Shown here one piece after another: positions 1 to 55,883 of a DNA stretch of 55,883 bases. Under the pieces are notes generated by a model that saw only the letters and a list, made by a program, of their open reading frames with translations, had not been told where the DNA came from and did no database searches. The DNA is from Opitutus sp. GAS368. Its GTDB lineage: Bacteria > Verrucomicrobiota > Verrucomicrobiia > Opitutales > UBA953. Location of the stretch: the NCBI GenBank assembly GCA_945882655.1, contig CAMCWL010000002.1, positions 1-55,883 of the forward strand, read 5' to 3'. The number at the start of each line of letters is the position of its first letter. The first letter of the stretch is position 1. Both the position numbers and the translations under genes were made by a program.

Positions 1-583
1 CGACGAGGGCGGCGGCGATGTTGGTCGGCCAGGCAACGCGCTTCATCGGCGTCTGCTTAGCCACCGCGCTGGCAATCGCACGGCGGACATCGAGGATGCC
101 TTCGCCTTTCCAAGCGGACGACAGCACGACCGGCACGCCGCCGAGGCGACGAGAAAGCAGCTCAGTGTCGATACGGAGGCCTTGTTCCTTGGCGACGTCG
201 GCCTGGTTGAGGACGATGACCACCGGACGACCGAGCTCGGCGACCTGTGAGGCAAGGAAGAGATTACGGAGCAGGTTTGTGGAATCGACGACGAGCACCA
301 CGGCGTCTGGACGGCGATCGCCGGCGATGTTGCCCGAAAGCGCATCGATGACGACCTGCTCATCGGGCGAAGCGGCGGCGAGGGAGTAGAGTCCAGGCAG
401 GTCAACCAGCTCGACTTTCTGCCCGTCGCCGAGGTCGCAGGTACCCGACTTGCGAGCGACGGTGACGCCTGGGTAATTGCCGACGCGCTGACGCAAGCCG
501 GTCAGAGCGTTGAAGAGGGTCGACTTGCCGGTGTTGGGGTTACCGACGAGCGCGACCAAGAGGCCTGCTTCGGGAGTGCTCAC
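1..583 (-). CDS. feoB: Ferrous iron transport protein B (N-terminal part; 3' end runs off window)
   Basis: Reverse-strand translation from GTG at 583 reads VSTPEAGLLVALVGNPNTGKSTLFNALTGLRQRVGNYPGVTVARKSG..., with G1 motif GNPNTGKST. Follows feoA with a GTGA overlap. Confidence 0.93.
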   Translation of the reverse strand, partial: MSTPEAGLLVALVGNPNTGKSTLFNALTGLRQRVGNYPGVTVARKSGTCDLGDGQKVELVDLPGLYSLAAASPDEQVVIDALSGNIAGDRRPDAVVLVVDSTNLLRNLFLASQVAELGRPVVIVLNQADVAKEQGLRIDTELLSRRLGGVPVVLSSAWKGEGILDVRRAIASAVAKQTPMKRVAWPTNIAAALV

Positions 584-840
584 GGCTGGCGCGGTCGCTG
601 GATGGGACAGTCGGCGGAGACGTCGACGATCAGGTTCTCGGCTTCGGCGAGACGCAGGCTGACGACCTGGCCACCGAACTCGATGGCGAGCGGGTCACCG
701 AGCGGCGCCTTCCGGATGAGCTTCAGGACCATGCCCGGGAGCAGCCCTAGAGCCATTAAACGCTGATCCACCCCGCGCTCAGGATTGAGCGAGGCCAGCT
801 TGCCGAATTGGCCGGGCAGAAGTTGGGAAAGCGGAGTCAC
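580..840 (-). CDS. feoA: Ferrous iron transport protein A
   Basis: 86 aa FeoA/SH3-like protein (MTPLSQLLPGQFGKLASLNPERGVDQRLMALGLLPGMVLKLIRKAPLGDPLAIEF...), directly upstream of feoB. Confidence 0.92.
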   Translation of the reverse strand: MTPLSQLLPGQFGKLASLNPERGVDQRLMALGLLPGMVLKLIRKAPLGDPLAIEFGGQVVSLRLAEAENLIVDVSADCPIQRPRQP

Positions 841-845
841 TCTAA

Positions 846-862
846 TTGAGAATGAGTCTCAA
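846..862. promoter_or_regulatory. Fur-box-like inverted repeat TTGAGA-ATGAG-TCTCAA upstream of feoAB
   Basis: Perfect 6-bp arms with 5-bp spacer, 6 bp upstream of the feoA GTG. Confidence 0.65.
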
Positions 863-963
863 AACTAGCCCTTAGGCCCCCTTTGTCAACGCCGACCATC
901 GGAGGGCGGCTAATTGCATTCCCGACTCCCCCTCCCCCGCTCCGCCGCTTATAACCCCTTTAG

Positions 964-2496
964 ATGCACGAACTGACCCCAGACGTCGAATCGCCGGCCA
1001 AGCACACCGAGCGCGACCATGGGGGCATGGCCGGCCACCCCCGGGGGTTGAGCATGCTCTTCTATGCCGAGATGTGGGAACGGTTCTCCTACTACGGCAT
1101 GCGGGCGATTCTCCTGCTGTTCATGATCGCGCCTCTGGCGATGGGCGGGATGGGGATGGACCAGAAAGACGCCGCTCAGATCTACGGCAACTACACCATG
1201 GCGAGCTACATGGTTTGCATCCTGGGGGGCTACCTCGCGGATAACTTTATCGGGGCGCGCCGGGCGGTCCTGATAGGCGGACTCATCATCACCGCGGGCC
1301 ATTACTGCCTAGCGTTCGCCTCCGAGCCAACCTTCTACGCGGGGCTCATCCTCGTCGCACTCGGTACCGGCCTGCTCAAGCCGAGCATCAGCACGCTCGT
1401 TGGCGGACTCTACTCGCATGGCGACACGCGCCGTGACGCGGGCTTCTCGCTCTTCTACATGGGTATCAACCTTGGTGCGTTTGCCGCGCCACTAGTCGTC
1501 GGCTGGCTCGCTCAGGGCGAACAGTTCAAGGCGCTGCTCACGGGCTGGGGACTCGACCCGACGCACAGCTGGCACTGGGGCTTTGGCGCGGCGGGGATTG
1601 GGATGACCTTAGGTATGATGGTCTACCTACGACACTGGCATTGGCTCTCGCACATCGGTCATCCGCCGGAAGCAGACGCTCCGCGCCCTTGGGGCAAGCT
1701 CGCACTGGTCGCTTTAGGCACTGCGGCGATGCTCGGTGTGATGATCGCATCGGACTATGTCGCCTGGATTAATCCCATCGTCTTTGCGCTCCCGTTCGTC
1801 GGTGTGATTTGGTTCGGCGTCGTGAAACGGGATATAGATAGCCGCCGCATCGCGGCGATTCTCGTCTTCTTCATCTGTGCGATCCTCTTCTGGGCGGTCT
1901 TTGAACAAGCCGGCTCCTCGCTCACGCTCTTCGCTGATGAGCTCACGCGGAATGAGCTGTTCGGGCGTGCGTTTCCGTCCTCGTGGTTCCAATCCGTGAA
2001 CTCGCTCTTCATCCTCGCACTCGCGCCACTGTTCGCGTGGCTCTGGGTCAGCCTGCGGGAGCGTCAGCCTTCGATCCCGATGAAGTTCGTCTGGGGCCTC
2101 GTGTTCCTCGGGCTCTCCTTCGCACTCCTCGTTCCCGCTGCGCAACTCACCGCCGCAGGCAAAGTGAGCCCGTGGTGGCTGATCGGTGTCTATTTCCTCC
2201 AGACCATCGGCGAACTCTGCCTCAGTCCCGTCGGCCTGAGCGCGATGACCAAGCTAGCCCCGGCGAAGCTCGCCGGGCTTGTGATGGGCATCTGGTTCCT
2301 CGGCACTGCACTCGGCAATAAACTGGCGGGGTCGATCGCGGCGGAGTTCAACGCCAAGGACCCGCAAGCCCTCGCTCACTTCTTCTGGCAACAAGCCCTA
2401 CTCGTGGGCGGCATGACGGTGCTGCTACTCGTACTCGTGCCGTGGGTGCGCCGACTGACTGGCGAACAGGCGACGTCAGGTCAGAGTTCTGCCTGA
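964..2496 (+). CDS. POT/PTR2 family proton-dependent oligopeptide transporter
   Basis: 510 aa multi-TM protein; AEMWERFSYYGMRAILLLFM signature of the PTR family and 12-TM pattern. Confidence 0.93.
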   Translation: MHELTPDVESPAKHTERDHGGMAGHPRGLSMLFYAEMWERFSYYGMRAILLLFMIAPLAMGGMGMDQKDAAQIYGNYTMASYMVCILGGYLADNFIGARRAVLIGGLIITAGHYCLAFASEPTFYAGLILVALGTGLLKPSISTLVGGLYSHGDTRRDAGFSLFYMGINLGAFAAPLVVGWLAQGEQFKALLTGWGLDPTHSWHWGFGAAGIGMTLGMMVYLRHWHWLSHIGHPPEADAPRPWGKLALVALGTAAMLGVMIASDYVAWINPIVFALPFVGVIWFGVVKRDIDSRRIAAILVFFICAILFWAVFEQAGSSLTLFADELTRNELFGRAFPSSWFQSVNSLFILALAPLFAWLWVSLRERQPSIPMKFVWGLVFLGLSFALLVPAAQLTAAGKVSPWWLIGVYFLQTIGELCLSPVGLSAMTKLAPAKLAGLVMGIWFLGTALGNKLAGSIAAEFNAKDPQALAHFFWQQALLVGGMTVLLLVLVPWVRRLTGEQATSGQSSA

Positions 2497-3248
2497 ACGC
2501 GAACGGACACCGGACAGTGGTCTGAACCCGTGACCTTATCGTGGATGTCTGGTTGGGAATACTTGAGGCCGTCAGAAGTCAGGCAGTAGTCCAGGCGCCA
2601 GCCAATGTTGCGTGCGCGGATACCCGGGCGATAGGACCACCAGCTGTAGCGCTTCGCTAGTTCAGGATGCTGAGCGCGGAACGTATCCGTGAAACCATGC
2701 CGAGAAAGGAGCTGGCTGAAAGATTCGCGCTCCTCGTCGGTGAAGCCCGCGTTGCGGCGGTTCGTCGAAGGATTGGCGAGGTCGATCTCGGCATGCGCGA
2801 CATTGAGATCGCCGCAGACTACGACCGGCTTCTTCTTGGCGAGACGCGCGAGGTATTTTCGGAAATCCGCGTCCCACTGCAGCCGGTAGTCGAGGCGCTC
2901 GAGTTCGCGCTGGGAATTAGGGACATAGGCGCTGACGACAAAGAGCCCGTTGAACTCCGCTGTGACCACGCGGCCTTCAGGCGGATGGTCACCCGGGAAA
3001 TCAGTGGCGACGGAGAGCGGGGCCTTCTTCGAGAGCACCGCCGTGCCGGAGTAGCCTTTCTTCTCGGCTTCGTGCCAGAACTGGTGCGGATAAGCCAAGC
3101 CAAGCGTGGTGGCGACGGCGGTCTCGCACTTCGTCTCCTGGAGGCAGAGCACGTCCGGATCAGCGGACGCGATGAAATCGGCGAGTCCCTTGCCGAGGGC
3201 CGAGCGGACGCCGTTGACGTTCCAGGAATAGATCTTCGTGTGACTCAC
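2481..3248 (-). CDS. xth: Exodeoxyribonuclease III
   Basis: KIYSWNVNGVRSALGKGLADFI, LCLQETKCE, WWSYRPGIRARNIGWRLDYCL, GSDHCPV: EEP-family AP endonuclease. Confidence 0.95.
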   Translation of the reverse strand: MSHTKIYSWNVNGVRSALGKGLADFIASADPDVLCLQETKCETAVATTLGLAYPHQFWHEAEKKGYSGTAVLSKKAPLSVATDFPGDHPPEGRVVTAEFNGLFVVSAYVPNSQRELERLDYRLQWDADFRKYLARLAKKKPVVVCGDLNVAHAEIDLANPSTNRRNAGFTDEERESFSQLLSRHGFTDTFRAQHPELAKRYSWWSYRPGIRARNIGWRLDYCLTSDGLKYSQPDIHDKVTGSDHCPVSVRVQAEL

Positions 3249-3255
3249 GGACGAA

Positions 3256-4131
3256 TCACTTGAAGAGCTGGTTCATCTTACGGTCGAGATCCTTGCCCTT
3301 TTCGCCGGCCTTAGGATCAGCGGTCACCGCAGGGGCGACTTCGACGACTGGAGCAACCGGAACCACGGCCGCAGGAACAGAATTCGCCGCAGGTGCCGGC
3401 ACGGCCAGGGTGACCTCGTCAGGCTTAACCCCGAAAAGGATATCGACCCGCTGAGCGAGGGTGGGTGGGCCCTTCGGCACGACAGCGACTGGAGCGGCGG
3501 TGGCCGGAGTTACTCCAACTGGAGCGGTCGACGCGGCCGCGACGGTCGCACCTTGGGCAGCGGCGAAGGGCGAATCGAACTTGGTGCCCTTAGCGACCAG
3601 CTCCGAGACTCGCTTGCCGAGTTCGACGGAAAAATCGGTGAGCGTGCTCTTAATCTCGAACTTGGCGCCCTTGGCGCGGACCTCAAGCGACCCATCGGCG
3701 AGGACCTTAGAAACCTGTAGTACCGTGCCGACTTCGAGCACCAAATCTTGAACTTTCTTCCCATCAACGATGACGGGGACGGCAGTGGCGGTCTTCACCG
3801 ACACCGCGGTCGGCCAAAGGATTAGGTGTTCCGAGATGGATTTGAAATCGATGGCCGGTTCCGTGGCAGTGGGGGCAGTCGCAGTTGGTGGCGATGGCGC
3901 GGCGGCGACGGTCGCTGGGGCGGGAGTCGCCACTGGCGAGGTGACCTTGGGTGCGGCAGGCACGACTGGGGCGACGACAGGCGCGGAAGCGACCGCGACC
4001 TCAATCGGCCGGGCAGCAGACTCGCTTCGGCTGACGACCACGTTGAAGCTGGGCGTGAAGAATAGGATGCCTCCGGCACCGACAATCGCGCCGAAGAGGA
4101 AGATGAGGAGACCTCGGAAAAACACAGCCAT
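3256..4131 (-). CDS. Hypothetical membrane-anchored Ala/Pro/Val-rich protein
   Basis: N-terminal TM (MAVFFRGLLIFLFGAIVGAGGILFF) followed by low-complexity linkers around a small central domain. Confidence 0.7.
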   Translation of the reverse strand: MAVFFRGLLIFLFGAIVGAGGILFFTPSFNVVVSRSESAARPIEVAVASAPVVAPVVPAAPKVTSPVATPAPATVAAAPSPPTATAPTATEPAIDFKSISEHLILWPTAVSVKTATAVPVIVDGKKVQDLVLEVGTVLQVSKVLADGSLEVRAKGAKFEIKSTLTDFSVELGKRVSELVAKGTKFDSPFAAAQGATVAAASTAPVGVTPATAAPVAVVPKGPPTLAQRVDILFGVKPDEVTLAVPAPAANSVPAAVVPVAPVVEVAPAVTADPKAGEKGKDLDRKMNQLFK

Positions 4132-4139
4132 GGATAAGT

Positions 4140-5714
4140 TTAGGAGCCCGCCTTGATTTCGATGACGTCGTGCGGGGCGGCTTCGCGCTGACCAGCCGGA
4201 GTGACGCGGATGTAGCGCGCACGCTTACGATGCTCGGCGAGATTGGCTGCACCGAGGTAACCGAGACCACTCTGGACGCCGCCGGCGAGGGTGCCGAGGA
4301 CCTGGTCGACCGTGCCGGAAACTTCCTTGAGCGCTTCGATGCCTTCAGCGGCGACCTTGCTGAACTTGCCGCTGGCGGAATGGCCGTAGCGGGCGGCCGA
4401 ACCCTTGCGCATAGCTTCGTGCGAACCCATGCCGCGGTATTCCTTATAAGTCTTACCGTTGATCTCCATCAGCTTGCCCGGGGCTTCGCGGCTGCCGGCG
4501 AGCAGGCCGCCGAGGATGACCGCGTCGGCGAGCGTGAGCGCCTTGACGATGTCGCCGCTCTTCGTGATGCCGCCGTCGGCGAGGATGCGCACGCCCTTCT
4601 TGGCAGCGGCGCGGGAGGCGACGTAAAGCGCGGTGAGCTGCGGGATGCCGACACCGGCGACAATCCGGGTCGTGCAGATCGAGCCGGGGCCTTGGCCGAT
4701 CTTGACGGTGTCCGCGCCCGCTGCGGCGAGGAACTCGACGCCTTCGCCACTGGTGACATTGCCAGCGATGAGCGTGATGCCCTTATGGGCCTTGCGCAGC
4801 ATACGGAGCGCGTCGCCGACGCCTTTGGTGTGGCCGTGGGCGGTGGAGATGGCGAGGGCGTCCGCGCCTTCGTCGATGAGAGCGCTGACGTGTGCGAGCA
4901 AGCGGGTGCGGTCGATTTCGCCGTCGGTCGTGCGGGGCACCGAGATGGCAACGCCGACGCGGAGACGGAAATCGACGTCGCGGGTCGGGCGGACGTGGGC
5001 GCGGGATTCTTCGGAGATGCGCTCGATGTCGCTGAGGGTGAAGAGGCCGCGCAGCTTGTTCTTCGCGTCGACCACGAGGAGCTTGTTCTGGCCAACGTGC
5101 TCGGAGAACTTGCGGTCAGCGGTGGCGATGGGGTCCTTGCCGAGATCTTTCTCGGCGACGGTGAAGACCTTGTCGCGCGGGATCATGACCGCGACGACCT
5201 TACGCTGGCCGTGGCGTTCCTTGACCGTGCTGCCAGGCAGGAGGCCAAGGAGCGTTCCGTCGGAAGACGTGACCGGGAAGGTGCTGAAGGCCAAGCCGTC
5301 ACGTTCAATGCGGGCGAGGACCTGGCCGATGGTGTCATCAGCCGAGACGACTGCGGGGTCGCCAATCATGCCGTGAATGTGGTTCTTTACGCGGCGGACT
5401 TCGGCGACCTGGTCGGCTTCCCCCATATTATAGTGAAGGAGCCCTAGTCCACCGTTGAGGGCCATCGCGATGGCCATGCGGTGCTCGGTGACCGTATCCA
5501 TGTCAGACGAGACAATCGGGAGGGATAGCGCCAGGGCGTCGGAGAGGGACGAATCGAGGCGGGTCATCCGGGGGAGGACCTCGGAGTAGCGAGTCGCCAG
5601 GGAGACATCGTCATACGTCAGGCCAAGGCCGGCGTTGGCGGGAAAGAACGCGTCCGCGGACAGGTAAAAGCGTTCGTCTAGGGAAACGCGGCCCTTGGAT
5701 TTCGAGGAGGCCAT
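4140..5714 (-). CDS. guaB: Inosine-5'-monophosphate dehydrogenase
   Basis: [18 protein letters not shown] catalytic loop, CBS domain pair, LTYDDVSL near N-terminus. Start chosen at [12 protein letters not shown] (5714) rather than the longest ORF start at 6029. Confidence 0.95.
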
Positions 5715-5807
5715 GAGTGGTCGGTTTCCCCAAAGGGTGTTAGGCACCCCCCGGAGGGGTGGCAAATTGATTTTGCGAGTTTGTCCGGATTGCGGTCTAT
5801 TCGACCC

Positions 5808-6749
5808 ATGACTGGCGGTTTTTTTGACTTCAAACGTGTCCACCGACGACTGCGCACTCCGCTGACGACGGGAGCGGGCTCCGTAAACAGCGTGGACCGC
5901 ATCATCCTCCGGACCCAATCCGACCAAGGGACCGGCTACGGTGAGATCGCCCCGTGGCCTGGCTTCCCCACCGAATCTGTCGAACAAGCTCTGGAATTCC
6001 TTCGCTCGGCTCAAGGCAACCTTCCCCACCTCGTCGCAGCCGTCGACGCCTCGCCCACTCCGCTTCCTTGTCTCTCGTCAGGGCTCTCTAGCTGCCGCCT
6101 CTGGGATAAGATCATTGGTTTCGGTGGCAGCCTCCCTTGCGCCGGACTCATGACGCTTTCCGTCATGGAAACCGAAGCGAAGGTGGCCGCCGGCTTCAAG
6201 ACGTTGAAGGTTAAGATTTCACCGGAGACCTCCGAGGAATCCATCCACGGCGTGCTGAGCCGATTCCCAGGGAGCCTCCGCCTAGATGCCAACGGCTCAC
6301 TGGATCTGCAGACGGCGCGACGCTGGACCGAGTTCGCCCGCGCGCAGGCGCAGGTTGAGTTTCTTGAACAGCCACTCCCCGTCGGTCATCCGGGTTACGC
6401 TTCGCTCGGACCGGATAAAATCGCGCTCGACGAATCATTCCTGACGCCGGGCGGAATCGATTGGAGCGGAATAGTCGTCGTGAAACCTTTGCTCGCCGGA
6501 GATTGGGACGACCTCTTGGCATGGCGGACCACACGTGCGGATGCCGTCGTCTATTCCTCCTGTTTCGAGACCGCCATCGGCCGTCAAGGCGCGCTCTGGC
6601 TCGCTTCGCAGGACCCGGCCGCTGGAACCGTAGGGTTCGACACCTTAGGTCGCTTCGAAAGCGACGGACGCGATCGCCACGCGGCAGGCCCCTCTGCGAG
6701 CGGCCTGCCGGGCTATGATTGGGCGGGCTTCTGGCACGACCTGACATGA
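5808..6749 (+). CDS. menC: o-Succinylbenzoate synthase, enolase superfamily
   Basis: [28 protein letters not shown] enolase-superfamily motifs; overlaps menE by ATGA. Confidence 0.82.
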
Positions 6750-7951
6750 GCGCCGTCGCGGTTTTCCACGCGGACCACGCCATGCACCTGCAGGAAGCCC
6801 TGCAGGCGCATGATGCCGGCCTGCCGGTGTTCTTGGGTAATCCGCGCTGGTCTGACCATGATCTTGCCGAAGCCGCGCGCCAGCTACCGCGGGGAACGAT
6901 TGTTAAAGGACACGCACCCGAACCGCGCGGACTTGGCACGTGTGATTGGCCGAAGAACTGGCGCGGCCGGGTGATGATCCCGACCGGCGGCACCGGCGGG
7001 AAAGTAAAGTTCGTCATCCATTCTTCAGAAACCCTCCGAGCCGCGGCGCTCGGCCTGCGTGATGCACTCGTCGCCCGCGGGCTCTCGCCAATCCTACACG
7101 GCGTCACCTGCACGCCGCCGTGGCACGTCAGCGGCTTCATGCCCGCAATCCGCGCGCGCGCCACCGGCGGCCAGCATCTCGTCATCGATGGCCGCTTCGC
7201 CGAAAGCGCCGCCCTGCCCTCCGTCACGTTCCCCACCTCGGGCACCCAAATCATCTCCTTGGTCCCGGCGCAATTATCGCGACTCCTCGCTCGTGCCGAC
7301 GGCGAAGCCTGGTTGCAGGCGTTTGATGTGATTCTGCTCGGCGGCTCGTCCGTGCCGGCACCTTTGCTCGGCGCAATCCGCGCGCGTCACCTGCCCGTCT
7401 TCCTCACCTATGGCTCGACCGAGACCGCCGCGGCTTGCGCGCTTTGCCCGCCGGAAAAAATCTGGTCCGGTGAATCCGTGCGCGGGACTCCGCTCCCTGG
7501 CGTGACGTTCGCGACGGACCCCGACGGCGTCGTCACGATTACCACCGCGGCGCTCGGTATTGGCCTATGGCCGGACAGCCCTCTCGGTAGTCCTTGGGTA
7601 AGCGGCGACCGAGGCGACGTCGCCGCGGACGGGAGCGTGAAAATTTCTGGCCGCGCCGATCGCGTGATCATCACCGGCGGCGAGAAGGTCGACCCTGCCC
7701 GCGTCGAACAAACGCTGCTCTCAACCGGTCTGATCAAGGAGGCGCTCGTGCTCGGCATAGTCGACGCTCGTTGGGGCGAAATCGTGACGGCCTGCGTCAC
7801 CGGTCCCGCCTCCGCCGAAAGCGCGCTGCGCCACGCCTGCGAAGTGCTTGAGCCAGCGGCTCGACCACGGCGTTACGTATTCGTCCCGAGCATGCCGACG
7901 AACGCCAGCGGCAAGCCAGACCGGGAAGCCATCGCGAAGTTGACCGCTTAG
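6746..7951 (+). CDS. menE: o-Succinylbenzoate-CoA ligase (AMP-binding)
   Basis: [11 protein letters not shown] (P-loop-like), [43 protein letters not shown]; coupled to menC. Confidence 0.83.
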
Positions 7952-8742
7952 GCGCGGACAGCTTTCCAAACGCGCAGGCAGGCTTCAACGAGCGCGGGGA
8001 ATTCTGAGAGGGGCACCTGCGACGGGCCATCAGAGATGGCTTTCTTCGGGTCTGGGTGCGTCTCCATGAAAAGACCGTCGGCACCCGCCGCGAGGGCCGC
8101 CTTGGCGAGGACCGGGACGTATTCGCGCTGGCCGCCGGAAGAGCCACCCGCGGCGCCGGGGAGCTGCACCGCGTGCGTGGCGTCCATGATCGTCGGGTGG
8201 CCGAAGCCGGCCATGATCGGGAAGGAGCGCATGTCGACGACGAGGTTCTGGTAGCCGAAGGTCGTACCGCGATCGGTCTGCCAGATCTCTGCAGCTTTGG
8301 CGCCTTCGAGCTTATCGACGACGAAACGCATCTCGAACGGGGAGAGGAACTGGCCTTTCTTCACGTTGACGACTTTGCCGGTCTTGGCGGCGGCGACGAG
8401 GAGGTCGGTCTGGCGGCACATGAACGCGGGGATCTGCAGCACGTCGACGACCTTGCCGACGGCTTCACACTGCTCAGGGCCGTGGATGTCGGTGAGCACA
8501 TTGAATCCGTAGTCCTTCTTCACCATCGCGAGGAGGTCGAGGCCCGCCTGCATGCCAGGACCGCGGTCGCCGCCGAGCGAGGTGCGGTTGGCTTTGTCGT
8601 AAGAGCCCTTGAAGATGATGTTCAGCTCCGGATGGCGGGCGGCCAAGGCCTTGAGCTCCGTGGCGACGGTCCGGCAGTTGGACTCCGATTCGAGGGAGCA
8701 AGGTCCAGCGATGAGGAGCAGACGGCGCTTATCGTGCAGCAT
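7948..8742 (-). CDS. kdsA: 3-deoxy-8-phosphooctulonate (KDO-8P) synthase
   Basis: [56 protein letters not shown]: KdsA signature. Confidence 0.96.
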
Positions 8743-8791
8743 GCGGCAGGATAGGACGAGCCGCGCCCTCAGGGCGAGCCGTAAGGAGTGC

Positions 8792-10516
8792 TCAGCGGCC
8801 GAGCCAGGACAGCACTTCCGGCAACGAACGCGTATTGAGCACCTGCTCCGGCGTCAGCCAGCCCTTGCGGGCGATGCGCACGCCGTGAGCGGCGAAAGCC
8901 AGCTGGTCGATGTCATGCGCGTCCGGGTTGATTGAGCAGAGTACGCCCTTCTCGGCCGCGCGACGCCACCAGCGCCAATCGAGGTCGAGACGCCATGGGT
9001 TCGCGTTGAGCTCGATGATGGTGTCGTTGGCGGCGGCGGCATCGATGACCTTGGCGATATCGACGTCGTAGGGCTCGCGCTTGTTGAGTAGGCGACCGGT
9101 GAGATGGCCAACCATGTCGACATGTTCGTTCTCAATCGCCTTGATGATGCGGGCCGTCTGCGCCTCGCGGTCCAAAGTGAAAAGGGTGTGCACCGAGGCC
9201 ACGACGAAATCCAAGCGGGCGAGCACGTCGTCGGAGAAGTCGAGCGTTCCGTCCTTAAGAATGTCGACCTCGCTACCGGAGAGCACGCGTACGCGATACT
9301 TCTTCGAGGCGTTGAGCTTCGCGATGTCCTCGAGCTGCTGCGCGAGGCGGGCCTCGTCGAGGCCACCGGCTTGGAAGCTGGACTTCGAATGGTCCGAGAT
9401 GCCGAGGTAATCCCATCCGTGGGCTTCGGCCGCGGCCGCCATCTGGTCGAGCGTATGGTCGCCGTCGGATTCGGTGGTGTGATTATGGAAAACGCCGCGT
9501 AGGTCGGAGAGCTGAACGAGCTTCGGTAGCTTACCGGCTTCGGCCGCATCAATCTCGCCATTGCCCTCACGGAGTTCGGGCGGAATCCACGGCAAGCCAA
9601 GCGCGCGGAAGACTTCTTCTTCGCTCGTGGCACCAGGTGCGACGGACTTCTCGTCGACGGACTTGAAACCCCACTCGCTCATACTGAGACCGCGACCGAG
9701 CGCGCGGTGGCGCATGGCGACGTTATGCTCCTTGGAGCCCGTGAAGTGATGGAGCGCAAAATAAAACTGCTCAGCCGGCACGACGCGCAGATCAGCCTGC
9801 AGGCCGTTTTCGAAACGCACGCTAGACTTGGTCTCACCATGCGCGGTGACTTCCTTGACCCCCGGATAGGCGACGAACCAATCCATGATCAGCTTCGGCT
9901 CCGACGAGGCCACGAGGAAGTCGAGGTCGCCGACGGTCTCGCGGGCGCGGCGGAGTGAACCCGCGGATTCGGCGAGCGAGACCTGAGCTAGCGCGCGTAG
10001 GCCGACGAGGATGGGCTCGGCGATGGCGGCCGCTTCGTACCAGCGGTGACGCTTGCCGTAGGCGATGCGGTTCTTGATACCTTCGAGGATCTTGTCCTGC
10101 GTCTTGGCACCGAAGCCCTTGAGCTCGGCAACCGCGCCGGATTCGCAGACCTCCTTCAACTTCGCAAGATCTTCGACCGCGAGCAGCGTCCAGAGGGCGC
10201 GGACCTTCTTCGGGCCGAGGCCGGGGATCTGCATGACTTCCAGCAGGCCCGCAGGGATGGAAGCCTTGAGCTTCTGATGGAAAGGCAGGACACCGTCGCG
10301 ACGGAGCGTCGTGATCTTATCGACAAGCGCTTCACCCAGTCCGGGGATGTCGGCGAGCTTACCTCCATCAATGAGTTCGCCGAGATCCTCGGTCATATTC
10401 TCAAGGATGCGGGCTCCGGCGGAGTAGGCGCGGATCTTGAACGGGTTTTCCCCGGTCAGTTCCATGAAAGTGGCGATCTCGTCGAGGACGGAGGCGATGT
10501 CATTCTTTTCCATCAT
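8792..10516 (-). CDS. polX: DNA polymerase X family with C-terminal PHP domain
   Basis: HhH repeats, [32 protein letters not shown] motif [17 protein letters not shown]. Confidence 0.94.
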
Positions 10517-11106
10517 GGGCGGCGGGCCTTCTCGGCGAGGTAGATGCTTTGCAGGGCGGCGAAGTCGGCTTCGCGGCTACCGCTCTCAATCACATGCTGA
10601 TAGGAGCCCGCGTGGCGGATTTCCTCTTCGGCGGCGGCGACGCGACGGTCAATCTCGTCGACCGGATCAGTACCGCGGCCCGTGAGGCGGCGGCGAAGTT
10701 CGGCGTGATCGCTCACGCGGATGAAGACCGTGACGAGCGAAGCCGCGAGGCGCGGGTCGGCGGCGCCCTTAGCACGAATCGTGGCGGCGCCTTGGACGTC
10801 CACGTTCAGCAACGCGTCAAAGCCCGCACCGAGGTGCGTGGCGACGTCGGCCGCCCGCGGTCCGTAAAGATTGCCGTGCACGGTAGCATGCTCGAGGAAG
10901 ACGCCGGCGGCGACCTGCTGTTCGAAGCTGGAGCGCGTCAGGAAGTGGTAATCGACGCCATCCGTCTCGCCGGCGCGGGGGGCGCGCGTCGTGCAGGTAA
11001 TCACGCGGCGGATGGCCTGCGGGTGGGCCTCGGTCAACCGAGAGCAGAGCGTGGTCTTACCACTGCCAGCAGGCCCCGAGACGACGATGAGCAGAGCGCG
11101 GCTCAC
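10513..11106 (-). CDS. gmk: Guanylate kinase
   Basis: IVVSGPAGSGKTTLCSRL P-loop, TTRAPRAGETDGVDYHFL. Start set at GTG 11106, which overlaps the upstream stop. Confidence 0.92.
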   Translation of the reverse strand: MSRALLIVVSGPAGSGKTTLCSRLTEAHPQAIRRVITCTTRAPRAGETDGVDYHFLTRSSFEQQVAAGVFLEHATVHGNLYGPRAADVATHLGAGFDALLNVDVQGAATIRAKGAADPRLAASLVTVFIRVSDHAELRRRLTGRGTDPVDEIDRRVAAAEEEIRHAGSYQHVIESGSREADFAALQSIYLAEKARRP

Positions 11107-11642
11107 GCGAGGCGGAAGGACTGGGCAACACACGCGACGGCCAGCAAGATGCTTAGCCCGCCAAAGAACTTGCGGCGGCCGCCCGTGGCGAGGACCCAAT
11201 CGCACTGGCGACAGAACACCGGCGGAGAGCAGGCCCACCAGAAGCCGAAGAGCACCAGTACGCCGTAGCTCAGCGAGGCGTCGAGCAAGCTATAGGGAAG
11301 CTGGCGATAGCCGGCATCCAGGGCATGGCGCGCGAGGAAGAGCATGATGACGCCGAGGGCGCGCACTGACAGGAAATCCGGCATGTAAACAAACGTCAGC
11401 AGGCTGAAGCCGATGAAGCCGACGATCACAGGCATGCGCGGCAAGCCGGCGAGATCGGCTTCAGGGATGTTCAGCAACCACCAGGCGAACCAGGCGATGG
11501 CGACGAGGGCGAGCAAGACGGTGGCGCTCTTAGAACGACGGAAGGAGCGAAGGACCGGCGCGTCGGTGACAATGAGCCAGCCGGCCAAGAGCAGGAAGGC
11601 AGCGAGCGCGTAGTAGGCTTGGGCGAGAGTCACGCCAGCCAT
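11103..11642 (-). CDS. Hypothetical integral membrane protein (179 aa)
   Basis: Several hydrophobic segments; translationally coupled to gmk. Confidence 0.7.
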   Translation of the reverse strand: MAGVTLAQAYYALAAFLLLAGWLIVTDAPVLRSFRRSKSATVLLALVAIAWFAWWLLNIPEADLAGLPRMPVIVGFIGFSLLTFVYMPDFLSVRALGVIMLFLARHALDAGYRQLPYSLLDASLSYGVLVLFGFWWACSPPVFCRQCDWVLATGGRRKFFGGLSILLAVACVAQSFRLA

Positions 11643-11677
11643 TAGGACAACCTAGTCGCCCGAGGCAACCCGTAGGT

Positions 11678-12685
11678 TCAACGGGCGCGCAGGCGTGCGA
11701 CGGACCAAGCGGCGTGTTCCGCGACCATCGGATCGGTTGACCCGAGGAGCGCCTCGGCGGCCGGAAGGTCGGCACGCTCGCCGACATTACCCAGGACCGT
11801 GAGCGCATTACGATGCCAACGGGCGAGGCCGAGGCGCTCGACCGGCGTGCCCTTAAAGTGCGTGAGGAACTGCTCGTCCGTCCAGGCCAGCGTCTCGCGA
11901 AGCGGCGGATGCGGGCGCGGGGCAAAATGGGCTTCACGGGTAGCCACGGCCCACTTGTTCCACGGGCAGACGTCGAGGCAATCGTCACACCCGAACACCC
12001 GATCGCCGAGGGCTTCGCGGTATTCGACGGGGATGGCCCCCTTGTGCTCGATGGTCAGGTAAGCCAGGCACTTGCGGGCATCTAATTTATAGGGGGCGAT
12101 GATCGCAGCCGTCGGGCAAGCGTCGATGCAGCGCGTACACGTGCCACAGCGGTCCGGCTCCTTGGTGGCGGAAACTTCGAGTTCGAGGGTTGTCAGGATG
12201 ACTCCAAGGAAAAGCCATGTCCCCGCACCGCGGTGGATAAGAATCGTGCTCTTGCCCTGCCAGCCGAGGCCGGCGGCCGCAGCGACGGGCTTCTCGAGCA
12301 CGGGGCCGGTGTCTACGTAAGGCTTCTGCTCACCGCCGAGTGCCTGCATCGCTTCGCAAAGTTGCTGCAGGCGGGCGAGAATCACGTCGTGGTAATCGGC
12401 ACCGAGCGCGTATTTCGCGATACGGTAACCGGCCGGCGGATGCGGCTGATAATAATTGAGCCCAACGACCACGAGACTGCGGGCCTCCGGCATCACCTTG
12501 CGGGCGTCGGTCCGGCGATCGGGATTGCGAGCCAGCCAGGCCATGTCGCCGTGCATGCCGTCGGCGATCCACTTTTTAAAATAGTCAGCACGGACGTCGA
12601 CCTCGACCGGTGCGACGCCGAAAGCGTCAAAGCCCAGCGCCTTCGCCGAAGCCTCGAGTCGCTGGCGGAGGGCCCGGGAGTCCAT
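11678..12685 (-). CDS. queG: Epoxyqueuosine reductase
   Basis: CGTCTRCIDACPTAAI and CDDCLDVCPWN 2x[4Fe-4S], YVDTGPVLEKPVAAAAGLGWQGK. Confidence 0.95.
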   Translation of the reverse strand: MDSRALRQRLEASAKALGFDAFGVAPVEVDVRADYFKKWIADGMHGDMAWLARNPDRRTDARKVMPEARSLVVVGLNYYQPHPPAGYRIAKYALGADYHDVILARLQQLCEAMQALGGEQKPYVDTGPVLEKPVAAAAGLGWQGKSTILIHRGAGTWLFLGVILTTLELEVSATKEPDRCGTCTRCIDACPTAAIIAPYKLDARKCLAYLTIEHKGAIPVEYREALGDRVFGCDDCLDVCPWNKWAVATREAHFAPRPHPPLRETLAWTDEQFLTHFKGTPVERLGLARWHRNALTVLGNVGERADLPAAEALLGSTDPMVAEHAAWSVARLRAR

Positions 12686-12690
12686 CCGGC

Positions 12691-13239
12691 TCAGCCCAAG
12701 ATCGAAAGCACGCGGCTGACGATTTCTTCGACCGGCGCGAGCTTGCCATTTCCTTCGTAGCCGCAGGCTAACATGCCTTCAGCTGGCTCGACGATCGCAT
12801 GACCGCGGGAACGGAGCGTCTTCAGATTGGCCTGGGTGGCGGCGTGCTCGTACATTTTACCGTTCATCGCCGGGCAAAGGAGGACTGGGCCACGAGTCGC
12901 GAGGTAGACGCTGGTCAGCAAGTCCGGGGCGAGGCCGTGGGCGAACTCGGCCATCACGTTGGCGGAAAGCGGCGCGACGAGGAGCAGGTCGGAGGAATCG
13001 GCGATCTCGATGTGGCCTGGGACGGAGTTAGCTCCCTCGGCCCAGAGATCAAACGCCACCGGTCGGCGAGAGAGGACCTGCAGCGTCATCGGGGTGATGA
13101 ACTGAGTCGCGCCCTTGGTCATGACCACCTGAACCTCGGCGCCGTACTTGACCAGCTGGGAGATCAGGTCCGCGGCCTTGTAGGCGGCGATGGAACCGGT
13201 GACACCGAGGGTGATACGTTTGCCGACGAGCTGGGACAT
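12691..13239 (-). CDS. coaC: Phosphopantothenoylcysteine decarboxylase, stand-alone CoaC-type flavoprotein
   Basis: ITLGVTGSIAAYKAADLISQL, LLVAPLSANVMAEFAHGLAPDLL, LLCPAMNGKMY. Ends before a CoaB domain. Confidence 0.88.
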   Translation of the reverse strand: MSQLVGKRITLGVTGSIAAYKAADLISQLVKYGAEVQVVMTKGATQFITPMTLQVLSRRPVAFDLWAEGANSVPGHIEIADSSDLLLVAPLSANVMAEFAHGLAPDLLTSVYLATRGPVLLCPAMNGKMYEHAATQANLKTLRSRGHAIVEPAEGMLACGYEGNGKLAPVEEIVSRVLSILG

Positions 13240-13382
13240 GACAGCACCCGACCATGCCAAGCCGCCCTGATGAGGCGAGGGGAAAGGCGGTCGTCAGTGC
13301 CGAAAACAGGAGCTTTCGGGCGAAACCTGCCCTCTTTCTTGTTTGCCATGCCAGCCCCCGGGGGTTCGCATTGGCTCCTCTT

Positions 13383-14879
13383 ATGCAATCCGACATTGGT
13401 CTCATCGGTCTGGCCGTCATGGGTCAGAACCTCGCCCTCAACATCGCCGACCACGGCTTCGCGATCTCGGTGTACAACCGCACGACCGCCAAGACCGACG
13501 AGTTCGTGAAGGAAAACCCGAAGACTCCGGGCAAGCTGACTGGCTGCCCGACCATCAAGGACTTCGCGGCCTCCCTCAAGAAGCCCCGCAAAGCCGTCAT
13601 CCTCGTCAAGGCCGGCAGTCCGACCGACGCCGTGATCAACGAGCTCGCCGCGGCCTTCGAACCGGGCGACATCATCATCGACGGCGGCAACGCCCTCTGG
13701 ACGGACACCATCCGCCGCGAGAAAGAACTGAAGGCCAAGGGCCTCCGCTTCATCGGCTCTGGCGTCTCCGGCGGTGAAGAAGGCGCCCGTTTTGGTCCGT
13801 CCCTTATGCCAGGTGGCGATGCCGCCGCCTGGGCTGAACTGAAGCCCATCTGGGAAGCGGTCGCTTCTAAAGTCGACGCCGTGACCGGCGTGGAACTGAC
13901 CGGCGCAACCCCCGGCAAGCCCATCAAGGGCGGCGTCCCCTGCGTGGCCCATATCGGACCCGACGGCGCTGGCCACTACGTCAAGATGGTCCACAACGGC
14001 ATCGAGTACGGCGACATGCAGATGATCTGCGAAGCCTACGACCTCATGCGCGGTCTGCTCGGCATGACCCCGGACGAGATCGGCACCACCTTCGAAGAAT
14101 GGAACAAGGGCGACCTGAACTCCTTCCTCATCGAAATCACCGCCAAGGTGCTCAAGCAGAAGGATCCTGAGACCGGCGTCCCGCTGGTCGACGTCATCCT
14201 CGACACCGCCGGCCAGAAGGGCACGGGCAAGTGGACCAGCGCCAACGCCCTCGACATGGGTGTCGCCGCTCCGACCATCGCCGAAGCCGTCTTCGCCCGC
14301 TGCCTCTCTGCCGTGAAGGATGAGCGCGTCGCCGCCGCCAAGGCCCTCCGTGGCCCGAAGCGCGCGATGACCAATCCCGACAAGGCCAAGATCATCGAAC
14401 AGATTCGGGACGCCCTCTACTGCTCCAAGATTTGCTCCTACTCCCAAGGCTTCCAGCTCATGCGCGAGGCCCAGAACGAGTACAAGTGGAAGCTTAACTT
14501 CGGCGAGATCGCCCAGATCTGGCGCGGCGGTTGCATCATCCGCGCCCGCTTCCTCCAGAAGATCACCGAGGCCTTCGGCAAGAAGCCGCGCCTGGCTAAC
14601 CTTCTCCTCGACCCGTACTTCAAAAAGACCGTCAAGAAGGCCCAGAAGAACTGGCGCAAGGTCATCGCCCTCGCGGTGAAGCACGGCATCCCCGTGCCGA
14701 CCCTCGGTTCGGCGCTCTCGTACTTCGACTCGTACCGCACCGAGAACCTCCCGCAGAACCTACTCCAGGGTCAGCGCGACTTCTTCGGCGCCCACACCTA
14801 CGAGCGCAAGGACAAGCCCCGCGGCGAGTTCTTCCACATCGACTGGCCGGATCCTAAGCGTCCGCAGATCAAGGCCTAA
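13383..14879 (+). CDS. gnd: 6-phosphogluconate dehydrogenase (decarboxylating)
   Basis: [62 protein letters not shown]. Confidence 0.97.
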
Positions 14880-14898
14880 GCGCTTTGAGAGAAACAGA

Positions 14899-14930
14899 AA
14901 GGGCGTCCGCAAGGACGCCCTTCTTCTTTG
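14899..14930. terminator. Hairpin terminator between convergent gnd and efflux operon
   Basis: AAGGGCGTCC-GCAA-GGACGCCCTT followed by CTTCTTTG. Confidence 0.8.
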
Positions 14931-14935
14931 GCGAG

Positions 14936-16318
14936 TTACTCGGCGGACCAACCGCCGCCGGTGGCAGCGGCGAGGCGAACCGCGACCTGTCGGCGTTCCC
15001 AGACGACCATCGAGAGCGTGCGCGCCGCCGAGGCCTCGTCGCGCCGCGCAATGAGAATCTCGTTCTCCGTCGCGAGGCCGGCCTTACGGCGAGCTTCAGC
15101 ATTGGTGAGTCGGACGCGCACCGCGGCGAGCACCCGGGCTGTCAGTTCCTCCTGCGTGGCGAGCTCGCGCAGATCGGCGAGCGCATCCTCGACTTCGCGG
15201 AAGGCGCCGAGGACGGCCTTCGTCCATTCGGCACCAGAGCCATCAATACGCGCGCGGGTAATCTCTAGGTTGGCTTCACGCCGACCGGCATCGAAGATCG
15301 GTAGATCGACCGAAGGTGTCAGCGACCAGAAACTCGACGAACCCCGACCGACACGTGAAGCGGGATCAGCCTGCCAGCCAGCCTGGCCGTTGAGGGTCAC
15401 GGAGGGATAGAAATCAGCGATGGCTGCGCCTTCGCGCGCAAGCGCGGCGTCGATCCGCACGGCAGCTGCCGCGAGATCGGGACGACGAAGCAAGAGCTCC
15501 GAAGGCACGCCCGCACCAAAGGTCGGCATCGCGGCGGATCCCTTAGCTTCCGGTAACTGGACACCTGGAGTAGCCCCAATCAGGGCGCGGAGAGCGTTCT
15601 CGGCGGCGGCGAGACGGCGGCGACCGAGTCCTTCGTCGACCTTGGCCTGCGCAGCGGCGAGGCGAGCGGAGGAAAGCGGGTCGGAGTCGAGTAAGCCCGC
15701 AACGACGGTCTGCTCGACAATCTCCATCTCACGCAGGCGCGTGGCGAATTCGGCTTCCAAGTAGCCGAGCTGCTCGCGAGCGCCACGGACAGCGAACCAC
15801 AGACGGGCGACTTCGGCAGACAGAGCGAGATCCGCCTGCTCGGTGGTAAACTTGGCGGCGCGCGAATCGGCTTCGGCGGCCTTGGTCTTGGCGGCCTCGC
15901 GGCCCCAGAGGTCGAGTTCCCAGGAAGCCTTCACGCCCGCGGCGCCGACGTCGGTGCGACGCGGGATGCCGACGCCAAGCGGCACGCGGCCGGTCTCAAG
16001 CGAGATGCGGGAAGATTCGAGGCCAGCGCCGACGGAGACGGCGGGCTGGTCGCCGGCGTTGGCTACGTTGAGTAGCGCCAACGCTTCACGCTGACGCGCG
16101 CGGGCGATGGCGAGGTCCGGGCTGTTCTTCCGTGCCTGCGCAATCAGTTCGAGTAAGGCCGAGTCACCGAACGCCTCCGCCCACTTGGCATCAGCGACGG
16201 CACCGGCCTGCGAGAACGCACTCGGCGTGACAGGCCCCTTCGGCTTCGCCATCGGATCATGGGCGCAACCTGCGAGGGCCAGCGCCGCGAGGAGGAAGCT
16301 CTTATTTACCCGGAGCAT
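14936..16318 (-). CDS. Outer-membrane efflux lipoprotein, NodT/TolC-type
   Basis: Lipobox LALAGC; LRRPDLAAAAVRIDAALAREGAAIADFYPSVTLNGQAGW and DLPIFDAGRREANLEI typical of RND/ABC outer-membrane factors. Confidence 0.92.
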   Translation of the reverse strand: MLRVNKSFLLAALALAGCAHDPMAKPKGPVTPSAFSQAGAVADAKWAEAFGDSALLELIAQARKNSPDLAIARARQREALALLNVANAGDQPAVSVGAGLESSRISLETGRVPLGVGIPRRTDVGAAGVKASWELDLWGREAAKTKAAEADSRAAKFTTEQADLALSAEVARLWFAVRGAREQLGYLEAEFATRLREMEIVEQTVVAGLLDSDPLSSARLAAAQAKVDEGLGRRRLAAAENALRALIGATPGVQLPEAKGSAAMPTFGAGVPSELLLRRPDLAAAAVRIDAALAREGAAIADFYPSVTLNGQAGWQADPASRVGRGSSSFWSLTPSVDLPIFDAGRREANLEITRARIDGSGAEWTKAVLGAFREVEDALADLRELATQEELTARVLAAVRVRLTNAEARRKAGLATENEILIARRDEASAARTLSMVVWERRQVAVRLAAATGGGWSAE

Positions 16319-17225
16319 TTTGAGAAGCGTCGATATAGACGTCCATCTGCTGGCCGACGAAGAGCACTCGTCCCGCTGGGCGATCGAACTGATAGATCAC
16401 CTGCAGCACGCGCGTATCGACACGCTCGATACTCGCGCCAGTGAGCGAGGTCTTCGGGATGACGAAGGGTTCGATGCGAACAAACTTCAGGGCGATAGAC
16501 CGGTCCTTGCCGCCGGCGAGGGAGCTTTCGCCCTTCAGATAGCCCTTGGCCGGCAGGCCTTCGCGCATGCGCGTAGCCAGCTGCTCATCGACGTCGCAAC
16601 GGATCTGCAGGCGAGTGATGTCGCCGAGGACGACGGGGGCCTTGGCGCCGGCCGCCACGAATTCGCCGACCCGTACGCCGACTTGGAGCACGGTGGCATC
16701 GATGGGCGAGCGAAGGACAAGACGGTCGAGCAGCACCGCCGTTTGGTCGAGCTGGGCTTTAGCTAGGGCGAGCTTCGCCTTCGCCTCCTTGGCGGCCATC
16801 TGGTAAGAAAAGAGTTCGGCGGCGGAGACTGCGCCGGTGTCCTTGATGCCAGTCCAGCGACGGGCGGCGTCTTCGGCGCGCTCGGCGGTGGCTTCGGCGG
16901 CCGAGACCGCAGCCTTCTGCACCGCGTGCTGGGCGCGGAGGTCACGTTCATCGAGGGTCAGGATCGGATCGCCGGCCTTCACCTTATCCCAGACTTTCAC
17001 GTGCACCTTGGTGACCGTGCCGGACGTAGGCGAACCGAGGAGGGTGTTTTCAGCCGCCGCTTCAATGAGGCCGGCGGCGGCGATGAGGCCATCCTTATCG
17101 CGTGTGGCCGGCTCGTAGGGCGGCGGCTTGATCGGAGTCTCGTTAGCCGTGCCGCGGGTGAGTTGCAGAGCGGCGACCGCGCCGGCAAGGGCGAGGACGA
17201 AGAGCAGGATGCGTTTCTTGAACAT
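16302..17225 (-). CDS. HlyD/DevB-type membrane fusion (periplasmic adaptor) protein
   Basis: N-terminal TM, long coiled-coil, biotinyl-lipoyl-like halves (GTVTKVHVKVWDKVKAGDPILTLDERDL; LVLRSPIDATVLQVGVRVGEFV). Confidence 0.88.
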   Translation of the reverse strand: MFKKRILLFVLALAGAVAALQLTRGTANETPIKPPPYEPATRDKDGLIAAAGLIEAAAENTLLGSPTSGTVTKVHVKVWDKVKAGDPILTLDERDLRAQHAVQKAAVSAAEATAERAEDAARRWTGIKDTGAVSAAELFSYQMAAKEAKAKLALAKAQLDQTAVLLDRLVLRSPIDATVLQVGVRVGEFVAAGAKAPVVLGDITRLQIRCDVDEQLATRMREGLPAKGYLKGESSLAGGKDRSIALKFVRIEPFVIPKTSLTGASIERVDTRVLQVIYQFDRPAGRVLFVGQQMDVYIDASQNAPGK

Positions 17226-17233
17226 AAGGAGGA

Positions 17234-17962
17234 TTAGAGATGGGTGGTGTCGAGGAGCTTAGGATCGTCGACCACGCGGCTGATGCGGCCGTCTTCCATC
17301 TCCGCGATGCGGTCTGCGAACCGGAAAATGCGGTGGTCGTGCGTGACGACGACCACGCAGCGTTCAGGCGAACGGGAAAGGTCGCGGACCAGCTGCATGA
17401 TGTGGCCACCCGTGTCCTTATCGAGGGCCGAGGTCGGTTCGTCGCAGATCAGCAGCGGGGGCTCATGAACGAGCGCGCGGGCGATGGCGACGCGCTGTTG
17501 CTGGCCGCCGGAGAGCGCGTTGGGGCGTCCTTCCTCGCGGCCCTTGAGGCCGACCTTTTCGATGATAGCGGCGGCGCGGTCATGGGCTTCGTCGTAAGGA
17601 CGGCCTTGGATGAGGAGCGGGATCATCACGTTCTCCGCGACGGTGAGCGTCGGGATCAGGTTGAAGGACTGGAAGACGAAGCCGAGGTTCTTGCGACGGA
17701 AAGCCGTGAGCTCCTCCTGGCCGAGGCCATCGAGGCGCTGGCCGAAAACCTCGACCGTACCCGCCTGCGGCGTGAGCGTGCCCGCGATGACGGAGAGCAG
17801 CGTCGTCTTCCCGCAGCCGGACGGACCGACGAGCATGATGAGTTCACCGCGGCGGGCTTCGAAGTCGGCCTGCTTCAGGGCAACGACTTGGTTGTCCGGC
17901 GTGCCGAAGAACATGTCGACGCCGGAGGCGCGGACGGCGACGGTGTGGGCGAGGCGGCTCAT
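17234..17962 (-). CDS. ABC transporter ATP-binding protein (DevA/MacB/LolD-like)
   Basis: Walker [10 protein letters not shown], signature [15 protein letters not shown], Walker [13 protein letters not shown]. Confidence 0.95.
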
Positions 17963-19149
17963 CCGCGGAAGACAGAGGCGGCGTCGACGCGCGACACCTT
18001 GATGATACCGATGATGGCGGAGACGAAGCTGATGCCCAGCACGAGAACGAAAGTTGCCCAGAGGATCTGCGGGTACATCACGAACGGCGGCATACCCTTC
18101 TCAATCATCACGCGCCCGATGCCCTGTGCCATCCCGGCGCCAAGGCCAAAGCCGATGAGCCCAGCGGTGAAAGCCTGCACGAAGAGCATGCGAGCGATGA
18201 CGCCCATGCCCGCGCCCATCGCCTTGATGGCCGCAAAGTATTTCAGGTTCTCGAGCACGAAGGAATAGAATGTCTGGCCGGAAATCGCGATCCCGACGAA
18301 CAGACCGAGCAGGACCGCCGTGCCGAAGGAGAAGGGGATGCCGGTGTTGGTCCAGAACCACCAGAAAGTATTACGAGCGAGGCTGCGCTCACCCCAGCTC
18401 CAGATCACCGTGTCCGATGTCCAAGCCTTAAGACCCGTGTCGCGTTCGATACGATCGCAGAGCTCGGTAGGCGTCACGCCCTTCTGCGGCTCGACGAGCA
18501 TGAAGCTGAGCGTGCGGCGGGCTCCGAGCGTATAGCCCTTCGCACGATCGTAGGTCGTGTAGACGAACGGTCCGCCGGTGAACGCGCGCTTCACTTTGCA
18601 GATTCCGACAATGCGCGCCTGGATGTCGTTGATCTCGAAGGTGTCGCCGACCTTGAGCGGCGTGTTGCGAGGCTTGCCGTCGGGACCGACGGTCATGCGT
18701 CCCATCAGCGAGGCGCCCCATTCGTCGACGATGACCGTGTCGGGGAGGCGGAGGTCCTCGATGCGTCCTTGGGTGAGGACGGCCGGGGCGCCGGCGAAGG
18801 TGTCGGCATCAATGCCGACGAGCGTGATCAACTTGAAGTTGCCGTCCTGCATGCGCGCTTGGACGAAGGAAGTGTGGAGCGGGGCGGCCCAGGCGACCCC
18901 GTCGACGGAGCGGACGCGGCCGAGGTCGGTATCGCGGAGCGGCTTGGCATCATTGACCTGCTCGACCATCGGGTCGCTCACCCAGACCTGGGCGCGGATG
19001 TTGACCATCGGCGTATAGGTCCAGCTCATGATGCCGAAGAAGACCGAGCTCTGCTGGGCCATCAGCAAAGCCGAGAACGCCAGGCCACACAGGAGCATCG
19101 CGAGCTTGGCGCGGTCTCCAAAGAGCATGTTAAGGGCGAGGCGATACAT
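17959..19149 (-). CDS. ABC transporter permease (DevC/FtsX-like)
   Basis: N-terminal TM, large periplasmic domain, three C-terminal TMs; overlaps the ATPase start by 4 bp. Confidence 0.88.
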
Positions 19150-19203
19150 CAGACGAGGACCTTGAGTGTCGCTTCAACAAGCCTCGGGTCAATGGGAAGT
19201 CAA

Positions 19204-19228
19204 ACGGCCCGGACAATGTCCGGGCCGT
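19204..19228 (-). terminator. GC-rich hairpin terminator downstream of the 19255..19644 gene
   Basis: ACGGCCCGGAC-AAT-GTCCGGGCCGT, perfect 11-bp stem. On the minus strand it is followed by TTTGACTT. Confidence 0.75.
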
Positions 19229-19254
19229 CGTAACCTGACCGTATCTTACTAAGC

Positions 19255-19644
19255 TTACTTAGCGATAACCGCTACGGACGGAAGCTTCACGTAGTTGTTC
19301 TTGAACCATTCCGGACCCCAAGAGGCGTTGACGGCCCAAGCGGCGGCGAGGAGGACGAGAGCGATCGAGAAACAACGGACGACCTTGCCCTTGTCTTCGC
19401 TCTTAGCACCGATGTGAAGGAAGGCGACGGCGGCGAGGGCTAGGATGGGGTGGAACCAGGAAATCGGGCGAGCGGTCTGGAAGAAGGCGACGACGCCCAC
19501 GACAAGGTTGATATCGACCAGGACGGCGACGATGCGCTGGAAGAGCGGCTTGGGTCCCTTAACCAAGGCGACAATGATGACAGCCAGGATAAGAACGAGG
19601 AGCAGGGAGCCGTAATGCTTATGTGCGACGAAGAGCGGGTTCAT
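19255..19644 (-). CDS. Small integral membrane protein, unknown function
   Basis: 129 aa, about four hydrophobic segments. Confidence 0.7.
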   Translation of the reverse strand: MNPLFVAHKHYGSLLLVLILAVIIVALVKGPKPLFQRIVAVLVDINLVVGVVAFFQTARPISWFHPILALAAVAFLHIGAKSEDKGKVVRCFSIALVLLAAAWAVNASWGPEWFKNNYVKLPSVAVIAK

Positions 19645-19694
19645 GCCCTCACCTTGATAGGTGACCGGCCCGATTCAAGCCATCCTGCTGAAAT

Positions 19695-20393
19695 TTACCG
19701 GTCTTCAGGGAAGAGTATCCGGAAGAACCAAGCCGCTAAGGCGGCGCCAACAAACTGGACGGCGACCTCGGCCAAGATGCGCGGGGCGACCTTAGCCAGG
19801 AAGAGAGTTTCCGTGACGAAAGTCTTGGTGCCGATAAGCCCGTCGAAGATTGCGGAGAAGAGGCCGAGTAGCGAGGAAGCCAGCGAGACCGCCGGATTCA
19901 TGGTCGGATTGAAATCCCCAAACGTTCCCGAGAGCCCAAGGACGGCCACCGCGATAGCTAGGCCGTAATAGCTATTGCCAGCCGTGAGGCGCGAGGTGCC
20001 GACCATCAAGATGATGAAGGCCAGCGCGAACGTGGCGAGCAACTCGACGACCGCGGTGACTCCGAATCCCGTGAAGGCGGATTCGCTCAAGGCATCGACC
20101 GCCCCCTTGGCGTGTTCGGAGTCATGGCCGAGGAGATAACCAGCCGCCATCGCCGCGAGGACGGCCGCCGCCAGCTGCACGCCGATATAGGCCCAGAGGG
20201 CGCGGGTGCCCGAGCGACCACGCACGCGGAAGGCAAGCGAGACGGCGGGATTATAGTGGGCAAGCGAGACCGGTGCGCCCATGTAGATTAACGCGCAGAG
20301 CAATGCTGCGACGGGAAGCGGGCTCGACGCGACCATCGCTGCCAAGCAAAGGAAGAAAGTGCCGACGGCTTCGATGAGCAGCTTGTTGCGCAT
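19695..20393 (-). CDS. MIP/aquaporin-family channel (divergent)
   Basis: Two NPA motifs: SLAHYNPAVSLAF and FNPTMNPAVSLAS, with six-TM pattern. Confidence 0.82.
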   Translation of the reverse strand: MRNKLLIEAVGTFFLCLAAMVASSPLPVAALLCALIYMGAPVSLAHYNPAVSLAFRVRGRSGTRALWAYIGVQLAAAVLAAMAAGYLLGHDSEHAKGAVDALSESAFTGFGVTAVVELLATFALAFIILMVGTSRLTAGNSYYGLAIAVAVLGLSGTFGDFNPTMNPAVSLASSLLGLFSAIFDGLIGTKTFVTETLFLAKVAPRILAEVAVQFVGAALAAWFFRILFPEDR

Positions 20394-20439
20394 GGGGTGA
20401 ATGTCGTCAGGCGGTCAGCGGTCTCAAGCGCGGAGTCGC

Positions 20440-21594
20440 TTAGCGCGGCGCGCGGGCGTTGAGCCAGTTCTCACTGAAGGCCGCGATTTCCTCGTAACTG
20501 GGTAGGCGCCGCGTGCGGTTGCGCATCTCCCTGGCCGCTTCTTCCTGCGCGACGAAAAGTTCGGTCAACGTCGCGTGGAGGGGCGTCTTGTTGTTCTTAT
20601 TGTCGACAAGCCAGAAGCCGACCTGCTCGCCGTCGACGACCTCGTTGTTGTAATACTGCCAGAACAAGGTCATCGCCGGCTTCCAGGACATGAACTTGGC
20701 GAGGATCTCGCGGTTACGCTGGTCGTGCTTCACTCCGTCGCCACCGCACGCCTTCCAGGACAACCCGCACTCGCCGATGAAGACACGCTTCGCGGGCAGG
20801 CCGGGCTTGGCCGGGAGCTGCGCGTTGACGTAGTCCAACGTCGCCCGAATCTCTTCCAGCGGAAGCAACTGGCAATCGTAAGCGGAGTAGGAGACGAAAT
20901 CGACGTTCACCTTGGGCAGCACTGCGTTTACCAAGCGCTTGCGGCCGTCCTTCATCGCGTCGCGGACGCGGTTGACCTCGGCATAGGTGTACACGCGGCA
21001 CTTCGCGTAAGGCACCTCGGAGCGGGCGTCGTCGACGGCCTTCTGGCGGATGCTGAGCCATTCGATCATCGCCGCAACGAGCTCGGGCGAGGCGTCCTTC
21101 TTCACATCCTTGTCGGGTAAGAGATACCAATCCCCTTCCCAGTGGCCAATAAAGAAGGTCTTCCCCGCCGTGTCGTAACGCGTGAGTAGGTCCTTGGTAA
21201 AAAGGTAGACGGCGTTGTATTCGCGGCGCTTGAGCTCGGGCGTGAACCCTTTTGTCCACTCGTTCGAGGAACGGTACCACAGCACGTAGTGGGTGAAGGG
21301 CATCGCGATATATGGAGTCAACTGCTGTCCAGAGACCGCGTTGATCTTGAGGATGCGCGAACCCATTGCGCTGATGCCCTTCGCAGCTTCGAGCACTGCC
21401 TCGTCCTTGGTGAACTTATAGGCTGGACCGAAAACTTGGGTACCCACGACCTGCGGAAAGGCGTCAGGCATCGTCGGCACCACGGGCAGCCGGGACATCT
21501 CCAACGGCTGATCGGTGCGCTTCTTACCCTGAGCCATTAACGCGAGGGGCAACAGCAGAAGAACTCCCAGAAGGAAGCGAGGGATTGAACTCAT
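20440..21594 (-). CDS. Secreted glycoside-hydrolase-like (TIM-barrel) protein of unknown specificity
   Basis: Signal peptide MSSIPRFLLGVLLLLPLALMAQG; FFIGHWEGDWYLL, VDFVSYSAYD, KRVFIGECGLSW resemble GH-A clan beta-strand ends. Confidence 0.55.
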   Translation of the reverse strand: MSSIPRFLLGVLLLLPLALMAQGKKRTDQPLEMSRLPVVPTMPDAFPQVVGTQVFGPAYKFTKDEAVLEAAKGISAMGSRILKINAVSGQQLTPYIAMPFTHYVLWYRSSNEWTKGFTPELKRREYNAVYLFTKDLLTRYDTAGKTFFIGHWEGDWYLLPDKDVKKDASPELVAAMIEWLSIRQKAVDDARSEVPYAKCRVYTYAEVNRVRDAMKDGRKRLVNAVLPKVNVDFVSYSAYDCQLLPLEEIRATLDYVNAQLPAKPGLPAKRVFIGECGLSWKACGGDGVKHDQRNREILAKFMSWKPAMTLFWQYYNNEVVDGEQVGFWLVDNKNNKTPLHATLTELFVAQEEAAREMRNRTRRLPSYEEIAAFSENWLNARAPR

Positions 21595-21671
21595 GGGGTG
21601 AACCTCAGGGCGAGGGACTTGAATTGTCCGATGACGACCCACTTCCTTCAAGCCCGTTCCCACCCAACACC

Positions 21672-22139
21672 ATGATAACCATCAAAACCACCCTGGCCGC
21701 CGCGCTTCTCGCCGTCGGCCTCCACGCCCAACTCGCCGCCGCCCCCGCCAAGGACGAAGGCCAGACCGCCGATCCAGAGCACGCCCGGCTCGTCGCTGCC
21801 CGCAAGGCGGCGAATGACCTACCGGAGGTCATGTCGGCCGAACAACAGGCCAAGGCGGATCGGGCGCTCACCAATAAGGCCTACGCCGAATATAAGGTCG
21901 CGCGTAAGCGCTCGACCGACTCCGAGACGGCCTACCGCAAGATCTTCGACACCGCTCTCGCGAAGGTCGACGAAGGCGCACCGGCCTTACAGGAGAAAGA
22001 GCGGGCTGCCTTCCGCGAGCGCATGCTCAAAGCTCGGACCGCCAAAAAGGGTGCGGCAAAGAAAGTCGCCCCCAAAGCAGACGACGAGGAGGACGATGCG
22101 GACGACGAGCCATCGAGCCCGACTAAGTCTTCCAACTGA
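21672..22139 (+). CDS. Secreted charged hypothetical protein
   Basis: Signal peptide (MITIKTTLAAALLAVGLHAQLAAA) then Lys/Ala/Glu-rich sequence with acidic tail; followed by a terminator. Confidence 0.65.
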   Translation: MITIKTTLAAALLAVGLHAQLAAAPAKDEGQTADPEHARLVAARKAANDLPEVMSAEQQAKADRALTNKAYAEYKVARKRSTDSETAYRKIFDTALAKVDEGAPALQEKERAAFRERMLKARTAKKGAAKKVAPKADDEEDDADDEPSSPTKSSN

Positions 22140-22147
22140 AGATGACC

Positions 22148-22175
22148 GACCCGCCGCAAGGCGGGTCTTTTATTT
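22148..22175 (+). terminator. Rho-independent terminator
   Basis: GACCCGCC-GCAA-GGCGGGTC followed by TTTTATTT. Confidence 0.85.
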
Positions 22176-23627
22176 AGCGAGCGCAGCTTCGAACGCCGAC
22201 CAGATCTCTTCCAGTGGTTCAAGCCCGACGGAGATGCGCAGGAGATCGGGATCGAGTCCGGCGGCACGGATATGTGCCCTACCCTGCTCGTTGGTAACTT
22301 CGTCGAAGTGCGCGAGCCAAAGGAACGGAGCCGCCAGGGTGTAGCGCAGACCGAAGCTCGGGCCCTTGGCGACAGCCAGGCGATCGTAGACACGACGCAT
22401 GTCACCACGGAGTTCTAGCGTGATGAGGGCGCCGGCGCCGGCGCCTGGACGCAGCAGGCAGCGGTAAGCGGCAGCCGTCGGACCTTGGTCCGCCGTACGC
22501 ACGCGGGCGACGGACGGGTGGGCGGCGAGTCGCCGGGCGACCTCCGCCGCAGTGGCGGAAAGGCGATGGGTGACTTCCGCCATGCGGCTGATTTGCGAAG
22601 CGAGCGCGACGAGGTCGAGGGCGTGTAGGGGCTCAAGCCGACGGCGCGCCAGGGCGAGTAGCTCCGTGGCGTCAGCCCGGGACGGATGCACCGCAAGCAC
22701 TCCCGCCATGATATCGCCTTCGGAGCCGGCGTATTTCGTGAGACTTGAGACCACGATGTCGGCGAACGGCAAGACGTCGACGGAGGCGAGTCCAACGCTG
22801 CTCGGGTCGAGGAGTAGTTTCGCGCCGTGCTGATCGCAGAGCGCGCGCAACGCCGGGATATCGGCGGTCTCGAGCTGCGGGTTGTTCGGCACCTCGGTGA
22901 AGACGCCGGCGATGCCACCCGCGGCGAGCAGGCGTTCGACGGCGGCGAGGTCGCGGACATCGGGTACGAAGTGGTGTTTCGCATCGCGCGCCTTCTCGAA
23001 GAGACGGGTCGAATCAACGTATAGCCAACCCAGTTGAATCCAGGCGGAACGTCCACGCGAACGCTGCACGGTGTCGACCGCAGCGATGGCGGCGTCGACG
23101 GCGTTCATGCCCGAGGTGGCGATAAGAATGTCATCAACTGACACCCCGGAGAGGAGCGGAGATAACGCCGCGCGGACCGTGGCGAGCGCGCCGGCCCCAT
23201 CGGACGGCGCGACGCCGGCGAGCCAGGCTTCTGCCTGGCGAGAAGAAATCAGCGTGCCCGTGTGCTGGACCATCTTTGCGAGACGTAGCGCGGCATCGCC
23301 GGCGGGCGTCGTGACCAAACACCAATCGCCGACTCGATCAACGGAGGTGAGCGTGGCGCCGGCATGTTCGGCCAGGCGACGCGCACTCGCCTCGGAGACG
23401 AGCGGGAAGAGTTCGCCGATTCGTCCGAGTCCACTGGCGGCTTCCTGGGCGGCGCGCGTGACGAGCGCGTTGCGTACAAAACGCGGGTAGCCGGCGTGGA
23501 GGTGTTTCCAGACGCGCTCTTCCTTGCGCTCGTAGCTCTCGACGTCAGCGAGCGTCGGCAAACAGACGACGGTCGCGTGTGGCGAGTCGGGCACCGTGAC
23601 GCCCAAGGCTGGCGAAAGAATCGGCAC
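22170..23627 (-). CDS. PLP-dependent Cys/Met-metabolism enzyme (cystathionine gamma-synthase-like)
   Basis: Fold-type-I features: DDILIATSGMNAVDAAI, VFTEVPNNPQLETADI, VVSSLTKYAGSEGDIMAG (PLP Lys), long N-terminal extension. Confidence 0.78.
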   Translation of the reverse strand: MPILSPALGVTVPDSPHATVVCLPTLADVESYERKEERVWKHLHAGYPRFVRNALVTRAAQEAASGLGRIGELFPLVSEASARRLAEHAGATLTSVDRVGDWCLVTTPAGDAALRLAKMVQHTGTLISSRQAEAWLAGVAPSDGAGALATVRAALSPLLSGVSVDDILIATSGMNAVDAAIAAVDTVQRSRGRSAWIQLGWLYVDSTRLFEKARDAKHHFVPDVRDLAAVERLLAAGGIAGVFTEVPNNPQLETADIPALRALCDQHGAKLLLDPSSVGLASVDVLPFADIVVSSLTKYAGSEGDIMAGVLAVHPSRADATELLALARRRLEPLHALDLVALASQISRMAEVTHRLSATAAEVARRLAAHPSVARVRTADQGPTAAAYRCLLRPGAGAGALITLELRGDMRRVYDRLAVAKGPSFGLRYTLAAPFLWLAHFDEVTNEQGRAHIRAAGLDPDLLRISVGLEPLEEIWSAFEAALAK

Positions 23628-23629
23628 GT

Positions 23630-24886
23630 TCAGAGACCTTCAGCCGGCTGCTCGTTCTGCAGGATCTGCTCGAGCGACTGGCGACGACGGATCAGCGAGA
23701 ACTTGCCGTCGCGACGCAGGAGGACTTCCGGCGCCTCGGGGAAGGAGTTGTAATTCTTCGTGCTCATCCCGGAGCAATACGCGCCGGCTCCGCCGATGAC
23801 GCAGAGATCGCCAGCGGTCGCTTCGGGTAGAGTGCGGGTGGCGAGCGTCTCCGGTTCGCCGGGGGCGCAGCTGATTAGGTCGCCCGATTCGCAACAGTGT
23901 CCGACGATGACGTAATCCCGCGAGGCACCGGTGGCCTTCGCTGGGTAGAGATGCACCGGGTGCTGCGAGCCATAGAGCGAAGGACGCAGGATCTCGGTCA
24001 TGCCCGAGTCGAGCTTGATGAATTCGCGGGTGCCAGTGGAGACGAGGTCTTGGACGCGGGAAAGGACGGCGCCAGCGTTAGCGACGAGGAAAGTTCCGGG
24101 CTCGATCTCGAGACGGAGCTTACGTCCGTCGGCTTGGGCGAATTTCTCGAAGGCGACCTTGACCGGCGCGCCGACGACCTGTGGGTCGGTGCCCTTCTCC
24201 GCCGCGACGCGGGCGACCTTGTAGCCGCCGCCGAGGTTGAGCGTATGGACGGTCGGAAAACGACTGACGAGGGCGAGGCTCGCTGCAGAGACTTCCTGCC
24301 AGACGACGGGGTCGCTGCCGGAACCGATATGGGTATGGATGCGGACGACCTTCAGCCCGTACTGCTTCACGATGGCCTGAGCCTGATCCGCCCATTCATG
24401 CCAGATGCCGAAGGAGGAGTCAGGACCGCCGACGTTAGTCTTGCCGGTGCCGCCCGAGCCGCGGCCGGGATTAAAGCGAAGCCCCACCTCGTGGCCCGGG
24501 AGGGCCTTACCGATCCGTTCGAGCTGGTGGAGTGAGCAGGCGTTGACGTGCACACCCTTATTAAGAAGAGAGGGGAAATCCTCCGGGAGTTCCTGAGAAG
24601 AGAGCGACAGGCGGTCGGCCGAGATTCCGGCGAGCATGGCTCGGCGGACTTCCCAGCCCGAGCTGGCATCGAAATGCAGGCCCTTGTTCGCGAAGACCTT
24701 CAAGACGGAGGCATTCGGGCAGGCCTTCATGGCAAAGCGGACCGTTACGCCGAAGGCGTTCGGGAAGGCCAACATAGCATCGGCCTGGGCCTCAAGGGTG
24801 ACCTGATCATAGACATAGCAGGGGGTGCCATGGGCCGCGGCGATTTGGCGGGCCGAATCAGGAAGAAGGAAGCGGTGATTTTCCAC
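23630..24886 (-). CDS. lysA: Diaminopimelate decarboxylase-like protein
   Basis: [27 protein letters not shown] (PLP Lys), [34 protein letters not shown]. Confidence 0.85.
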
Positions 24887-25007
24887 GGGAGTGTCTCGGG
24901 CGGACTGTGTCAGGCCCGCCCTTCCCTTCCAGCCTTTTTGCGAATGTATGACACCGCTTGCCTCCCCTCCCCTCGCCCCTTGGGATGACCTGAGCTCACG
25001 CTATCCT

Positions 25008-26366
25008 ATGTCCGCCTCCGAGACCATCGTCGCCGCCGCGACACCCGCCGGCCGCTCGGCCTTGGCGATTGTGCGCGTGGACGGGCCGCTGGCTTCGGCC
25101 ATCGCGACCGCCGCCCTCGCCCGCAAGACCCCGCTCACCGAGAAGACTTCGACGCTCGGCATCTGGCGTAATCAGGACGGCGAGCCCATCGACCAGGTCG
25201 TCGCCGTGCTCTGGCATGCCGGCCGCTCCTTCACGGGCAACGACTCGCTCGAAATCACGTGCCACGGTAATCCCCTGATTGTGCGTCGCCTCACCGAGGA
25301 TTGCCTCGCGCGCGGTGGACGTATCGCCGAACCCGGCGAGTTCACACGCCGCTCCTACCTCGCGGGCCGCATCGACCTCACCCAAGCCGAGGCCGTCGCG
25401 GATCTGATCCACGCCAGCTCGGAGCGCGCGCTCGCCTCTGCCCGGCGTATGCTCGCCGGCGAACTCGGCCGGCACGTCGCCCGCTGGACTGACCGCACGT
25501 TGCAAATCCTCGCTGAACTCGAGGCGCATATCGATTTCCCGGAGGAAGACCTGCCGCCGGAAGACCCGCTCGGCCCTGCGGCCCGCTTGATTGAAATTGC
25601 GTCAGAACTTTCTGGATACGCTCGCACGGCGAAGCATGACGGCGCCCTGCGCGCCGGTCTGCGCGTCGCCGTCGTCGGGGCGCCCAACGCCGGGAAGTCG
25701 AGCCTACTCAACGCGCTCGCCGGCGCCGACCGCGCGATCGTGAGCCCCGAAGCCGGCACGACACGTGACTACCTCGAGGCGCCGGTCGCCGGCTTGCCGC
25801 TCGCCGTGACCGCGATCGACACCGCCGGATTACGCGACGGTGGTTCGACGCTCGAGAATCTCGGCATGGCGCGCTCACTCGAACAGGCACGCGGCGCGCA
25901 TCTCCTTCTTCTGGTCGTCGATGCTTCGGCGGAGCCCCCTGCCCTGCCGGCGGATCTCGTCGCGCTGCTCGACCCTGCGCGCACGCTCATTGTCGCCAAC
26001 AAGTCGGACCTACCCGCACATCGTGCACAGCAGGATTTCCTGCCACAGATCGCGAAGCTTTCCGCCTGCCTCTTAGATGGGCGCGACGCCGAAGCGCTCC
26101 GCGCCAAGCTCGGGGAGTTCCTCATCGCTAAGGAAATCGCCCCGGGGGCCGAAGACCTCGTGGTCAGCGTCCGCCATGCCGAGGCCCTGGCCCGGGCGGC
26201 GACCGCCCTTTCCGAAGCCGCCGGCCACCTCAAAGCCCCCATCCAGACCGAGCTCGCGGCCGCCCAAGGCCGGGTTGCACTGGACGCTCTGGGGGAAATC
26301 GTCGGTCGCATCGATAATGAGCGTATGCTGGACAAGCTCTTCGCTTCCTTCTGCATAGGTAAGTGA
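25008..26366 (+). CDS. mnmE: tRNA modification GTPase MnmE
   Basis: [52 protein letters not shown]-terminal FASFCIGK. Confidence 0.96.
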
Positions 26367-26389
26367 TTCCCTCTGGTGAGGGAGCGCCT

Positions 26390-28270
26390 ATGCGACCTCA
26401 CAAACAAATCCGCCTCGGGCCTGATCGCCCCTATGACGTCATCGTCTGCGGGGCCGGCCATGCCGGCGTGGAAGCCGCCCTGGCCGCCGCACGCATGGGC
26501 GTGGATGTCCTGCTCCTGACAGGGAACGTGGACACCATCGCCCAGATGAGCTGCAACCCCGCCATCGGGGGCCAGGCCAAGGGCCATATCGTCCGAGAGA
26601 TCGACGCCCTGGGGGGCGAGATGGGCCTGACCGCCGACGTGACCGGCATCCAGTTCCGCCTCCTCAACTCCTCCAAGGGCCCAGCCGTCCAGGCCCCCCG
26701 CGCCCAGTGTGATAAGAAGGCCTACCAGTTCCGCATGAAGCACCTCTGCGAGCTGCAGGACGGCCTCACCATCTTCCAGGCCCAGGTGACCGGACTCATC
26801 TTTAAGAATGGGGCCGTGGTCGGGGTACAGACTAACCTCGACCTAGAGTTCCACGGTAAAACCGTGGTTGTCACCACCGGCACTTTCTTACGCGGCCTGA
26901 TGCACATCGGGGCGAATAAAACCGAGGGCGGACGCCTAGGTGATTTTAGTGCTAAGTCATTGTCAGCCAGTTTCTTAGAGGCTGGAATTGAGCTCCAAAG
27001 ACTCAAGACCGGCACCCCGCCGCGCATCCTGGGACGGTCCATCGATTTCAGCAAATGTGAGGAGCAGCCGGGCGATGCCTCCCCCACCCTTTTTGCCTTC
27101 CACGACACCCGCCAGCAGACCGATTTGTTCCACGTGGAACAAGCCGGCGAACGCCTCCCAGGATGGACCCCTGGCAGCGAGCAGGTCTCCTGTTGGATGA
27201 CCGAGGCGACCTGCGCCACCGGCAAGATCGTCCAAGAGAACCTCCACCTCTCTCCCCTCTTTGGCGGCGAGATTACCGGGGTCGGCCCGCGCTACTGCCC
27301 GTCCATCGAGGACAAGTTCGTCAAGTTCTCGGATAAGGACACCCACAAGCTCTACCTCGAGCCCGAAGGCCGCAATACCGACGAATGGTATATCAACGGA
27401 CTTTCGACCTCCCTGCCCTTTGCCGTCCAGCTGCAGATGCTGGCTTCAATCCCCGGACTAGAGAAAGCCGTCATGCTCCGGCCGGCCTATGCCGTGGAAT
27501 ACGATTTCTCGCCCCCTACCCAGCTCTACCCCACCTTAGAGTCCAAAAAGGTCGAGGCCTTGTTCTTTGCCGGCCAGATCAATGGAACCTCTGGATATGA
27601 AGAAGCCGCCGCCCAGGGCCTGGTCGCCGGGGTCAATGCCGCCTGTAAGGTCAAGGGTCAGACTCCCATGGTCATTGGCCGCGACGAAGCCTATATCGGC
27701 GTCCTCATCGATGATTTGGTGACTAAAGGCACCCAGGAGCCTTACCGGATGTTTACCAGCCGAGCTGAATTCCGCCTTTTATTCAACCACGGCAGCGCCG
27801 AACTCCGACTTAAGGACAAAATCGCCGAGTTCGACCTAGTCCCTCCGGATCGCTTAGCCCGAATCCAGGTCAAGGCCGATAAGGTCACGCATTGGATCGA
27901 ATACCTGGAAAGGTTGGCCATCCCGGGCGGGATTGCTGGCGACGTCATCCGCCGTAACTGGGAGTCGACCCCCAAGGATTTGCCCCCGACATTCCTGGCC
28001 GAAGCCCCTGAAGTTCAGGCTGAAGTCATGTACCGGGTTAAATACCGGGGCTATTTGGAGCGCGAAACGCGCAACGCCCGTAAGCTGCACGATCTAGACT
28101 CCTTTAAGGTGCCTGAAGGCTTTGATTTCTTAAAAGCCTACGGCTTGCGCATCGAAGCCCGCCAGAAACTCCAAGCCATTCAGCCCAAGACTCTGGGACA
28201 GGCCGGCCGAATCAGCGGGGTCAATCCAGCGGATATCTCTCTGCTAATGGTTCTTTTCCGGGCCAAGTAG
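26390..28270 (+). CDS. mnmG: tRNA uridine-5-carboxymethylaminomethyl enzyme MnmG
   Basis: [79 protein letters not shown] 26390 preceded by AGGGAG; upstream GTG 26363 also possible. Confidence 0.96.
27126..27141. promoter_or_regulatory. parS: parS-like centromere site within mnmG
   Basis: TGTTCCACGTGGAACA, perfect 16-bp palindrome (18 bp with flanking T/A). Matches the ParB parS core. Confidence 0.85.
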
Positions 28271-28298
28271 GCCTAGAGGGCAGGGGAGAGAAGGGCAA

Positions 28299-28314
28299 TG
28301 TTCCACGTGGAACA
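28299..28314. promoter_or_regulatory. parS: Second parS-like site, downstream of mnmG
   Basis: TGTTCCACGTGGAACA, identical 16/16 to the mnmG site, in the mnmG-phoB intergenic region. Confidence 0.88.
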
Positions 28315-28484
28315 CGTCCATTGTAAAGATTGCAGCCGCGCGGAGTGACAATCGTGTTTCTTAAATACATAAACAGTTTATGGACAGTGGCTTATGATAT
28401 AAAATAGCGTCGTAACACATCCGCCATGATTGTCACCTAACTCTGGCGCTTCTTTTAATGGGGCCTTTAAGTAGTCGTGCACCC

Positions 28485-29180
28485 ATGGACGCCGAACACC
28501 TCAAGCGCATCCTGATCGTCGACGATGAGTCCGACGTGACGGAACTATTGGACTACAAGTTCAAGCAAGCCGGCTATGCCATCCGCACGCTCAACGACCC
28601 ACTGCGCGCCATCGGCCTCGCTCGCGACTTCCGCCCGGATCTGATCATCCTCGACGTCATGATGCCCGAGCTCACGGGTGTTCAGCTGCTCCGCATGGTC
28701 CGCGCCGACGCACTCCTCCAGGATACGCCCGTCATCTTCCTCACCGCCAAGGGTGAAACAATCGACAAAGTGAAGGGCCTCGAATCGGGCGCCGACGATT
28801 ACGTGACGAAGCCTTTTGATACACGGGAACTGATGCTGCGTGCTCAGGCACTGTTGCGCCGCGCAAAGTCGGCCGCCGCCAAGCCTTCGACCCGCCTCGC
28901 CGCTGGTGCACTGATGCTTGATATTGAACGTCACGAAGTGACCGCCTCCGGCAAGATTGTCGAACTGACCGCCACCGAATTCAAGCTGCTCCGACTGCTC
29001 CTCGAGCGGAAGGGCAGGGTACAGTCGCGCGAAGAACTCCTCGCCGACGTCTGGAACTATTCGCCCGACCTCGAGACCCGCACGGTCGACACCCACGTTC
29101 GCCGCCTGCGCGAGAAGCTCGGCCCGTCCGGCGACATAATCGATACGGTGCGCGGCGTCGGTTACCGCGTAAACGGCTGA
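28485..29180 (+). CDS. phoB: OmpR/PhoB-family response regulator
   Basis: ILIVDDESDVTELLDYKF, LIILDVMMPELTG, VIFLTAKGE, DDYVTKPFD; winged-helix TVDTHVRRLREKLG...VRGVGYRV. Confidence 0.93.
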   Translation: MDAEHLKRILIVDDESDVTELLDYKFKQAGYAIRTLNDPLRAIGLARDFRPDLIILDVMMPELTGVQLLRMVRADALLQDTPVIFLTAKGETIDKVKGLESGADDYVTKPFDTRELMLRAQALLRRAKSAAAKPSTRLAAGALMLDIERHEVTASGKIVELTATEFKLLRLLLERKGRVQSREELLADVWNYSPDLETRTVDTHVRRLREKLGPSGDIIDTVRGVGYRVNG

Positions 29181-29229
29181 ACCGCTTTGCGCTCGCGCGT
29201 CCAGCGGGGCTGGACAGCATCCACCGCAG

Positions 29230-30471
29230 ATGTCCTGGCTTCCCTGGTTGCTCCTGCTCGCGCTCGTCGTCGCTGCCGTCTGGTACTTCGCCGAGATTGC
29301 CGGCCATGTGCGTTGGGCCCGCCGCGCGCTGCTCGCCGATGGCGGCGCACCGCGTCCGCAAGGCTGGCTGGTCCGCAAGCTGCGCTTAGAAGAACTCTTC
29401 GTCGCCATCGAACGCCGGGCCGCCAATGAAGGCGAGATCCGTGCTGCGGCGGCCCGGCGCATCGAAGCGCTCCTGGCGCCGCTCACCGACGCCGTGCTCG
29501 TCGTCGACGCCCAAGATCGGCTCCGCCTCGCCAACCCAGCGGCCGCCGCATTATTCAACCTCTCCGAAAAAGATACGGGAGGCTCAATTGTACCGCTCGT
29601 CCGGAGCGCGGACTTCATCGAACTCGTCCGCCGCGTCCGCGCCGAAGGCGACGCCCGCTCCACGATTCTCCTGAACCGTGCGCCACTCTCCGATGTCTGG
29701 ATCCAAGCCGCCGGTGCGCGGACAGATCCAGAAGCGTTCGATGACGGCGCCGCCATCTTCGTCTTGGCAGATGTGACGGCGCTGAAACGCCTCCAGGCCA
29801 TGGAGCGCGACTTCGTCACGAACGTCTCCCATGACCTGCGTACCCCGGTGACAATCCTCCGCGGCTACGCCGAGACCTTGGCTGAAGACCAGGCGACGAT
29901 GTCGCCCGAAGATCGCGCCCGTTTCACGCAGAAGATTGTGAGCTCCATCGGCCGTCTGCAGGGACTCGTCGAAGGACTACTCGCCCTCGCCAGCCTGGAA
30001 TCCTCCCAGGATGTCCGTCGCGAGCCGGGGGCGCTCCATGTCGCGGCCCGTGAGGTCGCGGTGGAATTCGCCGCCCGCTGTAAGGCCGCCGGGGTGAAGT
30101 TGGAATTGAAGTTGGAAGCCGCCGGTGGTGGCGCTGCCGATCCAGTCCAAGCCCGCCGACTGGTCCAGAACCTCATTGATAACGCCTTGGCCCACGCCGC
30201 CGGCATGAGCCGCCTCATCGTATCGACCCGCGATACCCCGAGCGGCGTTGAGCTGACCGTGGAAGATGACGGGGCCGGAGTCACCCCTGCAGACCTCCCG
30301 AGACTCTTCGATCGGTTTTACCGGACCGACAAATCCCGCCGGGCAGGGGGTAGCGGTCTAGGACTCAGTATCGTCCGCCAAGTCGCCGAACTCCATGGGG
30401 GGTCGGCCTCGGTGGAGCCTGCCCAGCCAAAGGGCCTACGGATCACGGTAACCCTGCCGGCCGCGGCCTAG
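29230..30471 (+). CDS. phoR: PhoR-type sensor histidine kinase
   Basis: N-terminal TM, PAS-like domain, FVTNVSHDLRTPVTILRGYAETL H-box, NLIDNALAHA, GSGLGLSIVRQVAELHGG. Confidence 0.92.
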   Translation: MSWLPWLLLLALVVAAVWYFAEIAGHVRWARRALLADGGAPRPQGWLVRKLRLEELFVAIERRAANEGEIRAAAARRIEALLAPLTDAVLVVDAQDRLRLANPAAAALFNLSEKDTGGSIVPLVRSADFIELVRRVRAEGDARSTILLNRAPLSDVWIQAAGARTDPEAFDDGAAIFVLADVTALKRLQAMERDFVTNVSHDLRTPVTILRGYAETLAEDQATMSPEDRARFTQKIVSSIGRLQGLVEGLLALASLESSQDVRREPGALHVAAREVAVEFAARCKAAGVKLELKLEAAGGGAADPVQARRLVQNLIDNALAHAAGMSRLIVSTRDTPSGVELTVEDDGAGVTPADLPRLFDRFYRTDKSRRAGGSGLGLSIVRQVAELHGGSASVEPAQPKGLRITVTLPAAA

Positions 30472-30483
30472 GTCCAGATATGA

Positions 30484-30510
30484 AAAACCCGCCGGGTTTC
30501 GGCGGGTTTT
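30484..30510. terminator. Bidirectional terminator between phoR (+) and tRNA-Gly (-)
   Basis: AAAACCCGCC-GGGTTTC-GGCGGGTTTT; T-rich on both strands. Confidence 0.85.
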
Positions 30511-30525
30511 GGCTCCATTTTAAAG

Positions 30526-30600
30526 TGGAGCGCGCGACTGGACTTGAACCAGCAACAGCCACCTTGGCAAGGTGGTACTCTACCATTGAGCTACGCGCGC
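30526..30600 (-). tRNA. tRNA-Gly (anticodon GCC), CCA encoded
   Basis: Minus strand: GCGCGCGTAGCTCAATGGTAGAGTACCACCTTGCCAAGGTGGCTGTTGCTGGTTCAAGTCCAGTCGCGCGCTCCA; cloverleaf with GTTCAAGTC T-arm and GCC anticodon. Confidence 0.96.
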
Positions 30601-30626
30601 GTTGGATGGGAAGCAGACCAAACGCC

Positions 30627-31475
30627 CTACCGAGTGTCAAGCCTTTGGACGAACCTCGTCCGGGCGGCCTTGGGAGCAGGGAAGAGGCCCTGCTTTTCAA
30701 GCAGGGCAGCTGCTTCATCAGAGAAGAGCCACCGGAGAGCCGGGGTGAGCTCGGCTAGCCGATCCTGCCGTACATAAAGGATGAGGGGGACCTGGAGGGG
30801 GTAGTCGCCATTATGGACGTTGTTCTCATCCGGACCATAGGCCGTAGAGGACTTGCCGGGGCGTCCATCCGCGACCTGGAGAACCTTGCCCCGGCCAGAA
30901 GGAGGCCGCGGGATGAGCGTAACACTCCCCGCGCGGGACGCCAAGAGATCAGCCGCGAGATCCGGCTCGATACGCTGTCTTACATCTTGTCGAAATGGCT
31001 GACCCTCAAGCGCGATGCCCTGAAAGATTTCGAGCACCATCGAGCCGGCCGGCGAACAGACCGCTGGCGTGATGAGCTCGGAGCGCGCGGCTGGGTCGAT
31101 ATCATTCCAATTGCGAGCAGGCGCCCGCGGGTCGCGGGCGAAGACATTCGAAAGATTTTCCAGCGTGATAGATTCAGCGCGGTTGGTTCCGTGGGTAGCG
31201 ACCACCACCACCGCGCTCGCCAGACGGAATTCGACGACCCCCATCTTGCCGGTCGGAACCGGCGCGACCTCACGGTCACGCATCATGAGCACAGCCGCCC
31301 CGGCACGACCATCCACGAAAGCCTGACGGCCAGGAAGGGTGCCACCGAAATCGGCGGCAGTCTTGCCTGCGGCGGTATCGAGACCGCGGGCAAGGGCGCC
31401 AGCTAGCAGATCCGAGCCGACGATATCAGCGGCGCTTAATGCGACGCAGGAAAGAAAGAGGGAGAGCAGCCTCAC
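30627..31475 (-). CDS. PstS-like phosphate/substrate-binding protein
   Basis: Signal peptide; GTNRAESITLENLSNVFARDPRAPARNWNDIDP and DYPLQVPLILYV resemble PBP-like (PstS) domains. Confidence 0.72.
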   Translation of the reverse strand: MRLLSLFLSCVALSAADIVGSDLLAGALARGLDTAAGKTAADFGGTLPGRQAFVDGRAGAAVLMMRDREVAPVPTGKMGVVEFRLASAVVVVATHGTNRAESITLENLSNVFARDPRAPARNWNDIDPAARSELITPAVCSPAGSMVLEIFQGIALEGQPFRQDVRQRIEPDLAADLLASRAGSVTLIPRPPSGRGKVLQVADGRPGKSSTAYGPDENNVHNGDYPLQVPLILYVRQDRLAELTPALRWLFSDEAAALLEKQGLFPAPKAARTRFVQRLDTR

Positions 31476-32854
31476 GCGATCTCAGGCCCGGGATCGAGTT
31501 CCGGCCATTGCAGGAGTTTACGATGGAGGGTGCGACGAGAGATCCCCATCAGCTCCGCGGCCCGCGTACGGTTGCCCGCAGCGGCAGCCAAAGCCTGCTT
31601 CAAGAGCTGTTTCTCGTTCTGCTCCCGATCAAGAATATTGCCTCCGGCCGAGGGCAGGGCGGAGACCGCGATGGTCGTGGCGGAGAGTTGCGTGAATCGC
31701 GGATCGAGGTCACCGGCGGCAACCGTCTTACCCGAACGGAGGACGGCGAGATTCTCGCAAGCATTACGGAGCTCGCGGATATTCCCAGGCCAAGGATAGC
31801 GAACGAGCACGGCGAGTGCTTCCGGTGATAGCTTGGCCGCGGCGACCGAGTTCTCCTTGGCGAAGCGCTCGAGATAATGCGAAAGGAGCAGTGGGACGTC
31901 ATCCTGGCGCTCACGCAGGGGCGGTAAGCGCAGCGGGACGACGGACAGACGATAGAAGAGATCTTCGCGGAACTTCCCCTCCTTGACCATCTGCTGAAGG
32001 TCGCGATTGGTCGCACAGACCAACCGAAGATCGAGGCCGATCGGACGATGTGAACCGAGGCGCTCGACGGAGCGAGTCTCTAAGAAGCGCAGGAGCTTGA
32101 CCTGAGTGGTGGCATCGATTTCCCCGATTTCGTCGAGGAAGAGGGTGCCGCCATCTGCCGATTCGAAGCGACCTACGCGGCGTTCGTTCGCGCCGGTGAA
32201 GGCGCCCTTCTCGTGACCGAATAATTCGGACTCGAGCAGGTTAGCAGGGATCGCGGCACAATGCACCGCCATGAAAGGTCCTTTCGCGCGCTGGCTCGCC
32301 TGATGAATCATCTGAGCGAAGAGCTCCTTGCCCGTGCCGGTCTCGCCAAGCAGGAGGATGGTGGCATTAGACGAAGCGACCGAACGCACCTGTTCGATCG
32401 AACGCTGGAGGGCGGCGGAGGAGCCGACGATTTCGCTCAGCGAAAACTTGCGGTCGAGGCGGGCCTTGAGCGTGACGACTTCTTTCTCCGTGGTGCGGGC
32501 CTTCAGCCCGCGATCAAGAACGAGCTCCACCTGACGCAGGTCTACGGGCTTCTGGAAGAACCAATAGGCCCCGAGACTCATCGCCTTCACCGCGGTGTCC
32601 ACATCGCCGTAGGCAGTCATCATAATGCAGACGGGCTGGTTGGGCAGCTTGAGCGCGCGGTCGATGACCGCCATACCGTCTTCGCCCGCCATGCGGAGAT
32701 CCGTGAGCACCGCATCGGGCGGGACGTCCTGCATAAGGCGCGCCGCTTCCGCGGCGTCCTTGGCCACGAAAGTCTCATAGCGATCTTCCAGTGCCGCGCG
32801 CAGTCCTTCGCGGATATTCTTCTCGTCGTCGACGATGAGCACCGTGGGTTTCAT
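31472..32854 (-). CDS. Sigma-54-dependent NtrC-family response regulator
   Basis: Receiver TVLIVDDEKNIREGL; AAA+ LLLGETGTGKE, GAFTGA loop, DGGTLFLDEIGE; Fis-type HTH NRTRAAELMGISRRTLHRKL. Confidence 0.95.
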   Translation of the reverse strand: MKPTVLIVDDEKNIREGLRAALEDRYETFVAKDAAEAARLMQDVPPDAVLTDLRMAGEDGMAVIDRALKLPNQPVCIMMTAYGDVDTAVKAMSLGAYWFFQKPVDLRQVELVLDRGLKARTTEKEVVTLKARLDRKFSLSEIVGSSAALQRSIEQVRSVASSNATILLLGETGTGKELFAQMIHQASQRAKGPFMAVHCAAIPANLLESELFGHEKGAFTGANERRVGRFESADGGTLFLDEIGEIDATTQVKLLRFLETRSVERLGSHRPIGLDLRLVCATNRDLQQMVKEGKFREDLFYRLSVVPLRLPPLRERQDDVPLLLSHYLERFAKENSVAAAKLSPEALAVLVRYPWPGNIRELRNACENLAVLRSGKTVAAGDLDPRFTQLSATTIAVSALPSAGGNILDREQNEKQLLKQALAAAAGNRTRAAELMGISRRTLHRKLLQWPELDPGPEIA

Positions 32855-32858
32855 GGGC

Positions 32859-33899
32859 TTAGGCTTCGGAAGAGGTCTGATGGTTCGCCGCACCCCAGGC
32901 GCGGGCGGCTTTCTCCGCCAAAGCGATGCGGGCGCGGTCGACCTCAGCCAGACGGGCCTTGAGGTTCGCGTTGGAAACGCGTGCGAGGTCATCCAGGTCG
33001 CACAGGTAAGTGCCATCGAGCCCATGGACACCGGAGGCAAAATTACGCGGCACGCCAAGGTCAACGAGCAGAAGAGGGCGGCCCGCCCGGCGGCCAGCGA
33101 TCTCGCGGAGTGAGACCGCGTCGAGCAAAGCGCGCTCTACGGTCGCGCAGCCTACGATCACATCATGTGCGTGCGCCTGACGTAACGCGTCGGCCAGCGT
33201 GAGCGAAGCTCCGGAGAATTCCTCCGCGAGGGTGCGGGCGTTGTCGAACGTGCGCGAGGCGACGGAAATCTGGGAGGCGCCGCGGGAGACGAGCGCTTGG
33301 ACGACCTGACGGCCGACATCGCCCGTGCCAAGCACGAGTACCCGAGCCTCGGCAAGCGAGCCGAAGACGCGCAGGGCGAGATCGACGGCGACATTTCCGA
33401 GACTCACCTGTCCTTGTGAGATGCCAGTGTTGGTGCGCGCCCAGGCGCCTGCCTGGAAGGCGCGCTGGAAGACGCGGTTGAGCACCGGGCCGGTCATCCC
33501 TCGCGCGAGCGCGTCGGCGTAGGCATCCTTAACTTGCCCAGCGATCTCGACTTCACCGACCATCTGAGACTCAAGTCCGGAGACCACGGAGAAGAGGTGT
33601 TCGACGGCCTGTAAGCCGGGGACTGGGCGCAAGTGCTGATCGAGCACGGCCGCAGACGCACCGGTCGCTTTAAGCAGCGCGCTACGTACATGCAGGGCGG
33701 CGGCTTCGTCACCGACCGCGTAAGCCTCGAGACGATTGCAGGTCGCAAGCAGCACCGCCTCGGCGAGGCCTGCTTCGCGTGCGGCCGCGTAGAAAACCTC
33801 CGCGCCGCCAGCGGGGACGGTGAACGTCGCGCGTTCGTCGAGTCCGGCGGTGCGGTGGGTAGCGCTGAGCGCCACCAGATTACGGGCGCGGTCGCTCAT
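32859..33899 (-). CDS. hemA: Glutamyl-tRNA reductase (short form)
   Basis: LLATCNRLEAYA (catalytic Cys), GLESQMVGEVEIAGQVKDAY, VLVLGTGDVGRQVVQAL, LLVDLGVPRN. Confidence 0.93.
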   Translation of the reverse strand: MSDRARNLVALSATHRTAGLDERATFTVPAGGAEVFYAAAREAGLAEAVLLATCNRLEAYAVGDEAAALHVRSALLKATGASAAVLDQHLRPVPGLQAVEHLFSVVSGLESQMVGEVEIAGQVKDAYADALARGMTGPVLNRVFQRAFQAGAWARTNTGISQGQVSLGNVAVDLALRVFGSLAEARVLVLGTGDVGRQVVQALVSRGASQISVASRTFDNARTLAEEFSGASLTLADALRQAHAHDVIVGCATVERALLDAVSLREIAGRRAGRPLLLVDLGVPRNFASGVHGLDGTYLCDLDDLARVSNANLKARLAEVDRARIALAEKAARAWGAANHQTSSEA

Positions 33900-34753
33900 C
33901 GGGACGAGGGCAGCGAAAGATAGAGCGCGATCAGCGCCGGGATGAAGGCGAGCAGGGAAGCGCGCGCGAAGGAAGCGCCCGGCAGACGTTGACGTCGGCG
34001 GTGCACGACGATCCAGAAACAGGCGAGCCAAGTGATGAGGGCCGCGATGAGCTTCGGAGCAGCGACGAGCGCGAGGTCGCGCTGAGCCCAATCGGTCGCG
34101 CCAATGACCAAGGAAAGTCCGAGGAGCCAGACCGCCGCACCCATCAGCTGAGCGCCGATGCGATCGAGCGGAACCAGCGCGGGCAGCAGAGCGTAGATTC
34201 CGCCGAACTGATGCCGCGCGAGGGCGCGATCCTGCAGGAGATAAGCGGCGGAGTTGAGCGCCTGGGCACCCAGTACGCAGTACGCAAGGATCGCGGCCCC
34301 CACATGGATGGCGATGAGCGGCTTACCGGTCTTGTCCAAGCCTGGGTGTTCGACGACGCCGAGAAAAGCCGCCGCCACGAGGCACAACGCGGTCGTGCCC
34401 GCGATTGCCCAAGTCGGCAGACGATGGTTAAACGTCAGGTCGAGAAAGAGGGCCAAGCCCGACACGCCCCACGCAATCGAGAGTAGCACCTCCGCCGCAC
34501 TCGCGATGGGCAGGGAATTCGTGCGCAGCCCTTGGTAGGCGAGCATCGTGGTGAGCAGAACCCATCCGCCACGGAGCAACCAGAGGCCGGAGGCCTGTAA
34601 TTTTCCGGAGGCGTCCTTGGGAGCCAGTGTATCGAGCAAGGCGGCAGCCACAAAGACCGCTGCACAGCCCAACAGGCAGTCCCGGGCGAGGGGATGGGCG
34701 GCGAGTTCGGCGGCCACGGGGAGCATGGGTTGAGATAAGGGTAGGTGTGACAT
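33896..34753 (-). CDS. HemX/CcsA-like cytochrome c assembly-family membrane protein
   Basis: Multi-TM with IAIHVGAAILAYCVLGAQALNSAAYLLQD; directly upstream of hemA. Confidence 0.82.
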   Translation of the reverse strand: MSHLPLSQPMLPVAAELAAHPLARDCLLGCAAVFVAAALLDTLAPKDASGKLQASGLWLLRGGWVLLTTMLAYQGLRTNSLPIASAAEVLLSIAWGVSGLALFLDLTFNHRLPTWAIAGTTALCLVAAAFLGVVEHPGLDKTGKPLIAIHVGAAILAYCVLGAQALNSAAYLLQDRALARHQFGGIYALLPALVPLDRIGAQLMGAAVWLLGLSLVIGATDWAQRDLALVAAPKLIAALITWLACFWIVVHRRRQRLPGASFARASLLAFIPALIALYLSLPSSR

Positions 34754-34823
34754 TTTGGCAAACCCTCAAGACGTCCTGTTTTCTTGCGGCCGAGGGCAGG
34801 GGTGGGCTAGGTTGACTATTCTT

Positions 34824-35279
34824 ATGGCCCACGACCTCTACGACCTTACCCAGCACCCTCCCCGCAGCCCCCGTGTCCGCCTGGGCGGCTTGGTTATCCT
34901 TCCTCGGATGATCGACAAAGCACGCGCCACCAAGGCCGGGAAAAATGGCGAATATAACTACGCGTGCCCACTGGATGCCAACGTCCTGGACTTCCTTGGC
35001 GTCGAAGCAAACGCACTTAAGGCACAGATTGACAACGGCTTAGGTGATGGTGAAATCCTTGTTTGGCTGATGGCCAATGCAAAGAAGCCCCGTACGGCCC
35101 AGGAAATCGCTGCTTTCAGCGCCTACCACGAACAGCGGGCCCCCAGCTCTCCTGGAAGCCGTGCTAAGATGACTGACTACCAGTCCTCAACCCCAGCCGG
35201 TGCCAAGCGTGATGACATCACCACCTGGTTCGACGTGCTCGACCTAGACGATCACCAGAGCTTCGGCGGTAAGGTATAA
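34824..35279 (+). CDS. DUF5069-like protein
   Basis: DLTQHPPRSPRVRLGGLVILPRMIDKARA...YNYACPLDANVLDFLG pattern of DUF5069. Confidence 0.72.
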   Translation: MAHDLYDLTQHPPRSPRVRLGGLVILPRMIDKARATKAGKNGEYNYACPLDANVLDFLGVEANALKAQIDNGLGDGEILVWLMANAKKPRTAQEIAAFSAYHEQRAPSSPGSRAKMTDYQSSTPAGAKRDDITTWFDVLDLDDHQSFGGKV

Positions 35280-35282
35280 CCC

Positions 35283-35747
35283 GTGGCGAAGGTCGGACAG
35301 CCCCGCCGCGTGCTCCTCGTCTGCATGGGCAACATCTGTCGGTCTCCGACCGCTGAGGCTGTACTGAGGGCCAAAGCGAGGCAGGCCGGGTTGACCATCG
35401 AGTTTGATTCCGCCGGCACGGAAAGCTACCACATCGGCGACCCTCCTGACCCTCGCTCGGTGCAGCACGCGAAGGAGCGTGGCTACGACCTATCAGGACT
35501 CCGCGCGCGGCAGGTACATGCCGATGATTTTCACTCGTTCGACCTCATCCTCGCCGCGGATGAACTCAACTTGCATGAACTTCGGCGGCGTTGTCCACGG
35601 GAGCAACAGGGACGACTTCGCTTATTCCTAGATGACGTCGCTTTGCCAGATCCCTATTACGGCGAAAGCGACGGTTTTGAAAAAGTGTTGGATTTAGTCG
35701 AAAAACAGGCGGTTTTACTGATGTCACGCTGGTCTCGTCCGAACTGA
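35283..35747 (+). CDS. Low-molecular-weight protein tyrosine phosphatase
   Basis: VLLVCMGNICRSPTAEAVLR P-loop; LPDPYYGESDGFEKVLDLVE. Confidence 0.94.
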   Translation: MAKVGQPRRVLLVCMGNICRSPTAEAVLRAKARQAGLTIEFDSAGTESYHIGDPPDPRSVQHAKERGYDLSGLRARQVHADDFHSFDLILAADELNLHELRRRCPREQQGRLRLFLDDVALPDPYYGESDGFEKVLDLVEKQAVLLMSRWSRPN

Positions 35748-35781
35748 ATGATTGCCGAGCCCGCGCGGGCGGCGTTGGATG

Positions 35782-36147
35782 ATGGCACCGATGTATCAAG
35801 TGAACTTCAGCGACCAAGCGATGCGCGAGCTCGGGAAGCTACCCACCTTGGAGCAGATGGATGTCGTCGAGGCGTTCACTTCGCTCACGCCGGAAGAACT
35901 CCTGCGCGGCAGCACCGAACTCGGCACGGTCCGTCGCGGCGGTCACACTTACCACCGGCTCCGCGTCGGCGAATTCCGCATTTACTTCGAAGCCAGCGAA
36001 GGATTCCTGATGGCCAACTACGTCCTGCATAAACACACCTACGCCGACTTCGCCTTCCGCTCCCATCTCCCCTTTCCCGAGGACGAAGCCCGCATCGAAC
36101 AAGAAGGCGGCTTCTGGAAATACCTCGACGAAACCCCGAAGCCCTAA
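35782..36147 (+). CDS. RelE/ParE-superfamily-like small protein, no recognisable antitoxin partner
   Basis: MYQVNFSDQAMRELGKLP...GTVRRGGHTYHRLRVGEFRIYFE resembles the RelE fold core. Start 35782 or 35791. Confidence 0.6.
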   Translation: MAPMYQVNFSDQAMRELGKLPTLEQMDVVEAFTSLTPEELLRGSTELGTVRRGGHTYHRLRVGEFRIYFEASEGFLMANYVLHKHTYADFAFRSHLPFPEDEARIEQEGGFWKYLDETPKP

Positions 36148-36149
36148 TC

Positions 36150-37034
36150 GTGACCACTCCCCCCGTAAAACCCCAATATTCCTCACCAGAAGAGGCTGCC
36201 CGTATCTACCTGCTGCCCAACCTCTTCACGGCGGGCAACATGCTCTGTGGGTTCCTGGCGATTAAGAACTGCATTGAGGCACGGTTTACTTCCCTGACCG
36301 CCGACGGCCGGGCTGATCATTATATTATGGCGGTCTGGTTCATCCTTTTCGCCTGTGTTTGCGATCTGTTTGACGGACGCGTCGCCCGAGCCACCAAGCG
36401 GGAATCGCTCTTCGGAGCCGAGTTCGACTCCATCGCGGACACGGTCTCGTTTGGCGTCGCCCCGGCGCTCATGGCCTGCTTCCTGGTCATCAAGCCTGAG
36501 GTCACCGAGAACGTCCAGCTGATCACCTGGCTGCTGGCTTTCATCTATCTCCTGTGCGCGGGCGTGCGTCTGGCGCGTTTTAACGTCCTCACCAACCCGC
36601 TCGTCCCAGGAAATGAGAAACGGGCCGCTGGGGGCGATTTCGTAGGCCTTCCGTCGCCAGCAGCCGCTGGGATGATCGCTTCACTGGTCTTGGTCTTGTC
36701 CAAGATAATGGAAGCGGAAGGACCCCTCGAAGTGGCCGTCCAGGCCTGGTCGTGGACCCTCCTTCCTTTGATGCTAATCATCTCTTTCCTGATGGTCAGC
36801 AATGTCCGGTTCCCGAGCTTTAAGAAGCTGGATTGGACCGCGCGGGCGCGTACCCGCGGTTTCATCCTGATCATCATCATCGGTGCGGTGGTGTTCCGTT
36901 ATCCCCAGTATTCCTTCCCGGCCATCTTCCTCGGCTATATCAGCTTTAGTATCTTCCGTCATATCTTCCTCCTCAAAAAGAGTGAGATGGACCCGGCGCC
37001 CGACGACGATGATGAGCCGGTGTCCAAGGTGTGA
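36150..37034 (+). CDS. pssA: CDP-diacylglycerol-serine O-phosphatidyltransferase
   Basis: LPNLFTAGNMLCGFLAI, DLFDGRVARATKRESLFGAEFDSIADTVSFGVAPA (CDP-alcohol phosphotransferase motif). Confidence 0.93.
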   Translation: MTTPPVKPQYSSPEEAARIYLLPNLFTAGNMLCGFLAIKNCIEARFTSLTADGRADHYIMAVWFILFACVCDLFDGRVARATKRESLFGAEFDSIADTVSFGVAPALMACFLVIKPEVTENVQLITWLLAFIYLLCAGVRLARFNVLTNPLVPGNEKRAAGGDFVGLPSPAAAGMIASLVLVLSKIMEAEGPLEVAVQAWSWTLLPLMLIISFLMVSNVRFPSFKKLDWTARARTRGFILIIIIGAVVFRYPQYSFPAIFLGYISFSIFRHIFLLKKSEMDPAPDDDDEPVSKV

Positions 37035-37093
37035 ATAGTCCGTGAAGGAATGGTTGGTTTGACCTCATGTGAACAACCAAGGACTTATTCACC
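37030..37093. promoter_or_regulatory. Candidate DnaA-box-like cluster / inverted repeat upstream of dnaN
   Basis: TGTGAATAG (37030-37038), TGTGAACAA (37068-37076), TTATTCACC (37085-37093): each 8/9 to TTWTNCACA on one strand, with paired arms GTGAATAGTCC...TGGTTG / CAACCA...GGACTTATTCAC. Confidence 0.35.
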
Positions 37094-37283
37094 CCGGACA
37101 CACAGCTGGTCTAGCCGCCGATAAGACCGCTCATCAGGGGCTTGCGGAACTGTACACGGGATTCCGACACCTACTGATGCTACTGGTATTTATAAATGAA
37201 GAGTAACTAGATACAGAGAGTCCCGGTATGTGGGCAATGAGGGGTTGCCTCACCCCCTGCCTGTCCTCAATTCTTCGGTCATC

Positions 37284-38411
37284 ATGAAGTTCAAGGTTAA
37301 CCGAAATCACTTTTTCAACGGTCTCTCCAGCGTCACCAACGTCGTCGGTAACCGCGCGACGATGCCGATCCTCCAAAACGTACTCATCGAAGCAGAAGGC
37401 GACACCATCACGCTGACCACCACCAACCTCGATCTTGGTATCTGCTGCCGCATCAAGGCTTCAGTCTCTTCACCTGGCCGAATCACCCTGCCGGTTAAGA
37501 AACTCGTCCCCATCATCCGCGCTCTCTCGAGCAGCGACACCGTCGTGGAACTCACGGGCAAAGACCGCGTGAAGATTACCTCGGGAAGTTCGGTCTTCCA
37601 GATTGCCGGCCTGCCCGCGGACCAGTTCCCGCCCATTTCCAATTTCACCGGACAGCCAACCATCTCGATCAATCAAGATGACCTCGGCGACATGCTCCGC
37701 AAAGTCAGCTACGCCCAGTCCTCCGATGAAAACCGTTACATCCTCAACGGCGTTTTCTTTGAATTTGCAGAAGGTAAGCTCACCGTCGTCGCCACGGATG
37801 GTCGCCGCCTCGCAAAATGTGAACGCAAGATTGCTGGCAGCGACAAGACTCTCGCCCTCATCCTGCCAGCCCGCACCATCATCGAACTGATGCGCCTGCT
37901 GAAGTCTGGCGGCGAAGCCCACGTCTCGCACAACGAACGCCAGGTAGGCTTCACCATCGACATCCCGAAGAACGAGGAAGGCCTCGTAGACCGCATCCAG
38001 CTCGTCTCCAAGGTCGTCGAAGGCAACTACCCGAACTACCGCCAAGTCATCCCGAAAGAAGCAGGCTCCAAGGTCCGCCTCGAACGGGAGAAGCTTCTCG
38101 AAAGCGTCAATCGTGCCGCGCTCATGACCGACGATCGCAACAATACGATTCGCATGACGGTCTCAAAGAAATCCCAGAATCTTGAAATCTCCGCGAAATC
38201 CGAAAGCGGCGAAGCGCACGAACCCATCGCCGTGAAGTACGAAGGCCCGGAAGTGAACATCGCTTTCAATCCGCAGTACATCACCGACCCGCTCAAGGCC
38301 CTGACCGAGGACGAAATCGATTTCGAATTCAAGGACGAGATGTCCCCTGGCGTCATCCGCGGATTGAAGGACGACTTCCTCTGCGTCGTGATGCCTCAGC
38401 GCATCTCGTAA
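37284..38411 (+). CDS. dnaN: DNA polymerase III beta clamp
   Basis: MKFKVNRNHFFNGLSSVTNVVGNRATMPILQNVLIEA, three-domain clamp, C-terminal CVVMPQRIS. Confidence 0.97.
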   Translation: MKFKVNRNHFFNGLSSVTNVVGNRATMPILQNVLIEAEGDTITLTTTNLDLGICCRIKASVSSPGRITLPVKKLVPIIRALSSSDTVVELTGKDRVKITSGSSVFQIAGLPADQFPPISNFTGQPTISINQDDLGDMLRKVSYAQSSDENRYILNGVFFEFAEGKLTVVATDGRRLAKCERKIAGSDKTLALILPARTIIELMRLLKSGGEAHVSHNERQVGFTIDIPKNEEGLVDRIQLVSKVVEGNYPNYRQVIPKEAGSKVRLEREKLLESVNRAALMTDDRNNTIRMTVSKKSQNLEISAKSESGEAHEPIAVKYEGPEVNIAFNPQYITDPLKALTEDEIDFEFKDEMSPGVIRGLKDDFLCVVMPQRIS

Positions 38412-38423
38412 GTTTAGGAACGA

Positions 38424-39068
38424 TCAAAGACCAAGATCGTCGCAGTCTGGAAGCGATTTGATGCGCTCCAGAATGCGGCGGGATGCTTCGATGGAGCGAT
38501 CAGCATGGTCGCTACCAGGATCATATTCGGCCGGTTGCATCGCCTGGCCGAAACGAACGCGGATTCGGGCCGAGCCAAGCGGAAAGTTGGCACCGCGCGG
38601 CAGCATATCCCGGGCACCACGGATATGAATCGGGACCACCGGTACGCCGGACCGACAGGCTAACAGCCCGGCACCCGCCTTAGGGGCAGCGATGACGCCG
38701 TCTTGGCTGCGGGTGCCCTCGGGGAAGATCAGGAGGCCTTCGCCGTCCTTCAGGGCGGCCAAGGCGGATCGAATGGCACCGATATCCGCTTCTCCGCGGT
38801 CGACGGGAATCGAATGGCAGGCCTGGATCACGAAGCCGAAGAGCGGGTTATCGAAGAGCGTACGACGAGCGATGAACGAAATCTCGCGTGGCAGACTTGA
38901 GCCGATCAAGGGCGGGTCGAGCATGCTCTGGTGATTGGAAGCGAAGAGACAGGCGCCATTAGGCACGTTCTCCCAGCCTTCGACCTCCAGGGTGGAAAAG
39001 ACTTCGATGAACGACCGCGCACCGTGGTAGACGGCTTTGTAGATCAGGTTCTTCGAATCGAGAATCAT
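38424..39068 (-). CDS. plsC: 1-acyl-sn-glycerol-3-phosphate acyltransferase
   Basis: ASNHQSMLDPPLIG (HX4D-like NHQSMLD), IFPEGTRSQDG. Confidence 0.92.
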   Translation of the reverse strand: MILDSKNLIYKAVYHGARSFIEVFSTLEVEGWENVPNGACLFASNHQSMLDPPLIGSSLPREISFIARRTLFDNPLFGFVIQACHSIPVDRGEADIGAIRSALAALKDGEGLLIFPEGTRSQDGVIAAPKAGAGLLACRSGVPVVPIHIRGARDMLPRGANFPLGSARIRVRFGQAMQPAEYDPGSDHADRSIEASRRILERIKSLPDCDDLGL

Positions 39069-41098
39069 CGGGGCAGGGCGGCGACTTTGATGAACTGGCC
39101 AATTTCAGCGACGACTTCGTCGAGCCCCTTGTGCGTGTTGTCGAGTCGATGGGCGCCGGTCGGGCAGATTAACGGGGCGGTCTTGCGCGTAGCGTCGAGG
39201 TGGTCGCGCTGCGTGACTTGGTCAGACTGGCCTTCAGCGGCGCGCCGCTGGGCGCGTGCGTCGGGATCAGCTTCCAGGAAGATACGGACTTCCGCATCCG
39301 GGAGGACCACGGAACCGATGTCACGGCCTTCCATCACTACGCCCGCAAAACCCTGATCACTGGCTAACTTCACCTGCGAGCGTTGGTACTCGAGGAGGAA
39401 GGTGCGGACGGCTGGGAGGGCGGCGATTTTCGAGACGGCGGCGTTCACCTCCGGCGTACGCAGGTCGGCATCGTCGGGGAGAACACCGTCAAGGGTCAGC
39501 GCGGAGCTGCGCGCGCCCTGGCGGGCGATAATGGTCGAGCCGATGCGGAGTTTGCTAAGGGCGGCCTTCACCGAGGCCTGATCATCAGCGGCGGCGCCAG
39601 CAAGTAGTAGCGCCTGGGTGAGGCTGCGATAATGTGCACCAGTGTCGACGTGCAGCAGGCCGTGCCGCTGCGCGAGGCGGCGGCTCGTGCTCGATTTCCC
39701 AGACGCGGCACCACCGTCTACGGACACGCGGACAAAGTTAGTGCGGAGGGCTTCCAGCGCCTGGAAGAAATGCGGGAAAGTTTTACCGGTGCAGGTCGGG
39801 TCCTCGATGGCAATCCACGGACGCCCGTCGCCAAAGAGGTCGAAGCTGCCGAGGACGGCGAAACTCATCGCCATGCGATGATCCTCGTAGGTGTGGATGG
39901 TGATCGGACCATCGGCCGCGACGCGGCGGAGTGCGGCCTTGCTGGGGAAGACCGTCAGTGAAGAAAGAGAATCATCCGCCCGCAATTCAGCGGCGGTGGG
40001 GGCGACCTTGATGCCGAGGCGCTCAAGCTCGGTGGCCATCGCGAGCACGCGATCGGTCTCCTGCTTGCGTGTATGCGCGATGCCGCTGATTTTGACCGGA
40101 CCGTCCGCCAACGTGGCAATCGTCGCGAGGGTGAGGAAGGTGTCGGAGAAGGCGTTGAAATCGAAAGCGCCCCCGCGGATGACGGACCAAGATTCCGCGA
40201 TAAGCGTGCCGTTCGCTGGCTTCAGGATGGCACCACACGCGGTGGCGACCTTGGCGAAGGCCGTGTCACCCTGAAGTCCACCGCTGGCGTAGCCTTCGAT
40301 GCGCACGGAAGCACGGAAGCCCGTCACAGCGGGCAAGGCGATGAAGTAGCTGGCTGCGGTGGCGTCTGGCTCGATCGCGTAGGTCGGTTGGGCGACATAG
40401 GCGCCGGGCGCCGGACACGTCCAGCTACCATCGGCGAGTCGTTCGAGCGGGCGGCCGAATTGCCCACACATGCGAGCGGTCATCTCGACGAACGGTTCGG
40501 AGACCGTGGAGCCCTTCATGCTCACCGATGCCCCGGCAGAAAGCGGAAGCACCATCAATAAGGCGGAGAGCAGCTGCGAAGACGCCGAGGCGTCGACTTC
40601 GAGTCGGCCCAGCTTACCAGTGGTGTGGAGGGTGAAAGGGAAGCCACTGGCAGGCGCACCATCAGGCTGCAACGCGCGACAGCCCCCGGAAGTCAGTGCA
40701 TCGAGCAGGCCACGCATGGGGCGGGCCCGCATGGCTTCATCGCCATCGAGTTCATAGCAGCCATCCGGGGCGAGGGCGAGAAAGGCGGTGAGGAAGCGGG
40801 CGGCCGTCCCAGCGTTGCCAATATGGATCTTAGCGCGGGCGTTCGGGATACGACCGCCGAGGCCGGTGACCCGAATCGTGCACGCGCTTTCGTCCGCAGA
40901 GACTTCGAAGCCTAGCGACTGAAGGGCGGCGATGAGGATGCGCGTATCGCGACTAAAGAGCGCTCCGGTGAAGTGCGTGGTGCCGTCGGCGAGCGCAGCC
41001 AGGATTAATGCGCGGTTGGTGATGCTCTTCGAACCCGGGACTTGGGCGACCCCGCGGGCGGGCGTCTGGAACGGGCGGATGATAAGGGTCGGACTCAT
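39065..41098 (-). CDS. aroA-cmk: Fused 3-phosphoshikimate 1-carboxyvinyltransferase / cytidylate kinase
   Basis: N-terminal EPSP synthase (PGSKSITNRALILAALADG, GNAGTAARFLTAF, DHRMAMSFAV) continuous with C-terminal cytidylate kinase (VSVDGGAASGKSSTSRRLA, VVMEGRDIGSVVLPDAEVRIFLEA). Confidence 0.95.
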   Translation of the reverse strand: MSPTLIIRPFQTPARGVAQVPGSKSITNRALILAALADGTTHFTGALFSRDTRILIAALQSLGFEVSADESACTIRVTGLGGRIPNARAKIHIGNAGTAARFLTAFLALAPDGCYELDGDEAMRARPMRGLLDALTSGGCRALQPDGAPASGFPFTLHTTGKLGRLEVDASASSQLLSALLMVLPLSAGASVSMKGSTVSEPFVEMTARMCGQFGRPLERLADGSWTCPAPGAYVAQPTYAIEPDATAASYFIALPAVTGFRASVRIEGYASGGLQGDTAFAKVATACGAILKPANGTLIAESWSVIRGGAFDFNAFSDTFLTLATIATLADGPVKISGIAHTRKQETDRVLAMATELERLGIKVAPTAAELRADDSLSSLTVFPSKAALRRVAADGPITIHTYEDHRMAMSFAVLGSFDLFGDGRPWIAIEDPTCTGKTFPHFFQALEALRTNFVRVSVDGGAASGKSSTSRRLAQRHGLLHVDTGAHYRSLTQALLLAGAAADDQASVKAALSKLRIGSTIIARQGARSSALTLDGVLPDDADLRTPEVNAAVSKIAALPAVRTFLLEYQRSQVKLASDQGFAGVVMEGRDIGSVVLPDAEVRIFLEADPDARAQRRAAEGQSDQVTQRDHLDATRKTAPLICPTGAHRLDNTHKGLDEVVAEIGQFIKVAALPR

Positions 41099-41949
41099 TC
41101 GGGCCGATCCAGGTTCTGTCGGGCGATGCGGGCCTCGGCGAGCAGGCGGCGAAGGGTGGGGACGTCGTTGGCCTCGATGGCGGTGCGCAGTTCCGCGGCG
41201 CGGCGTTCGACGGCGAGTAGGCCGGCGGCCGTGTGACGGGCGTTGGCGAGCATGATGCCTACCCAGAGGTTCTCTTCGCCAGCAGCAACTCGGGTCGAGT
41301 CGCGCAGGCCGGCGCCAGCAGCGAAGCGACGGAAGCCCGGCTGATCGACCACGGCGAGCATGAGCGCAGAGGCCGCCGCATGGGGGACATGGCTAATTGC
41401 CGCGACAATCTCGTCATGCTTGGCGGCATCGGTCTCGTGCAGGATAGAGCCGAGCTCTTCCCAGAAGAGGCGGACGGCGGCCAAGGCCTTGGGGTCTTCA
41501 GCTCCGGTCGGGGTCAGGAAGCAGACACGTCCTTCGAAAAGGTTGGCGGCGGCGTGGGCAGCACCGGCTTTTTCTCCGCCGGCCATCGGATGGGCGCCGA
41601 CGAAAGGATTGGCCGCGGGGAGAAGACGGGCCGCGAGGAGGATCGCACCCTTTACGCTGCCCGCATCGGTGACGACGGCGCCGGGGCTTAGGCCCGGGGC
41701 GATGGCCAGGAAGGTTTCTTCGGCCGTATCGACCGGGGTCGTTACGATGACGAGGTCTGCGCCCTTCACGCAGGCTGCCGCGGCGGCGAAGACTTCGGCC
41801 ACGCCAAAAGCCTGGAGGGTGGCACGAGATTTTTCAGAGCGCGACCAGCAGGCGAGGGAGCCAGCTAGGCCCTTCCTTGCCGCCGCGAGGAGGATTGAGC
41901 CGCCGATGAGGCCGGCGCCGACGACGGCGATGCGCTTGAATTGAGCCAT
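41095..41949 (-). CDS. tyrA: Prephenate (arogenate) dehydrogenase
   Basis: IAVVGAGLIGGSILLAA, TDAGSVKG, FVGAHPMAGGEKAGA, ISHVPHAAASAL. Confidence 0.93.
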   Translation of the reverse strand: MAQFKRIAVVGAGLIGGSILLAAARKGLAGSLACWSRSEKSRATLQAFGVAEVFAAAAACVKGADLVIVTTPVDTAEETFLAIAPGLSPGAVVTDAGSVKGAILLAARLLPAANPFVGAHPMAGGEKAGAAHAAANLFEGRVCFLTPTGAEDPKALAAVRLFWEELGSILHETDAAKHDEIVAAISHVPHAAASALMLAVVDQPGFRRFAAGAGLRDSTRVAAGEENLWVGIMLANARHTAAGLLAVERRAAELRTAIEANDVPTLRRLLAEARIARQNLDRPE

Positions 41950-42038
41950 TTCCAATATTGAAGGTATGACTTTGATGAACCAGAGTGACGAACTATTAAA
42001 GCAAACAAACCGCTGACGATGAAGTTGGCGGCTCTGAC

Positions 42039-43796
42039 ATGACCCAAGGCCCCCCGAACCCCAAGAACGACTTTGTCGCCGCTCCCGACCCGCGGGCCGG
42101 CCGGAGCAAGGTTTCGCCGGGACAAATCTGGCTCAAGATTCGGGCGGCACTCCTTGTCCTCGTCCTGCTTGCGCTCGGGATTGCTAGCCTGCTCCTTTAT
42201 ACTTCGGACCGTCGGAGTACGCGCCAAGCGGAGCTGATCATCTCACCCGAGGCGGCAGAGGCACTCCGGCTGCGGTCAGTCCAGCTGGAAATCGACTTCG
42301 AGAAGATCCGCCAGGAACGGTTTGAATTGAAGGAGGCCGACATCGCCCTGCTGGAAGAAGCCCTCCGACTGCAGGAGGAGTATATCACCGCTCGCCAGTC
42401 GGTGGGTACGGATAATGCTCGGCAGCAGTCCCTGCGCCGGCGCTTACATCTGATCCGTGGCGAGCGGCTACGGCACGACTCCGATGAGGCCGAAGCGAAG
42501 GCTCTCGTGTTAGCCAAGACCGACGAAGCAGCCGCGATTCCGCTCCTCCGCCAGGCCATCGCCTGGGAAAAGGAGATCGAGACGAAATGGGAATTCTCCG
42601 GCCTTGCTGAGCCTGGCCGACGCGCGCGGCTGGACACCCGCCTTCGTCGCCTCGAATCCGCCCCGCTCTGGCAGCAGGGACGCGCTATCGAAGCGGAAGC
42701 CGAGACGCTCTTCGCGGCGGGTAAGTTTGCCGACGCGGCCGCCAAGTTTAGCCAAGCTATCGATTGCGAGACAGATTTCCTCGCCCGCTATCGCGATGTG
42801 CGGAATACCGAGTTCGGACGATCGGATAAACTCGCCGAACGCCGCGAAACCGCTTTTTCCGGTGAAGCTTGGAATGGTATCCAGTCCCATCGGGCCCAAG
42901 CCGAAGCTTTCGAAAAGAAAGGGGAGTGGCCGTCCGCGACGCGCGCATGGCAGGCTGCGGTGGATGCATTCGCCAAGTTGCTTACCGATTATCCAAAGAG
43001 CAGCTTTGCCGACCGGACGCAGGAGGCGGCGATGGCCACCCGCCTTAACTTCGCCCGCTTCCATGAAGAGATTGGTGCTTTGCGGACCCGCTGCGAACAA
43101 CTCCGGTCCGCCTTGCGGGCGCGCCGCGCCGACGAAGCGATCCTGTTGGCCGATAATCTTGTCACCGAGGCCCGCCGGATTGGCTCAGCCAATACCGGTG
43201 TCTTCCGGCCCGAGGATGACGAGCGCAAGCAACTCGAATACCTCGCGGTGAACGGCGCGGTCGTCCGTAGTGCGCTGAGCATCATCGACCAGAACTTGCG
43301 CCCCATCCCGGCTTCGTCCGTGCGTATTTATCGGACGGAGATTCCGCAGGGCCTTTATGCCTCCGTCATGGGGGCTAACCCAAGCTCCGCTCGTCGTGAA
43401 GCTAATCCGGTCGAGTCCGTAACTTATGCGGACGCCGAGGCCTTTGCAGTCCGTTTTGGCTGGATCTTGGGTGCCAAGGTACGCCTACCAACCTTGGCTG
43501 AGTTCATGGCCGCCGTCGGAGATCTGAGCAAAAACTCAGTCCCAGCTCAGGCTTGGACCGCCGAGAACACGGACGGGATGACGGTGCGTCCGGTCGGGAC
43601 TAACACGGCCAACGCTTCCGGAATCCATGATTTAATCGGCAACGTTGAAGAGTGGACGAAGGCCTCGCCGAGCGAGACCCGCGCCCCCGCGTTGGGAGGG
43701 AGTATCCTCACCGCGCCCGGCAAAGCATTCCCTGCCCGGGAGGTCTTCAAGCGGGAGAAGAGCCGGACGCTCGGGTTTCGTATCGTCATTGAATAA
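42039..43796 (+). CDS. Membrane-anchored SUMF1/formylglycine-generating-enzyme-like domain protein
   Basis: N-terminal TM, charged helical middle, C-terminal ANPVESVTYADAEAFAVRFG...LRLPT-like VRLPTLAEF...DLIGNVEEWT...LGFRIVIE. Confidence 0.78.
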   Translation: MTQGPPNPKNDFVAAPDPRAGRSKVSPGQIWLKIRAALLVLVLLALGIASLLLYTSDRRSTRQAELIISPEAAEALRLRSVQLEIDFEKIRQERFELKEADIALLEEALRLQEEYITARQSVGTDNARQQSLRRRLHLIRGERLRHDSDEAEAKALVLAKTDEAAAIPLLRQAIAWEKEIETKWEFSGLAEPGRRARLDTRLRRLESAPLWQQGRAIEAEAETLFAAGKFADAAAKFSQAIDCETDFLARYRDVRNTEFGRSDKLAERRETAFSGEAWNGIQSHRAQAEAFEKKGEWPSATRAWQAAVDAFAKLLTDYPKSSFADRTQEAAMATRLNFARFHEEIGALRTRCEQLRSALRARRADEAILLADNLVTEARRIGSANTGVFRPEDDERKQLEYLAVNGAVVRSALSIIDQNLRPIPASSVRIYRTEIPQGLYASVMGANPSSARREANPVESVTYADAEAFAVRFGWILGAKVRLPTLAEFMAAVGDLSKNSVPAQAWTAENTDGMTVRPVGTNTANASGIHDLIGNVEEWTKASPSETRAPALGGSILTAPGKAFPAREVFKREKSRTLGFRIVIE

Positions 43797-43827
43797 ACGT
43801 CCCGGGTCCTAATTATAAAGCGACCCC

Positions 43828-45729
43828 ATGGCTGCCCCAGTCCATCGACTCCAACGTGCCGCGTTCTTTTTCGCGACCTATGGAGCCTTGGCCGCGTTGT
43901 CACTTTGGTTCGCCTACGAGCTTCGTTTCGCTGGAGAGGATGCCCTGACCGGAGGGCAGCATCAGGCGGCGGAGGCATACTTATACCTCCAGCGCCCGAT
44001 GGTGTTGCTCTGGCTCATTCCCCTTAAGGTAGTGCTACTCGGAATCTGGGGTCAGTTCCGCGGCGTCTTCTATTACTTCCGACTTACCGATGCCTTGCGT
44101 ATGGTCTTTGCTCTGGCCGCCGCCACGGCCATCGCGTTTACACTGCCCTCAATCATCGGCAGCAGCGACCCAGCGCAGGCGTTTAGCGTTCCCCGTGGCG
44201 TCACGTTGGTAGACTTCAATCTATCGTTGGTGCTATTCGTCGGCTTCCGGGTCTCGATCCGCGCGTTGCGCGAACGCTTCTGGAGCAAGGAACAGGCAAC
44301 GCAGGGCGCCGTCGAGCGCATCGCGATTGTCGGCGCTGGGCAGGCAGGCGCGCAGCTCGCCGCGGAGCTCATGAGCCGTCGCGGCCACGGTATCGAGCCG
44401 GTCTGTTTCCTGGATGATGACGTCGCCAAACATAACCTTCATATTCATGGCGTGCCGGTGATTGGCGCCCCGGAGCGCATGCCGGAGCTGGCTGAGAAAT
44501 ACGGCGTCACCGAAATCATCCTCGCCTTACCCGCCTCAGCGGTGCGTCGCATCCGCGAAGTGAGCACGCTCGCGTCGGCTAATAATCTCCGCGTGCTCGT
44601 GGTGCCCTCCATGTCCGAGATGGCCGGCGGGCGCGTACGGGCGAGCGATATCCGCCCAATCTCGGTTGAGGACATCCTCGGCCGCGAACCCGCCAAACTC
44701 GACGATGAGGCCATTGATGCAATGGTCAAAGGTCGCACCGTACTCATCACGGGTGCCGGTGGGAGCATCGGATCCGAGCTATGTCGCCAGGTTGCGGCCC
44801 GTTCGCCGGCCCGCCTCATCATGCTCGATCAGTGCGAGGTGCTTCTCTACCAGGCAGAACAGGAGCTCATCTCTGCTGGTGCGGGCGCTCTCATCACGCC
44901 CATCGTCGGCGATGTCACCCATGTCGATCGCATGCGCGATGTCTTCACCCGCTTCAAACCGGAGCTCGTCCTGCATGCCGCGGCACACAAGCACGTGCCG
45001 ATGATGGAGTCGCAGCCCTCCGAAGCTCTCAAGAATAACGTCCTCGGCACAGAGATCGTCGCCCGTCTCGCCGCAGAGCACGGCGCGTCGAAGTTCGTCC
45101 TTATCTCCTCGGACAAGGCCGTCAACCCGACCAACGTCATGGGTGCGAGCAAGCGGCTCGCCGAACGCGTCGTCCGCACGATGCAGGCTGAAGCGGGGGC
45201 CAAGACGGCCTTCCTGGCCGTGCGCTTCGGCAACGTCCTTGGATCTTCCGGTTCGGTGATCCCCATCTTCCGACGCCAGATCGCTGCCGGCGGTCCCGTC
45301 ACGGTAACGCACCCCGAGGTGAAGCGCTACTTCATGACTATCCCTGAGGCGGTCGGGCTCGTGCTGCAGAGCGCGACGCTTGGCGCTGGCGGTGATATCC
45401 TCGTCCTCGAGATGGGCCAGCCCTTGAAGATTGTCGACGTGGCCCGCCAGCTGATCGAGCTCAGCGGACTTCGCCCCGACATCGACATCGAGATTCGCAT
45501 CATCGGCCTGCGCCCAGGCGAAAAGCTGGTCGAGGAACTTCAATACGAAGGGGAGCAGTATCGCCCGACCGAGCACCCGCGCGTCTTCCGCTTCGTGGCG
45601 GACCACGTCCCGCAGGATTCGGTGGAATCCTTGGTGAGCCGCGTTCGTGCCCTGCTTCCCTTGGAGCGTCAGGCCTGCAAGCAGGGGATGCGGGACCTGG
45701 TCCCCGAATACGTGCCCTTCGCGGAGTAG
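43828..45729 (+). CDS. CapD/FlaA1/PglF-type nucleoside-diphosphate sugar dehydratase/epimerase
   Basis: N-terminal TMs, CoA-binding-like Rossmann (IAIVGAGQAGAQLAAEL), then VLITGAGGSIGSELCRQVA, HAAAHKHVPMMESQP, SDKAVNPTNVMGASKRLAE. Confidence 0.94.
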   Translation: MAAPVHRLQRAAFFFATYGALAALSLWFAYELRFAGEDALTGGQHQAAEAYLYLQRPMVLLWLIPLKVVLLGIWGQFRGVFYYFRLTDALRMVFALAAATAIAFTLPSIIGSSDPAQAFSVPRGVTLVDFNLSLVLFVGFRVSIRALRERFWSKEQATQGAVERIAIVGAGQAGAQLAAELMSRRGHGIEPVCFLDDDVAKHNLHIHGVPVIGAPERMPELAEKYGVTEIILALPASAVRRIREVSTLASANNLRVLVVPSMSEMAGGRVRASDIRPISVEDILGREPAKLDDEAIDAMVKGRTVLITGAGGSIGSELCRQVAARSPARLIMLDQCEVLLYQAEQELISAGAGALITPIVGDVTHVDRMRDVFTRFKPELVLHAAAHKHVPMMESQPSEALKNNVLGTEIVARLAAEHGASKFVLISSDKAVNPTNVMGASKRLAERVVRTMQAEAGAKTAFLAVRFGNVLGSSGSVIPIFRRQIAAGGPVTVTHPEVKRYFMTIPEAVGLVLQSATLGAGGDILVLEMGQPLKIVDVARQLIELSGLRPDIDIEIRIIGLRPGEKLVEELQYEGEQYRPTEHPRVFRFVADHVPQDSVESLVSRVRALLPLERQACKQGMRDLVPEYVPFAE

Positions 45730-45780
45730 TTTTTACGCTTCGGGCTTCACAGGCGGGCATGGCTGCGACACGCTTCGGGC

Positions 45781-46302
45781 ATGGCTCGCGCGCTTTCCTC
45801 CGCACCTCTGGTCGGCATCATCATGGGCTCCCAGTCCGATTGGGAGACGATGGTCAACGCCGCCGACACGCTCAAGAAGCTGGGTGTCCCCTTTGAGGCC
45901 GAGGTCGTGAGTGCTCACCGCACGCCGCTTAAGCTCAAGGATTATGCCCTGGCTGCCCGTCGTCGTGGCCTGAAGGTCATCATCGCAGGCGCCGGTGGCG
46001 CGGCTCACCTCCCAGGCATGGTAGCCGCCATGACCTCTCTTCCCGTCATGGGCGTTCCCGTGCAGTCCAAGACGCTCGACGGAATCGATTCGCTGCTTTC
46101 GATCGTCCAGATGCCGGCAGGTATCCCCGTCCACACTTTCGCTATTGGCCGAGCTGGTGCGATCAACGCCGCGCTCGGCGCTGCCGCGGTGCTCGCCTTG
46201 TCCGACGCCAAGCTGGCTATGAAGCTCGATGCCTATCGCGCCGAGCAGACCAAGGCCGTGCTCGATAATTCGATCCCCGGTCGTAAGGGCAAGAAGCGCT
46301 AA
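45781..46302 (+). CDS. purE: N5-carboxyaminoimidazole ribonucleotide mutase
   Basis: [45 protein letters not shown]. Confidence 0.97.
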
Positions 46303-46305
46303 GCC

Positions 46306-47439
46306 ATGGAGCGACCCCTGCAGCCCGGCGGCACCATCGGCATCCTCGGCGGCGGCCAGCTCGGCCGCATGTCGGCCATCGCCGCGCGCCGTCTCGGATA
46401 CAAGGTGCGCACGTTCGATCCTTCTGCGAGCGCCTGCGCTGCGGGCATTGCCGATGAGCACGTGACCGCCGATTGGAGCGACACCGCGGCCCTCACACGT
46501 TTCGCGCAGGGTTGCGGACGCATCACCCTCGAGTTCGAGAACATCCCGCCTGCGACCGTTGAGTTTGTCGCGAAGACGGTCCCGTGCCATCCGTCCGCTA
46601 AAGTCTTGGCGACCTGTCAGAATCGCCGTCGCGAGAAGGAGTTCCTCCGGGCCTCCGGTATCCCTTGCGCGAACTTCGCCGTCGTGTCGTCGCTCGCCGA
46701 GCTTCAGGCCGCAGTGAAAACCGTTGGCTTCCCGTGCGTGCTGAAGACGGCGGATTTCGGCTATGACGGTAAAGGACAGGTCAAGCTACCGACCGCTGAA
46801 GCGGATCTCGCCGCCGCGTGGGACAAGATCGGAGGCGCTGTCGGCGTCCTCGAAGCCTGGGTACCGTTCCAGATGGAGATCTCCGTACTCGTTGCGCGTT
46901 TGATCGACGGTCGCACCGCGGTCTACGATCCGGCTGAAAACATCCACCGGAATCACATCCTACATCTTTCCATCTCCCCGGCTCGTATCTCCGAAGCGAC
47001 GGCCGCCGAGGCGCGTGCCTTGGCGCTCAGTATTGCCGAGAAGATCCAGCTCGTCGGTCTCCTCGCCGTTGAGATGTTCGTCAAGCATGGCCGCATCGTG
47101 GTCAACGAGCTCGCCCCTCGTCCGCATAACAGCGGCCACCAAACTTTTGACGCCAACGAGACGAGTCAGTTCGAACAGCACATCCGCGCCGTGTGCGGCC
47201 TGCCGCTTGGCGGAACGAAGCCGTTGGCCCCTTCCGCGATGGTGAATCTCCTTGGCGACGTCTGGCGCAACGGCCAGGAGCCAGACTGGACTAAGGTCCT
47301 CGCGGACCCGTCCGCCAAGCTCCACCTCTACGATAAGGGCCAAGCCGCACCGGGCCGCAAGATGGGCCACATCACCGTCACCGCGACGACGCTCGAAGAA
47401 GCCATCCGCCGCGCCGAAGCGCTGCACGCCGCGCTCTGA
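46306..47439 (+). CDS. purK: N5-carboxyaminoimidazole ribonucleotide synthase
   Basis: GTIGILGGGQLGRMSAIAA, FGYDGKGQ, VNELAPRPHNSGHQTFDANETSQFEQHIRAV. Confidence 0.97.
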   Translation: MERPLQPGGTIGILGGGQLGRMSAIAARRLGYKVRTFDPSASACAAGIADEHVTADWSDTAALTRFAQGCGRITLEFENIPPATVEFVAKTVPCHPSAKVLATCQNRRREKEFLRASGIPCANFAVVSSLAELQAAVKTVGFPCVLKTADFGYDGKGQVKLPTAEADLAAAWDKIGGAVGVLEAWVPFQMEISVLVARLIDGRTAVYDPAENIHRNHILHLSISPARISEATAAEARALALSIAEKIQLVGLLAVEMFVKHGRIVVNELAPRPHNSGHQTFDANETSQFEQHIRAVCGLPLGGTKPLAPSAMVNLLGDVWRNGQEPDWTKVLADPSAKLHLYDKGQAAPGRKMGHITVTATTLEEAIRRAEALHAAL

Positions 47440-47892
47440 TTAGTCGAGCAGTTCGGGCTTACGACTGAACAGCTCAATCGGAATCTGACCGAGGCTGAGG
47501 AAGAGTAAGACCGCCTGGAAGACCGGGATCTTCGCCTTTAGGCCGGCGTTCTGCGCAATGTAGTTCTTGGCCATCACTTCGCAGATCATTGCCATCGCGA
47601 AGACGACAGAGGCGACGCAGAGCAAGCTGAAGAGCCAACGCCACACCTTTGGGCTCTCGATGCGGCGCCAGGGGAGGAATAGCAGACCTGCGTAGGCGAT
47701 GAAATACCAGGACTCCACGCGGAGAGCGACGGGGAAGGTGACGATAGCGGGATCCCAGCGAGGCGGGATATGGAGAGGGCCGAGGCTGACTCCGCCGATG
47801 AGACCATTGAGTCCGAGTCCGACGCACAGGAGGCCGAACAGGATCACGATAATGCGTCCGTAGCGGATGCGTTGGGCGGTGACGTCGTTCAT
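47440..47892 (-). CDS. Hypothetical integral membrane protein
   Basis: About four hydrophobic segments; start MNDVTAQRIRYGRIIVILFGLL preferred over the longer ORF. Confidence 0.68.
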   Translation of the reverse strand: MNDVTAQRIRYGRIIVILFGLLCVGLGLNGLIGGVSLGPLHIPPRWDPAIVTFPVALRVESWYFIAYAGLLFLPWRRIESPKVWRWLFSLLCVASVVFAMAMICEVMAKNYIAQNAGLKAKIPVFQAVLLFLSLGQIPIELFSRKPELLD

Positions 47893-47930
47893 GAGGCGAG
47901 TGAAGGCGGAAGGGCAGCCGAAGCAACTGC

Positions 47931-48818
47931 TCAGAGCGGGCGAAAGAGGGCGACGTCGCTCCATTCGCCCATGATACGTCCGTCCGACTTCATGCCCTCG
48001 CCCCAAGCTTCGCGGCATTTGGCTTCGAAGTGGGCGCGGACCGAGTCCTGTTCCTTGGCGAGGATACCACTGAGCGCGAGGACGCCGCCGGGGCTGACAG
48101 AGTCGATAAGGTTGTCGGCGTAGATGCAGAGCACGTCGCTGATGATATTCGCGAGCACGACGTCCGCGCGGCCGGTCAGGCGGAAGCCTTCTTCCAGACC
48201 AGCGTGGTGGAAGGCGACGGCCTCATCGGCGATGCCGTTCTCTTCGCGGTTGGCGATACTGACGCGTACGGACTCAGGATCGCGGTCGAAACCGGCGATA
48301 CGTCCGCAACCGAGCTTGGCGGCAGAAAGGGCGAGGATGCCGGAGCCACAGCCCGCGTCGGTGACGGAGACCTTGGCGGCAGCGTGCGTCTCCAGGAAAT
48401 CCATCATCCGGATAGCGCAGAGCCGGGTTGTCGGGTGGTCGCCGGTGCCGAAGGCCAGTCCAGCGTCGAACCAGATTACCGCGGCGTCGGCGGGAACGGC
48501 GTGCTTGCCGCGCATCCAGGCGGGGACCCAGTGGAGGCGACCATGATCCCAAGGCTTGAGGTGCTCCTTATAGGCTTCCTTCCAGTCCTTGTCGGCCATG
48601 ACGGTTTCTTCATAGGCCTCGGGGAGTTTCTTAAAGGCTTTGCGCAGGCCAGCCCAAGCTTCGTCGGCCTCGGCCTTCGTGTCGAAGTAACCCATCACGA
48701 AGTGAGGCTTCCCGGGGCCTTCATGGAAGAGCATCCATGATGAGCGGGTGAGTTCACAGAAATGGTCCTCTAACGGTTGGACCATGTCTTCGTGGATGGG
48801 GGACTTCAGTTCAATCAT
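47931..48818 (-). CDS. prmA: Ribosomal protein L11 methyltransferase
   Basis: AFGTGDHPTTRLCAIRMMDFLE, VTDAGCGSGILALSAAKLG, VLANIISDVL. Confidence 0.9.
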   Translation of the reverse strand: MIELKSPIHEDMVQPLEDHFCELTRSSWMLFHEGPGKPHFVMGYFDTKAEADEAWAGLRKAFKKLPEAYEETVMADKDWKEAYKEHLKPWDHGRLHWVPAWMRGKHAVPADAAVIWFDAGLAFGTGDHPTTRLCAIRMMDFLETHAAAKVSVTDAGCGSGILALSAAKLGCGRIAGFDRDPESVRVSIANREENGIADEAVAFHHAGLEEGFRLTGRADVVLANIISDVLCIYADNLIDSVSPGGVLALSGILAKEQDSVRAHFEAKCREAWGEGMKSDGRIMGEWSDVALFRPL

Positions 48819-49396
48819 CAGGAAAGGGTCTCGCTCAGGCGGGCGATGACGGCGGGGAGTAGGGCGTGCTCGGCGGCGTGGATCTTATTGGCGAAGGATT
48901 CTAATGAGTCAGCCAGCTCGCGGGGTACGCGGGTCTGGCCGAGGTGGGCGCCGCCGTCGATCTCGGCGTTGACCCAGTGGACGGTACAGCCCGCTTCCGG
49001 GACACCGGCGTTCCATGCTTGGCCGATGCCATCGAGGCCCGGGAACGCGGGGAGGAGGCTTGGGTGGAGGTTGATGATGCGGCCTGCAAAAGCATCGAGG
49101 AGGGGGGCCTTGATCACGCGCATGAAGCCAGCGAGGACGATGAGGTCTACTTTCGCGGCCTTGAGGTCGTCCGCCCAGGCCTGCTCGCGTTCAGGGGAGA
49201 ACTTCGTCTTGAAGGGACCGGTATCGAGGAAACGGGCCGGCACGCCGTACTTCGGGCCCAGTTCAAGCATCTTGCAGGTCGGGACGTCACACCAGATGCC
49301 GACTATCTTGGCTTGGCCGAGGCGGCCTTCGGCTTGGGCGCGGAGGACGGCGTCGGCATTGGAGCCGCGACCGGAACCAAGGAGGGCGACGCGCAT
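48818..49396 (-). CDS. purN: Phosphoribosylglycinamide formyltransferase
   Basis: VALLGSGRGSNADAVL, VLAGFMRVIKAPLLDAFAGRIINLHPSLLPAFPGLDGIGQAWNAGVPEAGCTVHWVNAEIDGG. Confidence 0.95.
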   Translation of the reverse strand: MRVALLGSGRGSNADAVLRAQAEGRLGQAKIVGIWCDVPTCKMLELGPKYGVPARFLDTGPFKTKFSPEREQAWADDLKAAKVDLIVLAGFMRVIKAPLLDAFAGRIINLHPSLLPAFPGLDGIGQAWNAGVPEAGCTVHWVNAEIDGGAHLGQTRVPRELADSLESFANKIHAAEHALLPAVIARLSETLS

Positions 49397-49497
49397 GACG
49401 GGAAGGTGTCGTCGCCGCCCCTCGCCTGCAAACGGATTTTCGATTTCAGACTTTGAACCCTTCAGTAAACCGCCGATGCTGGGCGTCACTGCACCCC

Positions 49498-50811
49498 ATG
49501 GACCGCCGCGAGTTTCTTAACCTCACCGCCCTAGGTTCGCTGGGTGCCGTTGGTCTCTCTGGCTGTGCGGGCGGCGGTGGTGGCAGTGGCTACGCCGGCC
49601 CCTTGCCCGTCGCGCAGGCTCCGGTCGCGCCACTCACCGGCAAGGTCATGCTCGGCATCGATGTGCTCGCGGCGGAAGGCTTCGCCCGCCTTAAGGGCCT
49701 GCGCTGCGGCCTGGTGACGCACCGTGCCGGCGTTAACGGTCTCGGTCAGCGTACCGCCGACGTGCTGGCCCGCGCCCCCGGCGTGAAACTCGTCAAACTT
49801 TTCGGTCCGGAGCACGGTATCGACGGCGTGGCGAAAGCTGACGTATCCGTCGGGCATGCGAAGGATGCACGCACGGGTCTACCCGTCTATTCGCTCTACG
49901 GCGCGACGCGTCGCCCGACGCCGGAGATGCTCTCCGGGCTCGATGTGATCGTGATCGATTTCCAAGACATCGGCGTCCGCTCCTATACCTACATCAGCTG
50001 CATGCGGTACGTGATTGAAGCGTGTTTCTCGCTTCCTCGTCCCGTGCGCGTGGTCGTCCTCGACCGACCGAACCCGCTCGGCGGCGAGAAGGTCGATGGT
50101 CCATTCCTCGATCGCAAGTGGCGTAGTTACGTGGGTGCGTACGAGACCCCATATGTTCACGGCCTCACCATCGGTGAAATTGCGCGCTGGGCCGTGGCCA
50201 CGCCTGGAGTTCTTGAGCTCGATGAAGCGACGCGCCGCCGCGGCACGCTCGAGGTGGTCAACCTGCGCGGTTGGCGCCGTTCGATGACCTGGAATCTCAC
50301 CGGCCTGAACTGGACGGCGACCTCGCCAATGATCAACAGTTCCAAGGCTGCCCTCGGTTATGCGATGAGTGGCCTCGGCTGCATGGATTCCGGCTTCAGC
50401 CACAGTTCACCCGCTGATCAGAACTTCCGTTTCCTGACTTATCCGCGCCGCAAGGCCGCCGACCTCATGGCCGCCTTCGGCAACGCCGTGCCGGGCCTCG
50501 TGCTGCAACCGCAGCAACAGGCGGACGGCACGCAGGGCGTCTACCTCGCCGTGGGCGATTGGCCGCAGCTGCGCCCTACCGCGATCTCACTATTCATGCT
50601 CCGCCAGGCGTGCGCCTGGGCGCCGAACCCGTTCGTCGGCCTAAGCACCGGCAAGCGTGAGCTCTTCATTAAGCACCTCGGCAGCGAGGCGTTCTTCGAT
50701 GAACTGCGCACGCAGGGCGCGCGGATCGACCTCGCCCGCTGGATGAAGCGCTGGGACGGCGACGCCGCGGCCTTCCGCGCGCGCACCGCTCCGTTCCGCC
50801 TCTACGCTTGA
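49498..50811 (+). CDS. DUF1343/NamZ-like exo-beta-N-acetylmuramidase, Tat-type lipoprotein signal
   Basis: RREFLNLTALGSLGAVGLSGC; KLFGPEHGIDGVAKADVSVGHAKDARTGLPVYSLYG, VIDFQDIGVRSYTYISCM, LDRPNPLGG. Confidence 0.88.
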   Translation: MDRREFLNLTALGSLGAVGLSGCAGGGGGSGYAGPLPVAQAPVAPLTGKVMLGIDVLAAEGFARLKGLRCGLVTHRAGVNGLGQRTADVLARAPGVKLVKLFGPEHGIDGVAKADVSVGHAKDARTGLPVYSLYGATRRPTPEMLSGLDVIVIDFQDIGVRSYTYISCMRYVIEACFSLPRPVRVVVLDRPNPLGGEKVDGPFLDRKWRSYVGAYETPYVHGLTIGEIARWAVATPGVLELDEATRRRGTLEVVNLRGWRRSMTWNLTGLNWTATSPMINSSKAALGYAMSGLGCMDSGFSHSSPADQNFRFLTYPRRKAADLMAAFGNAVPGLVLQPQQQADGTQGVYLAVGDWPQLRPTAISLFMLRQACAWAPNPFVGLSTGKRELFIKHLGSEAFFDELRTQGARIDLARWMKRWDGDAAAFRARTAPFRLYA

Positions 50812-52725
50812 TCAGTAGGAGCGGCCCTCGCGCTTCTCCCAGTAGTTGATGTAGGCTTGGTTGAGCACGCCGAGACCACCCGGTGTCGGGTAGTCGCCGG
50901 TGAAGTACCAATCACCGCGACTCTTTGGGCAAGCCTTGTGCAAAGAGTCGATCTTCTGGAAGACGAGGACGAGCTCACCCTTCCAGGAGCTCTTCGAAGG
51001 ATAGACCAGCTCGGCGGCCTTGGCGGCGATCTCGATTTCCGTGAAGGCGTCGTAGATCCGCTTCACGTGGTTCTGCATCTCCTTCGTCGGCTTCTTCGAC
51101 TGCGCGACGCAATCCTCGTAGACTTCGCGGAGTAGGTCCGTCTTGCCGCGTTCTTTGCAGAGCGCGACGGTGGCCTGGAAGGCGAGGAACTTGCCCATCT
51201 CCGACATGTCGATGCCGTAGCAGTCCGGGTAGCGGATCTGCGGGGCGGTCGAGGCGATGACGATGCGCTTCGGGTTCGGGCGGGCGAGGATGCGCAGGAT
51301 GGACTGGCGGAGGGTCGTGCCACGGACAATCGAGTCGTCGACGCAGACGAGCGTGTCGCCGTCGCGGACGGTACCGTAGGAGATGTCGTAGACGTGCGAA
51401 GCCATCTGCATGCGATTCTTCTCCTGGGAGATGAACGTGCGCAGCTTGACGTCTTTGTGGGCGACCTTCTCACCGCGCGGCCAGCCGCCGAGCACGAGTT
51501 TGTCGATGAGGGCTTCGTCGAGTTTTCCGGCGCGTTGGGCGTCGATGAGTTTATCGCGGACCTGCGAGCGGCGGCGCTTTCGGAGTTCTTCCATCAGGCC
51601 GTACCAGGCGATTTCCGCCGTGTTCGGGATGTAGGAGAAGACCGCGTTATCGTGGTCGTCGCGAATCTGTGCGATGACGTCGTCGGCGAGGGCGGCGCCG
51701 AGGGCCTTGCGTTCAGCGTAGATTTCCGGGTCGTTTCCGCGCGAGAAGTAGATGCGTTCGAAGGAGCAGGAGCGGGTCTCGCCGGGGGCGTGGAAGGACT
51801 CGATTGAATGACGGCCGTCGGCCTTCATGATCAATGCCGAGCCCGGAGGCAGCTCATGTACGTCTTCCTGATTCACTCCGACGATGGTCATTAGCGCGAC
51901 ACGCTCGGAGGCGACGGCGATAAGGTCTTCGGTGCGGGCGTACCAGCAAGGGCGGATGCCGTTCGGGTCGCGGATGACGAAGCTGTCGCCGTTGCCGATG
52001 AGACCGGCGATGGCGTAGCCGCCGTCCCAGTTCTTGGCGGCTTTGCGCAGGACATTACCGATGTCCATGTGCTTGGAGATTTCGGACTGCACCGCGGTGC
52101 CTTCGAGTCCCTGGTCCTTGAAGGCCTTGAAGAGGCGATCGTGTTCTTCGTCTAGCCAGAAGCCGATCTCCTCGAGAATCGATTGCGTGTCGGTCGAGTA
52201 GATGACGTGCGCTCCGCGCTCCGTGAGCGAAGAGTTGAGCTCGCTGGTGTTCGTTAGGTTGAAATTGCCGGCGACGAGCAGGTTGCGGGTCGGCCAGATC
52301 GACTTACGGGCGTAAGGGTGGCAGGAGACCGAGTCGAAGTTACCCGAGGTGCCGTAGCGGAGGTGGCCGAGGAGGAGTTCGCCGCCGAAGTCAAAATGTC
52401 GCTTAACCGTTTCCGGGAATTCGGGGACGATGACCCCTTCGCGCATCTTGTCGGAGTAGGTCTTGATCTGGCGGGTGAAGATTTGGGTCAGGCCTTGGGC
52501 GCCAATCTCGCGGTCGCGGAAGAGGAAGGCCTCGCCGTTTTCGGCGCCAATCTTGACGCAACCGATACCCGCGCCGTCCTGGCCGCGGTTGTGCTGCTTC
52601 TCCATCAGGAGGAAGAGCTGGTTGAAGCCGTGGAGCGGAGTGCCGTACTTCTCCTGATACCATTTCAGGTCCTTGGTCAGCCGGACAAGGGCAATGCCGC
52701 ATTCGTGCCTTAAAGAGTCGCTCAT
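50812..52725 (-). CDS. purF: Amidophosphoribosyltransferase (long form)
   Basis: HECGIALV (catalytic Cys after short propeptide), QHNRGQDGAG, GHLRYGTSG, DDSIVRGTTLRQSI; 637 aa. Confidence 0.95.
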   Translation of the reverse strand: MSDSLRHECGIALVRLTKDLKWYQEKYGTPLHGFNQLFLLMEKQHNRGQDGAGIGCVKIGAENGEAFLFRDREIGAQGLTQIFTRQIKTYSDKMREGVIVPEFPETVKRHFDFGGELLLGHLRYGTSGNFDSVSCHPYARKSIWPTRNLLVAGNFNLTNTSELNSSLTERGAHVIYSTDTQSILEEIGFWLDEEHDRLFKAFKDQGLEGTAVQSEISKHMDIGNVLRKAAKNWDGGYAIAGLIGNGDSFVIRDPNGIRPCWYARTEDLIAVASERVALMTIVGVNQEDVHELPPGSALIMKADGRHSIESFHAPGETRSCSFERIYFSRGNDPEIYAERKALGAALADDVIAQIRDDHDNAVFSYIPNTAEIAWYGLMEELRKRRRSQVRDKLIDAQRAGKLDEALIDKLVLGGWPRGEKVAHKDVKLRTFISQEKNRMQMASHVYDISYGTVRDGDTLVCVDDSIVRGTTLRQSILRILARPNPKRIVIASTAPQIRYPDCYGIDMSEMGKFLAFQATVALCKERGKTDLLREVYEDCVAQSKKPTKEMQNHVKRIYDAFTEIEIAAKAAELVYPSKSSWKGELVLVFQKIDSLHKACPKSRGDWYFTGDYPTPGGLGVLNQAYINYWEKREGRSY

Positions 52726-52777
52726 CGCAGGCCTCGGAGTTTGCCCACTCGGCGCGCGTCCTGTCCAGCGCTTACTA

Positions 52778-53830
52778 TTAAGAGCGCAAGACTCGGTCGA
52801 GCCGGGCGAGGCTTTCGCCGATCAGGCCGGCCATGTCCGTGTGTTGCCGGAAGGCCGGATCGCGGTGGTATTCGGCCAGACCGTCGGCCAGTTCCTTCGC
52901 CTTTTCGTTACTAGTGAGGGGGTTGGACCGCATGGCGGCCAGGAGGTCCTTGACCCGGTCAGGTGCGGCGAGGTGGCGGCGGTGGATCAGCGACTGTTCT
53001 TCGCGGCGGTACTGGGCGGCGGAGGCGGCGTTGATATGCTTGGCGCAGAGCTGGGCGAAGGGGCGGTTCTCCTTAAACGAGCCCGGGAGGTAGAACCGCA
53101 GGCGCCCATCGTAGCTCTGTTGGTCGAAGTCCATGGCGCGCACGCGGATGGCGGTTGAGTCGAAGTCTGGGGTCACGGCGATGACGAAGTTATAAGCGCG
53201 CATGTCGCCGAGGAGGCGCACGAGGCAGCGTTCCTCGAACTTGATGAGCTCCTTGGCGAGTCGCACCGGGTGGTGACCGTCGGCGGCGAGCCACTTTTCG
53301 GCGAAAATATCGCCGGGAATACCGGTGACGTGCTCCTCAACCAGGGTCTCTTCCCAGGTGAGGTAGAGCATGCGGTTCGGCGAGAGCAGGTGCTCGAGCT
53401 CGAGACCGCAGACGCGCGAGGCGTCCCCAACCTTTACGTAGAAATAATCTTGGTTCTCGTTATAGGCGTTGACGATGCGCACGCGGAACGGCTGCGAGTT
53501 GCCAAAAGAGCAGAAGTCGATGCGGTCTACGTAGACGTGGCTGAAGACCTTCATGCCGCCTTCGCCGCGGAGGAGCGCGTACGTCTCCAGCAAACCCTGG
53601 GAAAGGTGGCTCATGACTTCGGGCGGATACGCGACGGTTTCCCAGAGCGTGTCCTTGCCGCGTTCGAGTAAAGGCATCGCGGCGGTGAAGTCGCGCAGCT
53701 CCGCATAAGTGACTGGCAAGGGGACTTCGCGGCCTTCGCGCGAGAGGTAGGCGCGGAGTTCGGCGCCGATCGGATAGGCCGGCTTGCGGTTCGTCCGCTT
53801 GAATTCAGCTTCGGATCCGGCGGCGTCCAT
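52778..53830 (-). CDS. Conserved-looking hypothetical protein, 350 aa
   Basis: Long ORF with normal codon structure; no recognised domain. Contains EERCLVRLLGDMRAYNFVIAVTPDFDSTAIRVRAMDFDQQSYDGR. Confidence 0.75.
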   Translation of the reverse strand: MDAAGSEAEFKRTNRKPAYPIGAELRAYLSREGREVPLPVTYAELRDFTAAMPLLERGKDTLWETVAYPPEVMSHLSQGLLETYALLRGEGGMKVFSHVYVDRIDFCSFGNSQPFRVRIVNAYNENQDYFYVKVGDASRVCGLELEHLLSPNRMLYLTWEETLVEEHVTGIPGDIFAEKWLAADGHHPVRLAKELIKFEERCLVRLLGDMRAYNFVIAVTPDFDSTAIRVRAMDFDQQSYDGRLRFYLPGSFKENRPFAQLCAKHINAASAAQYRREEQSLIHRRHLAAPDRVKDLLAAMRSNPLTSNEKAKELADGLAEYHRDPAFRQHTDMAGLIGESLARLDRVLRS

Positions 53831-53832
53831 CG

Positions 53833-54354
53833 TCAGTCGAGATTAGGACGGTCGCGGGTCTCTTCGACGATCATCTGGAGCGGCTGGCCCGGGTGGCATT
53901 CGGCGCGATAGGCCATGAAGCCGCGACGGTGTTCGTCGTAGACAGGCCAGAGCAGGGTGCGGTCGGTCTCCGGGATGGCGGTGCGGTCCAATTCTTCGCG
54001 GGCGAAGAAGCCGAATTTCCCTTCGTCAATCGTCTGTGGGAGTCCCGTCAGCGGCTTGCGACAGTCGAAGAGGAACATCAGCCAGTGCGATTGGCCTTCG
54101 TAGCCCTTTTCGGAGATCATGCCGAAGAGATGGAGATCCTCGGTCGTCACCTTCGCACCGGTCTCTTCTTCGGTCTCGCGGACGGCGCATTCGAAAGGGG
54201 ATTCGCCCGTGGCCATCTCGAGTTTGCCGCCGATGGGGCTCCAGCAGCCGATGTTGGGCGCCTTGGTGCGCTGGATCAGTAAGAGCCGTCCGGCCTCGTC
54301 ATGCATGAAGACGAGGACGCTGATTTTGAAGGGTAGGGGAGCACCGGCGGACAT
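53833..54354 (-). CDS. NUDIX hydrolase
   Basis: Nudix box GGKLEMATGESPFECAVRETEEETGAKV. Confidence 0.93.
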   Translation of the reverse strand: MSAGAPLPFKISVLVFMHDEAGRLLLIQRTKAPNIGCWSPIGGKLEMATGESPFECAVRETEEETGAKVTTEDLHLFGMISEKGYEGQSHWLMFLFDCRKPLTGLPQTIDEGKFGFFAREELDRTAIPETDRTLLWPVYDEHRRGFMAYRAECHPGQPLQMIVEETRDRPNLD

Positions 54355-54403
54355 GGACTCCACCTTGTGGGCGGGCTTCGACGGCACAACCCCGGAGTGC
54401 TCT

Positions 54404-55396
54404 TTAGGCGGCCAAGATGGCGTCGATCCGCTTCAGTTCATCAGAGGCGAACGGAGCGGAATGAGCGGCGGCCACGCACTGCTCGAGTTGGCCCACCTTG
54501 CTGGCGCCGATGATCGCGGTGGTCACACGCTTGTCGCGGAGGACCCAGGCCAAGGCCATCGAAGCGAGGGGCCGCCCGCGCTCTTCCGCGACCTTGGCAA
54601 GCTGGCGAACTTTATCCATGCGGACGGCGTCCACTTGTTCTGGGCGTAGGAAGCCGTGAACCTTGCCAGCCCGAGCGTCGGCCGGGATGCCCTGGAGGTA
54701 TCGGTCAGTGAGCATGCCTTGAGCCAGGGGAGAGAAAATCGCGCAGCCGATGCCCTCCTTCTCGACGGTGTCGAGCAGGCCAGCTTCTGGGGTGCGCTCG
54801 AACATGCTGTACTTGGGTTGATGCACGACGCAGGGCGTGCCGAGGTCGCGGAGGATGGCGCAAGCCCGGGCGGTATCGGCCGGGTTATAGTTGGAGATGG
54901 CGGCGTAGAGGGCCTTGCCCGAGCGGACGGCGTGGGCGAGCGCCCCCATGGTTTCTTCCATCGGGGTGTTCGGGTCGCGCCGGTGACTATAGAAGATATC
55001 GACGTACGGGAGCCCCATCCGCTTCAGCGACTGGTCCAGGGAGGCGAGCAGGTATTTGCGCGAGCCAAAGTCGCCATGCGGGCCAGGCCACATGGTATAG
55101 CCCGCCTTGGTCGAGATGATCAGCTCGTCGCGATAGGCGCCGAGGTCTTCACGGAGGATGCGACCGAAGGTTTCCTCGGCCGAACCGGGGATTGGTCCGT
55201 AGTTGTTCGCGAGGTCGAAGTGGGTGACCCCGAGGTCGAAGGCCCGTAAAGCGATCGCGCGGGCGTTGGCGAAGTCGTCGACGCTCCCGAAGTTGTGCCA
55301 TAGGCCGAGCGAGATCTTGGGGAGGTGCAGCCCAGACTTGCCGCAACGCGCCTGGAACGACGGGTGGGCGTAGCGAGCAGGGTCGGCTTGGTACAT
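54404..55396 (-). CDS. Aldo/keto reductase (YghZ/Gpr-like)
   Basis: ISLGLWHNFG, GVTHFDLANNYGPIPGSAEETFGRIL, IISTKAGYTMWPGPHGDFGSRKYLLASLDQSLKRMGLPYVDIFYSHR. Confidence 0.93.
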   Translation of the reverse strand: MYQADPARYAHPSFQARCGKSGLHLPKISLGLWHNFGSVDDFANARAIALRAFDLGVTHFDLANNYGPIPGSAEETFGRILREDLGAYRDELIISTKAGYTMWPGPHGDFGSRKYLLASLDQSLKRMGLPYVDIFYSHRRDPNTPMEETMGALAHAVRSGKALYAAISNYNPADTARACAILRDLGTPCVVHQPKYSMFERTPEAGLLDTVEKEGIGCAIFSPLAQGMLTDRYLQGIPADARAGKVHGFLRPEQVDAVRMDKVRQLAKVAEERGRPLASMALAWVLRDKRVTTAIIGASKVGQLEQCVAAAHSAPFASDELKRIDAILAA

Positions 55397-55520
55397 GGAT
55401 ACAATCAAGCGGGCATGCGTCTTTTTAGCCAGCGGTAAAAACCAAAGGAACCTGCCGAATTGCGGCACGCGTGACGAAATCGTGACACCTTTCTCGCCGC
55501 GCAAGCGCAGAAAAACACTT

Positions 55521-55536
55521 TGGCACGGTCAATGCT
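55521..55536 (+). promoter_or_regulatory. Sigma-54 (-24/-12) promoter
   Basis: TGGCACG-GTCA-ATGCT versus consensus TGGCACG-N4-TTGCW, 39 bp upstream of the porin ATG. Confidence 0.72.
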
Positions 55537-55574
55537 CCAAGGGAATCGCACTCAAGCACCAACCAAAACACTAC

Positions 55575-55883
55575 CATGAAGTCCCACACCAAACTCGCCG
55601 TAGCGTTCCTCGCTGCTGCTTCCTCCATCGCCGCTCACGCCGCTGCCGCTCCCTCGGCGTTCACCTCCACGGGCAACGTCGCCTTCACCAGCGACTACGT
55701 CTTCCGCGGCATCACGCAGAATGGCGGCAAGACTGCCCTCCAGGGCGGCTTCGACGTCGCGCACACCTCCGGCCTCTCGGCTGGCGTCTGGGCTTCGAAC
55801 GTCAACTGGGCTAACACCACCCTCGAAGTGGATCTCTATGCCAACTACGGCTTCAGCCTGAGCAAGGATTTCTCCGCCACCGT
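55575..55883 (+). CDS. TorF-family (TIGR02001-like) putative porin, truncated by window end
   Basis: Signal peptide then STGNVAFTSDYVFRGITQNGGKTALQGGFDVAHTSGLSAGVWASNVNW, typical of this outer-membrane family. Confidence 0.85.

What the first reader, a model, noticed from the sequence alone, without database searches (positions are those of the whole stretch)
27126..27141. Perfect parS site built in-frame into mnmG, in an apparent MnmG loop insertion
TGTTCCACGTGGAACA is a perfect palindrome matching the chromosomal ParB site. It lies in the mnmG reading frame and encodes LFHVEQ. From recall of the E. coli MnmG sequence ([21 protein letters not shown]), the segment [40 protein letters not shown] carries roughly 15-20 extra residues here, so the enzyme may have a loop that exists to host a centromere site.
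Basis: partly seen in the sequence, partly recalled or inferred. Interest (0 to 1): 0.7.

Follow-up and report, generated by a model that had tools for sequence, protein, structure and literature searches.

The report
Chromosome centromere hidden inside mnmG gene
In these bacteria the DNA tag that the segregation machinery is expected to grip to pull sister chromosomes apart is written inside the gene for an unrelated tRNA-modifying enzyme, in a floppy loop of the protein that looks kept mainly to carry that DNA word, and the same arrangement recurs across most of the phylum.

Summary
Confirmed and extended. TGTTCCACGTGGAACA at 27126-27141 lies in frame in mnmG (LFHVEQ), in an 18-residue insertion relative to E. 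coli MnmG. A second perfect copy lies at 28299, 28 bp after the mnmG stop. These are the only two sites in the genome, even at 2 mismatches. Relatives show that the DNA, not the peptide, is conserved: 79 of 88 FHVE motifs use exactly TTC-CAC-GTG-GAA (3.3 expected); three deep lineages carry the same DNA in the other two frames (VPRGT, CSTWN); many loops hold two copies; Akkermansia-like genomes have lost the loop site but carry a perfect site at codon 522 of mnmG; one relative carries two sites as FHVEQ in mnmE. Loops are 27-62 residues where they carry the site, 15-20 in lineages without any trace of it, 12 in E. coli. Canonical ParB and perfect parS co-occur (104 both, 67 neither, 24 discordant of 195 genomes). 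In the four complete genomes checked, mnmG sits near the GC-skew origin while dnaA lies elsewhere. Intragenic parS is known; a phylum-wide enzyme loop that carries the centromere appears new. ParB binding has not been shown here, and ParB was not found in this 86%-complete MAG.

The parts
27126..27141 (.). parS site 1, TGTTCCACGTGGAACA, inside mnmG (codes LFHVEQ)
   Evidence: conserved across relatives
28299..28314 (.). parS site 2, same 16 bp, intergenic, 28 bp after the mnmG stop
   Evidence: a conserved 16-bp island (0.89-1.00 per column) in otherwise variable intergenic DNA of 44 genomes (window and relatives), 5-32 bp after the stop
26390..28270 (+). mnmG (gidA), tRNA uridine-5-carboxymethylaminomethyl(34) synthesis enzyme, host gene
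   Evidence: NCBIfam TIGR00136, 735 bits, cut-off 525
27101..27190 (+). MnmG loop (30 residues, 18 more than E. coli) between conserved Phe-x-Phe and the conserved Cys at 27191-27193; hosts site 1
   Evidence: coil between two strands in the AlphaFold2 model, residues 248-254 pLDDT < 50
24891..26366 (+). mnmE, upstream neighbour (family match begins at residue 43, so the true start is probably near 25017); the orthologue hosts the two parS sites in relative G018
   Evidence: NCBIfam TIGR00450, 294 bits; G018:
28458..29180 (+). PhoB-like response regulator downstream of site 2
   Evidence: best hit TIGR02154, below its cut-off
29230..30471 (+). PhoR-like histidine kinase; a similar kinase gene flanks the parS site in relative G010, whose mnmG lost the site
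   Evidence: best hit TIGR02966, below its cut-off

Best explanation
The 16-bp palindrome is the chromosomal parS (centromere) of this Opitutales bacterium. It is embedded in frame in mnmG, with a second copy just after the gene. ParB, encoded elsewhere on the chromosome, should load at these two origin-proximal sites, spread, and let ParA and SMC segregate the origin region. The MnmG loop before the conserved Cys is a flexible insertion kept largely because its DNA carries parS; FHVE is simply how that DNA reads in one frame. Shown here by computation: sequence, position, DNA-level constraint, association with ParB, origin proximity in four complete relatives. Inferred: ParB binding, ParA and SMC function, and the claim that the loop has no other role.
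For: Only two sites in the genome, both at mnmG; 71 of 79 family genomes have sites, mostly exactly two. Several complete order and class members have exactly one site within 1 mismatch in 2.2-6 Mb, inside mnmG. 79 of 88 FHVE motifs in non-redundant relatives use exactly TTC-CAC-GTG-GAA against 3.3 expected; the residue before varies (M, L, V) but its codon mostly ends in TG, the residue after varies (Q, H) but mostly starts with CA. In the genus three of the four FHVE codons are single-codon in 43 sequences, while only 3 other invariant non-M/W residues of 273 in the first 380 are. The same DNA occurs in the other two frames in L203, L211 (VPRGT) and L217 (CSTWN). Double sites in the loop occur in many lineages. 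Relocation to codon 522 in Akkermansia-like L190 and L194, with the loop site decayed to 6-7 mismatches, and into mnmE in G018. ParB and perfect parS: 104 both, 21 ParB only, 3 parS only, 67 neither. All 34 ParB HTH regions read have R at 173 and G at 201 and no Lys at 179 or 184, the parS type and not the Noc type (PMC7383237). GC skew flips near mnmG in four complete genomes, 57 and 85 kb away in the two zoomed, with dnaA elsewhere. Loop length 27-62 with site, 15-20 in lineages without any trace of it.
Against: No ParB was found in this MAG itself, which is incomplete. No binding data. The ParB/parS association is partly one deep phylogenetic split, so its p-value overstates independence. 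G202 has a good ParB but no recognisable site in its mnmG loop. Lineages that lost the site (L125, L160, L184, L190, L191, L194) still keep 29-32-residue loops, so the loop may have some protein role or simply decays slowly. GC skew inside the window shows no clear switch. ParA was not searched for.
Confidence: 0.9

Rival explanations
1. FHVE(Q/H) is a functional MnmG peptide motif (for example for MnmE or tRNA contact), and the DNA palindrome is a by-product.
For: In most lineages the frame is the same (80 of 83 sites with at most 1 mismatch) and the loop lies next to the conserved Cys.
Against: Synonymous codons are frozen far beyond codon usage; the DNA is kept in other frames as VPRGT or CSTWN; the site moved to the mnmG C-terminal part and to mnmE; an intergenic copy is equally conserved; the MnmG proteins read from lineages without canonical ParB lack it.
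Confidence: 0.03
2. The palindrome is an operator of another DNA-binding protein (a CACGTG-core regulator), not parS.
For: No direct binding data exist here; CACGTG cores are used by other regulators (general knowledge).
Against: One or two copies per genome near the GC-skew origin, exact match to the known 16-bp parS type, strong co-occurrence with canonical ParB, parS-type specificity residues.
Confidence: 0.03
3. It is parS, but the MnmG loop is an ancestrally variable loop that merely tolerates the site; the loop was not enlarged or kept for it.
For: The loop is coil and low-confidence in the model; it stays long in lineages that lost the site.
Against: Lineages without any trace of the site have 15-20 residues, parS loops 27-62, some with two parS modules.
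Confidence: 0.25

Closest known systems
Chromosomal ParABS centromere, 16-bp parS (TGTTNCACGTGAAACA type)
   Same: Same palindrome class, few copies, origin-proximal, canonical ParB with GERR motif and parS-type HTH residues in relatives.
   Different: Main site lies in an enlarged enzyme loop in mnmG; parB is not beside it in the complete relatives; dnaA is not at the origin in those checked.
Intragenic parS sites of Pseudomonas aeruginosa (PMC4368675)
   Same: Nine of ten parS sites there are predicted to lie within coding sequences; one site suffices for segregation.
   Different: Sites spread along the chromosome; in the passages I read, no dedicated insertion, frame switching or phylum-wide host gene.
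Thermus thermophilus single parS in gidB (PMC4409726) and Mycobacterium parS in parA (PMC2346475)
   Same: A single chromosomal parS inside a gene (gidB, next to parA) in Thermus; an intragenic copy in Mycobacterium.
   Different: Host gene gidB or parA, not mnmG; no loop insertion described in the passages I read.

Membership tests
Chromosomal parS | 16-bp palindrome matching the parS consensus | tested here: met
   Two perfect copies
Chromosomal parS | Few copies, clustered near the replication origin | tested here: met
   Two copies 1.17 kb apart; GC-skew origin near mnmG in four complete relatives; origin not testable on this fragmented MAG itself
Chromosomal parS | Cognate canonical ParB in the same genome | tested here: inconclusive
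   Not found in this MAG, found over the cut-off in 65 of 79 family genomes, including close relative G029
Chromosomal parS | ParB has parS-type, not Noc-type, specificity residues | tested here: met
   34 ParB HTH regions of relatives: R173, G201, no K179 or K184 (PMC7383237)
Chromosomal parS | ParB binds and spreads from the site; ParA and SMC act | not testable with these tools
   Needs EMSA, ChIP-seq, genetics
MnmG (GidA) | Full-length match over the curated cut-off, conserved Cys kept | tested here: met
   TIGR00136 735 bits; Cys in 84 of 84 sequences

The most novel reading that the evidence does not exclude
Across most ParB-bearing Verrucomicrobiota, mnmG is an ancestral centromere gene: an essentially disordered MnmG loop was enlarged and is kept because its DNA is the chromosome's parS, so a protein segment exists for the sake of a DNA element.
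Probability: 0.62. Interest if true: 0.85.

Novelty: new variant of a known kind. Interest (0 to 1): 0.76.

Why it matters
It is a clear case of a protein insertion whose conservation is explained by DNA-level selection, which matters for reading motifs such as FHVEQ in annotations and structures. It gives a likely parS locus for a phylum with few studied members, marks the replication origin better than dnaA in the genomes checked, and offers a clean test of one-site centromeres. It also poses the question of how ParB spreading over mnmG affects expression of a tRNA-modification enzyme.

Tried and rejected
GC skew of the 55-kb window alone was uninformative. Literature searches for parS with mnmG, gidA, Verrucomicrobia or Opitutus found no description of this arrangement; the 2007 parS survey by Livny et al. 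is not held. A regex loop-length estimate failed and was replaced by an alignment. MnmG outside the phylum could be compared only through solved structures.

Full report
OBSERVATION. The window holds two perfect copies of TGTTCCACGTGGAACA, at 27126-27141 and 28299-28314. The first is in the mnmG frame (26390-28270, TIGR00136 735 bits) and reads LFHVEQ; the second is intergenic, 28 bp after the stop. A whole-genome scan at up to 2 mismatches finds no others in 1.84 Mb. With 3 mismatches the window gives 3 matches against 0.25 expected.

LOOP. Against solved MnmG proteins the window protein has extra residues just before the conserved Cys. Counting from the conserved Phe-x-Phe to that Cys: E. 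coli 12, Chlorobium 12, Aquifex 18, window 30; the Cys is conserved in all 84 sequences. From memory this is the Cys that is C245 in E. coli. In an AlphaFold2 model the segment is coil between strands, and residues 248-254, which overlap the parS codons (246-251), are below pLDDT 50.

WHO ELSE. The genome belongs with Opitutales MAGs (UBA953-like). In the family 71 of 79 genomes have sites within 1 mismatch, usually exactly two. In Opitutales the FHVE loop with the site is nearly universal. In complete genomes of the order and class there is often a single site within 1 mismatch in the whole chromosome, and it is inside mnmG (G096, G166, G177, G199, G249, G150, G120, G228). G177 has the length I recall for Opitutus terrae PB90-1.

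DNA OR PEPTIDE. (a) Among 80 non-redundant MnmG sequences, 79 of 88 FHVE motifs use exactly TTC-CAC-GTG-GAA; each gene's own codon usage predicts 3.3. (b) The residue before is mostly M, L or V, with the codon ending in TG; the residue after is mostly Q or H, starting with CA. (c) In 43 genus sequences 273 invariant non-M/W residues have just 6 with a single codon, and three of these six are F, H and E of the site. (d) In L203 and L211 the second site is read in another frame as VPRGT and in L217 as CSTWN. (e) Site 2 is a 16-bp island of conservation in variable intergenic DNA. Selection on the peptide does not explain these.

GAINS, LOSSES, MOVES. Two copies sit in the loop in 21 of 81 tree rows, commonly 27-54 bp apart. 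In Akkermansia-like L190 and L194 the loop site has decayed (FRMEQ or FRMKQ, 6-7 mismatches) and a perfect site codes FHVEH at codon 522; their relative L192 shows degenerate copies at both places. In G018 two one-mismatch sites code FHVEQ twice in mnmE. In G010 mnmG keeps a 30-residue loop but reads FDAGL (5 mismatches), and the genome's sites lie on the same contig about 148 kb away; the first is beside a PhoR-like kinase gene. In the 0.9-Mb genome G135, without ParB, the loop site has 6 mismatches. On the MnmG tree the lineages without any trace form one separate group, and the other losses are nested among site-bearing lineages.

PARB. One canonical ParB per genome is typical. Over 195 genomes of the phylum: ParB and perfect parS 104, ParB only 21, parS only 3 (one is this MAG), neither 67. 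Several of the 21 have one- or two-mismatch loop sites. The association includes a deep split, so the Fisher p-value is not a fair probability. All 34 ParB HTH regions read have the parS-type residues (PMC7383237). A genus ParB matches solved chromosomal ParB/Spo0J proteins best, though NCBIfam's Noc model scores it higher than parB_part while staying below its own cut-off; the specificity residues decide against Noc.

ORIGIN. Sampled GC skew in G166, G177, G102 and G096 turns from negative to positive at the interval holding or beside mnmG; zooms place the minimum 57 kb (G166) and 85 kb (G177) from mnmG. dnaA lies up to about 45% of the chromosome away. [quoted passage not shown]

MECHANISM. 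Most likely ParB loads at the mnmG site and the downstream copy and builds the partition complex on the origin region. Steps after the presence of the site are inferred from the known ParABS pathway. A single origin-proximal parS is enough in P. aeruginosa (PMC4368675), so one or two sites can be a full centromere.

KNOWN VERSUS NEW. Intragenic parS is known: nine of ten in P. aeruginosa (PMC4368675), the single chromosomal site of Thermus in gidB (PMC4409726), one in Mycobacterium parA (PMC2346475). I found no report of a phylum-wide host gene, an enlarged loop, or parS kept in all three frames of one protein loop. Limits: open-access literature only, no MnmG survey outside the phylum.

WEAK POINTS. 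No ParB in this incomplete MAG; ParA not searched; G202 keeps ParB but its loop site is gone; loops stay long after loss of the site.

Noticed in passing
G213, G159, G259 (phylum relatives): Clusters of three to five perfect parS sites within about 140-800 bp in deep-branching families (f34, f15, f31), possibly very long MnmG loops or intergenic arrays; the DNA could not be read.
   Followed up: partly
L048 (G018), mnmE on minus strand 1401-2807: MnmE carries FHVEQ twice (residues 202 and 432 of the listed ORF), each coded by a one-mismatch parS: the centromere sits in the gene beside mnmG.
   Followed up: yes
G114 and G135 (0.9 Mb single-contig genomes): No DnaA and no ParB match at E <= 0.001, no parS; the mnmG loop site has decayed in G135, the one read.
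   Followed up: partly
G166, G177, G102, G096: dnaA is far from the GC-skew origin, in G166 and G096 about 45% of the chromosome away from mnmG.
   Followed up: partly
window 30526-30600, minus strand: tRNA-Gly (GCC) beside the PhoR-like kinase gene, the only tRNA gene found in the window.
   Followed up: no
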